Positions 1 to 64,000 of a DNA stretch of 64,000 nt are shown one piece after another. Each line of letters opens with the position of its first letter. Position 1 is the first letter of the stretch. Made by a program: the position numbers and the translations under genes. The stretch comes from an uncultured Clostridia bacterium (GTDB lineage: Bacteria > Bacillota > Clostridia > Oscillospirales > Ruminococcaceae): assembly GCA_945829235.1 (NCBI GenBank), contig CALZUA010000011.1, forward strand, positions 1 through 64,000, in the 5' to 3' direction. The notes beneath the pieces were generated by a model. That model saw nothing but the letters and a program-made list of their open reading frames with translations. It was not told the origin of the DNA and did no database searches.

Positions 1-125
1 CCGTCAATTTGTGAGCGCCAGACGGCAGGCACATTCCATCCATCCGTCAATTTGTGAGCGCCAGACGGCAGGCACATTCCATCCATCCGTCAATTTGTAA
101 GCGCCGGACGGCAGGCACATTCCTC
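1..125. repeat. 43-bp tandem repeat, about 2.9 copies
   Basis: Units start at 1, 44 and 87. The first two are identical over 43 bp, and the third differs at a few positions (a GTAAGCGCCGG variant) before ending in CTCGGG. Copies are contiguous without spacers, so this is not CRISPR. Each unit carries a CCGTC/GACGG inverted repeat. The array may continue to the left. Confidence 0.85.
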
Positions 126-136
126 GGGTAACCCCT
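1..136 (-). ncRNA. Cassette RNA4 with 43-bp repeats (runs off left edge)
   Basis: Predicted transcript from the promoter at 143-171, running leftward out of the window. After a short lead it consists of almost three copies of a 43-base unit. Each unit reads GGAATGTGCCTGCC, then a CCGTC...GACGG hairpin, on the minus strand. No open reading frame is apparent. The GAATGTGCC core also occurs in the hairpins of the two neighbouring cassettes at 370-565 and 625-820, so this looks like a related RNA. The 3' end and terminator lie outside the window. Confidence 0.5.
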
Positions 137-142
137 AAGTTT

Positions 143-171
143 ATTATACACCATCTTTTGTTAAATGTCAA
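143..171 (-). promoter_or_regulatory. Sigma-70 type promoter for cassette RNA4
   Basis: On the minus strand TTGACA (166-171) and TATAAT (143-148) are separated by exactly 17 bases. Both hexamers are perfect consensus. No protein start follows, so it most likely serves the repeat-containing RNA. Confidence 0.75.
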
Positions 172-183
172 CTACTTTTTAGT

Positions 184-311
184 TAAAAAAATGTGCTATT
201 TACAGCACATCTTTTATTTATTCTCTTTGGCACCAAAAAGTTAAGCTAAAAATTTGAACCCGACAATTTGTTTACTCCGCATATCGGTGAGCCGAGAAAA
301 ATTTGAACTTG
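184..311 (-). ncRNA. Cassette RNA3, about 128 nt
   Basis: Bounded by a perfect-consensus promoter (318-346, minus) and an intrinsic terminator (hairpin 191-210 followed by seven U). It contains no credible reading frame. Its sequence differs from the 255-bp cassettes, but it shares an AACAAATTG(T/A)CGG motif with the 43-bp repeats of RNA4. The function is unknown. Confidence 0.5.
185..210 (-). terminator. Intrinsic terminator of RNA3
   Basis: ATGTGCT (191-197) and AGCACAT (204-210) form a perfect 7-bp stem. On the minus strand it is followed by seven or more U residues. A weaker U-rich run also follows on the plus strand. Confidence 0.7.
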
Positions 312-317
312 ACATTT

Positions 318-346
318 ATTATACACCATTTTTTCGTTTTTGTCAA
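318..346 (-). promoter_or_regulatory. Sigma-70 type promoter for cassette RNA3
   Basis: TTGACA (341-346) and TATAAT (318-323) on the minus strand with a 17-base spacer. It lies just downstream of the terminator of the previous cassette. Confidence 0.75.
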
Positions 347-369
347 CAAGTTTTGCAGAATTTCAAATT

Positions 370-565
370 GAAAATTTAAAAGGGGACAACCTCCCCGCAG
401 TTCGGCAGTCCCCTTTTAATGATTGCTTTTTCTGTTGTCCGCCAACTGTCCGGCACGTACGTCCGGAAGAATTTCAGGTTTTTCTGTTGCCTGCCAACTG
501 TCCGGCACATTCGTCCGGAAAAACTTTCGGATTTAAGTGGCAATCCACTGACAGCTTACCTGCCC
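370..565 (-). ncRNA. Cassette RNA2, about 195 nt
   Basis: Minus-strand transcript predicted between the promoter at 572-600 and the terminator at 378-417. It folds into an AGTGG-CAAT-CCACT hairpin, then two repeated modules of the form CCGGAC(GAAT/GTAC)GTGCCGG followed by ACAGTTGGC, then the terminator. There is no conserved reading frame. It is a sister copy of RNA1 (625-820). The repeated hairpins would suit a protein- or RNA-binding decoy, but that is inference. Confidence 0.55.
378..417 (-). terminator. Intrinsic terminator of RNA2
   Basis: AAAAGGGGAC (378-387) pairs perfectly with GTCCCCTTTT (408-417). A U-rich tail follows on both strands. Confidence 0.7.
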
Positions 566-571
566 ACTTAT

Positions 572-600
572 ATTTTACTCGATTTCTCCTGATTTGTCAA
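572..600 (-). promoter_or_regulatory. Sigma-70 type promoter for cassette RNA2
   Basis: TTGACA (595-600), a 17-base spacer and TAAAAT (572-577) on the minus strand. Confidence 0.75.
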
Positions 601-624
601 CACGTTTTGCAGAATTTCAGCTCA

Positions 625-820
625 AAAATTTAAAAAGGGGACAACCTCCCCGCAGTTCGGCAGTCCCCTTTTAATGATTGCTTTTTTTGTTGTCCGCCAA
701 CCCTCCGGCACATTCGTCCGGAAACATTTCAGGTTTTTTTGTTGCCTGCCAACCCTCCGGCACATTCGTCCGGCAACACTTTCGGATTTAAGTGGCAATC
801 CACTGACAGCTTACCTGCCC
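625..820 (-). ncRNA. Cassette RNA1, about 195 nt
   Basis: Minus-strand transcript predicted between the promoter at 827-855 and the terminator at 632-672. It has the same architecture as RNA2: one AGTGG/CCACT hairpin, two tandem modules with a CCGGACGAATGTGCCGG hairpin followed by AGGGTTGGC, then the terminator. In the first module flanking GTTGCC and GGCAAC can close an outer stem. There is no reading frame of note. Confidence 0.55.
632..672 (-). terminator. Intrinsic terminator of RNA1
   Basis: AAAAGGGGAC (633-642) pairs with GTCCCCTTTT (663-672). The downstream minus strand is U-rich. Confidence 0.7.
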
Positions 821-826
821 AACTCT

Positions 827-855
827 ATTTTATCACAAAACTCTGTATTTGTCAA
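827..855 (-). promoter_or_regulatory. Sigma-70 type promoter for cassette RNA1
   Basis: TTGACA (850-855), 17 bases and TAAAAT (827-832) on the minus strand, about 85 bp downstream of the rubrerythrin stop codon. Confidence 0.7.
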
Positions 856-940
856 CAGTTTTTGCAATAAAATCAGTTTCACTCAACCGAAAAGCCTTTC
901 CCGATAAACCACGTTCGTTTTGAGGGAGAGGAGTTCAAAC

Positions 941-1600
941 TCAGTAGTTTTCTTTTCTAACCTCAAAGTAGCTCTGCGGGTGCTTGCAAACGGGGCAAAC
1001 CTCGGGTGCTTTTGTACCGATGACGATGTGACCGCAGTTGCGGCACTCCCAAACCGTCACGCCGCTTTTCTCGAAAACAGTCTTTGCTTCGATATTTTTG
1101 AGCAACGCGCGGTATCTTTCCTCGTGTGCCTTCTCAATTGCCGCAACGCCGCGGAACTGCTCCGCAAGCTCGTGGAAGCCTTCCTCGTCTGCTTCCTTGG
1201 CGAATTTGTCGTACATATCCGTCCACTCGTAATTTTCACCCTCAGCGGCGTGAAGCAGGTTTTCGGCGGTATCGCCAAGCTCACCGAGCGCCTTGAACCA
1301 GAGCTTTGCGTGTTCCTTTTCGTTTTCGGCGGTCTGGAGGAAAAGCGCGGCAATTTGCTCGTAGCCGGCTTTCTTTGCCACGGACGCGAAATATGTATAC
1401 TTATTTCTTGCCTGCGATTCGCCCGAGAACGCCTCGCGGAGATTTTTTTCGGTTTTTGTACCTGCGTAGGGATTTTTTGCGGGTGCGTCCTCAATTTTCA
1501 CGAATTTTGACGCGGGCTGCTTGCACTTCGGGCAAGTAAAATCATCGGTTATCGGACCTTCGTGAACATATCCGCAAACGCTGCACTTCCATTTTTCCAT
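941..1600 (-). CDS. Rubrerythrin with rubredoxin domains at both ends
   Basis: Cytoplasmic non-heme iron peroxidase that reduces hydrogen peroxide in anaerobes. The 219-residue protein has an N-terminal rubredoxin-like domain (residues ~1-38; CSVCG and CPKC), a ferritin-like diiron domain (~45-175; [20 protein letters not shown], and IEKAHEERY), and a second rubredoxin domain (~185-215; CRNCG and CPVC). Classical rubrerythrin has only the C-terminal rubredoxin and reverse rubrerythrin only the N-terminal one, so this is a three-domain version. An AAAGGAG-like ribosome site precedes the ATG at 1600, and a promoter lies at 1694-1722. It is monocistronic, followed by the small-RNA row. Confidence 0.95.
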
Positions 1601-1693
1601 AGTAATTTCTCCTTTTACAAAAAAATTTCGGCAAAATCAAATTATACGCTTTTGCAAAAGCTGAAAAAGCTGTTGATATCAGCCGATAATATT

Positions 1694-1722
1694 ATTATAA
1701 CACAAATTTCGGCAAAAGTCAA
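1694..1722 (-). promoter_or_regulatory. Rubrerythrin promoter
   Basis: On the minus strand TTGACT (1717-1722), 17 bases, TATAAT (1694-1699). The leader that follows can form GCTG...CAGC hairpins. Confidence 0.7.
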
Positions 1723-1753
1723 CAGCTTTTTTGTGCAATGTTACAAATTTTGT

Positions 1754-2062
1754 TCAACTCTCGAGCATTGCAAGAATTTGCGCTTTTGGCCTTGAACCAA
1801 CCGCGCGATGAACAACCTTGCCGTTTTTCATTACAATGAGCGTCGGTATGTTTTCAACATCGAACATCTGAGCAAGCTGTTGCTCCTCGTCAACGTTGAT
1901 TTTGCCGACAAGGTACTGCGGATTTTCCTCGGCGATGCTGTCCACAAGCGGCGAAACCATCTGGCACGGTCCGCACCAAACCGCGTAAAAATCGAGAAGC
2001 ACGGGCTTCTCGCTGTTTTTCACCTCGTCAAAATTGCTCAAAGTTACGTTCATTACAGACAT
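1754..2062 (-). CDS. trxA: Thioredoxin
   Basis: Cytoplasmic dithiol reductase of 102 residues with the active-site motif WCGPC (residues ~29-33) in the context DFYAVWCGPC, and the cis-proline region NIPTLIVMKNG, as in canonical thioredoxin. The length is typical. It starts at ATG 2062 with a GGAAG-type ribosome site; a second ATG three codons in is possible. Its own promoter lies at 2095-2123. Thioredoxin reductase is not in the window. It sits beside rubrerythrin but with a separate promoter, so the two are probably neighbours in redox defence rather than co-transcribed. Confidence 0.96.
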   Translation of the reverse strand: MSVMNVTLSNFDEVKNSEKPVLLDFYAVWCGPCQMVSPLVDSIAEENPQYLVGKINVDEEQQLAQMFDVENIPTLIVMKNGKVVHRAVGSRPKAQILAMLES

Positions 2063-2094
2063 TTCTCATACTTCCTTTCTGAATTTATACCTTT

Positions 2095-2123
2095 ATTATA
2101 ACCCAAAAATCCGTTGATTTCAA
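2095..2123 (-). promoter_or_regulatory. trxA promoter
   Basis: TTGAAA (2118-2123), 17 bases and TATAAT (2095-2100) on the minus strand. Confidence 0.7.
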
Positions 2124-2200
2124 CAAAAATTTTGCGTTTTTCAAAATTTTCTGCTCGATAAATGGGAATTTTACATCTTGTAAAAATACGATTTCCATAA

Positions 2201-2419
2201 CTATATAACGTGAACTATTTCAGATATAAACCAAATTGCTAAAATAACTGATAAAATCGAAAATGCAATCAATATCTGCTTTCTTTTCTTAGTTATTTTG
2301 GGTTCATTATTGTTTTTACTATAATCTTTATAGATTCCAAAATTACTATATACTTGCATAATACACAATAAAAAAATAATTCCGCTTTGTATAACGTAAC
2401 GATATTTTTCCATATCCAT
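2201..2419 (-). CDS. Small two-helix membrane protein, unknown function
   Basis: A 72-residue protein with two hydrophobic segments (about residues 7-26 and 48-70) separated by a basic, Lys-rich loop containing KITKKRK. The start at ATG 2419 is preceded by AAGGAGT, while an upstream in-frame start gives an unlikely basic extension. I do not recognise a family. Codon use is more AT-rich than in the neighbours, suggesting a less conserved or acquired gene. Confidence 0.6.
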   Translation of the reverse strand: MDMEKYRYVIQSGIIFLLCIMQVYSNFGIYKDYSKNNNEPKITKKRKQILIAFSILSVILAIWFISEIVHVI

Positions 2420-2544
2420 TACTCCTTCATATTCCGATTTCTCGCTCTGTTCATTATACCACAATCCCCCAAAAATTGCAACAAAAAATCCGTCAAACTT
2501 TCTTCGGTAGTTTCGGTGAAATGAATTTCGCTTTTTCACGGTTA

Positions 2545-2573
2545 TTGACAAGAGGAAAAAGTTGGTGTATAAT
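2545..2573 (+). promoter_or_regulatory. Promoter of the SWIM-MoxR-VWA operon
   Basis: TTGACA (2545-2550), 17 bases and TATAAT (2568-2573), a perfect consensus. It lies 36 bp ahead of the first gene. No further promoter or terminator is evident until 11410, so the six genes appear to form one operon. Confidence 0.75.
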
Positions 2574-2608
2574 GAAGAAAAGAATTTTCCCGATGAAAGG
2601 ATAAAAAT

Positions 2609-4030
2609 ATGTCAACAGTCGAAATTATCACGGAAGAGCTTGTTCGCTCTCTTGCGCCAAACCCCGCCGCGTTCTCGAATGCACAGAAAATTTCCCGAAG
2701 CGGCGACTTTTCGGGGCTGTCCGTAACCGCCGACAAAACGCTGATTTTCGGCGAGTGCAAGGGCAGCGGCAAGAACCCCTACCGCACCTCTGCGGATTTT
2801 TCGGGCGAGTCACCGATTTGCCGTTGCAGTTGTCCGAGCAGGCAGTTCCCGTGCAAGCACTCTCTTGCGTTGATGCTCGAATACAGCTCCGGCAAATCGT
2901 TCACGCAAGCAGAGGCACCCGAGGACGTTGCCGCGAAACGCGAGAAAATTGCCAAAAAAGCCGAGAAATCGGCTTCGGGTGAAGCAAAGCCAGCTCCCAA
3001 GCAGAACAAAGCCGCGGCCGCCAAGAAGCTCCAAAAGCAAGCCGAGGGGCTTGACCTCGCGGAGCAGTTCGTGAACGACGTGTTCAGCCGCGGCGTTTCT
3101 TCGATAAACAGAACGAGCGCGGCGCAGTACAGGTCGCTTGCAAAGCAACTCGGCGACTTTTATCTCCCCGAGCCGATGGCAATTGTATTGGACATCGTGA
3201 CCGCCGCCGAAGCGCTTTCCGCTGAACCAAACGATGCGGAGGCGGCGCGGTTGGTTGCGCTTTGCACAAAGCTCAGTTCAACGATAAAAAAGAGCCGCGT
3301 GTACATAAACGAGAAGCTCGAAAGCGGCGAGGTGTTGCCCGAGGACAGCCTGCTTTACGAAGCAATGGGCGGCGTATGGAAGCTCACTCAGCTCAAGGAA
3401 ATCGGTCTGTTCAAGGAGAACGCGCGGATTATTCAGCTCTCCTTCTCGGTGCTTTTCGACAGCACTCACGCCGCGTACATTGACACGGGTTATTGGCTTG
3501 ACCTTGACAGCGGCGAAATCTCCAAAACCGAGAATATCCGCCCGCTGAAGGTGCTCAAGCACCTGACGGCGGCAGACAGCTCGTTCGGCGTGTACAACGT
3601 TCCCGAGCTTTACCGCTATCCCGGCGGCTTGAACAGGCGTATCCGCTGGGAAAGCGCGACAACTGCCGAGGCTCGTCCCGAGGACTATGAGCGGGCAATT
3701 TCACTTGCCGAGCCGAGCCTTGCCGATGCGGTGAAAAAGGCGAAAAACGAGCTGAAGAACACGCTCTCCGATGAGGCAACCGCGGTGCTTTTGCCGTTTG
3801 ATTTCATCGGTTTTGCGGAGGACGGTCACGGCGTGCTGAAAAACGGTGATGAAAGTATTTCGCTTTGTGAAACGGCGGCTTATCCGAATGTTATCAACGT
3901 GCTGAGAATAGCGAAAATTCCGCATAAGGGCGCGGTTCTCGGCGAACTTTTCTACAACTCGGACGAGCGCAGAATTTATCTTTGCCCGCTGTCCGTGGTT
4001 TCGGTTGACGGCGCGACAAGGCTGGTTTAA
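2609..4030 (+). CDS. SWIM zinc-finger protein
   Basis: First gene of a six-gene operon; 473 residues. A SWIM-type zinc finger lies near residues 58-90, with CRCSCPSRQFPCKH giving the CxC...CxH ligands. A Lys/Ala-rich linker (about 105-145) follows, then a long helical C-terminal region with no motif I recognise. SWIM fingers bind DNA or protein. In bacteria such proteins often accompany MoxR/VWA gene pairs, where they may select the target. The next gene starts 11 bp downstream. The start is ATG 2609 after GAAAGGAT. Confidence 0.85.
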   Translation: MSTVEIITEELVRSLAPNPAAFSNAQKISRSGDFSGLSVTADKTLIFGECKGSGKNPYRTSADFSGESPICRCSCPSRQFPCKHSLALMLEYSSGKSFTQAEAPEDVAAKREKIAKKAEKSASGEAKPAPKQNKAAAAKKLQKQAEGLDLAEQFVNDVFSRGVSSINRTSAAQYRSLAKQLGDFYLPEPMAIVLDIVTAAEALSAEPNDAEAARLVALCTKLSSTIKKSRVYINEKLESGEVLPEDSLLYEAMGGVWKLTQLKEIGLFKENARIIQLSFSVLFDSTHAAYIDTGYWLDLDSGEISKTENIRPLKVLKHLTAADSSFGVYNVPELYRYPGGLNRRIRWESATTAEARPEDYERAISLAEPSLADAVKKAKNELKNTLSDEATAVLLPFDFIGFAEDGHGVLKNGDESISLCETAAYPNVINVLRIAKIPHKGAVLGELFYNSDERRIYLCPLSVVSVDGATRLV

Positions 4031-4041
4031 GGGGGAAAATT

Positions 4042-5952
4042 ATGGATATTTCAAAATTCTACGAGCTTCGCGAACGGCTCTATAACACCGCGGCGGCGGG
4101 TTGTATGACGGTATCCGAGGATTTTCGCCTGAAACGCGCTGTCGAGGATTTCAAGCCGCTTGCTGAGGCAAACAAGGCTTTCGCGAAGCTGTTTTCGTTG
4201 TGTGAAAAGCTGTTGTCGGCGGACAAACCCGAGTGCGTTATCGCTGATTGTATCGCGCTTTGCGATGCTCTTGCGGTAACGCAGGGCGCTTTCGCCGACA
4301 GTGCCGCGGCAACTCGCGCCGATGGTGTTTACCCGACAGTTGAAAAGCCCGCCTCCGCGATTTCCGCGATAACCACGCTGATTTCAAAGAGCGACACCGA
4401 TTTGTGGAAATTGTCCGCTGAGTACAAGGACACGCTTCGCGACCCGCGCGTGATTTCGGCGTTTATCGTTGCGCTTGAAAAGGGGAAGTTCAACGAGAAT
4501 TTCCAGATTTTCTGCGAGATAATGTGCGAAGTCTGCGGCAAGGGACTTGTACCCGCGCTGAAAGCCTCGGTCAAGGACACGGGCAGGCAACTCAAATATA
4601 TCGCAAAGCTCACCGGTGACGAGGAAAACGAGTATTTTCGCGCGCTTGCCACGGACGAGAGCAAGCCCGAAAAAGTGCGCGTTGAAGCGGTTTCCGCACT
4701 TGGCTGCTCGCCGGAAAACGGCGCGCTTCTCGCCGAAATCTTCAACACGAGCAAGGGCAAAATCAAGGACGCGGCGCTTATGACGCTTGCGGAAACAGAC
4801 GCGCCCGAGGCTGAACCGATATTTGAAAAGCTGCTGCAAAAGTATAAGAAGAGCTATGCGGAAATTGTTGCCACTTCAAGCGGAAAGACCTGCACGGAGT
4901 TTGTGAGAAAGCACCTGCTCGGTCTGCTGGATGCCGTGGAGCACGCCGTGGACGACATAGCACGGCTGGAAACAGCATCAGAGTTAGTGAATTCTGCGGC
5001 AATACTTCTCCGAAACAAAACCGAGCTTGACGATGTTTTTCTGGAACTTTTGGCGCACCCCGAGTTATCGTTTAACGTCAATCCCCAAAACAGCTGCAGA
5101 GCTGCTCTTGAGAATGGAATACTGGGCAAAAACGGCGCGGCTGTCTGTGCACAGATTAACCGACTTTACGAGAAAGCCCCCGATGTTTTCTACCGACCTA
5201 AGGCTTATGCGGATTTCATAGAACATCCCGAAAAAGAGCCTGTTGTACCGGACAGCGAATTTGAACACTATACTTTAATAGGCTCGATTTCATATGTTCC
5301 GTTGCTCGGCAGTTACTTCTTCACTCATCTTGATAGTATGAAATTTCCACTGCAACCGCTATTCAAAAGGCTTCCCGAGTGGATGCTGAATTATATTCGC
5401 ACAAGGGGCGATTTGACGGAAAAGCTATTCCGGGACATAGACGCACCGAAACGAGCGGATATGGTGAAAAACGCCGAGAAACTCGGGTTTAAGGGCGACG
5501 CAAAGGAGGACGCGCTTGCCGCTGCAAACAGGACAGCGAACAATACCATATATATGATTTCGAGCGTTATCCGCAGAAGCCTTCTCCCGAACTGCTCCGC
5601 CGAGGATTACGAGCGGATTAGAGCGGCGGGAACTTACTTTGCGAAAAAGTGTATGAACTCGTTTGGCGGGCACGGCGTAATTGCGCTGATAGAGCAAATG
5701 AACCAAGAGATGTCTAACGCAGAATATGCAGAAATGCTGAACACCTTTACAATAAATTCTCTGAAAGAAAATAACGCTGCCGAAAGACAGCTTCTGTTTT
5801 TTTATGAAAAACACTTGCCGTCCGATGAAGTTGTCAGTGCGATGGAAAATCTGCTTGCGCGTGTTGAAAAGCTGCGCGGCGATGTTGACGGCAAGGCAAT
5901 AGACGACCAGATCTGTCTGATAAACTTAAGAATTAAAATGCATAAGAAATAA
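4042..5952 (+). CDS. Helical-repeat (HEAT-like) protein of the MoxR-VWA operon
   Basis: A 636-residue soluble, largely helical protein. HEAT-like segments such as EKVRVEAVSALGCSPENGALL and IKDAALMTLAETDAPEAEPIF (about residues 213-262) suggest a superhelical scaffold. It may correspond to the DUF5691-type component known from similar clusters, but I could not confirm that by eye. It lies between the SWIM and MoxR genes with gaps of 11 and 12 bp. By position it may be an adaptor for the ATPase. It has no catalytic motif, signal peptide or membrane segment. Confidence 0.7.
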   Translation: MDISKFYELRERLYNTAAAGCMTVSEDFRLKRAVEDFKPLAEANKAFAKLFSLCEKLLSADKPECVIADCIALCDALAVTQGAFADSAAATRADGVYPTVEKPASAISAITTLISKSDTDLWKLSAEYKDTLRDPRVISAFIVALEKGKFNENFQIFCEIMCEVCGKGLVPALKASVKDTGRQLKYIAKLTGDEENEYFRALATDESKPEKVRVEAVSALGCSPENGALLAEIFNTSKGKIKDAALMTLAETDAPEAEPIFEKLLQKYKKSYAEIVATSSGKTCTEFVRKHLLGLLDAVEHAVDDIARLETASELVNSAAILLRNKTELDDVFLELLAHPELSFNVNPQNSCRAALENGILGKNGAAVCAQINRLYEKAPDVFYRPKAYADFIEHPEKEPVVPDSEFEHYTLIGSISYVPLLGSYFFTHLDSMKFPLQPLFKRLPEWMLNYIRTRGDLTEKLFRDIDAPKRADMVKNAEKLGFKGDAKEDALAAANRTANNTIYMISSVIRRSLLPNCSAEDYERIRAAGTYFAKKCMNSFGGHGVIALIEQMNQEMSNAEYAEMLNTFTINSLKENNAAERQLLFFYEKHLPSDEVVSAMENLLARVEKLRGDVDGKAIDDQICLINLRIKMHKK

Positions 5953-5964
5953 GAGGTAACGAAA

Positions 5965-7047
5965 ATGTCCGAAATTTTAAGACTCCCCGCCGAAGCGCTT
6001 TATAAGCCTGAGCTTGACGCTCTTATCGAAAACGAAATGAACCCTGTTCCCGCGGGCTGGAAGATGTCGCCGAAGTCCGTTCTCACCTACATTTGCGGCG
6101 GCAAGGCGGGAAAAACCGAGATTACTCCGAAATATATGGGCGACAAGCGGCTTGTGGAAATCTGCATAGCAACGCTGCTCACAGACCGCGCGCTGCTCCT
6201 TATCGGCGAGCCGGGCACGGCGAAATCGTGGCTTTCCGAGCACCTCGCAGCGGCAATCAACGGCAAGTCCTCGCAGGTTATCCAAGGCACTGCCGGAACA
6301 ACCGAGGAGCAGATACGCTATTCGTGGAACTACGCGATGCTGCTGGCGCAAGGACCTTCGTTCAATTCGCTTGTGAAATCCCCCGTTTACACCGCGATGG
6401 AAACCGGCACAATCTGCCGCTTTGAGGAAATTTCGCGCTGTGCAAGCGAGGTTCAGGACGCGCTGATTTCGATTTTGTCCGAGAAGCGCATCTCAATCCC
6501 CGAGCTTTCCGAGGAAGTTCCCGCGCAGAAAGGTTTTACGATAATCGCGACCGCGAACACCCGCGACAAGGGTGTAAACGAGATGTCGTCCGCGCTCAAA
6601 CGGCGTTTCAACATCGTTGTTTTGCCCACGCCCGCCGATATCGACACGGAAATCGATATCGTGACAACCCGCGTAAAACAGCTTTCGAGCGGCTTCGGGC
6701 TGAACGCGGAAATTCCCGACAGAAGCACGGTTGAGCGCGTTGTGACAATCTTCCGTGAGCTTCGTGCGGGGCAGACGCTGGACGGTCAGCAAAAGTTGAA
6801 GCCGACAACGGGCGTGCTGTCCTCGGCGGAAGAAATCTCGCTTTTGGTGAATTCGATGGCGCTTGCGGGGAGCTTCGGAAGCGGAAAGGTTACCGACGCG
6901 GAGCTTGCGGCGGCGCTTCAGGGCGCGATTGTCAAGGACGATGCAAAGGACAAGGCGGCGTGGACGGAGTACCTCGAAAACGTGATGAGAAAGCGCGGGA
7001 AAGCGTTTGCGGGGCTGTACGCCGAGTGTACGGAGCGTAACGGATAA
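5965..7047 (+). CDS. MoxR-type AAA+ ATPase
   Basis: A 360-residue AAA+ ATPase. Walker A is GEPGTAKS (residues 81-88), a Walker B-like segment ICRFEEISR is at ~150-158, and sensor 1 is IIATANTRDKG at ~190-200. The GAF-like ICRFEE with acidic pair fits the MoxR branch, which works as a metal- or cofactor-insertion chaperone with VWA partners. A VWA protein is encoded four genes downstream. The stop codon overlaps the next start (TAATG at 7045-7049), indicating translational coupling to the DUF5682-like gene. Confidence 0.93.
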   Translation: MSEILRLPAEALYKPELDALIENEMNPVPAGWKMSPKSVLTYICGGKAGKTEITPKYMGDKRLVEICIATLLTDRALLLIGEPGTAKSWLSEHLAAAINGKSSQVIQGTAGTTEEQIRYSWNYAMLLAQGPSFNSLVKSPVYTAMETGTICRFEEISRCASEVQDALISILSEKRISIPELSEEVPAQKGFTIIATANTRDKGVNEMSSALKRRFNIVVLPTPADIDTEIDIVTTRVKQLSSGFGLNAEIPDRSTVERVVTIFRELRAGQTLDGQQKLKPTTGVLSSAEEISLLVNSMALAGSFGSGKVTDAELAAALQGAIVKDDAKDKAAWTEYLENVMRKRGKAFAGLYAECTERNG

Positions 7048-9287
7048 TGGCACATTGTTTTGGTGTAAGACATTTTTCGCCGGCTTGCGCGTTTTATGTG
7101 GGAGAGTTTTTGGAGCGCGTGAAACCAAAGCTGGTGCTTATCGAAGGACCGTCCGATTTATCGGGACTAATCGAACAGTTCTGCGTGAAGGAAGCGGTTC
7201 TCCCCGCGGCAATTCTCGCGTACACGGAGCAACCGCCCGTGAGGACGGTTTTGTACCCGTTTGCGGAGTTTTCGCCGGAGTATCGGGCGATACTTTGGGC
7301 AAGGAAAAACGGCGCGGAGGTGCGGTTCTGCGACTTGCCGAGCGGTTGTGCGCTTGAGTATTACGCGCGGCAAAATGCTCCCGAAAACGAGCCCGACCCC
7401 GAGGAGCGCGAGAGCGTTTACGAGCGGATTGAGCAGATGACGGGGCTTGACAACGACACGTTTTGGGAGTACAATTTTGAGCAAGCGGAGAGCTTGGACG
7501 AGTTGCTTGACGCGGTTCGCGAATACGGCAAGGGACTGCGTGAATTCTCGCCCGATGATGAGCACAACGCGCTCCGCGAAGCGTATATGCGAAAGGTTAT
7601 CCACGAAGCCGAGCAGACTGTTCCCACCGAGAAAATTGCTGTGATAACGGGCGCGTTCCACACGGGCGGGCTTGACGGAGTTGCGTTTTCGGAGGAGGAC
7701 GCGCGGCTTACCGAGAATATCCTCGCGCAAAAATCGTTGTCAACGCTGATGCCGTACTCGTATTACCGCTTGTCGCGGCGCTCGGGGTACGGCGCGGGGA
7801 GCAGGGCGCCGGGGTTTTACGAGATTTTGTGGAACAACCGGCTTTGCGGCAAACAACAAGCCGCCGCAGAGTACCTCGCGCGGATTGCCGAGGGACAGCG
7901 CAAGCGTGGATTTTCCGCGTCATCGGCGGAGGTTATCGAGGCGCTTAGGCTTGCGGAAACGCTTGCCGAAATGCGCGGCGGAAAACAGCCGAGCCTTGCG
8001 GATTTGCGTGACGCGGCGGTTACCTGTATGGGACACGGCAGTTTCGGTGAAATCAGCGTTTCGTGCGCGGATATCGAGATTGGCGCGAAAATCGGCTCGT
8101 TGCCCGAGGGGAGCATTTCCACGTCCGTTCAACAGGATTTTTTGCGGCAACTCTCGGAGCTGAAACTCGACCGTTACCGCACGGCGACTGCGGAGGAACT
8201 GAAACTTGATTTGCGCGAAAACCTGCGCGTAAAGAGCGAGAAATCCGCGTTTCTTGACCTCAACCGCTCGTTTTTGCTACATCGATTGCGGGTGCTGGAC
8301 ATCGGTTTTGGCGTGTTGCAAAACAATGTTTCGGACAACGAGCATACGGAAATCTGGCAACTTCGCTGGTCGCCCGAGTGCGAAATCCGCTTGGTTGAGG
8401 CATCGCTTATCGGCGGCGACACGATTGAGCAGGCGTGCGCGTTGCGGCTTGCCGAGTTGCTCTATTCGGCGGAGAGCCTGCCCGTTGCCGCGAAGGTGCT
8501 CGGGGACGCGTTTTTGTGCGGGATAACGGGCACGGTGAAAACGGCGGTTTTGGCGGTGCAGAAGCTGGCGGTGGACTGCGTTTCGGCGGCGGACTGCGGC
8601 AAAACGATAGGCACGCTTTCCGCGATAATTCGTTTCGGGAGCCTGCGGCGGCTTGACACCGAGCCGCTTCTGGAGCTTTTGCAACAGCTTTTTCTGCGAT
8701 TTTGCCTGTCGCTTATGGGAGAAAGCGTGTGCGATGAAAACGCGGCGCACGAGCTTATGAGCGCGATTTCTGCGGTAAACGACGCGGCGCTCTCGCACAC
8801 CGAGCTTTCGGAGGAACGCTTGTTGCGGTTGCTCACTGAGCTTGCGGACAGCGATATGGCAAGCCCGCTGTTGTCGGGATTTGCGTGCGCGGTGCTTACG
8901 GACAGGGGGAAGCTCCCCTCCGAAAAGCTCTCGGAGCTTATCAGCCGCCGTTTGTCGAAAGGCACACCGCCCGCCGAGGGTGCGCTGTGGTTCGAGGGAC
9001 TTGCGGCGAAAAACCGACGCGCGCTGATTGCGAGGCTGTCGCTTTGGGAGAAGCTCTGCTCGTTCATTGCGGAGCTATCCGACGAGGAATTCAAGCCCGC
9101 TCTTGTGTGCTTGCGGAGAACATTTTCGGTGTTCTCACCAAGCGAAAAAGCCGATATCGCGGAGAACATCGGCGAGGTGCTTGGGATATCGGCGCAGACT
9201 GCCGCCGAGATAATCGCGGCACCCATGACCGACGAGGAGCGCGAAACCATAAGCGGGCTTGATGATTTTGATTTTGATGAGATTTAG
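7047..9287 (+). CDS. DUF5682-like (TraB/EreA-fold) protein
   Basis: A 746-residue protein. The N-terminus GVRHFSPACAF...LVLIEGPSD (residues 5-36) and the motif VITGAFHTGG (about 196-206) match the TraB/ChaN/erythromycin-esterase-like superfamily signature expected for DUF5682. These folds carry conserved His and Glu residues that can support metal-dependent hydrolysis or peptide cleavage. The remaining ~500 residues are helical and unassigned. Its start overlaps the MoxR stop codon, so the two products are probably made in fixed ratio and may act together. The catalytic role is not shown. Confidence 0.8.
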   Translation: MAHCFGVRHFSPACAFYVGEFLERVKPKLVLIEGPSDLSGLIEQFCVKEAVLPAAILAYTEQPPVRTVLYPFAEFSPEYRAILWARKNGAEVRFCDLPSGCALEYYARQNAPENEPDPEERESVYERIEQMTGLDNDTFWEYNFEQAESLDELLDAVREYGKGLREFSPDDEHNALREAYMRKVIHEAEQTVPTEKIAVITGAFHTGGLDGVAFSEEDARLTENILAQKSLSTLMPYSYYRLSRRSGYGAGSRAPGFYEILWNNRLCGKQQAAAEYLARIAEGQRKRGFSASSAEVIEALRLAETLAEMRGGKQPSLADLRDAAVTCMGHGSFGEISVSCADIEIGAKIGSLPEGSISTSVQQDFLRQLSELKLDRYRTATAEELKLDLRENLRVKSEKSAFLDLNRSFLLHRLRVLDIGFGVLQNNVSDNEHTEIWQLRWSPECEIRLVEASLIGGDTIEQACALRLAELLYSAESLPVAAKVLGDAFLCGITGTVKTAVLAVQKLAVDCVSAADCGKTIGTLSAIIRFGSLRRLDTEPLLELLQQLFLRFCLSLMGESVCDENAAHELMSAISAVNDAALSHTELSEERLLRLLTELADSDMASPLLSGFACAVLTDRGKLPSEKLSELISRRLSKGTPPAEGALWFEGLAAKNRRALIARLSLWEKLCSFIAELSDEEFKPALVCLRRTFSVFSPSEKADIAENIGEVLGISAQTAAEIIAAPMTDEERETISGLDDFDFDEI

Positions 9288-9294
9288 GAGAAAA

Positions 9295-10251
9295 ATGCTT
9301 TCACTTGGAAAATACAAATTCACTTTGGACGAGGGTTCGCCCGAAAACCGCTTGTACCTTTGCACAGATGAAAACGGCAAAAAAGCGTGGAATGTTGAAT
9401 TGCACTTTGCCGAGGGTGAATACGGCGGCGAAACGGTTTCCCCGACAATAATTTTCGGCTACATAAAAACCAAAAAGCAGACACCCGCCGAGCTTAAAAA
9501 CGAGAGCTTCAAGGTTGGTTCAATCGAAGAATGCGAGGAGCGCGAGGACGAGTTTTACATTTTCGAGCACGAGCCGATGCTCAAATACAGCGTCAAGATT
9601 GCTGATTTCAGGGACGGAAAAGCGCTTGTTTGTTGCTCGGGAACAGCCGTTGAGGACGGTTACGCGGATAAACCGAAAAGGGTGAAATTTGCGCTTGAGG
9701 AGTGGGTGACGGTCGGAGAAATGTCGGTGAACGAGGATTTTTCCGATGCTGTTGATGATGAGCAATCGCCTGCGCCTGTTAATGGTAAAACGGTCGGTTT
9801 AATCGCAAACGGCGGCGCAAATCCTAATGACCTTGAAATATCGGAGAAACTTGCCGGCTTCACATTCCCCGAGGATTTGCGGAAATTCTTGTTGGAGAAG
9901 AACGGCGCGGTGCCCGAAACCACACAAAATCACATCATTCTGCCCGCCGTAAAGGAAAAGCTCAGCGTCCGCTTTCTATACGGGCTGACGCAGGTAAGCG
10001 GCACGGACGCGAGCCATTTTATTCCAAAAGAGCTCAAAGACCGCAGGCTTTTTATCCCCGAGCAGATGGTGCCCGTGGCGGAGGAAAAACGCGGGCTTTG
10101 CTGGATTTGCTATTCAAATATGGAGAAATACAAGGGCGTGTACGCGGTTGACAGAATGTTGAAGCTCAAGGAGTCGAAGCGCGACAGCTGTATTTACAAA
10201 ATCGCGGATACTTTCACGGAGTTTTTGACCAAAATTGTTGCCGATGAATAA
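9295..10251 (+). CDS. SUKH (SMI1/KNR4)-like protein within the MoxR-VWA operon
   Basis: 318 residues, starting at ATG 9295 after TAGGAG. The N-terminal half (about 1-170) is beta-rich and not recognised. The C-terminal half, with LAGFTFPEDLRKFLLEKNGA followed by a beta-rich stretch ending in VYAVDRMLKLKES and a helical tail, resembles a SUKH/SMI1-KNR4 domain. SUKH proteins commonly serve as immunity proteins against polymorphic toxins. No toxin gene is adjacent, so a structural or regulatory role in the complex is as likely. It lies 7 bp after the previous stop and 10 bp before the VWA gene. Confidence 0.6.
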   Translation: MLSLGKYKFTLDEGSPENRLYLCTDENGKKAWNVELHFAEGEYGGETVSPTIIFGYIKTKKQTPAELKNESFKVGSIEECEEREDEFYIFEHEPMLKYSVKIADFRDGKALVCCSGTAVEDGYADKPKRVKFALEEWVTVGEMSVNEDFSDAVDDEQSPAPVNGKTVGLIANGGANPNDLEISEKLAGFTFPEDLRKFLLEKNGAVPETTQNHIILPAVKEKLSVRFLYGLTQVSGTDASHFIPKELKDRRLFIPEQMVPVAEEKRGLCWICYSNMEKYKGVYAVDRMLKLKESKRDSCIYKIADTFTEFLTKIVADE

Positions 10252-10261
10252 CGGAGAAGCT

Positions 10262-11410
10262 ATGGAAAACACAACAACACTAAAGCGCTGGCGGCTGATT
10301 CTCGGCGAGGAAGCCGAGGACACGCTGAGCGGAATGGGCGGTGCGGCGCTTTCCGCGGAGGAACTGCTGATGGACAGCGCGCTTTCGCAGATTTACGGAG
10401 CCGGCTCGGGTTCATCGCAAAGCGGCGGGAAAGGCGCGGGCAAGGGAAAATCCTCGCCGAATTTGTCGCGCTGGCTGGGGGATTTGCGGTCGCTGTTTGC
10501 ACCGATGGAGGTGCGCGTTATCCAGAATGACGCGATAAACCGTTGCGGAATGAAACAGCTCCTCTTTGAACCCGAGATGCTCGATACCCTTGAACCCGAC
10601 ATCTCAACAGCCTCGCTTTTGCTCACGCTGAAAGACCAAATCCCCACGAAAGCAAAGGAGAACGCGCGGAATTACATCGCGAAGATTGTCGAGGACATCA
10701 ACCGCCGTTTGTCCGATGACGTGAAACGCTCGGTGACTGCCGCGCTCAACCGCCGCGAGCACTCTCCGATACCGTCTGCGGCGGCACTTGATTACAAGCT
10801 GACGATACGGCGAAATCTGCGTTGTTACGATGCAGAACGAAAGTTGCTTTTGCCCGAGAAATTCTACTTTTACGAGCGCTCAAGCAAGTCCGGTTCACGA
10901 ACGGTAATTTTGGATATTGACCAAAGCGGTTCGATGGGCGAAAGCGTGATTTATTCATCGATAATCGGCTGTATTCTCGCGAGTATGAGCTCGCTGAAAA
11001 CGCACATTGTCGCTTTTGACACGCAGGTGAACGACCTCACGGAAAAGTGCGCTGACCCGGTTGATTTGCTGTACGGGATACAGCTCGGCGGCGGCACGGA
11101 CATCGAGAAATCGGTTGCTTATTGCCAAACGCTTGTCGCGCAACCCGACAAGACGACAATGTTCCTCGTCACAGACCTGTATGAAGGCGGAAACCGCGCG
11201 GGGCTTCTCAGGCGGCTTGGTGAGCTAAAGGAGAGCGGCGTGAACATCGTGGTGCTTCTCGCGATATCCGACAGCGGCGCGCCGAGCTTTGACAACCAGC
11301 TCGCGGGACGCGTTGCGGAGCTTGATATACCGTGCTTTGCGTGCCCGCCCGAAAAGTTGCCCGAGTTGCTGGAGCAGGCGTTGAAACGCAGAAAAATCTC
11401 GCTGAAATAA
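10262..11410 (+). CDS. VWA-domain protein (MoxR partner, CoxE-like)
   Basis: 382 residues, starting at ATG 10262 after CGGAG. A Gly/Ser/Lys-rich low-complexity segment occupies ~47-63, a helical domain ~65-200, and a von Willebrand A domain ~210-380. The MIDAS motif is DIDQSGSM (~219-226), with a further GGGTD (~279-283) and an acidic residue in LVTDLYEGG. An intact MIDAS implies metal-dependent ligand binding, the usual partner function for a MoxR ATPase. It is the last gene of the operon. No strong terminator is visible before the next promoter at 11558. Confidence 0.93.
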   Translation: MENTTTLKRWRLILGEEAEDTLSGMGGAALSAEELLMDSALSQIYGAGSGSSQSGGKGAGKGKSSPNLSRWLGDLRSLFAPMEVRVIQNDAINRCGMKQLLFEPEMLDTLEPDISTASLLLTLKDQIPTKAKENARNYIAKIVEDINRRLSDDVKRSVTAALNRREHSPIPSAAALDYKLTIRRNLRCYDAERKLLLPEKFYFYERSSKSGSRTVILDIDQSGSMGESVIYSSIIGCILASMSSLKTHIVAFDTQVNDLTEKCADPVDLLYGIQLGGGTDIEKSVAYCQTLVAQPDKTTMFLVTDLYEGGNRAGLLRRLGELKESGVNIVVLLAISDSGAPSFDNQLAGRVAELDIPCFACPPEKLPELLEQALKRRKISLK

Positions 11411-11482
11411 CCAAATTCGGCAATTTTACCAAACAATCCGTTCGTGTTTGAGCGCTTGTTCAAAACAGATGGATTGTAACTT

Positions 11483-11498
11483 TTGTAAACGTTATCAT
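11483..11498 (+). promoter_or_regulatory. CcpA-type cre site upstream of pectate lyase
   Basis: TTGTAAACGTTATCAT matches the cre consensus WTGNNARCGNWWWCAW at every position. It lies 60 bp upstream of the -35 hexamer at 11558. That distance is more typical of activation or distal repression than of promoter occlusion. It implies control by carbon catabolite regulator CcpA. Confidence 0.6.
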
Positions 11499-11557
11499 TT
11501 GTTCGAAATGTCAAAAATTTTAATGAAAATTTGGTGAAAATGCCGTGAAAAAGAGCG

Positions 11558-11586
11558 TTGACAATTATCGCCAAATGTTGTATTAT
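11558..11586 (+). promoter_or_regulatory. Promoter of the pectate lyase gene
   Basis: TTGACA (11558-11563), 17 bases and TATTAT (11581-11586). A strong ribosome site (AAAGGAGG) follows before ATG 11646. Confidence 0.75.
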
Positions 11587-11645
11587 TAAAGTGGAGTATC
11601 TTTCGGCTTGAATAAAAAATTGCCGAAAGGAAAAGGAGGATTTAA

Positions 11646-14600
11646 ATGCAAGCAAAAACCACAAACAAGGTTTGGGCGCTTGTGTTGTCGCTGATTATGT
11701 TGCTGACGCTTATCCCGTTCAGCCCATTTTCAGGTAAGGCAAGCGCAGATTCGGGAAGTTATGTTCTCGATGTCAACAGTCTGACTGCAGGCGATTATGT
11801 CGGTAAAACGATTAAAGCAGGCACAGACGATTTCTTCACCGTAAAATTCGGTGACAAGGGAAAGATTGATAGCACCGCCGAAAAGAAATTCGACGATGGC
11901 TATACAGCAAGTACCCGCATTAACTTCGGCGGTAAGACAACTGTTGGCGCCGGAGCTCGTGAAATCGAGTTCAAGACCACAGGCGCTGCTGAAGTAAAGG
12001 TATGGTGGGTTTCGGGCGGCAATGACCGTTTCGTTTCCATCTACAACGCTTCCGGCGAAAAAGCGGACGCTACAAAGGTTTCCGCGAAGGACACTCTGTA
12101 CGTTAGCAAGCTGAATGTTTCTCAAGCAGGTACATATCAGCTCGTTTGTGCAGAGGGCACAAACTACCTCTTCAAGGTTGAGGTTACACCTATGGCTGAA
12201 GCCAAGGAGTACGAGTTCGTTTCTTCAACGCTTGACAAGGCAGACGCAGGTTCATTCACCGACGGTCAGGCTGTCAAGGCTGGTACAGACAACTATTTCA
12301 CTCTGTACTGCAGTGCAAAGACCAAGATTGACGGTAGCGACAAGGTATTCCCCGATGGCAATACCTTAACTGCTCCCAGAGTAAACTTTGGCGGCAAGGC
12401 AGACATTTCCGTTCCCAAGAACTGCATCAGCTTCAAGACAAGCGGTGCCGCAGACATCAAGGTTTGGTGGGTTGAAGGCGGAGAAAACTCGGAGCGCCAG
12501 ATGGTAATTTACGATGCTTCGGGAAATGAAGTTGCCAAGACAAATGTTACCACTCTTGCCAAGAACGATTCTTGCGTTTCCGCGCTTCAGGTACCGAGCG
12601 CAGGTACCTATTTCCTCGGCGGCGATGTTAACAACAACTACATCTTCAAGGTTAAGGTAACCGAGGGTGGCTCTGTTGTTATCCGCAAGGATTGGAGTTC
12701 CGTAGCTTCCCCTGTTGTATACTATCCGACTGTTGATTCCGAGAACAAGGCAAACGTTAAAGTAAACGTTTCTGCGGTTGTCGGCGCAGACGGCGGTGAC
12801 GCGGTTAAGGTTGTTCTGTACGATGAGAAGGGCAATGAGGTTGATTCCAAGCAGTCGCTTGCAGAGGATAAATCTCACTCCCTCACCTTTACTCCTCCCG
12901 CTTCGGGCAAGTATACGATCAAGGCAGTCCTTTCACGCGACGGTTATCCCGATAAGGAGAGCTTTGCGAAGGAGTTTTCTTTCGTTCTTCCTCTCACAAA
13001 ATCCGCAATTTCTTCCGCTACCAGCAAGGGTGACGGCAAGGTTGAGGTTATCTGGAGCCCCGTCAAGGAGGCAACCGGCTACAACGTTTACTGCAACGGC
13101 ACAAAGGTTGGTTCGACAGCCGACACCTCTTATAAGGTAACCGGACTTACTATTGGCGACAAGTGCAAGTTCACCGTAGCGGCAGTTCGCGGCAGTGAAG
13201 AAGGCCCGCAGTCCGATGCTATTCAGACAACCGTAACCAAGGACGCAAAGCAGACTTGGGGCTGGGTTCGCTTCGGTACATCTACCGATGACGATAACAA
13301 CGGTTATGTTGGTAGCCTTAACGAGGACGGCAAGGTTACCGTTTACTCCGAGAACGGCAAGGGCAAAATTCAGTCCTCTTCCAACGACGGAATTTCGTTC
13401 TATTACACACCTGTTCCCACCAGCCAGAACTTTACACTTCGTGCAAATGTTCACGTTGACAACTGGGATTTCTCCAACGGACAGGAGGGCTTCGGACTTG
13501 TTGCACTCGACAGCATTCCCGAGGTTAACAGCTCCAACGTGTTCTGGACTAACTCTTATATGGCGGCGGCAACTCTGATTTCTTACAGATATGACGCTTC
13601 CAAGACCAACAACATCTACAACGGCGTTGTATTTGACGGCACTGGCGACAAGTACAGCATGTACATCGGACTTGGCGTTGATACAAAGCTTGGTATGACC
13701 AAGGAGAACATCGACTCGATTTACGCGTCACCCGCGGGTAAGATTGAGTTCGGTCAGTATCCTCTCGACCTCTCTCTTGCAAAGAACGGCGCGGCGGCAG
13801 GCGACTACAATATGATCGGCAACTGCACCAATGCAGATAAGCTCCGCGGTCCTTCCTACAAGCAGATGACCGACTTTATCCTTGAAATCCAGAGAAACAA
13901 CACCGGTTACTTCCTCTCTTACTACACCAAGGACGGCGCTCTTGTAAAGACTCAGAAATTCTATGACACGAAGGCTCTTGACCAGCTTGATGAGGAGAAC
14001 GTTTACGTTGGCTTCTTTGCGGCAAGACGCGCTCGTGCAACCTTCTCGAACGTTAAGTTCACGACAACTGACCCCAAGGACGACGCTCCTGCTGAGGCAA
14101 GACCTGTTGAGAAGATTGACGCAAACCTCGTTATCTCCTCTGCTACTTATTCCAACTCCGCAAGCTACAATCTGCTTGTAACACCGAACGTAGACGGTAA
14201 GGTTGACGTTCTTGACGGCGGTAAACCTTTGGCAGAAGGCGTGGCTGTTAAGGCTGATACTCTCGCGTCAATTCCTTTCGGCCTTTTCGGAAACACAAAC
14301 AAGCTCACGATTATCTTCACACCCGATCCCGAACAGGATTTGGGCGAGAGCAAGGCACTTGCAAGCACCGACCCTGTAACCTATGAACATGTAGTTTCCT
14401 ACGACGAGTATTTTGCAAATCAGAAGAACATCTACGTTTCACCGAATGCCGGTGCATACGGAAACGGCGGTCCCGAGTACCCGCTGAGCATTTACGAAGC
14501 GGTTAAGGTTGTACAGCCCGGTCAGAAGATTATTCTTATGGAGGGCACCTACAAGCTCGACAAACAGCTTGTTATCGCTCGCGGCATTGACGGCACAGCT

Positions 14601-15752
14601 GAAGCTCCTATCTATATGATAGCTGACCCGAACGCAAAGACCAGACCTGTTTTCGATATGCAGAGCAAGGTTAACGGTATCATTGCGGCAGGCAATTACT
14701 GGTACTTCAAGGGCTTTGACGTAACAAAGTCGGGCAACAACAACGGCGGCTTCCACCTTTGCGGTAGCTACAATATTCTCAATGACATAAACGCATACGA
14801 GAACAGCGACTCGGGTATTTATATCCACGCGTATAACAACTCAACTGACCCCAGAGAGCTTTGGCCGCACGACAACCTCGTTCTCAACTGCACGTCCTTC
14901 AACAACGCGGACACCGGTTATGAGAACGCAGACGGTTTTGCATGCAAGCTCACCACGGGTGACAACAACGTATTTGACGGTTGCGTTTCGTACAACAACG
15001 CGGACGATGGCTGGGACTGCTACGCTAGAGCGGCGCACGGTTCAATCGGCGCGGTTACAATCAAGAACTGCGTAGCTTACAACAACGGCTATCTGCTTGA
15101 CGGCACGAACGCGGGTAATGGTAACGGCTTTAAGATGGGCGGCGAAAGCCTCGCGGCAGGTCACACCATCATCAACTCTATTGCCTTCAACAACAAGGCG
15201 AAGGGTATTGACTGCAACTCCTGCCCCGACATTCACATCATCAACTGCACATCTTACAACAACGAGGGCTACAACGTAGCTTGCTACACCGGCAACGCTA
15301 CTATCAGCACGGACTTCTCGTCCGAGGGTGCGATTTCGTTCAAGGACAGCTCTGTCAAGAGCGGACTTGGCGAGGCTGACAACTTCAAGCCGCAGGGCAC
15401 TCAGGACATCACGAAGTTTGGCGGCGAGAGCAACTTTGTATGGGACGGCTCTGCTTCCAAGAACTCGAAGGACGTTAAGGTATCGGCTGATTGGTTCAAG
15501 TCGCTTGAGTTCAAGGGCGTAAAGCGCAATGCAGACGGCACTATCGATATGCAGGGCTTCCTCGAGCTCACAGACAAGGCTCCCAAGAACGCGGGCGCAA
15601 GAATGGCTCCCACAAAGGTTGCGGAAATCGAGATTACTCCCGATGAAAATCTTCCTGCACCTCGCACGGGCGTTGAGTTCCCTGTTATCATTCTGATTGC
15701 TGTTCTTGCGGCAACTGTAACGGTTCTCATCGTTAAGCGTAAGAGAGCATAA
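11646..15752 (+). CDS. Cell-wall-anchored multidomain pectate lyase (PL9-like)
   Basis: Secreted 1368-residue enzyme that probably cleaves polygalacturonate by beta-elimination at the cell surface. The order is: signal peptide (1-~36); two related beta-sandwich modules (~38-180, ~188-343), each with an INFGGK/VNFGGK and KVWWV motif; an Ig-like segment; a fibronectin-III-like domain (~452-535); a LamG-like region (~540-820); and a right-handed beta-helix (~930-1250). Asn-rich coils such as DNLVLNCTSFNNADTG, NADGFACK, DDGWD and GNGFKMGG there resemble polysaccharide lyase family 9. The C-terminus has APRTG, a hydrophobic segment and KRKRA, a sortase signal with A in place of L. It is preceded by a cre site and followed by a terminator. 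Confidence 0.85.
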   Translation: MQAKTTNKVWALVLSLIMLLTLIPFSPFSGKASADSGSYVLDVNSLTAGDYVGKTIKAGTDDFFTVKFGDKGKIDSTAEKKFDDGYTASTRINFGGKTTVGAGAREIEFKTTGAAEVKVWWVSGGNDRFVSIYNASGEKADATKVSAKDTLYVSKLNVSQAGTYQLVCAEGTNYLFKVEVTPMAEAKEYEFVSSTLDKADAGSFTDGQAVKAGTDNYFTLYCSAKTKIDGSDKVFPDGNTLTAPRVNFGGKADISVPKNCISFKTSGAADIKVWWVEGGENSERQMVIYDASGNEVAKTNVTTLAKNDSCVSALQVPSAGTYFLGGDVNNNYIFKVKVTEGGSVVIRKDWSSVASPVVYYPTVDSENKANVKVNVSAVVGADGGDAVKVVLYDEKGNEVDSKQSLAEDKSHSLTFTPPASGKYTIKAVLSRDGYPDKESFAKEFSFVLPLTKSAISSATSKGDGKVEVIWSPVKEATGYNVYCNGTKVGSTADTSYKVTGLTIGDKCKFTVAAVRGSEEGPQSDAIQTTVTKDAKQTWGWVRFGTSTDDDNNGYVGSLNEDGKVTVYSENGKGKIQSSSNDGISFYYTPVPTSQNFTLRANVHVDNWDFSNGQEGFGLVALDSIPEVNSSNVFWTNSYMAAATLISYRYDASKTNNIYNGVVFDGTGDKYSMYIGLGVDTKLGMTKENIDSIYASPAGKIEFGQYPLDLSLAKNGAAAGDYNMIGNCTNADKLRGPSYKQMTDFILEIQRNNTGYFLSYYTKDGALVKTQKFYDTKALDQLDEENVYVGFFAARRARATFSNVKFTTTDPKDDAPAEARPVEKIDANLVISSATYSNSASYNLLVTPNVDGKVDVLDGGKPLAEGVAVKADTLASIPFGLFGNTNKLTIIFTPDPEQDLGESKALASTDPVTYEHVVSYDEYFANQKNIYVSPNAGAYGNGGPEYPLSIYEAVKVVQPGQKIILMEGTYKLDKQLVIARGIDGTAEAPIYMIADPNAKTRPVFDMQSKVNGIIAAGNYWYFKGFDVTKSGNNNGGFHLCGSYNILNDINAYENSDSGIYIHAYNNSTDPRELWPHDNLVLNCTSFNNADTGYENADGFACKLTTGDNNVFDGCVSYNNADDGWDCYARAAHGSIGAVTIKNCVAYNNGYLLDGTNAGNGNGFKMGGESLAAGHTIINSIAFNNKAKGIDCNSCPDIHIINCTSYNNEGYNVACYTGNATISTDFSSEGAISFKDSSVKSGLGEADNFKPQGTQDITKFGGESNFVWDGSASKNSKDVKVSADWFKSLEFKGVKRNADGTIDMQGFLELTDKAPKNAGARMAPTKVAEIEITPDENLPAPRTGVEFPVIILIAVLAATVTVLIVKRKRA

Positions 15753-15784
15753 TCCGATTTAGTTTAACACGCTAAATAAAAATT

Positions 15785-15816
15785 CGTCCGTAATCGAAAG
15801 GTTACGGACGTTTTTT
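15785..15816 (+). terminator. Terminator after pectate lyase gene
   Basis: CGTCCGTAA (15785-15793) pairs perfectly with TTACGGACG (15802-15810), followed by six T. Confidence 0.85.
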
Positions 15817-15879
15817 ATTATCGGTAATTTTTTAGCAACAAGCCAAGCAGTTGATAAAAACAATGCGTTTGAAAAAAGG

Positions 15880-17190
15880 TTAATACGGGAAAATCAGCGT
15901 GTGGAAATCCTTATTTGCGGAGTTGTGGTAATAATTCTTAATCATCGTTGCTCTGAAACCAAGCGCGGAAACCTGCTTCAGCAAATCTTCATCAGACAAA
16001 TTTGTCTGAAATTCAACGATACAGTGCAGTCCCGAGTCCTCGCCCGAAATAACGGAGTTTCTGAAGATATCGAACTTTTTCATTCGTGCGAACAGCTCGC
16101 TTCGGCACTTTTTGTAGTGAACGCGCATACGGTTGATGTGCTTTTCAAAGTAACCCTCATCGATGAAACGCGCGAGGGCGTATTGCTCAAAGGTTGACAC
16201 GGGGCAGGAGCAGAAGCCGAGTTTTTCATTATATTTTTGGAGAAATTTCGGCGGAAGCACCATATAGCTTATTCGGATTGACGTAGCGAGGCTTTTGCTG
16301 AACGTGTTCATATAGATAACCTTGTCCATCACATCGATGCTGTACATCGAGGGGATTGGCTTGCCCGCGAGCCGAAACTCGCTGTCATAGTCGTCCTCGA
16401 TAATGAAGCGGTCGGGCGAGCTGCTTGCCCATTCAAGCAGTGAGTACCGTTTGCCGACCGAGGTTATAACGCCGGTCGGGAAGTGGTGCGAGGGTGAAAT
16501 GTGGATAATGTTCGCCTTAAGATTTTTCAGGCGCTCTATGTCGATGCCATCGCTCAATACGGGTATCCGCTCGCACTTTATCCCATAATTCGCGTAAATC
16601 TCGGCGATTTTCGAGTAGCCCGGCTCTTCGACAGCGAAAACGTAGTTGTTCCCGAACAGAATGTTCATCAGCATATACAGGTACTCCGAGCCTGCGCCGA
16701 TGATGATTTGCTCGGGAGCGGCGGTGATGTTGCGGAACTGCTTGAGGTGGTGGGAGATAGCGGCGCGAAGCTCGTACACGCCCTCAAAGGACGGTTTTTT
16801 TAGCAAACTGGTCTGGTTGTTTGACAATTCTTCGCGCATCAACTTAGCCCAGATTGTAAACGGAAACAGCTTGTTTTCGTCACCACTTGACTGCGAAACG
16901 GTCGATAAACGGCTTTGTTCCGCGGATTTATCGGCAATTAAATTCGTACCGAGCTTTTCCGCAAAATAACCCTTTTGTGGAACTGACCTTATGTAACCTT
17001 CTGCAATCAACTGGTTATATGCGTTTTCAACCGTGATAACGCTCACACCGAGATTTTGTGCGAAATTCCTCTTAGACGGGAGCTTTTCATCGGCTTTGAT
17101 AACGCCCGCTTCAATATCAGCCTTGATTTTCGCGTAAATCTGAACGTAAAGCGGCTCGGAGTTCGATTTGTCCAGCTCGTAGGTAATCAT
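15880..17190 (-). CDS. pdxR: MocR/PdxR-type transcription regulator of pdxST
   Basis: A 436-residue GntR-type winged helix (residues ~1-70; KIKADIEAGVIKADEKLPSKRNFAQNLGVSVITVENAYNQL region) fused to a fold-type I aminotransferase-like domain. The PLP lysine motif is NTFSKSLATSIRISY. PdxR proteins sense PLP and activate pdxST while repressing themselves. It is divergent from pdxS, and its promoter overlaps the pdxS promoter face to face, which supports this role. It is slightly shorter than typical MocR proteins (about 460-500), but all main blocks are present. Confidence 0.88.
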   Translation of the reverse strand: MITYELDKSNSEPLYVQIYAKIKADIEAGVIKADEKLPSKRNFAQNLGVSVITVENAYNQLIAEGYIRSVPQKGYFAEKLGTNLIADKSAEQSRLSTVSQSSGDENKLFPFTIWAKLMREELSNNQTSLLKKPSFEGVYELRAAISHHLKQFRNITAAPEQIIIGAGSEYLYMLMNILFGNNYVFAVEEPGYSKIAEIYANYGIKCERIPVLSDGIDIERLKNLKANIIHISPSHHFPTGVITSVGKRYSLLEWASSSPDRFIIEDDYDSEFRLAGKPIPSMYSIDVMDKVIYMNTFSKSLATSIRISYMVLPPKFLQKYNEKLGFCSCPVSTFEQYALARFIDEGYFEKHINRMRVHYKKCRSELFARMKKFDIFRNSVISGEDSGLHCIVEFQTNLSDEDLLKQVSALGFRATMIKNYYHNSANKDFHTLIFPY

Positions 17191-17234
17191 ATTATCAACC
17201 TTTCTGGTATTATAAAAATAGTCTGTTTTGATTA

Positions 17235-17263
17235 TTGAAATATAACCACAATATGATTATACT
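17235..17263 (+). promoter_or_regulatory. pdxST promoter
   Basis: TTGAAA (17235-17240), 17 bases and TATACT (17258-17263). Its -10 overlaps the -10 of the opposing pdxR promoter. Confidence 0.7.
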
Positions 17264-17284
17264 TTAAATGTACGCAAAAGTCAA
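17256..17284 (-). promoter_or_regulatory. pdxR promoter, overlapping the pdxST promoter
   Basis: On the minus strand TTGACT (17279-17284), 17 bases, TATAAT (17256-17261). The two opposing -10 boxes share 17258-17261, so the two transcripts cannot start together. Transcription from this promoter crosses the pdxST promoter region. Confidence 0.65.
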
Positions 17285-17314
17285 CAATTTTTTAATATAT
17301 CGGAGGAAAATAAA

Positions 17315-18190
17315 ATGAGCGAAAATCGTTATCAGCTGAACAAGGAGCTTGCGCAGATGCTCAAGGGCGGCGTAATTATGGACGTAACCACACCCGAGCA
17401 GGCGAAAATTGCCGAAGCGGCGGGAGCTTGCGCGGTTATGGCGCTGGAGAGAATCCCCGCGGACATTCGCGCGGCAGGCGGCGTTTCGAGAATGAGCGAC
17501 CCCGCGATGATTAGAGGCATTCAGGAGGCTGTCAGCATTCCTGTAATGGCGAAGTGCAGAATCGGTCATTTTGCCGAGGCGCAGATTTTGCAGGCAATCG
17601 AAATCGACTACATCGACGAGAGCGAGGTTCTTTCGCCCGCTGATGATGTTTATCACATTAACAAAAACGAGTTCAAGGTACCGTTTGTATGTGGTGCAAA
17701 AAATCTCGGCGAAGCGCTCCGCAGAATATCCGAGGGTGCGTCGATGATTAGAACTAAGGGCGAGCCCGGTACCGGCGATGTAATTCAGGCTGTTCGTCAC
17801 ATGAGAATGATTCAGAGTGAAATCGCTCAGCTTGCTTCACGCCGTGAGGACGAGCTGTTTGAAGAGGCAAAGCGCCTTCAGGTTTCCTACGACCTCGTTA
17901 AATTTGTTCACGACAACAAGAAGCTGCCCGTAGTAAACTTTGCGGCAGGCGGCGTGGCAACCCCCGCGGACGCGGCTCTTATGATGCAACTTGGTGCTGA
18001 GGGCGTGTTTGTTGGTTCTGGCATCTTCAAGTCCGGCAACCCCGAAAAGCGCGCGCAGGCTATTGTTAAAGCGGTAACGAATTACGATAAGCCTGAAATG
18101 CTTGCAGAGCTTTCTGCAAATCTCGGCGAAGCGATGGTTGGCATAAACGAGCAGGAAATCGCGTTGCTGATGGCAGAAAGAGGAAAGTAA
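17315..18190 (+). CDS. pdxS: Pyridoxal 5'-phosphate synthase subunit PdxS
   Basis: 291-residue (beta/alpha)8 synthase that forms PLP from ribose 5-phosphate, glyceraldehyde 3-phosphate and ammonia supplied by PdxT. Characteristic blocks are [40 protein letters not shown], and [10 protein letters not shown] carrying a catalytic lysine. Phosphate-binding loops GEPGTGD and [14 protein letters not shown] are also present. The length is normal. It starts at ATG 17315 after CGGAGG. Its stop codon overlaps the pdxT start (TAATG), so translation is coupled and the two subunits are made together. Confidence 0.97.
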
Positions 18191-18747
18191 TGGTTGCGAT
18201 TTTAGCCGTACAGGGCGCTTTTATCGAGCACGCGCACGCTCTTGAAAAGCTTGGCGTTGAGTACAAATATCTGCGCAACAAAGCGGATATAACGCCGGAT
18301 ATTGACAGGCTGATTTTGCCGGGCGGTGAGAGCACAACGCAGAGAAAGCTCTTGAAGGAGCTGGAAATGCTGGAGCCGCTGAAAGCGATGGTTGAGGGCG
18401 GTGCGCCTGTTATGGGAACCTGCGCGGGGTTGATTTTGCTTGCGGAGAAAATTTCGAGCGGTGAAGAAACGGTGTTCGGAACTTTGCCGATTGAGGTGTG
18501 CCGAAACGCTTACGGACGCCAGCTCGGAAGCTTTTCCACTGTGCAGAACATCGGCGAGGTCGCGGATTTCCCGATGCGGTTTATTCGCGCACCGTTTGTG
18601 GAAAAGGTGTTGAGCGACGAGGTTGAGGTGCTCAACGTCACCGACGGCAGAATAACGGCGGTTCGTTACAAGAAACAGCTTGGTTTCGCGTTCCACCCCG
18701 AGCTTACCGAGGACTTGCGCTTGCACAAAATGTTCCTAGATTTATAA
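18190..18747 (+). CDS. pdxT: Pyridoxal 5'-phosphate synthase glutaminase PdxT
   Basis: 185-residue class I glutamine amidotransferase that hydrolyses glutamine and channels ammonia to PdxS. The catalytic Cys lies in MGTCAGLILL (about residue 79), with the His/Glu pair in FHPEL near residue 168. LPGGEST (~40-46) is the usual substrate-loop motif. The start overlaps the pdxS stop. A shared bidirectional terminator separates it from convergent mntP. Confidence 0.96.
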   Translation: MVAILAVQGAFIEHAHALEKLGVEYKYLRNKADITPDIDRLILPGGESTTQRKLLKELEMLEPLKAMVEGGAPVMGTCAGLILLAEKISSGEETVFGTLPIEVCRNAYGRQLGSFSTVQNIGEVADFPMRFIRAPFVEKVLSDEVEVLNVTDGRITAVRYKKQLGFAFHPELTEDLRLHKMFLDL

Positions 18748-18752
18748 AAAAT

Positions 18753-18780
18753 TCCGCGCGGGTAAAAGTACCTGCGCGGA
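18753..18780. terminator. Bidirectional terminator between pdxT and mntP
   Basis: TCCGCGC-GGGTA and TACC-GCGCGGA arms around an AAAG loop. The plus side has TTTGTTTATTT and the minus side an A-run complement, so it can serve both convergent genes. Confidence 0.75.
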
Positions 18781-18785
18781 TTTGT

Positions 18786-19352
18786 TTATTTACCGAAAAC
18801 GCCGAGTCCCTCGAGCAGAATTTTAATGCCGAGGAGAATTAGGATAATGCCGCCGACGATTTCAGCTTTTGACTTGTATTTTGTACCGAAAAGGCTGCCG
18901 ATTTTGACGCCCGCCGCCGAGAACAGAAAAGTGACAACGCCGATAAAAAGTATCGCGGGAACGATTGCCACATCGAGAAACGCGAAGGTAACTCCGACAG
19001 CAAGCGCGTCAATGCTTGTTGCAATCGCGAGGAGAAGCATTGTCTTGAATTTCATTGACGAATCGGATTTTTCCTCGTCCTTGCCGAGCGCCTCTTTAAT
19101 CATATTTCCGCCGATGATTAACAGTAACGCGAACGCAATCCAGTGCGAGAAGTTCGACACGAAATCGGAGAAACCTCTTCCGAGGAAATAGCCGATAAGC
19201 GGCATAAGCGCCTGAAAACCGCCGAACCACGCGCCCGCGATAAGCATATGTTTCCACTTGATTTTGCCGAGGGAAAGTCCCTTGCAGATTGACACGGCGA
19301 ACGCGTCCATCGACAGCCCGACCGCCAGAATAAAAAGTTCGATAATGCTCAT
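18786..19352 (-). CDS. mntP: Manganese exporter MntP
   Basis: 188-residue inner-membrane protein with six predicted helices and the repeated signatures [17 protein letters not shown] (residues ~11-27) and [15 protein letters not shown] (~111-125). Their aspartates are the proposed Mn2+ ligands. It exports excess manganese. A yybP-ykoY-type leader immediately upstream fits the known Mn2+ control of mntP genes. The start is ATG 19352 after GAAAGGACG. Confidence 0.95.
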
Positions 19353-19370
19353 ATTTATCCGTCCTTTCGT

Positions 19371-19520
19371 TGTCTGCGGATAAAAAAAGACCCGCAGACA
19401 GTTTTACACCGTCTGTGAGTCTTGTCGTTAAAGCAAATTGCTCGTAAGCATTACCGGGCGTTACGCCATTATGTCGATAAGTGCCGCGGATATCCCGCCG
19501 ACTACTCCCCCATAGAGATT
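19371..19520 (-). promoter_or_regulatory. yybP-ykoY-type manganese riboswitch with terminator
   Basis: The mntP leader starts near 19520. On the minus strand it contains the GGGGGAGTAG motif and GC-rich helices typical of the Mn2+-sensing yybP-ykoY aptamer. An attenuator hairpin of AGAC...GTCT type follows (plus coordinates 19388-19423) with a run of U. By family knowledge, Mn2+ binding would favour read-through into mntP. I identified it from motif plus gene context, not by a covariance search. Confidence 0.75.
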
Positions 19521-19526
19521 GCTTAT

Positions 19527-19555
19527 ATTTTACCACAAAGCGGGGGATTTGTCAA
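19527..19555 (-). promoter_or_regulatory. mntP promoter
   Basis: On the minus strand TTGACA (19550-19555), 17 bases, TAAAAT (19527-19532), just ahead of the riboswitch. Confidence 0.7.
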
Positions 19556-19580
19556 GCGGTTTGGCGAATTTTGTTGAAAT

Positions 19581-21827
19581 TTATCGCGCGACAATCCGGT
19601 AGTTGCTCTTTGAGGTGAGGACATAAGCGAGAATGTAAATCGCGGAGTAAAGCGCGAAGCAAATAACCGCAACCAGCGCAAGGAAACCAACGTCCATCTG
19701 CCCGAACAACTTCAGCAGTTTTACAATCAGCGGGAACGAAAACGCGATGTGAACACCTGCGGCGAGAAGGGGAGTGAAGAAGAGCGTGAGCACCTGCGAG
19801 TTGATAGACGAGCGGATTTCGGCTTTTGTCATACCGACTTTCTGGAGAATTTCAAACCGTGACTTGTCCTCGAATCCCTCGGTGACCTGCTTGTAGTACA
19901 TAATCAGCACCGCCGCCAGCACAAACACGATACAGAACAGCACGCCGAGGAAGAACAGCCCGCTGTACATCGCGTTAACTTCGCTTCTGTAGTAGCAAAC
20001 CGAATTGTAGGTCTTACGGGTATCTTCAAGATAGAGCTTTCCGTCAATTTCATCAACATTGTGTTCGTCAATGAAATCGTATGTTCCGGCGGAAATCGTG
20101 TCAATAACCGTTTTCATAACATCGTCACTACAATCAAAGTTTGTGCCGAAATAATAGAACATAACAGGTTCGTTCGCGTAGTACACTTTTGTGTCCGGTT
20201 CAAACTCGTTCATATCAATCTCATCGAGGGAGCTGAATGTTCGATGACCAACTCTGTAATATGTGTGCTTGTTTTCCAACTTCCGCTGATATTGCGTGTC
20301 AAAGTCCTCATCATTGATAAACGCATAGCGGTAATGGAAATTGTTAACATCGGCATAAGAAAGCTCGTTCAGATGTTCTCCGTCCGTAACAACAAAGTCG
20401 TCAACCGTCCCGACTCCCTTGAGATAATCATACTTGTTCCATTTTCTTACTACAGTTTCACCGTTTTCAAACTTGATTTCCGAGGTTTGAGGTTCACCTA
20501 GAACGGTAACAACATCATAGGTTTCGTCCTTTGGCTCGCTTGGCAGTTTCAAAATCAGCGCCTCGCCTTTATTAACAGCGAGATTTTTCCCCATAACCGC
20601 ATTATAATCGGAAATCGGAATGAGATGAAAATATGTTGTCGGGAGCGATTGGTAAAGCTGATTAACTTCTTCATCTGTCATTCCTTCGGTATCTTCAACG
20701 GTCAACAGCTTTTTGTCGCGATAAACCATTTCTTGACTGAAAAGATAGCGATATTTCACGAAATCATGCGGGTTTGCGTTATATTCAAGCGCGGTTTCGT
20801 TTATAGTCTTTTCAACCTCGTCAACAATCTCTTGTTTATCGGAAACCAACTGAAATGTCAAATCCCTCGGATACATCTTCCGCAAAATCTGCGCCGAGCC
20901 GAAATAAAGCCCCGATGTTGAGATAATGGTAAACAGCGCCATACACGCGAGAACGCAGATTGAAGCAAGTCCCGCGCCGTTTCGTTTCATACGGAAAGAC
21001 ATCTGCGAGGTGGAAACGAAGTGGTTTGTTTTGTAGTAATACTTTTTGTTCTTTTTGAGCAGCTTGCACACGACAACGCTCCCCGAGATGAACAGCAGAT
21101 AAGTTGCCGCGATAACCAGCACAACCGCGCCAAAAAACGCGAGAATAGCGTAAATGGGACTTTTGACGATATTCGCGAGAACGTACCCCGCAATCAGCAA
21201 AACCGCGCCGATAACAGCCACGGCGATGTTGGCTTTCGGCGGTCTTTCGCCGGATTTCGCGGAGGTGAAGAGCTTAATCGGGCTTGTGTAGCTGACCTGA
21301 TGCACACCTTTCAGCAAAATCAGCGCGAACAGCATCGCATAAATCACAACTTCCTGCCCGACAACCGCCCAGTCAACGTAAAACTCCAGCGAGTTTTTCC
21401 CGCCGAGCATATTTATCAGCAGAATTTCCACAAACTTTGAGAAAAACACGCCGAGCGAAATGCCGACAATCAGCGTGATGATGAGGATAAAAAGGTTCTC
21501 GAACACGAGGACAAGCGAAATGTTGTTCTTGCCCATTCCGAGGATATTGTAGAGTCCGAACTCGTTTTTGCGGCGTTTTAGGAGAAACGAGTTTGTGTAG
21601 AACAGGAAAATCGCGGAGAACGCGGCGAGGATTATCCAGCCGAGCCTCAGCACAACGCTGACCATCGTGCCGCCGGGCTGAGCGTATACGAAACTGCTGT
21701 TTGCGAGGAACGCGGTTATGTAGAAAACCATCATCATACCGACGCACGCGAACAAAAACGGCAGATAGAAGCGAAAATTTTTCTTTATTCCCGAGAGGGC
21801 AAGCCGTGGGTAGATGAATTTGTTCAT
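19581..21827 (-). CDS. BceB-like ABC transporter permease
   Basis: 748-residue permease of the FtsX/MacB-related BceB type, which detaches bacitracin-like or lantibiotic peptides from the membrane and signals to its kinase. There is one N-terminal helix (17-39), then a helix group to ~320, and a large extracellular domain (~320-630) between a helix near 290 and the last three helices (~640-740). The domain and total length exceed the usual ~650 residues. It overlaps bceA by 4 bp (ATGA). The substrate cannot be predicted from sequence alone. Confidence 0.9.
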   Translation of the reverse strand: MNKFIYPRLALSGIKKNFRFYLPFLFACVGMMMVFYITAFLANSSFVYAQPGGTMVSVVLRLGWIILAAFSAIFLFYTNSFLLKRRKNEFGLYNILGMGKNNISLVLVFENLFILIITLIVGISLGVFFSKFVEILLINMLGGKNSLEFYVDWAVVGQEVVIYAMLFALILLKGVHQVSYTSPIKLFTSAKSGERPPKANIAVAVIGAVLLIAGYVLANIVKSPIYAILAFFGAVVLVIAATYLLFISGSVVVCKLLKKNKKYYYKTNHFVSTSQMSFRMKRNGAGLASICVLACMALFTIISTSGLYFGSAQILRKMYPRDLTFQLVSDKQEIVDEVEKTINETALEYNANPHDFVKYRYLFSQEMVYRDKKLLTVEDTEGMTDEEVNQLYQSLPTTYFHLIPISDYNAVMGKNLAVNKGEALILKLPSEPKDETYDVVTVLGEPQTSEIKFENGETVVRKWNKYDYLKGVGTVDDFVVTDGEHLNELSYADVNNFHYRYAFINDEDFDTQYQRKLENKHTYYRVGHRTFSSLDEIDMNEFEPDTKVYYANEPVMFYYFGTNFDCSDDVMKTVIDTISAGTYDFIDEHNVDEIDGKLYLEDTRKTYNSVCYYRSEVNAMYSGLFFLGVLFCIVFVLAAVLIMYYKQVTEGFEDKSRFEILQKVGMTKAEIRSSINSQVLTLFFTPLLAAGVHIAFSFPLIVKLLKLFGQMDVGFLALVAVICFALYSAIYILAYVLTSKSNYRIVAR

Positions 21828-22585
21828 AGTCCACCTCCGCTTGCGATAACGGTGAGCGTATCGGTGATTTTCTTGTACAGCTCCTCGTCGGTGCTTTCAC
21901 CGCGGTAAAGCTGGTGATAAATCTCACCGTCCTTGATGAACAGCACGCGTTTGGCGCGGCTAGCCGCTTTAACGGAGTGCGTGACCATAAGGATAGTCTG
22001 CCCGTCCGAGTTGAACTTCGCGAAAAGCGACAAAAGCTCATCGGAGGACTTGCTGTCGAGAGCGCCCGTAGGCTCGTCCGCGAGCAGGATTTTCGGCTCG
22101 GTTATCATCGCGCGCGCCGCGGCGGTGCGTTGTTTCTGACCGCCGGAGATTTCATACGGGTACTTGTCGAGAAGCTCGGTGATACCGAGATTTTCGGCGG
22201 TCGGCGTGAGCTTTTTCATCATCGTGTCGTGCGGCATTCCCATTAAAACGAGCGGGAGCAGGACGTTATCGCAGACGGTGAAATTATCGAGCAGATTGAA
22301 TTCCTGAAAAACGAAGCCGAGGTTGTCGCGGCGGAATTTCGCGATATTTTTCTCCTTGATTGCGGTGATGTCGGTGCCGTCGAGAAGAACATCGCCGGTA
22401 GTCGGCTTGTCAAGCGCCGCGAGGATATTGAGAAGCGTGGTTTTTCCCGAGCCGCTCTCGCCCATAATCGCGATATATTCGCCCTTTTCCACGGTAAACG
22501 AAACGTTTGAAAGCGCGGTGACGTGGTTATTTCCGAGGCGCTGTGAGTACACCTTTTTCACATTCCGAACTTCGAGTATAGCCAT
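21824..22585 (-). CDS. BceA-like ABC transporter ATP-binding protein
   Basis: 253-residue ATPase of the MacB/LolD-like class. Walker A is GESGSGKTT (~39-47), the Q-loop is in FVFQEFNLLDNF, the signature ISGGQKQR, Walker B ILLADEPTGALD, and the switch His in MVTHS. It pairs with the BceB-like permease, whose start it overlaps, and lies downstream of the kinase gene. All catalytic motifs are intact. Confidence 0.95.
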   Translation of the reverse strand: MAILEVRNVKKVYSQRLGNNHVTALSNVSFTVEKGEYIAIMGESGSGKTTLLNILAALDKPTTGDVLLDGTDITAIKEKNIAKFRRDNLGFVFQEFNLLDNFTVCDNVLLPLVLMGMPHDTMMKKLTPTAENLGITELLDKYPYEISGGQKQRTAAARAMITEPKILLADEPTGALDSKSSDELLSLFAKFNSDGQTILMVTHSVKAASRAKRVLFIKDGEIYHQLYRGESTDEELYKKITDTLTVIASGGGL

Positions 22586-22673
22586 AAAATTACCTCCTTT
22601 TTTTACAATTATACCCGAAACCGCGATTTTGCGCCATAGATTTACCTTACATTTTCCTTACAAAAATGTAAGG

Positions 22674-23648
22674 TTACTCATAATTGATTTTCTCCCGCGT
22701 CAAATCAATCCTGATAACCGTCCCGTTTTTATCGCTCTCAGCGGTGATTTTGTGGCCGAGCTTCCGGCAGATTTTATCGCAGAGATACAGCCCGATACCG
22801 CTTGCTTTTTCATCAATTCTGCCGTTGAGCCCCGTGTAGCCCTTCTCGAAAATCCGTGGCAAATCCTCGGGAGAAACGCCGATTCCCGTGTCCTTAACGC
22901 AGAGGGTTTGCGGTTCTTCAAAGTAAATCTCGATACCGCCGAAATTTGTGTATTTGACAGCGTTTGAGATGACCTGCCCGACAACAAACCCGAGCCATTT
23001 CTCATCGGAAACGACGTTTTTCCCCGACGGCTTAAAATCAAGCGTGAGCTTTTTCCTGATAAACTGCGAGGAGAATTTCCTGATTTCACCGCGCACCAGC
23101 TCGTCCGCCGAGATTTCCCGAATAACAAAATCCGTGCTCTCCGAGGTGAGCCGCGCGTAGCACATCGCCATTTGCGTGTACTCCTCAATTCTGCGGATTT
23201 GCTCGGAAAGCTCGTTTACATCGCACTCACTCTGCAAAATGAGCCGTGCGGCGGCGATAGGCGTTTTAATCTGGTGCGCCCAGACGGTGTAGTAATCGGA
23301 TAAATCCGCGAGTTTTTGCTCGGTGCTTTTCTTGATGACGGTTTTTTCATCGAACAGAATCTCGAGCATTTCGGCGTATTCTTTCTCGATAAAATTAGCG
23401 GCGGGGGGAAGATTTTCGGTGGTGAGGGTAATTTCACGAGTGCATTGACGGAGTTTTTTCACCTTTCTTGCAAACAGTATAAAATCAACGATAAATGCGA
23501 TGAAAACGAGGGAAAAGGAGATTGCGGCGGCGTACAGCACGGCGGCTGTCGGGAGCGAATAACCCGAGAAAACTGCCGCAAAAACCCCGCTGCAAACCGC
23601 CAGAATTATCACAAAAACCGCGCGTGATTTAAGATAATTAAGTACCAT
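22674..23648 (-). CDS. BceS-like intramembrane-sensing histidine kinase
   Basis: 324 residues with two N-terminal membrane helices (~11-56) and almost no extracellular loop. This is the hallmark of kinases that sense through their transporter. The phosphoacceptor His is in YTVWAHQIKTPIAAARL (~122-138). The ATP-binding domain has NAVKYT (N box), DTGIGVSPEDLPRIFEKGY (G1/F) and GIGLYLC (G2). It lies 3 bp after the response regulator gene. Confidence 0.93.
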   Translation of the reverse strand: MVLNYLKSRAVFVIILAVCSGVFAAVFSGYSLPTAAVLYAAAISFSLVFIAFIVDFILFARKVKKLRQCTREITLTTENLPPAANFIEKEYAEMLEILFDEKTVIKKSTEQKLADLSDYYTVWAHQIKTPIAAARLILQSECDVNELSEQIRRIEEYTQMAMCYARLTSESTDFVIREISADELVRGEIRKFSSQFIRKKLTLDFKPSGKNVVSDEKWLGFVVGQVISNAVKYTNFGGIEIYFEEPQTLCVKDTGIGVSPEDLPRIFEKGYTGLNGRIDEKASGIGLYLCDKICRKLGHKITAESDKNGTVIRIDLTREKINYE

Positions 23649-23651
23649 AAC

Positions 23652-24323
23652 TTACTCCAAAATGTAACCCATTCCCGCTTTTGTGGAAATGAAATTTGTA
23701 AGGCCGTGATTTTCGATTTTCTTGCGCAGGCGCGAAACGTTGACGGTGAGCGTGTTGTCGTCAACGTAGCAGTCGGTTTCCCAGAGCTTTCGCATAAGCT
23801 CCTCGCGGCTTACGATTTTACCGCGGTTTTGCATAAGCGTGAGCAAAATCCGAAACTCGTTTTTGGTAAGCTCGATTTTTTCGCCCGCGACAACAAGCGA
23901 AGCTTCGGCGATATTAAGCGCCGCGCCGCCGCACTCGATGATTTCGTTTGGCGCGGAAAAGTCGTAGCACCGCCGCAAAATCGCGTTGATTTTCGCCATA
24001 AGCACGGACAAATCAAACGGCTTTGCGATAAAATCATCGCCGCCCATATTCATCGCGAGCACGATATTCATATTGTCCGACGCGGACGACAGGAAAACAA
24101 TCGGCGCTTTTGAGTTTTTGCGGATTTGCTCGCACCAGTAAAAGCCGTTGTGAAAGGGAAGTCCGATGTCGAGAAGCGTGAGGTGCGGCGAAAAGCGCTC
24201 GTATTCCGCGGCAATTTCCCGAAAATTCTCGGCAATTCTGACGAGAAAACCCCACCCGTCAAGGTGCTTTTTCACGGCATTTGCGATTGCACTGTCGTCC
24301 TCGACAATAAAAATTTTGTACAT
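23652..24323 (-). CDS. BceR-like response regulator
   Basis: 223-residue OmpR-type regulator. The receiver domain (1-~115) has acidic pocket EDD (9-11), phosphoacceptor Asp in LTLLDIGLPFHNG and Lys in AKPFD. A winged-helix domain (~125-223) includes LTKNEFRILLTLMQN and DNTLTVNVSRLRKKI. The start is set at ATG 24323, after AGGTG and downstream of the promoter at 24355-24383. A longer reading frame would run through that promoter. It heads a bceRSAB operon. Confidence 0.94.
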   Translation of the reverse strand: MYKIFIVEDDSAIANAVKKHLDGWGFLVRIAENFREIAAEYERFSPHLTLLDIGLPFHNGFYWCEQIRKNSKAPIVFLSSASDNMNIVLAMNMGGDDFIAKPFDLSVLMAKINAILRRCYDFSAPNEIIECGGAALNIAEASLVVAGEKIELTKNEFRILLTLMQNRGKIVSREELMRKLWETDCYVDDNTLTVNVSRLRKKIENHGLTNFISTKAGMGYILE

Positions 24324-24354
24324 AATTTCACCTGCTTTTGAGTTTCTGTAAATC

Positions 24355-24383
24355 ATTCTAACATATTTTTTCAAGAATTGCAA
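24355..24383 (-). promoter_or_regulatory. Promoter of the bceRSAB-like operon
   Basis: On the minus strand TTGCAA (24378-24383), 17 bases, TAGAAT (24355-24360). It is divergent from the promoter at 24387-24415, and the two -35 regions nearly touch, so one regulator could bind between them. Confidence 0.6.
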
Positions 24384-24386
24384 GAG

Positions 24387-24415
24387 TTGACAAATTTTTC
24401 TGATTATGATAGAAT
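24387..24415 (+). promoter_or_regulatory. Promoter of the C39-like gene
   Basis: TTGACA (24387-24392), 17 bases and TAGAAT (24410-24415), leading to ATG 24438 with a GAGGT ribosome site. Confidence 0.65.
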
Positions 24416-24437
24416 AATAAAAAAAACCGAGGTAAAA

Positions 24438-24794
24438 ATGAAGATAAAATATATCCACGAGCCAACCGACTTGCAGTGCGGACAAGCGGTTCTGGCAATG
24501 CTTATCGGCACGACAGCCGAGCAAATCTGCTCACTTCTCCACAACGAGCGCGAAACAAATCTTCGCGAAATGCAAAGCGTTCTCACCGAACACGGCATAA
24601 AATTCTCCCGTGAACGCAGGCAGGCTTTTTCCAAAGCGGATTTGCCGAAAATCGCGCTGTTGAGCCTTGAAACGCCGCGCTGTTGGCACTGGTCGCTGTA
24701 CGCGGACGGTGTTTTCTATGACCCCGAGCACGGCGTTCTCGATGACTTTCCGCAGTGTGAAAGAAAATATTTTTGGGAAATTTTATCAAATTAG
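24438..24794 (+). CDS. Small C39-like (papain-fold) cysteine peptidase-like protein
   Basis: A 118-residue protein consisting of one C39-like domain. The candidate catalytic residues are Cys in DLQCGQAVLAML (~14), His in CWHWSLYADG (~84) and Asp in VFYDPEHGV (~94). C39 domains normally cut double-glycine leaders of bacteriocins while fused to ABC exporters; here the domain stands alone, without signal peptide or membrane segment. It is divergent from the bceRSAB-like operon. It could process a peptide or be a diverged non-peptidase relative. No bacteriocin precursor is evident nearby. Confidence 0.7.
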   Translation: MKIKYIHEPTDLQCGQAVLAMLIGTTAEQICSLLHNERETNLREMQSVLTEHGIKFSRERRQAFSKADLPKIALLSLETPRCWHWSLYADGVFYDPEHGVLDDFPQCERKYFWEILSN

Positions 24795-24826
24795 TCGGTT
24801 TAAAGCAAAAATGTGCTAAATTATAC

Positions 24827-24855
24827 TTGACAGACAGCGCGAAATGTTTTATAAT
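24827..24855 (+). promoter_or_regulatory. trpB promoter
   Basis: TTGACA (24827-24832), 17 bases, TATAAT (24850-24855). It lies inside the upstream in-frame extension of the gene, which supports starting translation at 24901. Confidence 0.75.
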
Positions 24856-24900
24856 AAAAATGCACGACTATCGCGCAAACTGTTGAAAGGAAAAACGAAA

Positions 24901-26274
24901 ATGAACGAGAAAATTCCGTATAAAACTTACCTTGAAGAGAGTGAATTGCCCAAGCAGTGGTACAACGTGCGTGCTGATATGAAGAACAAGCCCGCGCCGT
25001 TGCTCAATCCCGCGACCTTGAAGCCGATGACTGCCGAGGAGCTTTCGGCGGTGTTCTGCGATGAGCTGGTAAAGCAGGAGCTGGACGACACCACGCCTTA
25101 TTTCGATATCCCCGATGAAATCCGCGAGTTTTACAAGATGTACCGTCCGTCACCGCTTGTCCGCGCGTATTGCCTTGAAAAAGCGCTTGACACACCCGCG
25201 CACATCTACTACAAATTCGAGGGCAACAACACCTCGGGAAGCCACAAGCTGAACAGCGCGATTGCACAGGCTTACTACGCGAAAAAGCAGGGCTTGAAGG
25301 GCGTAACAACCGAAACCGGTGCGGGACAGTGGGGAACTGCGCTTTCGATGGCTTGCGCGTATCTGGGACTGGACTGCCGTGTTTATATGGTAAAATGCTC
25401 GTATGAGCAGAAGCCGTTCCGCAGAGAGGTTATGAGAACCTACGGCGCGTCGGTAACTCCCTCGCCGTCCGATACAACAAATGTCGGCAGAAAAATTCTC
25501 GCCGAGCACCCCGGCACAACGGGAAGTCTTGGCTGCGCGATTTCCGAGGCAGTTGAGGCGGCTGTATCAACCGAGGGTTACAGATATGTGCTCGGTTCGG
25601 TTTTGTCGCAGGTTTTGCTGCACCAGACGGTTATCGGCTTGGAGTCCAAGACCGCGTTCGACAAAATCGGTGTAAAGCCCGATGTTATCATCGGTTGCGC
25701 GGGCGGCGGCTCGAACCTCGGCGGCTTGGTTTCACCGTTTGTTGGTGAAATGTTGCGCGGTGAGAATAATTACAGAATAATCGCGGTTGAACCCGCGTCC
25801 TGCCCGAGCCTTACGCGCGGTAAATACGCGTATGACTTCTGCGACACGGGAATGGTTTGCCCGCTCGCGAAGATGTACACGCTCGGAAGCGGCTTTATCC
25901 CGTCACCCAATCACGCGGGCGGTCTGCGTTATCACGGAATGAGCTCGATTTTGTCGCAACTTTACGATGATAAGCTCATCGAGGCTGTTTCGGTTGAGCA
26001 GACAGCGGTGTTTGCGGCGGCTGAGAAATTCGCGAGAGTTGAGGGTATTCTTCCCGCGCCCGAGAGCAGTCACGCAATCAAGGTTGCGATTGACGAAGCG
26101 CTCAAGTGCAAGGAAACGGGCGAAGCGAAGAACATTTTCTTCGGGCTTACGGGAACGGGTTATTTCGATATGTACGCTTATCAGGCGTTCAACGACGGCA
26201 AGATGAGCGACTATATTCCCACGGACGAGGACCTTGCAGTTGGATTTGCTGGGTTGCCGAAGGTTGACCTGTAA
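24901..26274 (+). CDS. trpB: Tryptophan synthase beta chain, TrpB2 type
   Basis: 457-residue PLP enzyme that condenses indole with serine to give tryptophan. It belongs to the longer TrpB2 group, as shown by the N-terminal extension (YKTYLEESELPKQWYNVRAD) and RPSPLVRA. The PLP lysine is in NNTSGSHKLNSA (~129) and the phosphate loop in CAGGGSNLGG. TrpB2 enzymes often function without TrpA, and no trpA or other trp gene is in the window. It has its own promoter and terminator, so it is likely a stand-alone indole-salvage enzyme. Confidence 0.94.
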   Translation: MNEKIPYKTYLEESELPKQWYNVRADMKNKPAPLLNPATLKPMTAEELSAVFCDELVKQELDDTTPYFDIPDEIREFYKMYRPSPLVRAYCLEKALDTPAHIYYKFEGNNTSGSHKLNSAIAQAYYAKKQGLKGVTTETGAGQWGTALSMACAYLGLDCRVYMVKCSYEQKPFRREVMRTYGASVTPSPSDTTNVGRKILAEHPGTTGSLGCAISEAVEAAVSTEGYRYVLGSVLSQVLLHQTVIGLESKTAFDKIGVKPDVIIGCAGGGSNLGGLVSPFVGEMLRGENNYRIIAVEPASCPSLTRGKYAYDFCDTGMVCPLAKMYTLGSGFIPSPNHAGGLRYHGMSSILSQLYDDKLIEAVSVEQTAVFAAAEKFARVEGILPAPESSHAIKVAIDEALKCKETGEAKNIFFGLTGTGYFDMYAYQAFNDGKMSDYIPTDEDLAVGFAGLPKVDL

Positions 26275-26290
26275 TTAACGGGCGAAAAAC

Positions 26291-26324
26291 AGCGCGGTTT
26301 ATCGAAAGACAAACCGCGCTTTTA
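26291..26324. terminator. Bidirectional terminator between trpB and tspO
   Basis: AGCGCGGTTT (26291-26300) pairs with AAACCGCGCT (26311-26320). A T-run lies on the plus side and an A-run before the stem. Confidence 0.8.
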
Positions 26325-26325
26325 T

Positions 26326-26799
26326 TCAGTTGAGAAGAGCAGTTGTCACGTTCAGATAAGCCGCAAACAAAAGCCAAAGCAGATACGGTACGCTTACGAG
26401 AGCGGCGGCGGGACGGATTTTGGCGAATTTAACGAGCATTGTGATGACGAGAATTATCAGAATTGCCAGCACGACAACCGCCGCCCAAAACGCCTGAAAT
26501 CTGAAGAAAACGATGCTCCACGAGAAGTTGACGAGGAGCTGAAGCCAGTAAACACGTAGCGCGGATTTCACCCTCACCGGCTCGCTGTTCGAGCGGTAAA
26601 CGAGGTACGCGGAAACGCCCATCAGCGCGTAGAGAGTTATCCACACAACCGAGAAAACCCAGTCGGGCGGCGAAAGCGGGGGCTTTTTGAGCGTTTGGTA
26701 AACAGCGCTGATGTTGCCCGCGAAAAGGCTTGAGAGAACGCCCGCAAGCTCCGCCGAAAGCACGAAAATCAGCAAATCGTACAAATTATTCTTTTTCAT
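26326..26799 (-). CDS. tspO: TspO/MBR family membrane protein
   Basis: 157-residue protein with five predicted helices and the TspO signatures LSPPDWVFSVVWITLYALMG (~50-69) and WSIVFFRFQAFWAA (~94-107). TspO proteins bind or degrade porphyrins and modulate stress responses. The start is set at ATG 26799 after AAAGGAG, nine codons inside the longest frame. It follows the polyamine operon but is separated from it by a terminator hairpin at 26907-26928. Confidence 0.92.
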   Translation of the reverse strand: MKKNNLYDLLIFVLSAELAGVLSSLFAGNISAVYQTLKKPPLSPPDWVFSVVWITLYALMGVSAYLVYRSNSEPVRVKSALRVYWLQLLVNFSWSIVFFRFQAFWAAVVVLAILIILVITMLVKFAKIRPAAALVSVPYLLWLLFAAYLNVTTALLN

Positions 26800-26906
26800 T
26801 TTTGCTCCTTTGTCCGAGTGCAACACAAAGCGTTTGCCTCTGATTGCGCGGTGTTGCTCCTAAGTTTTTGTAAAATATATGGACAAAGTGCGGAAAATAT
26901 GCAAAA

Positions 26907-26928
26907 TGGCTGTCAAAAACGACAGCCA
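26907..26928 (-). terminator. Terminator of the polyamine operon
   Basis: TGGCTGTC and GACAGCCA form an 8-bp stem around six bases. The minus-strand tail is TTTTGCATATTTT. Confidence 0.65.
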
Positions 26929-26933
26929 AATTT

Positions 26934-27575
26934 TTATTTATTGATGAAATTCTCATCGGTGACAAAGAGAAATCTCGACAGCTCACCGCTACTGAAATCC
27001 GCGACAACAAAGGTCTGTTTCTCTTCGTTGAAGCAAAACAGGAATTTCCCGGAGCGTTCTGCGGATTTTTCGATTTCGTCAAGGTCAACGTCAAATTCGT
27101 GCAACAGCCTAACCGCCTGTTTTGGCTCTTCGGCAACAACAGCCCTGCGCATTTTCGCGAAAACCGAGAACAGATTGCCCTTGATAAGCTCGAAAACAGA
27201 GGTGTTGGAGAGCGTGATTTCGACAGGTCCGCCCGCTGTTTTTATCAGGAAAACCGCGGGGTCAGGGACGTTCCCCTCGCACACCGCCGCCTTAAATTCA
27301 CCCGTTCTCCCGATGCAAATCAGCGGGAGCTTTGTCCCATCGAAATCGGTGAATATGTAAGGTGTCATAATGTTCGGGTGAATGAGCTTGATGTAGCTTT
27401 GCTGGTTCACCGAAAAGTACGCGTAGTTCTCGAGAAAACGCTTGATATTCTGCGGAACATCAATCCCGCGCTCGCGCTTATTTAGCTCAAAATCCTCCTC
27501 TGGAATACCGTCCGTGCGGTTGCCGTAGAGGATTTTCAGCACCTCAAACGGCTCCATATTGTACAAAACAGACAA
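26934..27575 (-). CDS. SUKH (SMI1/KNR4)-like protein at end of polyamine operon
   Basis: 213 residues from a TTG start at 27575 placed after GAGGGTGAGC; the ATG six codons inside (27557) is an alternative. The pattern of GIDVPQNIKRFLENYAYFSVN, then a beta-rich stretch (LPLICIGRTGEFKAAVCEGN), then a helical tail suggests the SUKH fold. It follows nspC by 14 bp and ends at the operon terminator, so it is co-transcribed with polyamine genes. SUKH proteins are usually toxin immunity factors; a role here is unknown and no toxin is seen. Confidence 0.55.
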   Translation of the reverse strand: MSVLYNMEPFEVLKILYGNRTDGIPEEDFELNKRERGIDVPQNIKRFLENYAYFSVNQQSYIKLIHPNIMTPYIFTDFDGTKLPLICIGRTGEFKAAVCEGNVPDPAVFLIKTAGGPVEITLSNTSVFELIKGNLFSVFAKMRRAVVAEEPKQAVRLLHEFDVDLDEIEKSAERSGKFLFCFNEEKQTFVVADFSSGELSRFLFVTDENFINK

Positions 27576-27589
27576 AAGCTCACCCTCTT

Positions 27590-28738
27590 TTAAAGTCTTG
27601 ATTTAAAGTCATCGTAGCCGAATTTTTTCAGCAGTTCTACATCGCCGTTTTCCTTCAGCAGGTAAATTGACGGCAGCGGGATACCGTTAAACGTATTGTT
27701 TTTACACATCGAGTAAATTGCCATATCCTCGAAAACGAGCCGCGTACCCTCGCGAAGCGGTTCGTCAAACGAATAGTCGCCGATGATATCGCCCGCAAGA
27801 CAGGTGTTTCCGCCGAGCCGATAGGTGAACGGCTTTTTCTCGGGGAAATCCGCGCCGATTATATTCGGGCGGTACGGCATCTCGAGAACATCGGGCATAT
27901 GACACGCGGCAGACGCGTCTGTTATCGCGACATTTATGCCGTTTTTGCCCGTTTCGAGAACGGTTGTCACGAGATAACCCGCGTTCAGCGCAATCGCCTC
28001 GCCCGGCTCAAGATACACGTCCAGACCGTGCTTTTCGCGGAAGTCCCGAACGGTTTTTATCAGCAACTCAACATCATAATCCTTGCGGGTTATATGATGA
28101 CCGCCGCCAAAATTCACCCACTTGATTTTGTCAAACATAAACCCGAATTTTTCCTCGAACACGGGAACAGTCCGCGCGAGAACATCGGAGTTTTGCTCGC
28201 ACATTGTGTGAAAATGCAACCCATCGATACCGTCAACCAGCGCCAAATCCTCGGTGAACTGCGCGAGTGTAACACCGAGCCGCGAGCCGGTGAAACAGGG
28301 GTTGTAGATATCGGTTTCAATCTCGCTGTATTCGGGGTTGACGCGGATACCCGCCTGAATGTAACGCGGTGACGAGCGGACTTTCTCGCGGAATTTCGCC
28401 CACTGCTTCGGTGAGTTGAACAGGATATGGTCGCAGATTTTCACAATTCCATCGAAATCCTTTTCGGGGTAAGCGGGGGAGAAAACGTGATTTTCCTTGC
28501 CGAACGGCTTTGCCATTCCCTCAAAACCGAGCCGCGCCTCGAAAATTCCGCTAGCCGTGCAGCCGTCAAGGTACTGCGCAATCAACGGGTAAGTCGCATA
28601 CGCCGAGAACGCTTTCTGCGCGAGAAGTATCTTGCAGCCGGCTTTTTCGCGAACGTATTTGAGCATCTCGAGATTTTTGCGGAGCTGTTTTTCATCGATA
28701 ACGTAGCACGGTGTTTCAACTATTTGCGTCCAATCCAT
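27590..28738 (-). CDS. nspC: Carboxynorspermidine/carboxyspermidine decarboxylase
   Basis: 382-residue fold-type III (alanine-racemase-like) PLP decarboxylase. It removes the carboxyl group from carboxyspermidine or carboxynorspermidine to give the free triamine. The PLP lysine is in ILLAQKAFSAYATYP (about residue 43), the cofactor phosphate region is in GGHHIT, and the dimer-site Cys in MCKNNTFNGIPLPS. The matching dehydrogenase is two genes upstream in the same operon, completing the aspartate-semialdehyde route. It starts at ATG 28738, 20 bp after the preceding gene. Confidence 0.93.
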   Translation of the reverse strand: MDWTQIVETPCYVIDEKQLRKNLEMLKYVREKAGCKILLAQKAFSAYATYPLIAQYLDGCTASGIFEARLGFEGMAKPFGKENHVFSPAYPEKDFDGIVKICDHILFNSPKQWAKFREKVRSSPRYIQAGIRVNPEYSEIETDIYNPCFTGSRLGVTLAQFTEDLALVDGIDGLHFHTMCEQNSDVLARTVPVFEEKFGFMFDKIKWVNFGGGHHITRKDYDVELLIKTVRDFREKHGLDVYLEPGEAIALNAGYLVTTVLETGKNGINVAITDASAACHMPDVLEMPYRPNIIGADFPEKKPFTYRLGGNTCLAGDIIGDYSFDEPLREGTRLVFEDMAIYSMCKNNTFNGIPLPSIYLLKENGDVELLKKFGYDDFKSRL

Positions 28739-28758
28739 AGCGTTCCTTTCCGTATCGC

Positions 28759-29568
28759 TTAATCCAGCGGGCTTTTGAACTCCTTTTCAAAATCGTCCAA
28801 AACCCGGTTAATTCTCTCACGGCTGTAAAAATTGTGTAGCTTCCAAAACGCGAGAATATTGTAAAGTTTTTCCTCGTGCTTGTCGATAAAACCCGCGCAC
28901 AATCGACCGTCTGACATCGCGGAATCTTCCGCCGAGCAAGTAAAGCAGGCAAAATCGTTCCCAAACCGCGCGCAGTCGCCGCAACGCAACTCTGCTGTTT
29001 CTGGGAGAAACACGCAACGTGTATCAAGAGTTGTCGGCTGATAGCTTGGCTGAAAAGTGCAAAGCGCGTGACCTGTTTCATCGGTATTGCCGATTTTCTG
29101 CATATACTTGCAGTCGCGGCAGTACAGCTTGTAGCGCAAATCCAGCTTTTCCGCAAGCTGTTCCTTGGTGAGAACAAACGATTCCTCGCGGTTCCAAAGC
29201 GAAACGTACATTTTCCGCTGAAATTCATCAATAGCCACTTTTGAAAATTCCTCGGCGATATCGTCGGTATAAAGCTTATTCAAAGCGCAGGCGGCAACAA
29301 TGTTGCTGAAATCATCATCGGTTTCGAGCTCTGCCGTGAGGTACCACCTATCTTGTTGGGTGATGCCCTCGCCGTATCTGTCAAAGACAAATTTCGCGCT
29401 TTTTATCTCGGTAAAATTACTTTGCAAAAAATCAGAAAATTTGTCATTCCACTTATCAACCAATTCAGAAATCCCCAGAGCGTCTAAAATTTTATCTGTC
29501 TTGATTATCTTTCCATCATCGGTAATAATTGTCAAAAAAACAGGACTGTAAAAAGTCGTTGTTTTCAT
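28759..29568 (-). CDS. Cys-rich protein of the polyamine operon, unknown function
   Basis: 269 residues starting at ATG 29568 directly after GAGGAGG. The N-terminal ~130 residues are mixed alpha/beta without known motifs. The central part has two CxxC-type clusters: YCRDCKYMQ...ALC...RC and RCGDCARF...ACFTC...LC (about 134-215). They look like a duplicated zinc- or iron-sulfur-binding unit. It lies between the carboxynorspermidine dehydrogenase and decarboxylase genes, so a link to that pathway is suggested by position only. There are no membrane segments. Confidence 0.6.
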   Translation of the reverse strand: MKTTTFYSPVFLTIITDDGKIIKTDKILDALGISELVDKWNDKFSDFLQSNFTEIKSAKFVFDRYGEGITQQDRWYLTAELETDDDFSNIVAACALNKLYTDDIAEEFSKVAIDEFQRKMYVSLWNREESFVLTKEQLAEKLDLRYKLYCRDCKYMQKIGNTDETGHALCTFQPSYQPTTLDTRCVFLPETAELRCGDCARFGNDFACFTCSAEDSAMSDGRLCAGFIDKHEEKLYNILAFWKLHNFYSRERINRVLDDFEKEFKSPLD

Positions 29569-29643
29569 CTGAACCTCCTCCCGAGGTGAATACAAGCACG
29601 GGCAGGCAAACTCGCCTGCCGTACCGATATGAATTTAACTTGA

Positions 29644-30846
29644 TTAGTCCACAAGCACGGGATTTCTGTCATCTTCCCAAGGCAGTCCCCACTTGTTGAG
29701 CGCGTCCATAAAGGGGTCGGGGTTCATCTCCTCGACATTGAACACGCCGGGCTTTTTCCACTCGCCCTTGAGCACCATCATAGCTCCTATCATCGCGGGC
29801 ACGCCTGTGGTGTAGGAAATCGCCTGCGAGCCGACTTCCTTGTAGCACTCCTGATGGTCGCAGATATTGTAGAGGTAATAGTTCTTGTCCTTGCCGTCCT
29901 TTTTGCCGCGGAAAATGCAGCCGATGTTGGTTTTGCCGACAGTGCGCGGACCGAGCGAAGCGGGGTCAGGGAGAACAGCCTTCAAAAATTGCAACGGCAC
30001 AATCTCTTTTCCCTCAAACATAATCGGCTCAATGCTCGTCATACCAACGTTTTCGAGGCACTTGAGGTGAGTGAGATAGCTCTGCCCGAAGGTCATAAAG
30101 AAGCGGATTCTCTTGATACCCTTGATGTTGAGGGCGAGCGACTCCAGCTCCTCGTGGTGAAGCAGATACATATCCTTTTCGCCGACACCCTTGAAGTTGT
30201 AGACGCGCTTAATCTCCATCGGCTCGGTTTCAACCCACTTTCCGTCCTCGATATAAGAACCTTTCGCTGATACCTCGCGGATATTGATTTCGGGGTTAAA
30301 GTTTGTTGCAAAGGGGTAGCCGTGGTCGCCGCCGTTGCAGTCGAGGATATCGATATAGTTGATTTCATCAAATTCGTGCTTTTGCGCGTAAGCCGAGAAA
30401 ACGCCCGTAACGCCCGGGTCAAAGCCACAACCGAGAATTGCTGTAATACCCGCTTTCTCGAAGCGCTCACGGTAAGCCCACTGCCACGAATACTCAAATT
30501 TCGCGGTATCCTCGGGCTCGTAGTTCGCGGTATCGAGATAGTCAACCTTACATTCAAGGCAAGCGTCCATAATGTGCAAATCCTGATAGGGAAGCGCGAT
30601 ATTCATCACGATATCGGGCTTGTACTCCTTGATAAGCGCAACCAGCTCGGGAACATTGTCCGCGTTAACGGAAGCGGTTGAGATAACGGTTTTTGTCTTG
30701 TCCTGCCACTTTTCCTTGAGCGCGTCACACTTTGCTTTTGTCCTCGAAGCAATCATAATTTCCGAAAAAACCTCGCTGTTCTGACAGCACTTTGCCACAA
30801 CAACCGAAGCCACGCCGCCCGCGCCGATAATCAATGCTCTGCTCAT
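29644..30846 (-). CDS. Carboxynorspermidine dehydrogenase (saccharopine dehydrogenase family)
   Basis: 400-residue NAD(P)-dependent enzyme. It reductively condenses a diamine (putrescine or 1,3-diaminopropane) with aspartate beta-semialdehyde to a carboxylated triamine. The Rossmann start is ALIIGAGGVASVVVAKC (4-20), followed by saccharopine-dehydrogenase-like blocks ILGCGFDPGVTGVFSAYA and EYSWQWAYRERF. Pairing with nspC argues against lysine metabolism. It begins 63 bp after the membrane-protein gene and has a strong AGGAGG ribosome site. Confidence 0.92.
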   Translation of the reverse strand: MSRALIIGAGGVASVVVAKCCQNSEVFSEIMIASRTKAKCDALKEKWQDKTKTVISTASVNADNVPELVALIKEYKPDIVMNIALPYQDLHIMDACLECKVDYLDTANYEPEDTAKFEYSWQWAYRERFEKAGITAILGCGFDPGVTGVFSAYAQKHEFDEINYIDILDCNGGDHGYPFATNFNPEINIREVSAKGSYIEDGKWVETEPMEIKRVYNFKGVGEKDMYLLHHEELESLALNIKGIKRIRFFMTFGQSYLTHLKCLENVGMTSIEPIMFEGKEIVPLQFLKAVLPDPASLGPRTVGKTNIGCIFRGKKDGKDKNYYLYNICDHQECYKEVGSQAISYTTGVPAMIGAMMVLKGEWKKPGVFNVEEMNPDPFMDALNKWGLPWEDDRNPVLVD

Positions 30847-30909
30847 TTTTTATCCTCCTAAATGTTATGCGGAAAGCACAACGCTCTCCGTTTTAATATG
30901 TAACTCAAA

Positions 30910-31539
30910 TTAAAACATCAAAATAATAAATCCGACAATCTGTATTATTGCGGCAATTATCATTAAGCTTACACCTAATCCGCCTTTTTTAAGCATGCCT
31001 TTCACGACAAAAACCACCGCAAGAACAATCGTTATCACTGCCGTGAGCAAAAGCACACCCGAAGCGATTTTCTTAACTGCCTCGGAAACATAGTTTGCGT
31101 CGGCAAATAGTGCGCTGTTGATATGTCCCGCGTTGCCGAGCTGCGTGTTTACTTTGTTGAGGTTAAGCCCCTTTTTATTATTGGCGCTTTTTACAAGACC
31201 GTTTACCTTAACGGGAGTCTGCGCCAAACCGTCCGTGCCGAAATTTTCCGAGTACCATTTCTCGTCAGCCCGCACCAAAAGCGAATTTATACCGTCATCA
31301 CTTAATGTGAGATAATAATGCTCGGAATATGTGGGGATAAGTCCAAAAAGCAAATGCTTCAGTTCATAGACTTCTTTCGCGTAAACAACGCTGTACTCTA
31401 CAACCTGACCTTGTTTTTCAACGCCGGAGGAAGCGGGTTTTGCATTCAAATCCATTATTCCCGAAATAACCGTGAAATAAAAGAACACTCCAACCAAAAT
31501 TACGCCAACAACAGCCCCGAAGCTTATCCGCTTTTTCAT
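30910..31539 (-). CDS. Membrane protein of the polyamine operon, unknown function
   Basis: 209 residues: an N-terminal helix (~7-28), a central soluble domain (~30-150) predicted outside, and two C-terminal helices (~157-180 and ~185-208). No family is recognised. The helix-domain-helices layout resembles small sensor or anchoring proteins. Its start overlaps the speE stop by 4 bp (ATGA), so translation is coupled to spermidine synthase. Polyamine transport or sensing is possible but only inferred from position. Confidence 0.6.
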   Translation of the reverse strand: MKKRISFGAVVGVILVGVFFYFTVISGIMDLNAKPASSGVEKQGQVVEYSVVYAKEVYELKHLLFGLIPTYSEHYYLTLSDDGINSLLVRADEKWYSENFGTDGLAQTPVKVNGLVKSANNKKGLNLNKVNTQLGNAGHINSALFADANYVSEAVKKIASGVLLLTAVITIVLAVVFVVKGMLKKGGLGVSLMIIAAIIQIVGFIILMF

Positions 31540-32399
31540 ACGCTCTCCTTTTTGGTTTCGCGAAGAACATCACGCACATTCTGCGGAAGCGCAAAACAGC
31601 CGCTGTGAACAAACCGGTTGTAATAATGCGTTTTCAGCCCCTGTTCAACCCACCAGTCCGCGTTCTGGTCAAGAACGGGGTGATATTTTTTCGAGGCAAA
31701 CCCGAACAGCCAGTGTCCCGAGGGATAAGTGGGGATATGCGCCTGATAGACGAGCGCGATGGGGAAGAAGCTCTTGATTCTGCTGTGAGCGCGTTTCATC
31801 GCCTCGGCGTATTCATCGTAGAACGTGCTTTCGTGCTGATTGACGAGGATACCGTCCTCGGTGAGCGCCTTGTAGCAGTTCCCGTAAAACTCCTTTGTAA
31901 ACAAGCCCTCGCCCGGTCCAAACGGGTCTGTCGAGTCAACGATAATCAAATCGTACTCATTTTCGGCTCTGCGGACAAATTTCAGTCCGTCCTCGAAGTA
32001 GATGTGAACGCGCGGGTCATCGAGGGAGCAAGCTGTCTGCGGGAGATACTCGCGGCAAAGCTCGACAACCTGCCTGTCGATTTCGACCATATCGATATGC
32101 TCAACGCTCTTGAATCGGCAAAGCTCGCGGATTGTTCCGCCGTCACCCGCGCCGATAACAAGAATTTTCTTGATATTCGGGTTCACGCTCATCGGAACGT
32201 GCGTTATCATCTCGTGGTAGATATACTCGTCCTTTTCGGTGAGCATAAGAAATCCGTCCAGCACGAGAATACGTCCAAGCTCCTCGCTTTCGAGGATATC
32301 GATTTTCTGAAACTCGCTCTGAACACTTGCGAGATGACGTTTAATTTTGATGGAAAACTTCACGCTTTGAGTGTGATTTTCGGTAAACCAAAGCTCCAT
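31536..32399 (-). CDS. speE: Spermidine synthase (polyamine aminopropyltransferase)
   Basis: 287-residue aminopropyltransferase that transfers the aminopropyl group from decarboxylated SAM to an amine acceptor. Motifs are YHEMITHVPM (~72-81), the nucleotide site ILVIGAGDGGTIREL (~94-108), acidic YDLIIVDSTDPFGPGEGLF (~154-172) and the QHES loop (~197-200). The length is typical. speD and a speA-like gene precede it. The acceptor is not certain; putrescine is usual, but agmatine or cadaverine cannot be excluded by eye. Confidence 0.95.
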   Translation of the reverse strand: MELWFTENHTQSVKFSIKIKRHLASVQSEFQKIDILESEELGRILVLDGFLMLTEKDEYIYHEMITHVPMSVNPNIKKILVIGAGDGGTIRELCRFKSVEHIDMVEIDRQVVELCREYLPQTACSLDDPRVHIYFEDGLKFVRRAENEYDLIIVDSTDPFGPGEGLFTKEFYGNCYKALTEDGILVNQHESTFYDEYAEAMKRAHSRIKSFFPIALVYQAHIPTYPSGHWLFGFASKKYHPVLDQNADWWVEQGLKTHYYNRFVHSGCFALPQNVRDVLRETKKESV

Positions 32400-32407
32400 A
32401 AAAACTC

Positions 32408-33853
32408 CTAATCAACAACTTCAAGATACTCAACATTCATATCTCGGCAACCCGTGAGGTTGCAGCCCTTTTCCTTGGCAAATCTGATGTAATCGAGAAT
32501 ATCCTCGGTGATACGCTCGCCGGGCGCTAAAATCGGGATTCCGGGCGGGTAGCACATAACAAATTCCGCGCAGATTTTGCCCGCGGCTTGGTCGAGCGGA
32601 GTGGATTTTTGCTCGGAGTAAAACGCCTGCTGAGGGGGCATTTCAACGATAGGATTGATGTATTCGTGGTCGTATAATCCGACTGGTGACTTGCCGTAAA
32701 GCCGCTTTATCTCGGACAGCGCGGACATCAGCCGCTCGATTTCAAGAGCGCGGTCAGCACCCGTGATAATCGCGAGAATGTTGCCGATATCGCCGAATTC
32801 GATTTGTATTCCGTACTCATCGCGGAGCAAATCGTACACCTCAATTCCCGCAAGTCCCATCGCGCGCGTGTGCACCGAGAGCTTTGTGCGGTCGAACGCG
32901 TAAAAATCAGCGCCGTTGCAAAGCTCCTCGCCGAACGCGTAGTAGCCGCCCGTTGCGTTGATTTCGCGGCGCGCGTAGTCGGTGAATTCAACGGTTTTCG
33001 CGTAAAACTGCTTTCCGTTGAGCGCGAGATTTTGCCGCGCCAAATCCAGCGAAACCATCAAAAGATAGCTCGCTGAGGTGGTTTGAGTAAGGTTTATCAC
33101 CTGTCGGACGTAGTTCGCGTTCACGGTTTTCGCCGTGAGGAGAATTGCGCTTTGAGTGAGCGAGCCGCCCGTTTTATGGACGGAAACCGCCGCCATATCC
33201 GCACCGCACGACATACCGCTTGGCGGGAGATTTTCACCGAAGTAAAAATGCGTGCCGTGCGCTTCGTCGCAAAGCGCCAAAAGACCGTGCTTGTGCGCGG
33301 TTTCGACAATTTTTTTCAAGTCCGAGCAAATGCCGTAGTAGGTCGGGTTGTTGACGAGAACAGCCTTTGCGTCGGGATTTTCGAGAATAGCCTGTTCAAC
33401 CGCTTCGACAGTCATTCCGAGCGGGATACCAAGCTCCTTGTTCACGCCGGGGTTGACGTAAACGGGAATTGCCCCGCAGACGACAAGCGCGTTGATAGCG
33501 CTTCTGTGCACGTTTCGCGGGAGTATAATTTTGTCGCCCGCCTTGCAGGTTGACATAATCATCGCCTGAACAGCGCCCGTTGCGCCGTTTACGATGAAGA
33601 ACGAGTTATCCGCGCCGAAAGCGTCCGCGGCAAGCTCCTGAGCCTCTTTGATGACGGAAACAGGGTGACAGAGGTTGTCGAGCGGCTTCATCGAGTTGAC
33701 GTCGTTTTTCAGACAGTCTTTCCCGAGAAATTCGGTAAGCACGGCGTTTCCGCGTCCGCCCTTGTGCCCGGGAACGTCAAACGGTACAACGCGGTTCAGT
33801 CTGTGCTCGCGCATTGCTTCATAGAGCGGCGCGCGGCTCTGGTCAAGGTTCAT
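32408..33853 (-). CDS. Arg/Lys/Orn decarboxylase, SpeA (fold-I, Bacillus type)
   Basis: 481-residue PLP-dependent decarboxylase of the short class III group to which Bacillus arginine decarboxylase SpeA belongs. Motifs are VPGHKGG (residues 24-30), SFFIVNGATGAVQAMIM, CDEAHGTHFYF, and the PLP lysine in SVHKTGGSLTQSA. The substrate (arginine, lysine or ornithine) cannot be told by eye. If arginine, agmatine must be converted to putrescine by enzymes not in this window. It sits 23 bp after speD and 8 bp before speE. Confidence 0.9.
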   Translation of the reverse strand: MNLDQSRAPLYEAMREHRLNRVVPFDVPGHKGGRGNAVLTEFLGKDCLKNDVNSMKPLDNLCHPVSVIKEAQELAADAFGADNSFFIVNGATGAVQAMIMSTCKAGDKIILPRNVHRSAINALVVCGAIPVYVNPGVNKELGIPLGMTVEAVEQAILENPDAKAVLVNNPTYYGICSDLKKIVETAHKHGLLALCDEAHGTHFYFGENLPPSGMSCGADMAAVSVHKTGGSLTQSAILLTAKTVNANYVRQVINLTQTTSASYLLMVSLDLARQNLALNGKQFYAKTVEFTDYARREINATGGYYAFGEELCNGADFYAFDRTKLSVHTRAMGLAGIEVYDLLRDEYGIQIEFGDIGNILAIITGADRALEIERLMSALSEIKRLYGKSPVGLYDHEYINPIVEMPPQQAFYSEQKSTPLDQAAGKICAEFVMCYPPGIPILAPGERITEDILDYIRFAKEKGCNLTGCRDMNVEYLEVVD

Positions 33854-33876
33854 TTTACACTGCCTTTCAAACGCTG

Positions 33877-34695
33877 TCAGTAGATGTTCATTCCGCTGAA
33901 AATCTCAATCATTTCGCGGCGCAAATCGTTGGTTATCTGCAAACGTTCCTGTGGGTGAATTTCGTAAACGTCGGTGTTGAAAAGATAGTTCTGAAGCTCG
34001 ATTTCCTTGATAAGCATTTTGGTGTGGAAGATGTTGGATTGATAGACGTTCACGTCCATAGCGTCGTATTTTGTAAGGGTATCGGGGTTGATGAAGTCCT
34101 GAATTGAGGTCATATTGCTGTCCATAAAGAACTTCTTGCCCGAAACGTCGCGGGTAAAGCCTCTCACGCGGTAGTCGATGATAATGATATCCGAGTCAAA
34201 CGAGCCGATGAGGTAGTCAAGCGTCTGGAGCGGGGAAATTTCTCCGCAGGTTGCCACATCGATATCAACTCTGAACGTTGAAATCGCCTTATCGGGGTGA
34301 TATTCGGGGAAGGTGTGGACGGTGATATGGCTCTTGTCGAGGTGCGCGTGAACGGTTTCTCCGGTCATATTCGAGAAGAAGCCAAGCCCGCGGTTGCAAC
34401 TCTCGTCAATATGCGAGGGGTCGATATTTCCCTCCGCGAACAGCACGTTAACGGAAGCGCCCTGCGGCTCGTAGTCCTGTTTGGATATGTTCAGTACGGT
34501 AGCGCCGATTTTCTCGGTTACGTCGCACAAAATCTTGGTCAATCGTTCGGAATTATACTGCTCGTCAATGTAAGCTATATAATCGCGCTGTTCTCTCTCG
34601 CTTTTCGCGTAACAAACATCGTAAATGTTAAAGCTAAGTGTTTTTGTGAGATTGTTGAACCCATACAACGCCAGCTTTTTCTCCAACCCTAACAT
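33877..34695 (-). CDS. speD: S-adenosylmethionine decarboxylase proenzyme
   Basis: 272 residues from ATG 34695, which follows GAAAGGA. An upstream ATG at 34719 lacks a ribosome site and would leave only a ~10-base leader. The self-cleavage site is K-S in [16 protein letters not shown], whose Ser becomes the pyruvoyl cofactor, and [20 protein letters not shown] follows. The length and the [13 protein letters not shown] start resemble the longer E. coli-type (class 1a) enzyme rather than the ~125-residue Bacillus type. It is the first gene of the polyamine operon. Confidence 0.92.
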
Positions 34696-34735
34696 CAATC
34701 CTTTCGGTAAATTTTGCATTTATACAGTTATAGTG

Positions 34736-34764
34736 ATTATAGCATATTATTGTCCAAATTGCAA
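34736..34764 (-). promoter_or_regulatory. Promoter of the polyamine operon
   Basis: On the minus strand TTGCAA (34759-34764), 17 bases, TATAAT (34736-34741). The start point near 34729 supports translation from 34695. Confidence 0.65.
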
Positions 34765-34811
34765 TAACATTTTTGAATTTTTTCGCACAAATTTATTTTT
34801 TTCGAGTGTAG

Positions 34812-34840
34812 TTGACAAAATGCACGTTTTATGATATAAT
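34812..34840 (+). promoter_or_regulatory. Perfect-consensus promoter for structured leader/PHP gene
   Basis: TTGACA (34812-34817), 17 bases, TATAAT (34835-34840). It drives an unusually long ~185-base leader. Confidence 0.75.
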
Positions 34841-34847
34841 TATATTG

Positions 34848-35032
34848 GTATATTTTTATTTGCGGTAACAGCGGGGAATTTGCCCGAAAACGCCGCGCTC
34901 ATCGTAAGATTTGGCTTAACGGAGCGGGAAACGGGTTGTAATAATAGGTGAAATTTCCTCATAGAAAATGTTGTAGACAACCGTTTTGGCTGTTCATTAA
35001 ACTAATACAGCAGAAAAATGAATGGAGGGCTT
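34848..35032 (+). ncRNA. Structured leader RNA upstream of PHP gene, unassigned
   Basis: About 185 bases between a strong promoter and ATG 35033, without a reading frame. It can form a CGGG/CCCG hairpin, an AAACGGGTTGT/ACAACCGTTT stem (about 34931-34985), and two exclusive pairings of GCTGTT (34989-34994): with AACAGC at 34867-34872 or with ACAGC at 35007-35011. Such alternatives are typical of regulatory leaders, and the second sits next to the ribosome site. I do not recognise a known riboswitch class. Confidence 0.4.
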
Positions 35033-35875
35033 ATGAAAGCTGACCTGCACTGTCACACCACAATTTCCGACGGTTCGCTCGGGATATCGGACGTCATAAT
35101 GCAAGCGGGGCGCGATGGAGTTGACTGCCTTGCGATAACCGACCATGACAGCTTGGCTTCGCTGTCGCGCTCATCGATACTGGGGACGCGCTACAAGGTG
35201 AAAGTGATACCCGCGGTTGAATTTTCCGCATTTGACGGCGCGCGGAAGAAAAAGGTGCACATTTTGTGTTATATGCCGAAAAAGCCCGACCGCCTCGAGG
35301 GGCTGTGCCTGAGGACAAGCGAGGGCAGAATGAAGCTCGGAAAGAGCCTTGCGATGAAGGTGCTCGAAAAGTACCCGATTACGCTGGAGAGCATCTTGCG
35401 CTATTCCGCGGGGAGCAAGGCGATTTACAAGTGCCACATAATGCACGCGCTGATGGATTACGGCTATACGACCGAGCTTTACGGTAATATTTACGACGAG
35501 ATTTTCGACGTGAACGAGGGGCTTTGCGCGGAGCAGGTTCGTGCTGAGGCTGATTTTTATCCCGACGTTCGGTTTGTACTTACGCTGATAAAGGCTTCGG
35601 GCGGAATTTCGGTTATGGCGCACCCGAAGGTTTTCGAAAGCCTTGATTTGCTCGAGGAGCTTGCAAAAGAAAAGCTGATAGACGGCGCGGAGGTTTATCA
35701 CTCGAGCGCGGACGAGAGCTACCGAAACGAGCTTGCGGCGCTTTGCGAGCAGTACAATCTGATACAGACGGGCGGCTCGGATTTTCACGGTTTCTACAAT
35801 CACTACCCGATACAAATCGGTTCTGCGACAACCGCCGAGAATCATCTTGAACGAATACTCAATTTCAATTCGTGA
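35033..35875 (+). CDS. PHP-domain metal-dependent phosphoesterase
   Basis: 280 residues. Metal-binding motifs are DLHCHTTISDG (~4-14), ITDHDS (~36-41), EFSAFD (~67-72), MAHPK (~210-214) and SDFHGFY near the end. The single PHP domain resembles TrpH/YciV-type enzymes that dephosphorylate nucleotides or small RNAs. ATG 35033 has GGAGGG just upstream; ATG 35018 has no ribosome site. Malic enzyme follows after 41 bp, so they may be co-transcribed. Confidence 0.9.
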   Translation: MKADLHCHTTISDGSLGISDVIMQAGRDGVDCLAITDHDSLASLSRSSILGTRYKVKVIPAVEFSAFDGARKKKVHILCYMPKKPDRLEGLCLRTSEGRMKLGKSLAMKVLEKYPITLESILRYSAGSKAIYKCHIMHALMDYGYTTELYGNIYDEIFDVNEGLCAEQVRAEADFYPDVRFVLTLIKASGGISVMAHPKVFESLDLLEELAKEKLIDGAEVYHSSADESYRNELAALCEQYNLIQTGGSDFHGFYNHYPIQIGSATTAENHLERILNFNS

Positions 35876-35916
35876 GCGAATGCTTGCGTTAAATTAAACA
35901 AAAGAAGGTTAAAGAA

Positions 35917-37077
35917 ATGGACATCAAACAGAAATCGCTTGAAATGCACGAAAAGTGGCAGGGCAAAATCGAGGTAATTTCGCGCGCGCCGATAAACACG
36001 CGCGAGGACTTATCGACCGCGTACACACCGGGAGTTGCTCAGCCGTGCCTTGAAATCGCGGAAAATCCCGAGCTTGCCTACAAATACACGCGCAGGGGAA
36101 ATCTTGTCGCGGTAATCACCGATGGAACTGCGGTGCTGGGACTCGGCGATATTGGCGGACTTGCGGGAATGCCGGTTATGGAGGGAAAGTGCTGTTTGTT
36201 CAAGGAATTTGGCGGCGTGGACGCGTTTCCTTTGTGCGTTAAGTCGAAGGACCCCGATGAAATTGTGCGTACAATCGAGCTTATTTCGGACAGCTTTGGC
36301 GGGATAAATCTTGAGGATATCTCGGCTCCGCGCTGCTTTGAAATCGAGGCAAAGCTCAAGGAAAAGCTGGATATACCGGTGTTCCACGATGACCAGCACG
36401 GCACGGCAATCGTAGTCGGTGCGGCGTTGATGAACGCAACAAAGCTGGCGGGAAAGAAGCTCGAGGATATCACGGTTGTGATAAACGGTGCGGGTTCTGC
36501 GGGAATTGCGATAGGAAAGTTTTTGTTGAAGCTCGGCGTGGGCAATTTGGTGATGGTTGACCTTTGCGGTATCATCAACCGTGACGACAAGTATGAAAAT
36601 CCCGCGCACGCTGAAATCGCGCAGATTTCAAACAAGAACAACATCAAGGGCACTCTCGCCGATGCAATGAAAGGTGCGGACGCTTTTGTCGGCGTATCGA
36701 AGCCAAATTTGGTTACACCCGATATGGTGAAGAGTATGGCTGAGAAGCCGATTTTGTTCCCGATGGCGAATCCGAACCCCGAGATAACCTACGAGCTTGC
36801 CAAGGAAAGCGGCGCGTTTATCGTGGGCACGGGACGCTCGGATTACCCTAATCAGATAAACAACGTGCTTGTGTTCCCGGGCGTGTTCAAGGGAGCGCTT
36901 GCCGTTCGCGCAAAGGCGATAACCGAGGAGATGAAACTCGCGGCGGCAAAGGCTATCGCGGCGCACGTTCCCGAGAACGAACTTTCGGTTGACAATATCA
37001 TTCCGTCTGCGCTTGACAGAACGGTCGCAGACGCGGTTGCAAAGGCGGTTGCGGACTGTTGGATAGAGGGCAATTAA
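35917..37077 (+). CDS. NAD(P)-dependent malic enzyme (short form)
   Basis: 386-residue enzyme that decarboxylates malate to pyruvate with NAD(P) reduction. Motifs are TAYTPGVAQPCLEI (~34-47), the catalytic Lys near RRGNLVAVITDGTAVLGLGDIG, FHDDQHGTAIVVG (metal/substrate, ~155-167) and the nucleotide loop VINGAGSAGIAIG. The length is that of the small prokaryotic form. A degraded copy of its own 3' end follows directly (37078-37142). A fumarase subunit encoded at 61424 could feed the same malate pool. Confidence 0.95.
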   Translation: MDIKQKSLEMHEKWQGKIEVISRAPINTREDLSTAYTPGVAQPCLEIAENPELAYKYTRRGNLVAVITDGTAVLGLGDIGGLAGMPVMEGKCCLFKEFGGVDAFPLCVKSKDPDEIVRTIELISDSFGGINLEDISAPRCFEIEAKLKEKLDIPVFHDDQHGTAIVVGAALMNATKLAGKKLEDITVVINGAGSAGIAIGKFLLKLGVGNLVMVDLCGIINRDDKYENPAHAEIAQISNKNNIKGTLADAMKGADAFVGVSKPNLVTPDMVKSMAEKPILFPMANPNPEITYELAKESGAFIVGTGRSDYPNQINNVLVFPGVFKGALAVRAKAITEEMKLAAAKAIAAHVPENELSVDNIIPSALDRTVADAVAKAVADCWIEGN

Positions 37078-37142
37078 ACTCTCGGCTAACGTTCCCGAGA
37101 ACGAGCTTTCGGTTGACAGAACGGTCGCGGATTGTTGGTAAA
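37078..37142 (+). pseudogene. Decayed duplicate of the malic enzyme 3' end
   Basis: About 65 bp repeat the sequence of 36965-37065 with two internal deletions. The block from ACGTTCCCGAGAACG to GGTTGACA is nearly identical to 36964-36994. The copy then skips 24 bp and resumes at GAACGGTCGC, then skips ~24 bp again before TTGTTGG and a TAA. Each deletion lies between short direct repeats (TTGACA and GCGGA-like). It has no start codon and no function is expected. Confidence 0.7.
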
Positions 37143-37184
37143 AAATCAAACAAGTAATTTCAGGCAGAATAAGGAGAGGCTAAT

Positions 37185-37439
37185 ATGAATTTTGAATATT
37201 ATCCGCGCGGGGTGTGCTCGCGCAAAATGACTTTTGACGTTGAAAACGGAATTGTGAAAGAGCTGAAGGTTGAGGGCGGTTGCAACGGCAATTTACAAGG
37301 AATTTCATCGCTTGTGAAAGGGCTTCCCGTGGACGAGGTTATCGACAGACTTTCGGGCATTCGTTGCGGAGCGAAATCTACGTCTTGCCCTGCGCAGATT
37401 GCCGAAGCACTGCGTCAGTTTAAGGAGAAGAATGTATGA
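37185..37439 (+). CDS. TSCPD-domain protein
   Basis: 84-residue protein with the namesake-type motif TSCPAQIAEAL near the C-terminus (~66-76), VCSRKMTFDV near the start, and GGCNGNLQGISSLVKG centrally. Similar domains occur at the C-terminus of some vitamin B12-dependent ribonucleotide reductases and as short stand-alone proteins in Clostridia. The two conserved Cys (CNGN and SCPAQ) may bind a metal or cofactor. Its last codons overlap the metF start (ATGA), suggesting coupling with one-carbon metabolism. Confidence 0.88.
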   Translation: MNFEYYPRGVCSRKMTFDVENGIVKELKVEGGCNGNLQGISSLVKGLPVDEVIDRLSGIRCGAKSTSCPAQIAEALRQFKEKNV

Positions 37440-38302
37440 AAATAGCCGAGCTTTTCAAGCCGGGTAAAACGGTTTTTTCCTTTGAGATTTTCCCGCCGAA
37501 GAAGGACGGCTCGATTGACACGATTTACAGCACGCTTGACGGCTTGTCCGACCTGCACCCCGATTTTATCAGCGTAACCTACGGCGCGGGCGGAAGCGAG
37601 GCAAACGTTATCACAAGCGAGATTGCGGGGCTTATCAAGCGCAAATACAACACCGAGAGCATCGCTCACCTTACCTGCGTGAATTCCTCGAAAGAGGACA
37701 TTGATTTTCAGCTCGAGCAGTTCAAAAAGCAGGGGATTGAAAACGTTCTGGCACTGCGCGGCGACATAAACCCTGACATTCCCCCGAAAAAGGATTTTGC
37801 TCACGCGTCCGATTTGATTTCGTATATGAAAGAGCGCTCGGATTTGGGGTTTTCGGGAGCTTGTTATCCCGAGGGACACGTTGAGTGCGAGTCGCTTGAC
37901 AAGGACATCGAGAACCTGAAAATCAAGGTTGACGCAGGCGCTTCGCACCTGATTTCGCAGTTGTTTTTTGACAACTCCTCGTTCTACAAATTCATCGAAA
38001 AAGTGCGTGCGGCGGGGATAAAAGTGCCGATTGAAGCGGGGATAATGCCTTGCGTGAACGCGAAGCAAATTCAGCGAATGGTAGGAATGTGCGGCGCGTC
38101 CTTGCCGACAAAATTCACGAAGATGATTGCGCGCTACGAGAACAACCCCGAGGCTATGCGTAGCGCGGGGATAGCGTACGCGGTTGACCAGATAATCGAC
38201 CTGTGCGCGAACGGCGTTGACGGAATACACCTTTACACGATGAACAATCCGGTTATCGCCCGGAAAATCGCCGAGAGCGTTTCCTCGGTAATCAGAATAT
38301 GA
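37436..38302 (+). CDS. metF: Methylenetetrahydrofolate reductase
   Basis: 288-residue FAD-dependent (beta/alpha)8 enzyme reducing methylene-THF to methyl-THF, the methyl donor for methionine synthase. Motifs are FSFEIFPPKKDGS (~14-26), SVTYGAGGSE (~46-55), AHLTCVN, LALRGD (folate/FAD, ~105-110) and GACYPEGH. It overlaps TSCPD upstream by 4 bp and the activation-domain gene downstream by 4 bp (ATGA). This forms a tightly coupled three-gene methionine module. Confidence 0.96.
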   Translation: MKIAELFKPGKTVFSFEIFPPKKDGSIDTIYSTLDGLSDLHPDFISVTYGAGGSEANVITSEIAGLIKRKYNTESIAHLTCVNSSKEDIDFQLEQFKKQGIENVLALRGDINPDIPPKKDFAHASDLISYMKERSDLGFSGACYPEGHVECESLDKDIENLKIKVDAGASHLISQLFFDNSSFYKFIEKVRAAGIKVPIEAGIMPCVNAKQIQRMVGMCGASLPTKFTKMIARYENNPEAMRSAGIAYAVDQIIDLCANGVDGIHLYTMNNPVIARKIAESVSSVIRI

Positions 38303-38964
38303 GCGAAATCAACCGCGCAGACGCGCTGAGGTATATGGGTTTTCGCGGCTTGGAAACCGTGGACGAGCGGACAAGCATTCTGGTTGACGAGTGCGAAAAA
38401 AAGTTGCTCGAAGCGGCGAAACCGCGTTTTATGTCGCGGGTTTTCGACATTTTCCGCGATGGCGAGCGGCTTTATCTCGGTGAAAACGGCGTGAAGCTTT
38501 TGGGTGAGGACATCAAAAATCACCTGAAAAGCTGTGAAAAAGCGGCGGTTGTGTGTTCAACATTGTCCGCGGACACCGACAAATTTCTGAAAAAACAGGA
38601 GCTTTCGGACGCGCTGACGGGGCTGATAAGCGACGCGTTGGCGAGCGCTTACGCCGAAACCGTGAGCGAGGACGCGCTTGCGGAGCTTCTCGGGCAGATG
38701 TCGGGGTACAACGCGACGTGGATTTTCGCGGCGGGCTACGGAGATTTTCCGTTAAAGCAGGTTTCGGATTTGCTTACGCTGGTTGACGCGGGGCGAAAAA
38801 TCGGAGTAACGTGCCTTGAATCGGGAATGCTCACGCCGTGCAAAACGATTGTAGGCGTTGCTGGATTATCGGAAAAACCGCTGAGCACCGCCGAAAAATC
38901 TTGTGCAAATTGCCGAATGCGCGGAAAGTGCGAGTTCAGAAAGAGCGGAAAAAAGTGCGGATAA
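38299..38964 (+). CDS. Methionine synthase activation-domain-like protein
   Basis: 221-residue protein resembling the C-terminal reactivation domain of cobalamin-dependent MetH as a separate polypeptide (RYMGFRG at 12-18, ATWIFAAGYGDFPLKQVSDLL at ~138-158, and a following hydrophobic stretch). It ends with a Cys cluster CANCRMRGKCEFRKSGKKCG that could bind iron-sulfur or another metal. Its position next to metF suggests it keeps a methionine synthase, encoded elsewhere, in the reduced state. The catalytic MetH domains are not in this window. Confidence 0.85.
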   Translation: MSEINRADALRYMGFRGLETVDERTSILVDECEKKLLEAAKPRFMSRVFDIFRDGERLYLGENGVKLLGEDIKNHLKSCEKAAVVCSTLSADTDKFLKKQELSDALTGLISDALASAYAETVSEDALAELLGQMSGYNATWIFAAGYGDFPLKQVSDLLTLVDAGRKIGVTCLESGMLTPCKTIVGVAGLSEKPLSTAEKSCANCRMRGKCEFRKSGKKCG

Positions 38965-38971
38965 ATGCAAA

Positions 38972-38996
38972 AAGTCGGCTTTGCGCCGGCTTTTTT
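38972..38996 (+). terminator. Terminator of the metF module
   Basis: AGTCGGC/GCCGGCT hairpin with six T downstream. Confidence 0.75.
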
Positions 38997-39036
38997 CAAT
39001 GCTCGCAGTTTGAGATAAACGGCTTTGTAAAGCGAT

Positions 39037-39417
39037 TTATGCGCTGTCGGAATTTACTCCCGAAACGCCGCCGACCATTCCGAAAATGACGCAAAGAACA
39101 GCCTTGACTGCCAGCAAAACGCCGCCCGTCAGCCCGAAAATCAGCGAGATTACAACGAGCGGCAAGATGAACATAATCCCGCACAGCGCGCCGGTTTTCA
39201 GCCCGCCTTTTCGCCGAAGCTTGCCGGCAACTCTCCCGCAGACAAAGCTCCCCACTGAAATCGCGACAACAGCCGCCGCGCCCGAGGCAGTCGCCGCGGT
39301 GTCGGTTATGGTAAGAGCGCCCGCGGCGAGCGCCGCCAAAATCAAAGCCGCGCCGTAGCCCGCCGCAATTCCCGCCGCAAAAGGCGCAAACGGCGAGCGG
39401 CGCTTTTTTTTGCGCAT
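39037..39417 (-). CDS. TIGR04086-like four-helix membrane protein
   Basis: 126 residues; a basic N-terminus (MRKKKRRSPF) and four hydrophobic helices rich in Gly/Ala (~12-36, 42-60, 75-97, 98-118). The pattern matches the small TIGR04086-type membrane proteins common in Clostridia, whose function is unknown. The start is ATG 39417, five codons inside the longest frame, with GGGGTG as ribosome site. That site is part of a strong hairpin (39425-39460), which could limit translation. Confidence 0.75.
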   Translation of the reverse strand: MRKKKRRSPFAPFAAGIAAGYGAALILAALAAGALTITDTAATASGAAAVVAISVGSFVCGRVAGKLRRKGGLKTGALCGIMFILPLVVISLIFGLTGGVLLAVKAVLCVIFGMVGGVSGVNSDSA

Positions 39418-39424
39418 AAAATCA

Positions 39425-39460
39425 CCCCGCACAGAATTTCTTGGTACATTCTATGCGGGG
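39425..39460 (-). promoter_or_regulatory. Hairpin masking the ribosome site of the 39037-39417 gene
   Basis: CCCCGCACAGAAT (39425-39437) pairs with ATTCTATGCGGGG (39448-39460), 12 of 13 positions. On the minus strand the last four G of the stem belong to the GGGGTG ribosome site. It may act as a translational switch or thermosensor; on the plus strand it could also act as a weak terminator (TTTGT follows). Confidence 0.45.
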
Positions 39461-39612
39461 TTTGTACAAAATATTTTCGCAAAAATTCGTTCAAAATCTC
39501 GCTAATTACAGCCCGATTTTTCGGCAAATTTCACTCAACAAGCGCCAAAATTTGCCAGAAAACGCCGCGCAAAATCTCGGCAAAAACGTTGACCTCAAAC
39601 ACCGCGAACCCG

Positions 39613-40587
39613 CTATTTAACCTCGTTCACAAGCTCTTTCCCGCTCAGGTAATCATCAAGATTTTTGAGCGTAACCTCGGCAATATTCGCGAGAGCTTCT
39701 TCGGTTAAAAAGGCTTGGTGCGAGGTAACGATAACGTTCGGTCGCGAAACGAGAAGCGAGATAACTTCATCTGTGACAATTTTGTCGGAGTTGTCCTCGA
39801 AAAACAGTCCGCTTTCTTCCTCGTAAACATCGAGTGCCGCGCCGCCAATTCGCTTTTCGTTCAGCGCGTTGAGGAGCGCCTCGCTGTCGATGAGGTGACC
39901 GCGCGAGGTGTTGACGATAAGCGCACTCTTTTTCATCAGCCGCAGTGCCGCTTCATCGATGATATAGCGCGTCTGCTCGGTCAGCGGGCAGTGCAGGGAG
40001 ATGATGTCCGAGTTTTTGAAAAGTTCCTCTTTTGACACATATTCGATGCCACTGTTTTCGGCGGGATAGAGGTCGTAGGCGATGACGTTCATTCCGAAAC
40101 CGCGGCAGATATCGATGAACACGCGCCCGATTTTTCCCGTGCCGATAATGCCCGCGGTTTTCCCGTGCAAATCAAAGCCGGTCAGACCGTTGAGGCTGAA
40201 ATTAAAGTCGCGCGTTCTGATATAGGCACGGGGTATTTTTCTGTTAAGCGCGAGGATAAGCCCCATCGTGTGCTCGGCAACAGCATACGGCGAGTACGCG
40301 GGCACGCGCAAGATTTTCAGCTTGCCTTTTGCGGCGGCAAGGTCAACGTTGTTGTAACCCGCGCACCGCATCAGAATTACCTCAACGCCTTCCTTGGCGA
40401 GAATATCAATAGTTTTCTCGTTCACCACATCGTTGACAAACGCGCAGACCGCCTTGCAACCCTCGGCGAGCTTTGCGTTTTCGGGGCGAAGCCGTCCCAC
40501 ATAGTAGTCGATTTCGTAATTTTTGTTGTACTTGTCGAACCATTCCTTATCATAAGGCTTTGCGTCAAAAAAAGCGATTTTTTCCAT
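39613..40587 (-). CDS. D-2-hydroxyacid dehydrogenase (D-lactate dehydrogenase-like)
   Basis: 324-residue NAD-dependent oxidoreductase. It has the Rossmann loop GIIGTGKIGRVF (~144-155), a catalytic Arg in NTSRGHLID (~231-239), Glu in the EEESGLFFED region and His in TSHQAFLTEEAL (~294-305). The YSPYAVAEHTMGLILALNRK block is typical of D-lactate dehydrogenases. It likely interconverts pyruvate and D-lactate in fermentation. It is monocistronic and divergent from an EamA-type transporter gene. Confidence 0.92.
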   Translation of the reverse strand: MEKIAFFDAKPYDKEWFDKYNKNYEIDYYVGRLRPENAKLAEGCKAVCAFVNDVVNEKTIDILAKEGVEVILMRCAGYNNVDLAAAKGKLKILRVPAYSPYAVAEHTMGLILALNRKIPRAYIRTRDFNFSLNGLTGFDLHGKTAGIIGTGKIGRVFIDICRGFGMNVIAYDLYPAENSGIEYVSKEELFKNSDIISLHCPLTEQTRYIIDEAALRLMKKSALIVNTSRGHLIDSEALLNALNEKRIGGAALDVYEEESGLFFEDNSDKIVTDEVISLLVSRPNVIVTSHQAFLTEEALANIAEVTLKNLDDYLSGKELVNEVK

Positions 40588-40648
40588 AATAATTCTCCTT
40601 AATTCGGCTTGTAATCTGTATCTTTTGCCGATTTACGTCAAATTATGC

Positions 40649-40677
40649 TTGACAAAAACGGAAAATGTCATTATAAT
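40649..40677 (+). promoter_or_regulatory. Promoter of the EamA-type transporter gene
   Basis: TTGACA (40649-40654), 17 bases, TATAAT (40672-40677). The start point would fall near 40684, right at the GGAG ribosome site, giving an extremely short leader. Confidence 0.75.
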
Positions 40678-40694
40678 AGATGTGGAGTGATTTT

Positions 40695-41582
40695 ATGGAA
40701 GAAAAGTCAACGCGGCTGAAAAAAGCCGTTTTATTTATTGTCCTGTCGGCGCTTGCGTTTGCGTTTATGAACCTGTTTGTGCGGCTGTCGGGGGACGTGC
40801 CGATTATACAGAAAACGTTTTTCCGCAACCTTTTCGCGGTATTTGTCGCATCAATCACGATGATAAAGCACAAGCACCCGATTTTGCCGAAAAAATCCGA
40901 GGCTTTTGACCTGCTGATGAGAGCGGGATTCGGGTACTTGGGAGTATGTTGCAACTTTTACGCGTTAACCAACCTGAACGCCGCGGACGCGTCGATGCTG
41001 AACAAAATTTCGCCGTTTTTCGCGATAGTTTTCTCGGGGATAATCCTCAGGGAGCGCGCGAACAAAATTCAGTGGCTGATTGTACTTATCGCTTTTGCGG
41101 GAGCGCTTTTCGTGCTTAAACCGACGCTCTCGAACGTCCAGCTTTTGCCGTCTGTCGCGGGATTTGTCGGCGGAGCGTGCGCGGGGCTTGCGTACGCGTT
41201 TGTGCGAAGAGCCTCGTCAAAGGGCGTGCCGGGGTATTACATCGTGTTTTTCTTCTCGGCATTTTCAACGCTTTGTGCGTTGCCGTTTGTGGTTTTCGAT
41301 TATCACCCGATGGAGCTTTCGCAGTTTTTGTGCCTGCTCGGAGCGGGTTGTGCGGCGGCTTGTGGGCAGTTCGCGATAACCGCGGCATACTCCCACGCAC
41401 CCGCGAAAGAGGTTTCGATATACGACTACTCCTCGATAATATTCACGGCAATCCTCGGCTATTTCTTTATGGGCGAAATCCCCGATATATACAGCTTCAT
41501 CGGCTTTTTCATCATAATCGCGGCGGCGGTTGCGATGTTTTTGTACAACAACCGAAAACTCCCCGAAAAAGAGGACAAATAA
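40695..41582 (+). CDS. EamA/DMT-family transporter
   Basis: 295-residue membrane protein with ten predicted helices in two EamA repeats (the second begins around residue 150). This is typical of drug/metabolite exporters for amino acids, nucleotides or other small molecules. ATG 40695 is chosen because the upstream ATG at 40680 lies between the -10 box and the transcription start. FMNLFVRLSG near the start and YSHAPAKEVSIYDYSSIIF in the second repeat are standard family blocks. The substrate is unknown. Confidence 0.92.
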   Translation: MEEKSTRLKKAVLFIVLSALAFAFMNLFVRLSGDVPIIQKTFFRNLFAVFVASITMIKHKHPILPKKSEAFDLLMRAGFGYLGVCCNFYALTNLNAADASMLNKISPFFAIVFSGIILRERANKIQWLIVLIAFAGALFVLKPTLSNVQLLPSVAGFVGGACAGLAYAFVRRASSKGVPGYYIVFFFSAFSTLCALPFVVFDYHPMELSQFLCLLGAGCAAACGQFAITAAYSHAPAKEVSIYDYSSIIFTAILGYFFMGEIPDIYSFIGFFIIIAAAVAMFLYNNRKLPEKEDK

Positions 41583-41584
41583 AC

Positions 41585-41613
41585 AAAAACCGGAGCGAGA
41601 AACTCCGGTTTTT
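41585..41613. terminator. Bidirectional terminator between EamA and YegP genes
   Basis: AAAAACCGGAG and CTCCGGTTTTT form a perfect palindrome around CGAGAAA, giving a U-run on both strands. Confidence 0.85.
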
Positions 41614-41633
41614 ATGTATGATTTGACGAAAAA

Positions 41634-42014
41634 TTACTTGTCCTCAACCTCAACAATCTTCGCGTCAACAACATTTTTCTTGATGCTCTCGATGCCGTTC
41701 TTGCAACCTGCCTTTGCCTTATAGCCCTCGCCGGTTGCGATAATCTGGCCGTTCTTTGCCTTCAGGCGGAAACGGAACTCGCCCTTTTTGTCGGCGTACA
41801 GCTCGAACTTGGGGTTCTTTTCGGTAGCGTAACCCTCAACGGTCTGATCCTCGACAGCCGCCTCGGGAGCGTTTGTGATAACGCTGTTAATGCCGTTTTT
41901 GCAAGCATCGAGGGAGTTGTAGGTTTCGCTTGTTGCGATAATTTCGCCGTTGCCTGCCTTGAGGTTGAACATAAACCCATCGTTCTTGGTCTTCTTGATT
42001 TCAAACTTGCCCAT
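41634..42014 (-). CDS. YegP (DUF1508) family protein
   Basis: 126 residues made of two DUF1508 repeats: FMFNLKAGNGEIIATSETY...CKNGI (~13-40) and FRFRLKAKNGQIIATGEGY...CKNGI (~81-108). Each forms a small beta-sheet. The function is unknown; the proteins are often highly expressed. A linker rich in acidic residues joins the repeats. The promoter is at 42065-42093. Confidence 0.92.
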   Translation of the reverse strand: MGKFEIKKTKNDGFMFNLKAGNGEIIATSETYNSLDACKNGINSVITNAPEAAVEDQTVEGYATEKNPKFELYADKKGEFRFRLKAKNGQIIATGEGYKAKAGCKNGIESIKKNVVDAKIVEVEDK

Positions 42015-42064
42015 AATTTTCCGTCCTTTCCAAAAGTCGAATTTTAGGATAAACCTATATTTTT

Positions 42065-42093
42065 ATTTTAGCATTATTTTTCAGCCTTGTCAA
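42065..42093 (-). promoter_or_regulatory. YegP gene promoter
   Basis: On the minus strand TTGACA (42088-42093), 17 bases, TAAAAT (42065-42070). Confidence 0.7.
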
Positions 42094-42197
42094 GCATTTT
42101 AAGAAAAATTTTTCACATTTTACAATTTGGTTTGTGCTTTTTGGACAACTTTTGGTGTTGAAAAATCGCCGAGTAATGTTTGTTCGCGCACCGCGGC

Positions 42198-42233
42198 TTT
42201 TGTCAATTTCGTGCTTGTGCGAAATTGACAAAA
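42198..42233. repeat. Perfect 14-bp inverted repeat
   Basis: TTTTGTCAATTTCG (42198-42211) and CGAAATTGACAAAA (42220-42233) flank an 8-base loop. It lies between the yegP promoter and the terminator of tRNA-Leu. It could be a second terminator, a protein-binding site, or a remnant of a mobile element. Confidence 0.6.
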
Positions 42234-42241
42234 ACGCAGAG

Positions 42242-42266
42242 GAGGACGGTCCAAAGGACCGTCCTC
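42242..42266 (-). terminator. Terminator of tRNA-Leu
   Basis: A perfect 11-bp stem, GAGGACGGTCC with GGACCGTCCTC, around AAA. It begins three bases past the tRNA CCA end; a T-run (TTTTT) follows about nine bases later on the minus strand. Confidence 0.7.
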
Positions 42267-42268
42267 AC

Positions 42269-42355
42269 TGGTGCTGATGACCGGACTTGAACCGGTACGG
42301 TGTTGCCACCGAGGGATTTTAAGTCCCTTGCGTCTGCCGATTTCGCCACATCAGC
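42269..42355 (-). tRNA. tRNA-Leu (anticodon UAA), CCA encoded
   Basis: On the minus strand it starts GCTGATG and ends CATCAGCA-CCA, giving a perfect 7-bp acceptor stem. The anticodon arm AGGGA-CTTAAAA-TCCCT gives anticodon TAA. A long variable arm (CGGTGGCAACACCG) identifies class II Leu. The T arm contains GGTTCAAGTCC. It is 87 nt including the encoded CCA. The promoter is at 42373-42401 and a terminator follows directly. Confidence 0.97.
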
Positions 42356-42372
42356 GTTTTATACCAACAAAT

Positions 42373-42401
42373 ATTATACCACAATTCGCCGCTTTTGTCA
42401 A
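42373..42401 (-). promoter_or_regulatory. tRNA-Leu promoter
   Basis: On the minus strand TTGACA (42396-42401), 17 bases, TATAAT (42373-42378). Confidence 0.75.
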
Positions 42402-42439
42402 GCATTTTTGCGTTGAATTATACGGGAAATCCCGATAAA

Positions 42440-43408
42440 TCAAGTCGCCGCAGATGTAGACTCTGCGGCGCTTGTTTGACTTGTCTTGCTTGTTGAACTT
42501 GATTCGCCTGATGAACTCGTTTGACTTGATTGAACAGGCTCGTTTTCTTGCGAGATATCAACCTGCTCAAAAAAAGCGTGGAGCATTTGGTAATACGCAA
42601 GCTCGTTGATGTGAACGCCGTCGCCCGATGAAAAGTACCATTGAAGCTCACCTTTTTCGTTTTGCAGAGCATCGTGAATGTTGACGAACCGAACGCGCTC
42701 GGGGTAGGTTTTGGTTATGTAATCGGAAAGCGCGCGGTTGAACTCGACAATGCGTGAATTTGGCGTAAAATCCGAGCAAACCGGCGAAATGCTCAACACC
42801 AACACGTCCGTTTCGGGCAACTCAAGCGCCTTGTCGATAACCTTTCGGTAATTCTCGCAGTATTCCTGCTTGTCGGTCATATTTACATCGTTCATTCCCA
42901 TCCAGAAGATAGCGTGTTTTGGCTTTGTATCTTTGATTACAGACAGGAAATCGATGCCCTTGCCTCTGCGGAAAAACTCCATTTCAAAGATATTTCTCGC
43001 GGCGGCATTTCCCACTCCGAGAACGTTATCCGCTTTCAGCACGCCGAAAACCTCAAGTCCTTTGCAAATGCTGTCGCCGATGAACAGCGACTGTTCCGTG
43101 AATTGCCTTTGTTCATCGGTAATGCTCAGCTCAATGTAAGGGATTTGATTGTAGTCGTGTGTGGACGATGAAAACTCCATATCAGCGGTTGATTGACTGC
43201 TCGATGAACCGAACGAGCTACTCGATGAGCTTGATGATGAGGAACTTTCGGATTCCTCGGAGGTTGCCAAAGAGTTTACCGAAGATTTTGCCGACGGTGA
43301 GGAAATCAAGTTTTCCGAGCCAAAAACGTGAGTTGACAGCGATGGGTTGTAGCCGCACCCGCAAAGCAAAAACGCGGCTCCGACCACGCACAATAATCTC
43401 TTCTTCAT
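42440..43408 (-). CDS. SGNH/GDSL-family lipoprotein hydrolase
   Basis: 322 residues. A lipoprotein signal peptide ends in FLLCGCG (lipidated Cys ~18). A Ser-rich spacer (~45-75, including a run of Ser) follows, then an SGNH hydrolase domain (~90-285): block I FIGDSI with the nucleophile Ser, block III GMNDVN, and block V DGVHINELAYY carrying Asp and His. The tail is Ser/Thr-rich. It is probably an esterase or O-deacetylase held on the outer face of the membrane, possibly acting on cell-wall or plant polysaccharide acetyl groups. Confidence 0.88.
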   Translation of the reverse strand: MKKRLLCVVGAAFLLCGCGYNPSLSTHVFGSENLISSPSAKSSVNSLATSEESESSSSSSSSSSSFGSSSSQSTADMEFSSSTHDYNQIPYIELSITDEQRQFTEQSLFIGDSICKGLEVFGVLKADNVLGVGNAAARNIFEMEFFRRGKGIDFLSVIKDTKPKHAIFWMGMNDVNMTDKQEYCENYRKVIDKALELPETDVLVLSISPVCSDFTPNSRIVEFNRALSDYITKTYPERVRFVNIHDALQNEKGELQWYFSSGDGVHINELAYYQMLHAFFEQVDISQENEPVQSSQTSSSGESSSTSKTSQTSAAESTSAAT

Positions 43409-43480
43409 ACAAATTTCGCCACTTGGTCTAAAACTAACCCGCCGACTGCTCGGCGGGTGTTCGATGATTTAAGAGCTGAA

Positions 43481-44071
43481 TTACTTTTTCTTGCTGTTCT
43501 TTGTTGCCTTAGCGGGCTTTGCGGCGGGCTTTGCGGCAGGCTTAGGAGCAACCTTAGCTTCGGTTTTTGCGGGAGCAACAGGTGCCTTAGCTTCGGTTTT
43601 TGCGGGAGCAACAGGTGCCTTAGCTTCGGTTTTTGCAGGAGCAACAGGTGCCTTAGCTTCGGTCTTTGCAGGAGTCGCAGGCTTGGTTTCCTTAGTAGCG
43701 GGCTTAGCGGCAGTCTTAGCGGGAGCCTTTGCCGCCTTCTTTGCGGGAACGAGAACCTCAAGTGCCTTGAACTTTGCTACATCGCCCGATTTAACCTTAA
43801 TAAATCCTTTATCGAGAGCGTCTGCGAAAGAAAGTGCGCCGCTGAAAACCTTGTCGATAATCTCGGGAGCGGCCTCGATAGCGCAACCGTTGTCGTTATA
43901 AGGATAAGGAGCAACGAGAATTTTTCCCTCTCTTACAGCAACGTACAAATCTTCATTTGCTTCTGATATCAGGGAGATGGAAACTGCAACAGTATCCTCA
44001 AATTTCTTCGCTTTAGAAGCGGCGGGTTTAAGATAACCCATTACCTTTTCGGAAAGCTCTGCGTTATTCAT
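43481..44071 (-). CDS. Protein with Lys/Ala/Pro-rich repeat tail
   Basis: 196 residues. An N-terminal globular part (~1-105) includes VGYLKPAASKAKKFEDTVAVS-like helices and EGKILVAPYPYNDNGCAIEAAPEI; I cannot assign it with confidence. From ~107 the tail is low complexity, with three exact PAKTEAKAPVA units and AAKPA runs, and ends KNSKKK. Such tails resemble histone H1-like nucleic-acid or polyanion binding segments. The promoter is at 44152-44180. Confidence 0.7.
   Translation of the reverse strand: MNNAELSEKVMGYLKPAASKAKKFEDTVAVSISLISEANEDLYVAVREGKILVAPYPYNDNGCAIEAAPEIIDKVFSGALSFADALDKGFIKVKSGDVAKFKALEVLVPAKKAAKAPAKTAAKPATKETKPATPAKTEAKAPVAPAKTEAKAPVAPAKTEAKAPVAPAKTEAKVAPKPAAKPAAKPAKATKNSKKK
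43555..43670. repeat. 33-bp in-frame tandem repeat, three copies
   Basis: Each unit encodes PAKTEAKAPVA on the minus strand within the 43481-44071 gene. Copies are almost identical at DNA level, so copy number may vary by slippage without a frameshift. Confidence 0.8.
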
Positions 44072-44151
44072 AATAAAATCCTCCTATAAATTTGGAATAT
44101 CAAACTTTTTGCATGCCCAAATTTCGCACTTCTGCAAAATTTCATAATCTT

Positions 44152-44180
44152 AGTATATCATACATTCTGTATAATTTCAA
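44152..44180 (-). promoter_or_regulatory. Promoter of the 43481-44071 gene
   Basis: On the minus strand TTGAAA (44175-44180), 17 bases, TATACT (44152-44157). Confidence 0.65.
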
Positions 44181-44294
44181 TAGGCAATATTTATAAATTT
44201 ATACCATTTTTCAAAAAAATTATATATAAATGCTATAATACAGCCCGAATTTTTGTTATTTTTTAAGAAAACTTTCGATTAAAAAAATAAACTA

Positions 44295-44323
44295 TTGAAA
44301 AAGAAAAATCAATGTGTTATAAT
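44295..44323 (+). promoter_or_regulatory. Promoter of the phosphohexomutase gene
   Basis: TTGAAA (44295-44300), 17 bases, TATAAT (44318-44323). Confidence 0.7.
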
Positions 44324-44380
44324 GAAAAAGTAAAAATATTTGGAAAAATTCCCGAGAATTTTTTAAAGGAGGAAATTATC

Positions 44381-46099
44381 ATGGCGGATATTCAGAAGGC
44401 GTATGAGCTTTGGCTCGAAAAGGCAACCGAGGACCCTGACCTCAAAACCGAGCTTGTCGGTATCGAGGGCAAAACCGAGGAGATTAACGACCGTTTTTAC
44501 CGCGAGTTGGAGTTCGGTACGGCGGGACTGCGCGGAGTTATCGGAGCGGGCACAAACCGTATGAACGTGTACACCGTTAAAAAGGCTACGCAGGGACTTG
44601 CGGAGTACATCATCGAGGGCGGGCTTACCAAGAGCGTTGCTATCGGCTACGACAGCCGTATCAAGTCAACCTATTTTGCACAGAGTGCGGCTGAGGTTCT
44701 CGCGGCAAACGGCATCAAGGTACATATTTATAAGGAGCTTATGCCGACTCCTATGCTTTCTTGGGCGGTTCGTGCGCTCAAGTGCGGTGCGGGTATTGTT
44801 GTCACCGCTTCCCACAACCCTGCGAAATACAACGGCTACAAGGTGTACGGCGCGGACGGTTGCCAGATGACCTCCGAGGCGGCGAATGCGGTTCTCGGCA
44901 AAATCAACAATATCGACATTTTCTCCGGCGTTAAGTCAACCGATTTCAACAAAGCGGTTGCCGACGGAATGGTTGAGTATATCGGCGATGACGTTATCGA
45001 TGGATACATCGCAAAGGTTCGCGAGCAGGGACTGCACACCGACCTTGTTGAAAAGAGCGGACTGAAAGTTGTCTACACCCCGCTCAACGGCACGGGCAAC
45101 AAGCCTGTCCGCAGAATTTTGAAGGAAATCGGTGTGAAGGACGTTGTTGTCGTTCCCGAACAGGAGAACCCCGATGGCAACTTCCCGACCTGCCCGTTCC
45201 CGAACCCCGAAATCCGCGAGGCGCTGGCTGTCGGACTTAAGCTCTGTGATGTTGAAAAGCCCGATTTGCTTTTGGCAACCGACCCCGATGCGGACAGAGT
45301 GGGAATTGCTGTTCCCGATGGACAGGGCGGCTACGCGCTGTTTTCGGGCAACGAAACCGGCGCATTGCTTCTCGATTACGTTTGCAAGGAGAGAATTGCC
45401 CTCGGCAAAATGCCCAAAAATCCTGTTGCCGTAAAGACGATTGTTACCAGCGACATCACCAAGGCAATCAGCAAAAAGTACGGTGTGGAGCTTCGCGAGG
45501 TGCTCACGGGCTTCAAATATATCGGTGAACAGGTTGGCTTGCTCGAGGCGGCAGGCGAGGAAGAGCGCTACATTTTCGGCTTCGAGGAGAGCTACGGCTA
45601 TCTCGCGGGCGGTTATGTTCGCGACAAGGACGCGGTTGTGGCTTCGATGCTGATTTGTGAAATGGCGGCGTACTACCGCACCAAGGGAATTTCGCTTTAC
45701 GAAGCGAGAAAGAACCTCTACGAGGAGTACGGCGTATACTTCAACAAGGTTGACAATTTTGTCTGCGAGGGTGCTTCGGGTATGGAGCGTATGAAGGAGA
45801 TTATGGCGGGACTTCGCGCAAATTCTCCCAAGTCAATCGGCGGGCTTTCGGTTCTCGCGACAACCGACTATGCGGCAAGCGTGAGAAAAGAAGCAAACGG
45901 CGCGGAGAGCGCTGTTACCTTGCCGAAGTCCGATGTTATCACGTTTAATCTGGAGAACGATGCGAGCGTTATCATCAGACCGTCCGGTACCGAGCCGAAA
46001 ATCAAGGCTTATTACACGACTGTCGGCAAAACCGCAGACGAAGCAACTGCCCTTCAGCAGAAGCTCTCGGCTGATTTCACAAAAATTCTCGGATTTTAA
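44381..46099 (+). CDS. Phosphoglucomutase/phosphomannomutase (phosphohexomutase)
   Basis: 572-residue alpha-D-phosphohexomutase interconverting hexose 1- and 6-phosphates. Motifs are GTAGLRGVIGAGTNRMN (~46-62), the phosphoserine loop VVTASHNPAKYNGYK (~140-154), the metal loop DPDADRVGIA (~302-311), sugar-binding GFEESYGYL, and the phosphate site RPSGTEPKIKAYY near the C-terminus. The length fits the long PgcA/YhxB-like group of Gram-positives. The start is ATG 44381 after AAAGGAGG. Confidence 0.95.
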   Translation: MADIQKAYELWLEKATEDPDLKTELVGIEGKTEEINDRFYRELEFGTAGLRGVIGAGTNRMNVYTVKKATQGLAEYIIEGGLTKSVAIGYDSRIKSTYFAQSAAEVLAANGIKVHIYKELMPTPMLSWAVRALKCGAGIVVTASHNPAKYNGYKVYGADGCQMTSEAANAVLGKINNIDIFSGVKSTDFNKAVADGMVEYIGDDVIDGYIAKVREQGLHTDLVEKSGLKVVYTPLNGTGNKPVRRILKEIGVKDVVVVPEQENPDGNFPTCPFPNPEIREALAVGLKLCDVEKPDLLLATDPDADRVGIAVPDGQGGYALFSGNETGALLLDYVCKERIALGKMPKNPVAVKTIVTSDITKAISKKYGVELREVLTGFKYIGEQVGLLEAAGEEERYIFGFEESYGYLAGGYVRDKDAVVASMLICEMAAYYRTKGISLYEARKNLYEEYGVYFNKVDNFVCEGASGMERMKEIMAGLRANSPKSIGGLSVLATTDYAASVRKEANGAESAVTLPKSDVITFNLENDASVIIRPSGTEPKIKAYYTTVGKTADEATALQQKLSADFTKILGF

Positions 46100-46145
46100 G
46101 ATGAGGTTTTGTTGAAAATGCCATATCAAAAATTTCAAAAAACTA

Positions 46146-46174
46146 TTGATTTTTTGAAAAAAGTGTGGTATAAT
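46146..46174 (+). promoter_or_regulatory. rpmE promoter
   Basis: TTGATT (46146-46151), 17 bases, TATAAT (46169-46174). Confidence 0.7.
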
Positions 46175-46223
46175 TTTATAGTATTTTGTGAATAAGAATA
46201 TTCCGTTAAACGAGGTGATAATA

Positions 46224-46427
46224 ATGAAAGAGGGAATTCATCCCGCATACGAGGCAACCACGATTAAGTGCGCTTGCGGAAACGTAATCGAAACACGTTC
46301 CACAAAGGGCGATATCAAGGTTGAAATCTGCTCCAAGTGCCACCCCTTCTACACCGGTAAGCAGAAGCTGGTTGACAGCGGCGGACGCGTTGACAGATTC
46401 AAGAAGCGCTACAATCTCGGCAAGTAA
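46224..46427 (+). CDS. rpmE: Ribosomal protein L31 (zinc-binding type)
   Basis: 67-residue large-subunit ribosomal protein. It is the zinc-containing (C+) form: Cys pairs CAC (16, 18) and CSKC (36, 39), followed by [24 protein letters not shown]. The start is ATG 46224 after CGAGGTG; the longer frame lacks a ribosome site. A strong terminator follows at 46495. Confidence 0.97.
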
Positions 46428-46494
46428 TTGTCGCGGTGCGATTTTGGCAGGAAATGTCAAAGCCGTATTGTCGAGCGCAGAAATCTCAGAAACG

Positions 46495-46525
46495 AAACTC
46501 ACGCATATTTTGTGCGTGAGTTTTT
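46495..46525 (+). terminator. Terminator between rpmE and yigZ
   Basis: AAACTCACGCA and TGCGTGAGTTT form an 11-bp stem, followed by TTTTT. It stands 20 bp before the yigZ start and so may also attenuate read-through into it. Confidence 0.8.
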
Positions 46526-46548
46526 GCTGTGTAAGTTAGGAGAACGCT

Positions 46549-47169
46549 TTGGAGTACAAAACGATTGCGGGGCGCTGTGAGGCGCGTTTTATTGAGAAAA
46601 AATCGGAGTTCATCGGCTATCTCGCGCCTGTTTCGACGGAGGAAGAGGCGGTGAAATTCGTTGCGGAAATCCGCGCGATGCACCCGAAAGCGCGGCACAA
46701 CTGCTACGCGTACATACTGCGCGAGAATAACACGGCGCGCCACTCCGACGACGGCGAACCGCAAGGCACTGCGGGCGCGCCGATTTTCGAGGTTCTGCGC
46801 AAGGAGGAGCTGACGGACGTTGCGTGCGTGGTGACAAGGTATTTCGGCGGGATTTTGCTTGGCGCGGGCGGGCTTACCCGTGCGTATGCCAAAGCCGCTA
46901 AGGATGCGGTTTCGGCGGCGCAAATCAAGATTCCTGCCGAGGCTGTATTGCTGGAAATTTCGCTTGACTACTCGCTTTACGGGCGGCTTGCGGCAATTTT
47001 TGCCGAGCTTGGCGCGAAGGTACATTCCGAGGACTTTTCCGAGCAAGTGAAAATCGCGGTTCACGTCCGCGCGGAGCTTTGCGAGGAGCTGAAAAATCGC
47101 TTAACGGACGCGTGTTGCGGGAAAGTCAGCGTTGAGGAAAAGGGGAAAATGTGGTTCGATTTCGCGTGA
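46549..47169 (+). CDS. IMPACT/YigZ family protein
   Basis: 206 residues from a TTG start at 46549 preceded by TAGGAGAAC. The N-terminal IMPACT domain (~1-115) has KKSEFIGYLAPV, HNCYAYI, SDDGEPQGTAGAPI and VVTRYFGGILLGAGGL. The C-terminal DUF1949-like domain follows (LLEISLDYSLYGRLAAIFAEL). YigZ proteins are linked to translation stress control, but the exact activity is unknown. Confidence 0.93.
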   Translation: MEYKTIAGRCEARFIEKKSEFIGYLAPVSTEEEAVKFVAEIRAMHPKARHNCYAYILRENNTARHSDDGEPQGTAGAPIFEVLRKEELTDVACVVTRYFGGILLGAGGLTRAYAKAAKDAVSAAQIKIPAEAVLLEISLDYSLYGRLAAIFAELGAKVHSEDFSEQVKIAVHVRAELCEELKNRLTDACCGKVSVEEKGKMWFDFA

Positions 47170-47484
47170 TTTTCGGCAACGCAAGCCGCTTGATTGAACG
47201 GCATTTTGAGTGCGCGGAAACCGCATTGCAGAGCCGCGCAAGCTGATTTCTCGGCAACTCGATTTGTGGGAGCTTGGTAATCTTTGCCAAACTTGGCGTG
47301 AGAGTTGATGAAATGGAAAACGTTATTCGATTTTGCGGAAAGTAGATAGGTTGATGTTGTTAAAATAAATAAAAATAAGCGCCGAAATTTGTACGAAACG
47401 CTGAAATTTCGGCGCTAAAAAAGGTTTTCAAAGGTCGAAAATTGTATAAATAAACAGAAGAATTTTTTGAGGGGAGTGGTGAAA
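47170..47484. other. Gene-free stretch with inverted repeat and possible coding remnant
   Basis: No intact gene. About 47278-47345 reads VIFAKLGVRVDEMENVIRFCGK in one plus frame after an upstream stop; this faintly resembles the IFAELG segment of the preceding YigZ gene and may be a decayed fragment. At 47378-47418 AGCGCCGAAATTT and AAATTTCGGCGCT form a 13-bp stem that is U-tailed only on the minus strand. Confidence 0.4.
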
Positions 47485-48498
47485 ATGTTGCCGCGCGAGC
47501 AGATTATGGAGAACGAGCGCCTGATTTTAAGCGAATACGCCTGCCGTGCCGATATGAGCCGCGGGCGCGCCGTGTACGAGAAGCCGTGCGATTTCCGCAC
47601 CGATTTTATGCGCGACCGCGACAGGATTATTCACTGCAACTCCTTTCGCCGCCTAAAGCACAAAACGCAGGTTTTTCTCATTCCGCTCGGCGACCACTAC
47701 CGCACGCGACTTACCCACACGCTTGAGGTGAGCCAGATTTCCCGCACCGTGGCAAAAGCGCTCGGGCTGAACGAGGATTTGACGGAAGCAATCGCGCTCG
47801 GTCACGACCTCGGTCACACGCCCTTCGGTCACGATGGTGAACGCGCTCTCAACGGCATTTTGGACGGCGGTTTTGCGCATAATGTTCAAAGCAAGCGCGT
47901 AGTTGAGGTTATCGAAAAGGAAGGCAAGGGGCTGAACCTCACGTTCGAGGTTATCGACGGAATTTTAACCCACACCGGCGCGGCTGTTCCCGCAACGCGA
48001 GAGGGTATGGTTGTGCGGTTTTGCGACAAAATTGCCTATATAAATCACGACATTGAGGACGCTATCCGTGGTAGCGTCATCACCCAGAATATGCTCCCCG
48101 AACTACCGCTTCGGGTGCTCGGGAAAACCAAAACCGAGCGTATCACAAGCCTTGTTCGCAGTCTTATCGAGAACAGCGGCGAGGAAATCAAGATGGACGC
48201 GGAAACGCAAAGCGCGCACGATGAGCTTCGCGCGTTTATGTTTGAGAAGGTGTACAGGGCGGCACCAACGGTTGCCGAAAAGGACAAGGCGGCGTTTATT
48301 ATCGAGTACCTCTACGGCTATTTTTTGAACAACAAGGACAAGCTCCCGCGGCTTTATCTGGAGCTTTCCGAGCGTGACGGGTTGCCGCGAGCTGTCGGTG
48401 ATTTCATCAGCGGTATGACCGATGAATATGCAATCGACTATTTCAGAACCCTTTGCATACCGCGGGGCTGGAATTCGGGTTATATTATGGGAATTTAA
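47485..48498 (+). CDS. dgt: dGTP triphosphohydrolase-like HD-domain protein
   Basis: 337-residue HD phosphohydrolase of the deoxyguanosinetriphosphate triphosphohydrolase-like group, hydrolysing dNTPs to nucleoside and triphosphate. Motifs are RDRDRIIHCNSFRRLKHKTQVF (~33-54), TRLTHTLEVSQI (H of HD site) and LGHDLGHTPFGHDGE (metal HD motif). It lies directly ahead of dnaG (11 bp), as often seen in Clostridia and Bacilli. The start is ATG 47485. Co-expression with primase and sigma factor links dNTP control to replication. Confidence 0.93.
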   Translation: MLPREQIMENERLILSEYACRADMSRGRAVYEKPCDFRTDFMRDRDRIIHCNSFRRLKHKTQVFLIPLGDHYRTRLTHTLEVSQISRTVAKALGLNEDLTEAIALGHDLGHTPFGHDGERALNGILDGGFAHNVQSKRVVEVIEKEGKGLNLTFEVIDGILTHTGAAVPATREGMVVRFCDKIAYINHDIEDAIRGSVITQNMLPELPLRVLGKTKTERITSLVRSLIENSGEEIKMDAETQSAHDELRAFMFEKVYRAAPTVAEKDKAAFIIEYLYGYFLNNKDKLPRLYLELSERDGLPRAVGDFISGMTDEYAIDYFRTLCIPRGWNSGYIMGI

Positions 48499-48509
48499 GA
48501 GGTCGTAAA

Positions 48510-50258
48510 ATGGCTTTACCCGAGGGATTTTTGCAGGAGTTGCGCGACAACAACGACATCATTTCGGTTGCGCAGAGTTATGTTGAACTAAAACATTCGG
48601 GCAGTACTTATTCGTGCCGTTGCCCGTTTCACACGGAAAAAACGCCGTCCTGCCACTTTTACCCGCAAACGCAGAGCTTTTACTGCTTTGGTTGCGGAGC
48701 GGGCGGTGACGTGGTTAATTTTATACGATTGATTGAGAGCCTTGACTATATTGAGGCGGTGCGGTTTTTGGCACAGCGTGCGGGTATGCCGATGCCCGAG
48801 GACGCCAACGACCAAAGCGCTCAAAAACGCAGGCGGCTCTACGAGATGAACCGCGCGGCAGGCAGGTATTTTTTCAAAAATCTGTTTTCACCCGAGGGTA
48901 AGGCGGGGCTTGATTATCTCCTTAACCGCGGGCTGTCGATTGAAACGATAAAGCGCTTTGGGCTGGGCTTTGCCGAGGACGATTACCACAAGTTGCATTT
49001 CTATATGAAAGGACTTGGCTACTCGGATTTCGAGCTTGCGGACGGCGCTTTGCTTGCTCAAAACAACAACAAAATGTACGACAAATTCCGCAACCGTGTG
49101 ATGTTCCCGATTGTGGATTTGCGCGGAAATATCGTGGGATTCGGCGGGAGAACGCTTTCCGAGGACAAGAAAACACCGAAATATCTCAACTCCGATGAAA
49201 CGATGGTTTTCAAGAAGCGCGGAATGTTGTTTGCGCTGAATTTTGCGAAAAACTCAAAAGCGGATTATTTCATACTCTGCGAGGGTTATATGGACGTGAT
49301 TTCAATGCACCAAGCGGGCTTTGACAGCGCGGTTGCGTCGCTTGGAACGTCCTTTACCTCGGAACAGGCAAACCTGATTTCACGAATGGGCAAAAAAGAA
49401 GTGATTTTGTCCTACGACAGCGATGAAGCGGGGCAGAAAGCCGCTTCGCGCGGTATCAACCTTTTCGCTGAAGCGGGAGTGAACGCGCGCGTGCTCAAAA
49501 TGGACGGCGCGAAGGACCCCGATGAATACATCAAAAAATTCGGCGGTGACGCGTTCCGTACACTTATCGAGAACTCGGGAAGCGCGATTGCTTACGAAAT
49601 GGACAAGCTCGCGAACGGTCTTGACCTGCTCACCGATGACGGCAAAAGCGCGTTTATCAAGAAAGCCGTGGCGTTCCTCGCGGGAATCAACAACCAGCTC
49701 GACCGCGAGGTGTACATATCGAGAGCGGCGCGGATAAGCGACATACCTGCCGATACCGTCAGGAGAGCCGTTGACGCGCAGATACGCAAGAACGGTTTTT
49801 ACGCGAAAAAACGCGAAACCGGCGAGCTTATTCACCCGAACAAAAAGGATACTGTAAATCCCGATGCGCTTAAAACGCCGCGTGAGGAGAAGGCAGAGCG
49901 TGGTATTATCTGTTTTTTGTTTCACAATCCGGACAAGCTGGAAAGCGTTGAGAAACGGCTTTCGGGTGAATTTGTTACGGAATTTAATAAAAGCGTTTAC
50001 AACTTTTTGGCAAAACAGCTAAAAATGGGTTTATCGCCTGATATTTCTGCGTTTAACGAGGAATTTGACAGCGCGCAAATGGGCAGAATAACGGGTATAG
50101 TAAACGATGCCGCCTTTGCCTTTGACGAAGCGGCTTTGAATGATTATATAGAGGTGCTTAACAGGTTCAACGAGAAAAAAGAACAAAAAGAAGCGAAAGA
50201 TATGACAAACGACGAGTTGCTCAAATTTGCGGCAAGTCAGAAGGAGAAGAAGAAATAA
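48510..50258 (+). CDS. dnaG: DNA primase
   Basis: 582-residue primase. The N-terminal CHC2 zinc domain has [32 protein letters not shown] (~39-70), the RNA polymerase basic domain is near 120-250, and TOPRIM (~255-340) shows [16 protein letters not shown] and [12 protein letters not shown]. The C-terminal helicase-interaction domain is shorter and diverged. Its stop codon overlaps the start of the first sigma gene (TAATG), the classic macromolecular-synthesis arrangement. Confidence 0.96.
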
Positions 50259-51343
50259 TGTCCGAACACACACGAGCGTCAGACTCTTTGGAGGAGCTGT
50301 TTAAACAGGGTAAGAAGAAGGGAAGCCTTACTGCGAAGGAAATTACCGACGTGCTTGAGGAGCTTAACTTTGACGCAGATAAAATCAACAATATTTTCGA
50401 CAGAATAACGGGAATGGATATCAAAATTGTCGATAACTTTGACGCGGATTTCGATATTGACAGCATTCTCGATTATGCCGACAGGGACGATGACAACCCC
50501 GATTCCGATGCGATTTTGGCGGACGATTCCGTCAAACTCTACCTCAAGGAAATCGGCAGAATCCCGCTCCTCTCAACCGAGGAGGAAATCGACCTCGCCG
50601 CGCGTATGGCAACAGGCGATGAGTACGCGAAAAAGCGCCTTTCCGAGGCAAATCTCAGGCTTGTTGTAAGCATCGCCAAAAAGTACGTCCGCAGAGGTAT
50701 GCAGTTCCTCGACTTAATTCAGGAGGGCAATGTCGGACTGATTAAGGCTGTGGAAAAATTCGATTACACCAAGGGATTTAAGTTCTCGACCTACGCAACT
50801 TGGTGGATTAGACAGGCAATAACCCGCGCAATCGCCGACCAGGCGAGAACCATTCGCATACCCGTTCATATGGTGGAAACAATTTCCAGAGTTAAAAAGG
50901 CGGAAACCTTCCTGCTTCACGAGAACGGAAGCGAGCCGACTGAGGAGGAAATAGCGCAGTATCTCGGAATGTCCACGGACAAGGTTCGCGAGATTATTCG
51001 GCTTGCGCAGGACCCCGTTTCGCTTGAAACGCCTATCGGTGAGGAAGAGGACAGCCATCTCGGTGATTTTATCCCCGATGATGAAGCGCCCGCGCCTGCC
51101 GATGAGGCTTGCAACAGTATGCTCAAGCAGATGTTAAGCGATGTTCTTGACACGCTCTCCGACAGAGAGCGCAGGGTTATTATACTCAGATTTGGGCTTA
51201 TCGATGGTCGTCAGAGAACTCTTGAGGAGGTTGGACAGGAGTTTCAGGTTACCCGCGAGAGAATTCGCCAGATTGAAACCAAGGCTCTCCGCAAGCTTCG
51301 TCACCCGTCGCGTAGCCGAAAGCTCCGTGATTTTTTGGAATAA
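50258..51343 (+). CDS. rpoD: RNA polymerase primary sigma factor (copy 1)
   Basis: 361-residue group 1 sigma-70. Region 1.1 is acidic (~1-85), region 1.2 is [15 protein letters not shown], regions 2.1-2.4 include [29 protein letters not shown] and [30 protein letters not shown], then region 3. Region 4 (~300-361) has [30 protein letters not shown]. It directly overlaps dnaG, so this is the positional homologue of the housekeeping factor. A second full-length paralogue follows 40 bp downstream. Confidence 0.96.
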
Positions 51344-51383
51344 TAGTTACATATATTGTAGTATCTGATGAAAGGATATGCTG

Positions 51384-52451
51384 ATGAACAATAACGAAAA
51401 AAACATCTTCAACGAACTTCTCGAAAAAAGCAAGCAGACAGGCACGATGAGTGCCCGTGAGATATACAGCATAATCGATGAAGCCGATATCGATATCGAC
51501 AAGCTAAACGAGTTTCTCGACCAGAACAACATCAAGGTTGAAGACGATTTTGCTGTGGAAGAGGATTTGAACAAGGCACTTGAGTACACGGAAGACACCG
51601 AGGACAATTATCAAAGCTCCGAACAAGGCGAAGACCCCGTGAAAATTCACCTCCGTGAAATCGGCAGAATCCCGCTTCTCAAGCCCGAGGAGGAGGTTGA
51701 ACTCGCGCAGAGAATTGCCGAGGGTGACGATGAAGCGCGCGAGCGGCTTATTGTCGCGAATATGAGGCTGGTTGTGAGTATCGCGAAGCATTACATCGGG
51801 CGCGGAATGCCGCTTCTCGACTTAATTCAGGAGGGGTACAGCGGTCTTATCAAGGCTGTTGAGAAATTCGACCACACCAAAGGCTACAAATTCTCAACCT
51901 ACGCGACTTGGTGGATTAGACAAGCGATAACCCGCGCGATTGCCGACCAAGCGAGAACCATTCGCATTCCCGTTCACATGGTTGAAACTATCTCCAAGGT
52001 GAAGAAGGCGCAGAATTACCTCTTTCACAAGAACGGTCACGAGCCGACTATTGACGAGATTTCCCGCGAGCTTAATATGAGCACTGACAGGGTGCGCGAG
52101 ATTATCAGGATTGCACAGGACCCCGTTTCGCTTGAAGCGCCTGTCGGTGAGGAAGAGGACAGCTATCTCGGCGATTTTATTCCCGATGAGGATGTGCCCG
52201 CGCCGATTGATTCGGCGATGAAAGCGGTGTTTAAGGACGAGCTGAACAAGGCGCTGAACACGCTTCCCGAAAGGGAACGCGAGGTGTTGAAGTTCAGGTA
52301 CGGCGTTGGCTACGACCGCTCGCACACTCTCGAGGAGGTTGGACGGCAGTTTAAAGTTACTCGGGAGAGAATTCGCCAGATTGAAGCGAAAGCGCTCCGC
52401 AAGCTCCGCACGCAGGGCAAGAGCAAGGCGCTCAAGGTGTTCTTGGACTGA
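51384..52451 (+). CDS. RNA polymerase primary-type sigma factor (copy 2)
   Basis: 355-residue sigma-70 with the same layout as the preceding gene. Region 1.1 is acidic and differs strongly, and regions 2.3-2.4 ([20 protein letters not shown]) are identical. Region 4.2 ([30 protein letters not shown]) is close but has changes around the -35-reading helix. The start is ATG 51384 after AAAGGAT; the ATG at 51378 is closer to that site and less likely. A terminator follows at 52485. It may be an alternative form of the housekeeping factor. Confidence 0.94.
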
Positions 52452-52484
52452 TTTTTTGACAACGTTGGCTTTTGATAAAATTAA

Positions 52485-52516
52485 CGGGCTGTTGATTTCT
52501 CGACAGCCCGCTTTTT
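52485..52516. terminator. Terminator after the tandem sigma genes
   Basis: CGGGCTGT and ACAGCCCG stem followed by CTTTTTA. It also serves the convergent chemotaxis gene. Confidence 0.75.
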
Positions 52517-52541
52517 ACGAAAATTTTACGTTAAAATCTCG

Positions 52542-54428
52542 TTAAACCTTGAGTTTATCAACCATTTCCAGCATAATCTTCGACTGCGATGAAAGCTCCT
52601 CGCAAGACGCCGCAGACTGCTGAGCCGTGGACGAGTTGTTCTGAATAACCTCGCTGATGTCGTTGATGCCCTGAGTTGCCTGATTGAGGTCTTCGGCTTG
52701 AGTTGTCGAATCGAAAGCAATTTCCTTGACCAAATCGGACGCCTGTTTGGATTTTGCGGTAACGTTGTCGATTGCTCCCGCGGCATCGCGCGCGATAACA
52801 ATGGACTTTCCGACAGCTTCAAGCGTGCTGTCGATGATTGCTCTCGTTGAGTTCGCGGACTCGGCGGATTTTGCCGCAAGTGTGCCAACCTCGGTTGCCA
52901 CAACAGCAAAGCCCTTGCCCGCTTCGCCTGCGCGAGCCGCTTCGATAGACGCATTGAGCGCGAGAATGTTCGTCTGGAACGCGATGTCCTCGATTGCCTT
53001 GATAACCTTGGCGATGTCCTCGGACTTCTTCTCAACAATGTCCATAGCATCGATAAGATTTTGCATCTGAACCGTCTGTTCCTGCATAATATTCGCGCAG
53101 TCAAGGCTGATTTCGGACGCTGAGCGCGCGTTTTCGGCGGTTTTGTTGACGTGCTCGCTGATACCCGTAACCGTTGAAGAAAGCTGGTCGATTGTCGCGG
53201 ACTGGCGCTGAGTGCCCTCGGCAAGAGCCTGCGTGCCGCTTGCCATCTGCTCGGCACCGAGCGAAACGTTATACGAGGACTGCGAAACGTTCGAGATAAT
53301 CTCGCCGAGATTTGCGTGGATTTGCTCAAAAGCCTTTTCGATGGACATAAAATCGCCCTTATACGCAACCGACGGCTGTTTTGTGAAATCGCCCTCAACC
53401 ATTGATTCAAGCACGCCAACGATGTCCCGAACGTAAGAGTTCAGCGTCTGCTTGGACTCGATAAGCTCGCCGGCAAGCTGTCCGATTTCATCGCCCGCGA
53501 AATTGAACCGCTCGTTTTGCTTGTTCAGCTCGATATTCTTGATATCCTCGCACTCGGTGAGAAGCGCGGAGATAGGATGTTTAATCGCCTTTTTCAGATA
53601 GATAATAAGAATTGCTACGGCAATTCCCGCGAGAACAAGGCAAACCGCGACGGAAATCAAAATTGTTCTCGAGAGCGCGGAGTTGTAAGAGTCGGCGGAG
53701 TAACCTGCGAAATATGCACCGATGATGTTTTCGTTCACGTCCTTCATCGGCTCGTAGTGAACGAAATACTGCTTGCCGTTAATGTTAGTGCGGTCTTGAT
53801 AAACCTTGCCGCTCTGAATTGTGCTCCAGACTGCCGCGCTCATCTTTTGACCGGTGATGCGGTTGCCGGAGTTGTCGAGAATAGTTGTGTTAAAGCGCAC
53901 ATCATTCAGGAAAAGCGAGATTTCGCAGTCGGTCTGCGTTTTAAGATTATCGACAAAATCTGTCTTTTCAAGGCAGGTTCCTACGAGAAAACGATAGTTA
54001 CCCATATCCTCGGTCAAATAGGTGAGGATAAGGTCATCGTCCAACGCGTACATACCCGTGCCGGGCTTTAAATCTGCGGGAAGATTGGCGTTGTCAGTTT
54101 TCCAGACAATCTCATCTTTTACGATAAGCGCGAGGAAGTCGTACTCATCGCGGCGGTCGTTTTCCCACCACGTTTTCATTTGTTCGGTGTCTTGCGTCAT
54201 ACCGTGCGCGGCGATAGTTTTGCTTAAAAATTTCAGCGCCTCAATCTCGGATTTAATCTCACTTGTGATGGTATCCGTGCCGCTTTTTACCAACGTAAAT
54301 GTTGTATCACGCAAATTCACCGTGTACATAAACGCGGTAACCGTGACGGCAATCGCCACCGTTAAAACAGTAAGTATAGAGCTGATAAATGAAATCTTTA
54401 CGCCGAGGCTACGCTGTTTTTTAGACAT
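52542..54428 (-). CDS. Methyl-accepting chemotaxis protein
   Basis: 628-residue receptor. There is an N-terminal helix (~12-33), an extracellular Cache-like sensing domain (~35-255; [23 protein letters not shown] is typical), a second helix (~262-284), and a HAMP-like linker. A long cytoplasmic coiled coil (~345-628) carries the hairpin tip [35 protein letters not shown]. The ligand is unknown. No other chemotaxis or flagellar gene is in the window. The promoter is at 54461-54489. Confidence 0.95.
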
Positions 54429-54460
54429 AACATATTTCCTCCGTTTATTATTATATGGTC

Positions 54461-54489
54461 ATTTTAACATAAATTTTTTAGAAATGCAA
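54461..54489 (-). promoter_or_regulatory. MCP gene promoter
   Basis: On the minus strand TTGCAT (54484-54489), 17 bases, TAAAAT (54461-54466). Confidence 0.6.
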
Positions 54490-54703
54490 GCCAAAATTGT
54501 GAAAATATACTCATTTGTGTAAAAAATCGGCAAATTTAACAATTAAATGTAAACGATTACGTCACAATTAACAAAATGTGAATTTTTTATAAAGATGTTG
54601 AAAAGTGTACAAAATTTCCCTTGAAAAATTGTGAAAATCGTATACTTGCCTTTATTTAACGGAGTTTGTTGAAATAATTTTGTGCTAAAAAACAAAAATG
54701 CTC

Positions 54704-54732
54704 TTGAAATCGACAGGAAAATATGGTATTAT
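54704..54732 (+). promoter_or_regulatory. carB promoter
   Basis: TTGAAA (54704-54709), 17 bases, TATTAT (54727-54732). Confidence 0.65.
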
Positions 54733-54783
54733 TATAAAGATGTAATAAAATCATACCGTAAAAGTATGGGAATGGAGAAAGAA

Positions 54784-57700
54784 ATGCCAAAAAGACAGGA
54801 TATCAACAAAATTCTTATCATCGGTTCCGGTCCTATTATAATAGGACAGGCTTGCGAGTTCGACTATTCGGGAACTCAGGCGTGCAAGGCGCTCAAGAAG
54901 CTCGGCTACGAAATCGTTCTCGTAAACTCAAACCCCGCAACCATTATGACCGACCCCGATGTCGCGGACATCACCTATATCGAGCCGCTCAACGTTGACA
55001 GGCTCACGCAGATTATCGAAAAAGAGCGTCCCGACGCGCTTTTGCCGAACCTCGGCGGTCAATCGGGACTTAACCTCTGCTCGGAGCTTGCCGAGGCGGG
55101 TGTTCTCGAAAAGTACGGCGTTAAGGTAATCGGCGTGCAGATTGACGCAATCAAGCGCGGCGAGGACAGAATTGAGTTCAAGCACACAATGGAAAAGCTC
55201 GGCATTGAAATGGCGCGAAGCGAGGTTGCTTATTCGGTTGAGGAAGCCGTGGCAATCGCCGACAAGCTGAAATACCCCGTTGTTCTCCGTCCCGCTTACA
55301 CAATGGGCGGCGCAGGCGGCGGTATGGTTTACAATGTCGAAGAGCTGAAGGTTGTCTGCGCGAGAGGACTTCAGGCAAGTCTTGTCGGACAGGTGCTCGT
55401 TGAGGAGTGCATAAGCGGCTGGGAAGAGCTGGAGCTTGAGGTTGTCCGTGACGCGAAAAACAACATCATCACCGTCTGCTTTATCGAAAACATCGACCCC
55501 GTCGGAGTTCACACCGGCGACTCGTTCTGCTCTGCGCCTATGCTGACAATCCCCGAGGACGTTCAGAAAGAGCTCGAGAGAATGTCTTACAGCATTGTTG
55601 AAGCAATCGAGGTTATCGGCGGGTGCAACTGTCAGTTTGCCCGCAACACCGAAACAGGGCGCGTTGTCGTTATCGAAATCAACCCGAGAACCTCTCGTTC
55701 CTCGGCGCTTGCTTCAAAGGCAACCGGCTTCCCGATTGCGCTTGTATCGGCAATGCTCGCGTGCGGACTTACGCTGGACGAAATTCCCTGCGGAAAGTAC
55801 GGCACGCTTGATAAATACAAGCCCGATGGCGATTATGTCGTTATCAAGTACGCGCGCTGGGCATTTGAGAAATTCAAGGGCGCGGAGGACAAGCTCGGCA
55901 CGCAGATGAAGGCTGTCGGCGAGGTTATGAGCATCGGCAAGACCTACAAGGAAGCGTTCCAGAAGGCTATCCGTTCGCTTGAAACGGGCAGATACGGACT
56001 TGGATTTGCGAAGGATTTCAACAAGCTCACAAAGGACGAGCTTCTCGCAAAACTCCGTTTCCCCACCAGCGAACGCCAGTTTATTATATATGAAGCGCTT
56101 CGCAAGGGCGCGACTGTTGAGGAGATTTATCAGCTCACCAAGGTTAAACACTGGTTCTTGGAGCAAATGAAGGAGCTTGTTGAGGAAGAAAACGCGCTTC
56201 TTGAGAAAAAGGGCGCTGTTCCCGAGAAAGCGGTTCTGCGTAAGGCAAAGCAGGACGGCTTCTCCGACCGTTATCTGAGCCAGCTCCTCGATGTTACCGA
56301 GGAAGAAGTCAGAAACGCGCGGCTTGGCTTTGGTATCCGCGAGGCTTGGGAGGGCGTTCACGTCAGCGGCACGGAGAACTCGGCTTATTACTACTCGACA
56401 TACAATCTCCCCGAGGACAAGAGTCCGTCTAACACCGACAAGCCGAAAATTATGATTTTGGGCGGCGGCCCGAACAGAATAGGTCAGGGCATCGAGTTTG
56501 ACTATTGTTGCGTTCACGCGGCGCTTGCGCTCAAAAAGCTCGGCTTTGAGTCGATTATCGTAAACTGCAACCCCGAGACCGTTTCCACCGACTACGATAC
56601 CTCGGATAAGCTCTATTTCGAGCCGCTTACGCTTGAGGACGTGCTTTCCATTCACGAGAAGGAAAAGCCTGTCGGAGTTATCGCGCAGTTTGGCGGTCAG
56701 ACGCCGCTTAACCTTGCAAGCGATTTGAAGAAATACGGCGTAAACATTCTCGGTACAACTCCCGAAACAATTGACGAGGCAGAGGACAGAGATTTGTTCC
56801 GCGAGATGATGGAGAAGCTCGGTATTCCGATGCCCGAAAACGGAATGGCTGTCAACGTTGACGAAGCGCTTGAAATCGCGAACAGAATCGGTTATCCCGT
56901 AATGGTTCGTCCGTCTTACGTTCTCGGCGGAAGAGGTATGGAAGTTGTTCACGATGACGAGATGATGCGCGTTTATATGTCGGCGGCAGTAGGCGTCACA
57001 CCCGACAGACCTATCCTCATCGACCGCTTCCTCAACCACGCGACCGAGTGCGAGGCAGACGCGATTTCCGACGGCGAGAACTGCTTTGTGCCCGCAGTTA
57101 TGGAGCACATCGAGCTTGCAGGTATTCACTCCGGCGACTCAGCTTGCATTCTCCCCGCGAAGAACCTCACGCAGAAGCAGGTTGACACAATCCGCGATTA
57201 CACCAAGCGAATTGCCGTGGAAATGGGCGTTCGCGGTCTGATGAATATGCAGTACGCTATCGAGGGCGACACGGTTTATGTTCTCGAGGCAAACCCGCGC
57301 GCTTCTCGTACAGTTCCGCTTGTATCGAAGGTTTGCGGTATAAATATGGTGAAGATTGCCACGGAAATAATCACGCTCCCGCTTACGGGCAGAACTTCTC
57401 CCGTTCCCGAGTTGCACGAGAGAGCGGTTAACCACTACGGCGTGAAAGAAGCGGTTGTGCCGTTCAATATGTTCCCGGAGGTTGACCCCGTGCTTGGACC
57501 GGAGATGCGCTCTACGGGCGAAGTTTTGGGCATTTCACCGAGCTTCGGCGAGGCTTATTACAAGGCGCAGGAAGCAACGCAGATTTCGCTCCCGTCCGAG
57601 GGCACGGTTTTGCTCTCTGTCTGCGACCGCGACAAGCCCGAGCTTCTCGAAACGGCAAAGGCGTTCAACTCGCTTGGATTTAAGATAATCGCGACGGGCA

Positions 57701-58011
57701 AGAGCTACGAGATGATAAAGGACGCGGGCATTCCCTGCGAGCGGATTTTCAAGATTTACGAGGGCAGACCGAACATCGCCGACCAGATTGCAAACGGCGA
57801 AATTCAGCTCATCATAAACACTCCCGCGGGCAAAACCAGCGCGCACGACGACAGCTACATCAGAAAGGCGGCAATTAAGCACCGCGTGCCGTATATCACG
57901 ACAATGGCTGCGGCAAAGGCGAGCGCCGAGGGTATCCGCGCGATTAAGGAGAACACGCATTTCGGCGTGAAGTCGCTTCAGGCGCACCACGCGGATATTT
58001 CGGATATCTGA
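54784..58011 (+). CDS. carB: Carbamoyl-phosphate synthase large subunit
   Basis: 1075-residue enzyme making carbamoyl phosphate from bicarbonate, ammonia (via CarA) and 2 ATP, for pyrimidines and arginine. Two homologous halves are visible: IIGSGPIIIGQACEFDYSGTQ (~9-29) and MILGGGPNRIGQGIEFDYCC (~557-576). Each carries an ATP-grasp domain (RPAYTMGGAGGG; RPSYVLGGRGME), and an MGS-like allosteric domain ends the protein. The start ATG 54784 follows GGAG; ATGs at 54766 and 54772 overlap that site. carA is not adjacent, which is uncommon. The terminator is at 58023. Confidence 0.97.
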   Translation: MPKRQDINKILIIGSGPIIIGQACEFDYSGTQACKALKKLGYEIVLVNSNPATIMTDPDVADITYIEPLNVDRLTQIIEKERPDALLPNLGGQSGLNLCSELAEAGVLEKYGVKVIGVQIDAIKRGEDRIEFKHTMEKLGIEMARSEVAYSVEEAVAIADKLKYPVVLRPAYTMGGAGGGMVYNVEELKVVCARGLQASLVGQVLVEECISGWEELELEVVRDAKNNIITVCFIENIDPVGVHTGDSFCSAPMLTIPEDVQKELERMSYSIVEAIEVIGGCNCQFARNTETGRVVVIEINPRTSRSSALASKATGFPIALVSAMLACGLTLDEIPCGKYGTLDKYKPDGDYVVIKYARWAFEKFKGAEDKLGTQMKAVGEVMSIGKTYKEAFQKAIRSLETGRYGLGFAKDFNKLTKDELLAKLRFPTSERQFIIYEALRKGATVEEIYQLTKVKHWFLEQMKELVEEENALLEKKGAVPEKAVLRKAKQDGFSDRYLSQLLDVTEEEVRNARLGFGIREAWEGVHVSGTENSAYYYSTYNLPEDKSPSNTDKPKIMILGGGPNRIGQGIEFDYCCVHAALALKKLGFESIIVNCNPETVSTDYDTSDKLYFEPLTLEDVLSIHEKEKPVGVIAQFGGQTPLNLASDLKKYGVNILGTTPETIDEAEDRDLFREMMEKLGIPMPENGMAVNVDEALEIANRIGYPVMVRPSYVLGGRGMEVVHDDEMMRVYMSAAVGVTPDRPILIDRFLNHATECEADAISDGENCFVPAVMEHIELAGIHSGDSACILPAKNLTQKQVDTIRDYTKRIAVEMGVRGLMNMQYAIEGDTVYVLEANPRASRTVPLVSKVCGINMVKIATEIITLPLTGRTSPVPELHERAVNHYGVKEAVVPFNMFPEVDPVLGPEMRSTGEVLGISPSFGEAYYKAQEATQISLPSEGTVLLSVCDRDKPELLETAKAFNSLGFKIIATGKSYEMIKDAGIPCERIFKIYEGRPNIADQIANGEIQLIINTPAGKTSAHDDSYIRKAAIKHRVPYITTMAAAKASAEGIRAIKENTHFGVKSLQAHHADISDI

Positions 58012-58022
58012 TAATACAGCAA

Positions 58023-58057
58023 TCCCCGTTCATCGAAAGGTGAGCGGGGAATTTTTT
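58023..58057 (+). terminator. carB terminator
   Basis: TCCCCG (58023-58028) pairs with CGGGGA (58045-58050), followed by six T. Confidence 0.75.
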
Positions 58058-58066
58058 GTGAAATGC

Positions 58067-58095
58067 TTGACAATTTTTGGGGAGTGTGCTATAAT
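58067..58095 (+). promoter_or_regulatory. Promoter of the rod-shaped RNA
   Basis: TTGACA (58067-58072), 17 bases, TATAAT (58090-58095), a perfect consensus. The start point near 58102 coincides with the first base of the long stem. Confidence 0.75.
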
Positions 58096-58101
58096 TAAAC
58101 T

Positions 58102-58262
58102 GCGACACAATTTAATACGACAGTGGTTAGGTATACACTTTTCCTATATGGTAAAAGTGCATGCTCTTTTTTCGTATACCTTAACTGTTGTCGAAAAATT
58201 GTGTCGCAGCAATCGGAGCTTTGCATTTTTCGGTGCGTGGCTTCGGCTACGCACTTTTTTAT
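58102..58262 (+). ncRNA. Rod-shaped structured RNA ending in a terminator
   Basis: About 160 nt. The 5' end GCGACACAATTT (58102-58113) pairs perfectly with AAATTGTGTCGC (58196-58207). After a small internal loop, 58119-58136 pairs with 58174-58192 over 18 positions including GGTATAC/GTATACC. An apical region holds an ACTTTT/AAAAGT hairpin. A terminator closes the unit at 58233-58261. It could be a free small RNA (6S-like outline) or an attenuating leader for the membrane protein at 58278. I do not recognise the class. Confidence 0.6.
58233..58261 (+). terminator. Terminator ending the rod-shaped RNA
   Basis: GTGCGTGGC-TTCG-GCTACGCAC hairpin followed by seven T, 17 bp before the next start codon. 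Confidence 0.8.
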
Positions 58263-58277
58263 TTTGGGAGTAAAATT

Positions 58278-58931
58278 ATGAATGATAGCATTTCGATTAA
58301 GGTTACAAAACTCTTTTGGGGAATTGAAATAATTGCTTTAATGACTTGCATTGCCGTAAATGTATTTTTATTTCTGTTTTTATTGCAATATTTTAACTAC
58401 TCTCATATACCAAGTCTAAATAATTATTTAGAAAGCTTTATCGGTGGTTTTGGTTCGGTATTAAATGCGGTTATGTTTTGGCGTGTCTGTGCAATTGTTT
58501 GCTTTTCATCTTCGGTGATGTTTTTAATTATGCTGTATCTGATTGGCTTCAATAAGTTCGGTAAACCTGCGTGCGGAACAGTTTTCACAACAGTTTTATT
58601 TATTATGAATTTTTTGGTAGCACCGTTTTCATCGGTTGAGAAATTTGAAGAATATGTAGTTAGAAATATCAACAGCATTGATTACAGCAACATTGATTCC
58701 GGTGTGGTTAACTTCATATTTGTGGTTGTGATGATTACGCCGGTTATTTCGTTGTTTTTGTTTATGTTTTCTTTCTCCGATTTGGATAAAAAGCTCAGGA
58801 AAAAGCTACTTCCGTTAAATAAAATCGCAAAAGCGCCGACCTCGTTTCCACGAAATCGGCGCTTCAAATATTCGATTATCCGAAATCAGACGGAGGGCTT
58901 AGCCTTGAAAGAGAGGCAGTCCGTGCACTGA
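58278..58931 (+). CDS. Multi-helix membrane protein, unknown function
   Basis: 217 residues from ATG 58278, preceded by TTGGGAG. Hydrophobic helices lie at about 14-40, 70-95, 103-122 and 150-172, and the C-terminus is basic. No family is recognised. The gene is more AT-rich than its neighbours, suggesting acquisition. It follows a promoter-RNA-terminator unit and so probably depends on read-through. Its last 15 codons overlap a convergent DUF1540 gene and contain that gene's probable terminator, so the C-terminal end may be a recent extension. Confidence 0.65.
   Translation: MNDSISIKVTKLFWGIEIIALMTCIAVNVFLFLFLLQYFNYSHIPSLNNYLESFIGGFGSVLNAVMFWRVCAIVCFSSSVMFLIMLYLIGFNKFGKPACGTVFTTVLFIMNFLVAPFSSVEKFEEYVVRNINSIDYSNIDSGVVNFIFVVVMITPVISLFLFMFSFSDLDKKLRKKLLPLNKIAKAPTSFPRNRRFKYSIIRNQTEGLALKERQSVH
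58828..58866 (-). terminator. Terminator of the DUF1540 gene, inside the convergent gene
   Basis: AGCGCCGA (about 58830) pairs with TCGGCGCT (about 58855-58862). On the minus strand TTTTGCGATTTTATT follows. Confidence 0.65.
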
Positions 58932-59062
58932 ACAACGGTCGGATTTGCCTCGTGAGTGCCGACCTCGATTTTGTCGAGAGAGCAGAAGTCCTCGCAGCTG
59001 CAGTGGTGCTCGCAGTTGTGAATTGTACAGCCGATGTGCTTGTTTGCGAATTCGGTTCCCAT
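58886..59062 (-). CDS. Small DUF1540-type Cys-rich protein
   Basis: 58 residues. Cys pattern CTIHNCEHHCSCEDFCSLDKI (~12-32) and VQCTDCLSF (~46-54) matches DUF1540-type proteins that are common in Clostridia and may bind metal. The start ATG 59062 follows AGGAGA. It overlaps the end of the convergent membrane-protein gene by 46 bp. The function is unknown. Confidence 0.85.
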   Translation of the reverse strand: MGTEFANKHIGCTIHNCEHHCSCEDFCSLDKIEVGTHEANPTVVQCTDCLSFKAKPSV

Positions 59063-59167
59063 AATAAATTTCTCCTTTAAAGCAAGAATTGCGCGGTTTT
59101 GTTCGCCGCGTAACTATTTTGAGTTTCGCAAAACAAATTATTCTCGCCAAAAATTTCCGATAAAAAA

Positions 59168-59196
59168 GCTCTGCCGTAAAAAGCAGAGCCATTTTT
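59168..59196. terminator. Terminator after ireB
   Basis: GCTCTGC and GCAGAGC stem with T-runs on both strands. It serves ireB on the minus strand. Confidence 0.75.
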
Positions 59197-59200
59197 TCGG

Positions 59201-59446
59201 TTAATCCGAGAGATAGGATTTCACAAGCACCTGTAAAAGCTCGTCGCGGTCAATGTGACGAATAAGACCTCTCGCGTTGTTAAACGTGGTGATGTATGTA
59301 GGGTCTTCGGAAAGGATATAGCCAACGAGCTGATTTATCGGATTATATCCCTTCTGTTTCAGCGCGTCGTAAACGGTCATAAGGATTTCCTTCATCTCGT
59401 TTTCCCTGTCCTCGTGAACCGAAAAGGTCATTGTTTTGTCCAGCAT
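59201..59446 (-). CDS. ireB: IreB-type regulatory phosphoprotein (UPF0297)
   Basis: 81 residues with the conserved start [20 protein letters not shown], whose two Thr are phosphorylated by the PASTA kinase IreK/PrkC in enterococci. [25 protein letters not shown] is the other signature block. It takes part in cell-envelope stress and cephalosporin tolerance signalling. In many Firmicutes it sits with ruvX and other genes; here it is isolated with its own terminator. Confidence 0.96.
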
Positions 59447-59647
59447 ATTATCATTCCCTTCCTGTTTTTATTTCTTTACTAACCATATTATACACTTTTT
59501 TCACCGAAAAAACAACCACATTTATTAAAATTAACCAACAACCTGCCCAAAATCTCCGATTATCACAAAATTATTTGCATTTCTTTGGCAATATTAAACA
59601 AAATTCATTACACAAAATCTACATATTTATAAAATTTGTTAAAACAC

Positions 59648-59676
59648 TTGTATATCGGAAAAAAATGTGGTATAAT
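59648..59676 (+). promoter_or_regulatory. Promoter of the DivIVA-like gene
   Basis: TTGTAT (59648-59653), 17 bases, TATAAT (59671-59676). Confidence 0.65.
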
Positions 59677-59748
59677 AAGAATAAGGATTTTTGTGCAAAA
59701 TTGTTTTGTATGAAAATTATATTATTTTTTCGAGGGGAGAAACTTTTT

Positions 59749-61197
59749 ATGGCAGTCGGCGACGGTGGATTTAAAACAGCTTTCCAAGGTTTTGACAAAA
59801 ACGAGGTTAATGAGTACATAAGCAATCTCCGCAAAAAGATGAACGAGCTTGAAGCGGAAATGAAGGATAATGACAGCAAGGTTAAGGCGGCTGTTAGAAT
59901 TGCCGATGAGGCTGAGGGTAAAATCCAGAAGCTCGAAAAGGCTAACAGCGAGAAGATTGCCGAGCTGGAGCTTCAGATTAAAACCGAGCGCAGAAATGCC
60001 GAGGATTTGCTCAATCAGATTGACGTTCTCAAGAGAAAGGTTAAGAACGGCGGCGGTTCTTCTTCAGGCGGCGCGTCAAGTGCAGAAGCTCAGAGGCAGG
60101 CGGCTGAGATTATCGAAAAGGCAAACAGAACCGCGCAGGAAACTGTTGAAGCGGCTAATAAAACCGCGCGCGAGGTTGTCGAAAAGGCAAAGCAAACCGC
60201 AAAGGATATTGTCGCAAACGCTCAGAGCGTGTCCGCGGCGGGCGGAGCTGTCGCTTCGGTTAATCTTGACGGGTTTATGTCCGAGGTTAAAAGTTTCCTC
60301 GAGCAAATCAACAGCGGTTACAAGAAAATCTGCGAAAGGGCAGAGGAAATTTCTGTTGAAGAAACGAGTGCTCCGGCACCCGCTCCGGTTGAAATTCCGG
60401 ATTTCTCCGATGTTGCGGCACCTGCGGCAGAAGCACCCATGGCAGAGGTTCCTACGACAGAGGTGTTCGATTTCAAGGAACCCGAGCAGGAGCCTACGCC
60501 CGAGATTTCCTTCGAGGATATTTCGGAACTCAGCTCCGATTCGTCCGATTTGTCCGATGATGACGATATGATGGCGGGCTTTGGAAGCCTTGACGAGCCT
60601 GTAACCGAGGTTAAGGAAAACGATACCTCCGAGCACAGCAAGGCGGCGTTCGATATGGACTTCGACAAGGAGCTTATCGCGCAGACTGTTCCGAGCAGTA
60701 GCTTGAACGAGAACGAGATTGACGAGGATTTGCTGGCGGCGGTTCGCGAGGAAGAAGCAAAGCACGCTGTTCAGCCCACTCCCGAAGAGGGCAGAAGAGA
60801 TTTCGATATGGATATGTCGGACGATGACGGTGCGGATGCAATGCGCAAAATGCTCGAAGCGGCAGAAGCGGCGTTCTGCGGCGGCTCGAGCGGCACTCTC
60901 GACTTCGACACCGACACTCAGATGGACGAGGAACCTGCGCCCGAGCCTGAAAAGGCGGATAATCCTTGGGAGGATTTGCAAAAACAGCTTGAAGCAATGG
61001 AACAGAGCGGCAATTTCGGTGAAGCAGAGCCTGAGCCTGCTCCCGAGCCTGAGGCAAAGGAGCCCGAGCTTGATTTTACCGAAACAGACGACAGACCTAC
61101 TCCCACAACCGATGACTCATCAATTTGGGATTTCTCAAGCTCCGATTCTTCGTCCGATGATGACGATATGAGCGGCGATATCTTCGCGAATTTCTGA
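59749..61197 (+). CDS. DivIVA-like coiled-coil protein with long acidic tail
   Basis: 482 residues from ATG 59749 after CGAGGGGAG. The N-terminus FKTAFQGFDKNEVNEYISNLRKKM (~7-30) is the DivIVA membrane-curvature motif. A coiled coil extends to ~90, a Gly/Ser spacer follows, and a second coiled coil with AANKTAREVVEKAKQTAKDI repeats runs to ~165. From ~205 the protein is disordered, very acidic and Pro-rich, ending in SSDSSSDDDDMSGDIFANF. DivIVA/GpsB proteins recruit division and cell-wall enzymes to septa or poles; the tail may bind partners. Confidence 0.85.
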   Translation: MAVGDGGFKTAFQGFDKNEVNEYISNLRKKMNELEAEMKDNDSKVKAAVRIADEAEGKIQKLEKANSEKIAELELQIKTERRNAEDLLNQIDVLKRKVKNGGGSSSGGASSAEAQRQAAEIIEKANRTAQETVEAANKTAREVVEKAKQTAKDIVANAQSVSAAGGAVASVNLDGFMSEVKSFLEQINSGYKKICERAEEISVEETSAPAPAPVEIPDFSDVAAPAAEAPMAEVPTTEVFDFKEPEQEPTPEISFEDISELSSDSSDLSDDDDMMAGFGSLDEPVTEVKENDTSEHSKAAFDMDFDKELIAQTVPSSSLNENEIDEDLLAAVREEEAKHAVQPTPEEGRRDFDMDMSDDDGADAMRKMLEAAEAAFCGGSSGTLDFDTDTQMDEEPAPEPEKADNPWEDLQKQLEAMEQSGNFGEAEPEPAPEPEAKEPELDFTETDDRPTPTTDDSSIWDFSSSDSSSDDDDMSGDIFANF

Positions 61198-61202
61198 TTG
61201 AT

Positions 61203-61364
61203 GGGTATCTCAAAAAACGTTGTGAAAAGCAAAAATGGGTAGGGTGAACAGGTGAATGCCTTTTTCGCGGCATCTGTGACGTTGTTGCAAAGCTTTCGCT
61301 TGTTGACTGACGAAGATGGTTTACACTACACACTTTTGCTCACAAGAGGTTTTTAGAGGTGAGC
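61203..61364. repeat. Inverted-repeat element, short copy
   Basis: 162 bp with imperfect terminal inverted repeats of ~40 bp: the left end (CTCAAAAAACGTTGTGAAAAG, then CAAAAATGGGTAG) matches the reverse complement of the right end. It shares a 32-bp identical block (61287-61318) and both ends with the longer copy at 63300-63537, but lacks ~75 bp of the middle. It contains no gene. It could be a MITE-like mobile repeat or a large hairpin RNA. Confidence 0.7.
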
Positions 61365-61374
61365 TTATTACAAA

Positions 61375-61402
61375 AAGAGCCGAAGCCTGATTTCGGCTCT
61401 TT
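61375..61402. terminator. Terminator between DivIVA-like and fumarase genes
   Basis: AAGAGCCGAA and TTCGGCTCTT stem, followed by TGGTTTGGATTTT. It ends ~20 bp before ATG 61424. Confidence 0.7.
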
Positions 61403-61423
61403 GGTTTGGATTTTGAGAGAATT

Positions 61424-61969
61424 ATGATTGAACTTAACACAAACGAGCTTAAAGAAAAAGCAAAAACACTCCGCGCGGGCGACAAGGTTTTGTTGTCGGG
61501 GACGGTTTACACCTCGCGCGATGCCGCTCACAAGCGCATAAAACAGCTTATCGAGGAGAACAAGCCGTTGCCTTACGAGCTTTCGGGCGCGGCGATTTAC
61601 TACGCGGGACCAACAGCCGCGCGTGACGGAATGGTTATCGGCAGTTGCGGCCCGACAACCTCCGGCAGAATGGACGTGTATTCACCAATGATGCTGGATA
61701 TGGGGTTGTCCGCGATGATAGGGAAGGGCGAGCGCTCCAAGGCGGTCTGCGAAGCCGTTCAGCGAAACGGCGCGGTGTACTTTTGCGCAATTGGTGGCGC
61801 GGGCGCGCTTGCCTGCAAATGTATAACCGAGTGCGAGGTTATCGCGTTCGAGGACCTCGGTTGTGAGAGCGTGAAACGCCTGAAAATCGAGAATTTCCCG
61901 CTGATTGTTGCCGTGGACAGCGTCGGCGGAAATATCTTCAAGACAGGTCGCGCTCAATTTAAAAGGTAA
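61424..61969 (+). CDS. Class I fumarate hydratase, beta subunit
   Basis: 181 residues matching the C-terminal (beta) part of iron-sulfur fumarase/tartrate dehydratase. Motifs are LLSGTVYTSRDAAHKRI (~24-40), IYYAGPT (~58-64), GPTTSGRMD (~77-85), IGKGERS, and FCAIGGAGAL (~115-124). It hydrates fumarate to malate together with an alpha subunit that carries the iron-sulfur ligands. The alpha gene is not next to it in this window. It may supply malate to the malic enzyme encoded at 35917. Confidence 0.93.
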   Translation: MIELNTNELKEKAKTLRAGDKVLLSGTVYTSRDAAHKRIKQLIEENKPLPYELSGAAIYYAGPTAARDGMVIGSCGPTTSGRMDVYSPMMLDMGLSAMIGKGERSKAVCEAVQRNGAVYFCAIGGAGALACKCITECEVIAFEDLGCESVKRLKIENFPLIVAVDSVGGNIFKTGRAQFKR

Positions 61970-62071
61970 ATTTTAGGCGATACTTCTCGGAATTTTTGGG
62001 CAATTTGTATAGATAAACGGCGAAATATTCATTAAAACGCTGTTTTTTGTCGGGAAACTGAAAATTGTTGT

Positions 62072-62100
62072 TGACAAAATATGCAGAATGTGTTAAAATA
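62072..62100 (+). promoter_or_regulatory. Promoter of the sigma-factor gene
   Basis: TTGACA (62072-62077), 17 bases, TAAAAT (62095-62100). Confidence 0.7.
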
Positions 62101-62134
62101 AGGGGAGTGAAATCCACGCGTTTTGGGAGGAGCT

Positions 62135-62692
62135 ATGGAAGATTATTCCAAGTTAAGCGACAGGGAGCTTTTGCTGGATAATCGGTCCGACAGCGGCAAA
62201 ATCGCTGAGCTTATCTCGCGTTATATGAAAACGGTGTTCGCTTGTGCAAGAAAGTTCGCGCAGTTCGCTGATTACGAGGAGCTTGTGTCTGACGGTATGC
62301 AGGGGCTTCTGGCGGCGGTGCGTAGCTACGACAGCGATAAGGGCGAGTTTTCCGCGTTCGCGTCGGTTTGTATCAACAACCGACTCCGCAATACCGCGAA
62401 AAAATCCTCGCTTCGCAGGAAAAATCTTGCCGCGGAAGAGGAAATGCGGGAGCTTCCCGACAAAAAGCCAACTCCCGAGGAAGCGGTTATCGAGAAGGAA
62501 AACAGCGAGGACGTGCGAAAAAGCCTGAAAGCTGAGCTTTCCGTGCTCGAGCTACACTGCATCGAGTGCGCGGCGATGGGTTTGTCTTACGCGGAAACCG
62601 CGAAAAGACTTGGCGTGGATAAAAAGTCTGTTGACAACGCGCTTTCAAGGGCGAGAGCCAAGGTGCGCAGGATAATGGGCGGTAATTTGTGA
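62135..62692 (+). CDS. Sigma-70 family factor (SigH-like)
   Basis: 185 residues from ATG 62135 directly after GGGAGGAG. Region 2 (~20-90) includes VFACARKFAQFADYEELVSDGMQGLLAAVRSYD and FSAFASVCINNRLRNTAKK. Region 4 (~130-185) includes LHCIECAAMGLSYAETAKRLGVDKKSVDNALSRARAKVRRI. Regions 1 and 3 are absent. The spacing resembles SigH-type factors rather than classical ECF. No anti-sigma factor is adjacent. The target regulon cannot be read from this window. Confidence 0.88.
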   Translation: MEDYSKLSDRELLLDNRSDSGKIAELISRYMKTVFACARKFAQFADYEELVSDGMQGLLAAVRSYDSDKGEFSAFASVCINNRLRNTAKKSSLRRKNLAAEEEMRELPDKKPTPEEAVIEKENSEDVRKSLKAELSVLELHCIECAAMGLSYAETAKRLGVDKKSVDNALSRARAKVRRIMGGNL

Positions 62693-62728
62693 AAAAGCCA
62701 AGTTCGCTTCGGCGAAACGGCTTCAATA

Positions 62729-62794
62729 TGTCCCGATAGCTTAAATGTTAAAGCGTTGCGAAAGCAAAGATACGGGTGCAAGTCCTGTCGGGCA
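62729..62794 (+). ncRNA. tRNA-like cloverleaf upstream of the zinc-ribbon gene
   Basis: 66 nt fold as a reduced tRNA. The acceptor is TG[T]CCCG/CGGGCA, the D-like stem GCTT/AAGC has an 8-base loop, and the anticodon arm is replaced by TTGC-GAAA-GCAA. The T arm ACGGG-TGCAAGT-CCTGT keeps T54, C56, A58 and the loop length. With no anticodon loop it cannot decode. It lies in the leader of the next gene, 25 bp before its ATG, so it may be a regulatory tRNA mimic or a decayed tRNA. Confidence 0.45.
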
Positions 62795-62819
62795 AATTTT
62801 ATTTTTAAGGGGTATACTT

Positions 62820-63095
62820 ATGTACACTGACAAGACACTGAAATGCAAGGACTGCGGAGCGGATTTTGTGTTCACTGCGGGCGAACAGGAATTCTACGCT
62901 GAGAAGGGTTTCGAGAACGAGCCTCAGAGATGTAAGGCTTGCCGCGACGCAAAGAAGAACGCAAGCAGAGGTCAAAGACAGTTCTTTGAAACTACTTGCT
63001 CGGTTTGCGGCGGAGTCGCAAGAGTTCCCTTCGAGCCGAAGGGCGACAGACCCGTTTTGTGCAGCGAGTGCTTCGCTAAGCAGAAGGGCGAATAA
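62820..63095 (+). CDS. Small zinc-ribbon protein
   Basis: 91 residues with two zinc-ribbon units: CKDCG...CKAC (~12-41) and CSVCG...CSEC (~59-85). The first includes DFVFTAGEQEFYAEKGFENEPQRCKACRDAKK, a signature of short zinc-ribbon (zf-trcl type) proteins in Clostridia. It is probably an RNA- or protein-binding factor of unknown role. The ATG 62820 follows AAGGGG. A strong terminator lies at 63189. No promoter is obvious between it and the sigma gene, so the two may be co-transcribed through the tRNA-like element. Confidence 0.88.
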   Translation: MYTDKTLKCKDCGADFVFTAGEQEFYAEKGFENEPQRCKACRDAKKNASRGQRQFFETTCSVCGGVARVPFEPKGDRPVLCSECFAKQKGE

Positions 63096-63188
63096 TCAAA
63101 TCAATGCGCGAGTCTTTCGCACCGAAAAAGTACCGAGCATACCCTTTTGGTTATCCCCGGCATCGTTTTGGTTAGGCATTACATTTGG

Positions 63189-63217
63189 AACAGCCGTTGT
63201 TTAACGGCTGTTTTTTT
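63189..63217 (+). terminator. Terminator after the zinc-ribbon gene
   Basis: AACAGCCGTT and AACGGCTGTT form a 10-bp stem around GTTT, followed by a run of T. Confidence 0.85.
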
Positions 63218-63299
63218 GTCAATTTTTTCCTCGAATTTTCATAAAATCTGCGTTAAAAATACTGATAGCCTTTTTATTCGTTTGGGATAAAAAGTTAAG

Positions 63300-63537
63300 G
63301 GAACCTCAAAACGGTTTGAAAAGAAAAAATGGGCAGGGTACATCAAATTCCGGGAAAACCGATGCAGTAAAGCTTGATGCCAGCGTTTTGCGCGTGCGCA
63401 TAATGCGGCGGTGCAACACGATGTTGCGGAACGAAAGCGATGGAACGGACGCTGTTGCCGCAAAGCTTTCGCTTGTTGACTGACGAAGATGATGTGTACT
63501 GCACATTTTTGCTCAAATAAGGTTTTTAGAGGTGACC
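63300..63537. repeat. Inverted-repeat element, long copy
   Basis: 238 bp. The left end GGAACCTCAAAAC...AAAAATGGGCAG matches the reverse complement of the right end (CTGCACATTTTTGCTCA...GAGGTGACC). The 32-bp block at 63460-63491 is identical to 61287-61318. The middle is GC-richer, with internal palindromes such as GCGCGTGCGC. Small frames inside it are not convincing as proteins. Confidence 0.7.
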
Positions 63538-63565
63538 TAAATTGCTTTGAAAGGAAACGCTTTTT

Positions 63566-64000
63566 ATGAAAAAGATTTTTTTATCCGCAATCCTCTGCGG
63601 CTCGCTGATTTTAACCCTCTCGGGCTGTGGAAACAGAAACAACTCCGATAATTCTTCGGAAATGGCTTCGGGTGAAAACTCCGAACAGACCTCGTCTGAA
63701 CAGACCTCGTCTGAACAGACCTCTGAAAGTTCAACCGAAAGCTCGTCTGACCAGTCCTCTGAAGGATCAAACGAAAACTCCGGTGTTAACGGCGGTGCAG
63801 GCGCTGACAACAGCTCTCTCCCGTTCCCCGACAACCGTGCCGGAAGAATGGCGGCGGCGGCTCTCAGAACCGATGTTTGGCCCGCGATGGACGTTGTAAG
63901 CGAGGTTGATATGATTGGCTCGATGTTCTCGACAGACGAGGGCGAGGTGTTTAATCTCGATGACCTTGAGGAATATTGCTTCTGCACCAACGTTATAAGC
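63566..64000 (+). CDS. DUF4358-like lipoprotein (cut by right edge)
   Basis: 145 residues visible; the gene continues past the window. The lipoprotein signal has LILTLSGCG (lipidated Cys ~21). A Ser/Glu/Gln-rich spacer follows with tandem SSEQT units (~41-55). The domain start ADNSSLPFPDNRAGRMAAAALRTDVWPAMDVVSE and DLEEYCFCTNVIS resemble DUF4358 proteins of Clostridia, whose function is unknown. ATG 63566 follows GAAAGGAAAC. The protein is probably anchored outside the cell membrane. Confidence 0.75.
   Translation, partial: MKKIFLSAILCGSLILTLSGCGNRNNSDNSSEMASGENSEQTSSEQTSSEQTSESSTESSSDQSSEGSNENSGVNGGAGADNSSLPFPDNRAGRMAAAALRTDVWPAMDVVSEVDMIGSMFSTDEGEVFNLDDLEEYCFCTNVIS

Follow-up and report, generated by a model that had tools for sequence, protein, structure and literature searches.

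Putative orphan type III antitoxin RNAs in four packed cassettes at a Clostridia contig end, and their relatives in front of PBECR4 nuclease genes

Described RNA antitoxins and the four cassettes

The type III toxin-antitoxin systems ToxIN, CptIN and TenpIN have in common a promoter, a repeated pseudoknot RNA and an intrinsic terminator. Type III antitoxins also occur without their toxin, as in phage PhiTE, whose pseudo-ToxI consists of toxin-free antitoxin copies that protect against the toxin (PMC3475682). The non-coding AbiF RNA of C. difficile (RCd22), with its two repeated motifs and its terminator, precedes a toxin gene and is active in trans (PMC12373285), and in chromosomal anti-addiction modules a chromosomal antitoxin acts against toxins of mobile elements (PMC12548467).

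Here we describe four minus-strand cassettes, T1 to T4, tightly packed in positions 1-860 of the window (the whole stretch analysed, 64,000 nucleotides), at the start of a gut-type bacterial contig. We think it probable that they make up an island of type III antitoxin RNAs without their toxins (orphans), which could neutralise the toxins of incoming elements, T1 and T2 being of a PBECR4 kind, T3 of the CptI kind and T4 of a third kind. Like the type III antitoxins they are predicted to form pseudoknots, for T1 from covariation, for T4 from an H-type arm order with one changed pair and for T3 by eye; in addition, complete relatives of T1 and T2 have a toxin gene 3' of the terminator, and T3 resembles the CptI repeat. 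They differ from the described type III systems in that the window lacks toxin genes and in that the T1/T2 kind has PBECR4 as its toxin, a family recognised by none of the ToxN, CptIN and TenpIN models. Pseudo-ToxI is phage-borne and like one ToxI, whereas three kinds lie adjacent here on a bacterial contig; AbiF pairs an Abi_2-type protein with the abiF RNA motif, whereas T1 and T2 are without a match in Rfam, which extends to abiF if release 15 contains that family; and the cases cited in PMC12548467 are complete toxin-antitoxin systems, whereas the window has RNA antitoxins alone. An island of different type III RNA antidotes side by side is not described in the open-licence literature searched, among the matches listed. 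The parts of the four cassettes are as follows.

827..855, minus strand: T1 promoter, TTGACA-17-TAAAAT (promoter scan)
632..820, minus strand: T1 RNA with a predicted start point (sequence, repeats, structure model)
791-804, minus strand: T1 leader hairpin H0, marked by hand
783-786, minus strand: T1 strand UCCG (structure model)
757-773 and 741-753, minus strand: hairpins of T1 unit 1, with strand CCUG at 730-733 (structure model)
705-721 and 689-701, minus strand: hairpins of T1 unit 2 (structure model)
676-681, minus strand: T1 strand GCAAUC, then the terminator at 633-672 (structure model)
572..600, minus strand: T2 promoter, TTGACA-17-TAAAAT (promoter scan)
377..565, minus strand: T2 RNA, which repeats T1 in register at -255 (repeat comparison, structure model)
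536-549, 434-518, 421-426 and 378-417, minus strand: T2 hairpin H0, two 52-nt units, strand GCAAUC and terminator
318..346, minus strand: T3 promoter, TTGACA-17-TATAAT (promoter scan)
185..311, minus strand: T3 RNA (CptI alignment, repeat, terminator at 185-210)
257-291, minus strand: T3 CptI-like unit; GCUC/GAGU and CCGA/UCGG are possible arms read by eye, and the flank has a partial second copy
143..171, minus strand: T4 promoter, TTGACA-17-TATAAT (promoter scan)
1..136, minus strand: T4 RNA, truncated at the contig end, with H-type pseudoknot arms in each of three 43-nt units (87-118, 44-75 and 1-32)

An earlier note on this DNA had read four sigma-70 promoters with 17-base spacers on the minus strand, and all four are confirmed, each with 11-12 of the 12 consensus bases. 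Promoter-like sites are enriched in positions 1-2000 (10, against 2.1 +/- 1.3 in shuffles), and four of the 20 sites with at least 11/12 matches on both strands of the 64 kb fall within the first 860 bases. The note's three intrinsic terminators can likewise be read in the sequence, after the repeats of T1, T2 and T3 at about 633-672, 378-417 and 185-210, though the number of terminator-like sites in 1-2000 (4) is no greater than in shuffles (3.1 +/- 1.6) with a simple scanner that flagged only the inner stem of the T1 and T2 terminators and put the T3 terminator on the plus strand. The spacing from each terminator to the next -35 is 31, 31 and 13 nt, which leaves no room for a gene between cassettes, and five ORFs of 55-97 aa in the region match no Pfam family (best E 0.11), in agreement with the note's view that the row holds no protein genes. 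Its fourth transcript does run off: a contig of the draft assembly (52 contigs) ends at position 1, where the T4 array is cut. Neither this contig end nor the two 52-nt repeats of T1 and of T2, nor the 43-nt array of T4, had appeared in the note.

Behind each promoter lies a repeat RNA, with two 52-nt units in T1 and in T2, about 2.9 units of 43 nt in T4, and one unit plus a partial flank copy in T3. No toxin gene follows the terminators of T1 to T3 in the window, and we therefore class the cassettes as orphan antitoxins. Cassettes of promoter, sRNA and terminator are the usual form of bacterial sRNAs, and the nearest genes beyond the row encode rubrerythrin and thioredoxin, both of which would suit ordinary trans-acting regulatory sRNAs of unrelated function. 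We regard this as very improbable: the relatives of T1 and T2 precede PBECR4 genes, T3 resembles CptI, and no Rfam sRNA family matches the region at gathering score, laxer limits giving only matches far below it.

T1, T2 and their relatives

T1 and T2 form a duplication of 241 nt, 88% identical and 255 apart, as the earlier note had recognised; in each, a leader precedes the pair of 52-nt repeats and a terminator follows them. By eye, the T1-type fold is interlocked by three loop pairings: the H0 loop pairs with the strand 3' of the last unit, the strand after H0 with that unit's loop, and the unit-1 loop with the strand behind unit 1. We evaluated these pairings in 11 sequences (T1, T2, L003, L024, L025, L030, L031, L033, L201, L202 and L203), counting identical pairs once. 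The cognate sum was reached in 0, 6 and 0 of 20,000 permutations for the three pairings, with arms marked by hand, a model first seen in some of the tested sequences and a permutation that ignores relatedness, close relatives in the set being T1/T2/L003 and L024/L025; for two local control pairings the observed sum was reached in 14,875 and 18,798 of 20,000. The H0 pairing has 6-7 bp in seven of nine distinct rows, 5 bp in L203 and 3 bp in L031, and the second and third pairings have 4 bp in every row (10 and 9 rows). L210, which lies outside the set, forms the first pairing with 6 bp, the second with 4 bp and the unit-1 pairing with 2 bp; this last value and the 3 bp of L031 are weak points of the island reading. 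From the covariation of the loop pairings, the T1-type antitoxin repeats are predicted to form pseudoknots.

The two copies also indicate what has been kept. Promoter hexamers, arms, pairing loops and terminator do not differ between T1 and T2 (0/130), whereas 29 of the 111 remaining positions do (Fisher 1.8e-11; structural mask drawn on T1), so that the earlier observation of conserved stems and varying unpaired parts holds for this pair. This bears on the possibility that the cassettes are leftovers of complete toxin-antitoxin loci, of no present use after toxin loss. Such loss is expected in mobile regions and broken copies do occur among the relatives (a PBECR4 gene with stops in L181, a ToxN gene in two pieces in L193/L198), but T1 and T2 have kept their paired parts unchanged while unpaired positions diverge, and gaps of 13-31 nt hold no toxin scar. 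We therefore consider leftovers unlikely. Neutralisation in trans, as proposed for an antitoxin island, would account for the retention of intact promoters and paired parts without an adjacent toxin.

Relatives of these RNAs were sought in the genus by a DNA search (43 genomes), in GTDB genomes by one pattern scan, and in plasmids. The genus and GTDB searches gave L003 (on the same contig as L029), L004 (the 3' end of a T1-type RNA only, at a contig start), L024, L025, L030, L031, L032 and L033, and the plasmid search gave L210, a weak T1-type match on a Kurthia plasmid (E 0.01). In six of these nine RNA-led loci the T1-type RNA lies directly 5' of a gene for a PBECR4 nuclease (PF18813), which was recognised after the terminator by Pfam in L004, L024, L025, L032 and L033 (E 2.7e-19 to 3.6e-33) and by tblastn in L030 (4e-47). 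L030 and L032 are near-identical (892/900), which reduces the independent count to five of eight. The order at the PBECR4-linked loci is promoter, repeats, terminator, toxin, that of type III toxin-antitoxin systems, and in L032 a ToxN gene stands just before the PBECR4 system. Protein-led searches added three further PBECR4 genes (Pfam E 4.8e-18 to 1.7e-26) with a T1-type RNA in front, in an IMG/VR contig (L201), Erysipelothrix phage phi1605 (L202) and a Macrococcoides plasmid (L203).

Orphan T1-type RNAs recur as well, in L003/L029, L031 and the Kurthia plasmid: tblastn with four proteins (E up to 0.01) found no PBECR4 in 8 kb at L029, 8 kb at L031, 4 kb at L210 or the window, and the window's own genome (G000) has no PF18813 match. 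In L003 the T1-type RNA has a PezT/zeta-type gene on one side and an integrase on the other. Beside that PezT/zeta-type gene, at about 2686-2900 on the plus strand, are two more tandem cassettes of promoter and hairpin, unlike T1-T4.

Several candidates were set aside. Two weak DNA matches of the genus search (L026, L028) resemble coding sequence, and a 14-base motif scanned in viral contigs returned at least 120 stretches, expected to be mostly chance. BLAST of positions 371-830 against phages gave no match.

PBECR4 nucleases and drum RNA

PBECR proteins are predicted RNases of phages and mobile elements (PMC5512222). The terms noncoding RNA and RNA antitoxin are absent from the text of that paper, which defined the PBECR domains, and the name PBECR4 had no match in the literature searched. 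In a sample of PBECR4 genes not chosen by RNA (12 loci with PF18813, from 9 of 394 genomes in the order and 3 of 398 in the phylum), we applied a mechanical rule that asks for a promoter, at least 60 nt, and a terminator whose end is no more than 75 nt from the start codon. The rule holds for 8 of the 12 PBECR4 loci against 1 of 51 window genes (Fisher 1e-6). Of the ToxN matches in the genus, 13 of 15 obey it, and one broken gene contributes two pieces to the 15. The rule missed L178, L179 and L204, which are positive by eye, and L176, which is negative by eye.

The RNA directly upstream of PBECR4 is most often drum (RF02958), found at gathering score in 7/12 loci (L174, L175, L177, L179, L180, L182 and L204) and, in a narrower search, in L206 at 43.0 bits, exactly the gathering score, giving 8/12 in all. 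Among the 29 loci searched with Rfam, drum was found nowhere except before PBECR4. It thus shares its position with the T1-type RNAs and differs from T1 and T2 in structure; its model gave no match in 360-830 even at E up to 10. Other leaders, structured by eye, precede PBECR4 in L178, L181 (the gene with stops) and L205, and L176 has no leader. None of the 12 loci carries a T1-type RNA, which makes this RNA a minority partner of PBECR4. To our knowledge drum RNA has no assigned function, and the term 'drum RNA' was not found among the literature matches listed; the family now gains a concrete candidate partner, as PBECR4 is tied to upstream RNAs. The L178 leader, on the reverse strand, has two repeated stretches and no Rfam match at gathering score.

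PBECR4 itself shows no match to ToxN, CptIN or TenpIN, PF18813 being the sole match among these Pfam families; four proteins scanned with the NCBIfam CptIN and TenpIN models gave none up to E 1, and a profile search of PDB chains gave none either. A structure prediction from three sequences reached a pLDDT of 35. The C-terminal tail of the L025 PBECR4 (1678-2706, plus strand) resembles ToxN tails of the same genus by tblastn, with 47% identity over 74 aa to L189 and 38% over 69 aa to L155.

From gene order and leaders, PBECR4 looks like a new RNA-neutralised toxin family whose nuclease is a predicted RNase. A broader statement can be made more tentatively, and we would put it slightly short of an even chance: that the PBECR4 nucleases are type III-like toxins neutralised by RNA, form a new and widespread class and have two or more families of antitoxin RNA (interlocked T1-type and drum), and that the window carries a chromosomal antitoxin-only array gathering antidotes to several kinds of toxin as immunity against toxin-bearing mobile elements.

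T3, T4 and the contig end

A CptI repeat of Eubacterium rectale is printed in a primer (PMC4627078). T3 aligns to this one published repeat, on which the comparison rests, over 35 columns with a score of 20, a value reached by none of 2000 dinucleotide shuffles (mean 7.2, sd 1.2, max 15). Elsewhere in the window the highest score is 13, and T1, T2 and T4 score 7-9. By this similarity T3 holds a putative CptI-like antitoxin unit. No CptN gene follows it, the T4 cassette beginning after 13 nt, and the CptIN model found nothing in the 43 genus genomes, the window's own included, in a search in which the control was also silent. In a different genome of the genus, a relative of T3 (L157) follows a gene for RNA polymerase beta'; the T3 pattern itself occurs in the window alone among the 43 genus genomes and in none of the viral contigs.

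Single CptI-like units were seen in two viral contigs. In L211 (about 4147-4190, plus strand) one lies just before a gene, with an arm ACCGC/GCGG against ACCAC/GUGG in CptI; the same contig has a Type-P5 twister ribozyme at 14229-14294 on the minus strand. In L212, a 150-kb IMG/VR contig, another (about 14655-14694, plus strand) directly follows a tRNA-Asn gene in a tRNA cluster and is a candidate viral antitoxin mimic. A further candidate, L213, lies inside an ORF and was dropped.

In T4, each 43-nt unit has the arms GUGCC/GGCGC and CCGUC/GACGG in H-type order, an arrangement found three times in the window, twice in L155 and once in L156, where GUGCC has become GCGCC, a single changed pair that amounts to weak covariation. 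Both relatives emerged from a search of the genus, which matched in 33 of 43 genomes, mostly in the promoter region only, and from which L155, L156 and L157 were kept. The T4-type arrays of L155 and L156 have a promoter and terminator by eye and adjoin a ToxN gene whose own repeats differ (those of L156 being partly N); in L155 the array is followed by a complete ToxIN locus. We take T4 to be a putative third kind of antitoxin RNA. Its pattern was found in the window alone among 391 genomes of the class and not at all in viral contigs; a looser pattern gave L207 and L208, both within ORFs of GC-rich viral contigs and rejected. BLAST of 1-350 against phages gave one Microviridae match, taken as chance, and 1-312 had no match in plasmids.

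Since T4 runs off the contig, a toxin gene could follow it, and the four cassettes might form the array-bearing upstream part of a longer locus whose toxin gene or genes lie past the contig end. There is precedent for such an arrangement in L155 and in the single ToxN locus of the window's own genome (contig 42), where two consecutive arrays, by eye, precede the gene. However, that ToxN has its own repeats, different from T4; the other contigs of this 100% complete draft hold no second copy of the T4 repeat, no PBECR4 and no CptN (with the silent control noted above); and even a toxin past T4 would leave T1-T3 without cognate toxins. A longer locus is, in our judgement, decidedly unlikely.

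The most reasonable reading is thus an island of orphan antitoxins, in which each cassette has its own strong promoter, repeat units capable of forming pseudoknots and, in T1-T3, an intrinsic terminator. The four RNAs would be expressed and would bind cognate RNase toxins in trans, perhaps neutralising toxins that phages, plasmids and integrative elements introduce or set free, as a form of anti-addiction or counter-suicide. This modifies what the earlier note had suggested. A cluster of small-RNA genes is supported for T1 and T2, but not as one family, T1/T2, T3 and T4 being three different kinds; of its decoy or antisense RNAs, the decoy comes near the best explanation while antisense does not, given the PBECR4 genes behind the T1/T2 relatives and the match of T3 to CptI; and the copies look like several antitoxins and one duplication, not like a matter of dose for a single regulator. 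Should these RNAs be functional, bacteria keep a stock of adjacent RNA antidotes that belong to different type III kinds.

Elsewhere in the window, positions 58067-58931 (plus strand) contain a 12/12 promoter, a long and very stable predicted hairpin at 58093-58215 (-45.7 kcal/mol, z -8.4 against shuffles), a terminator and then a 217-aa ORF that matches no Pfam family, an arrangement that looks like a structured leader. Two stretches, 43552-43674 and 63683-63780, hold short in-phase tandem repeats (33 and 15-36 bp).
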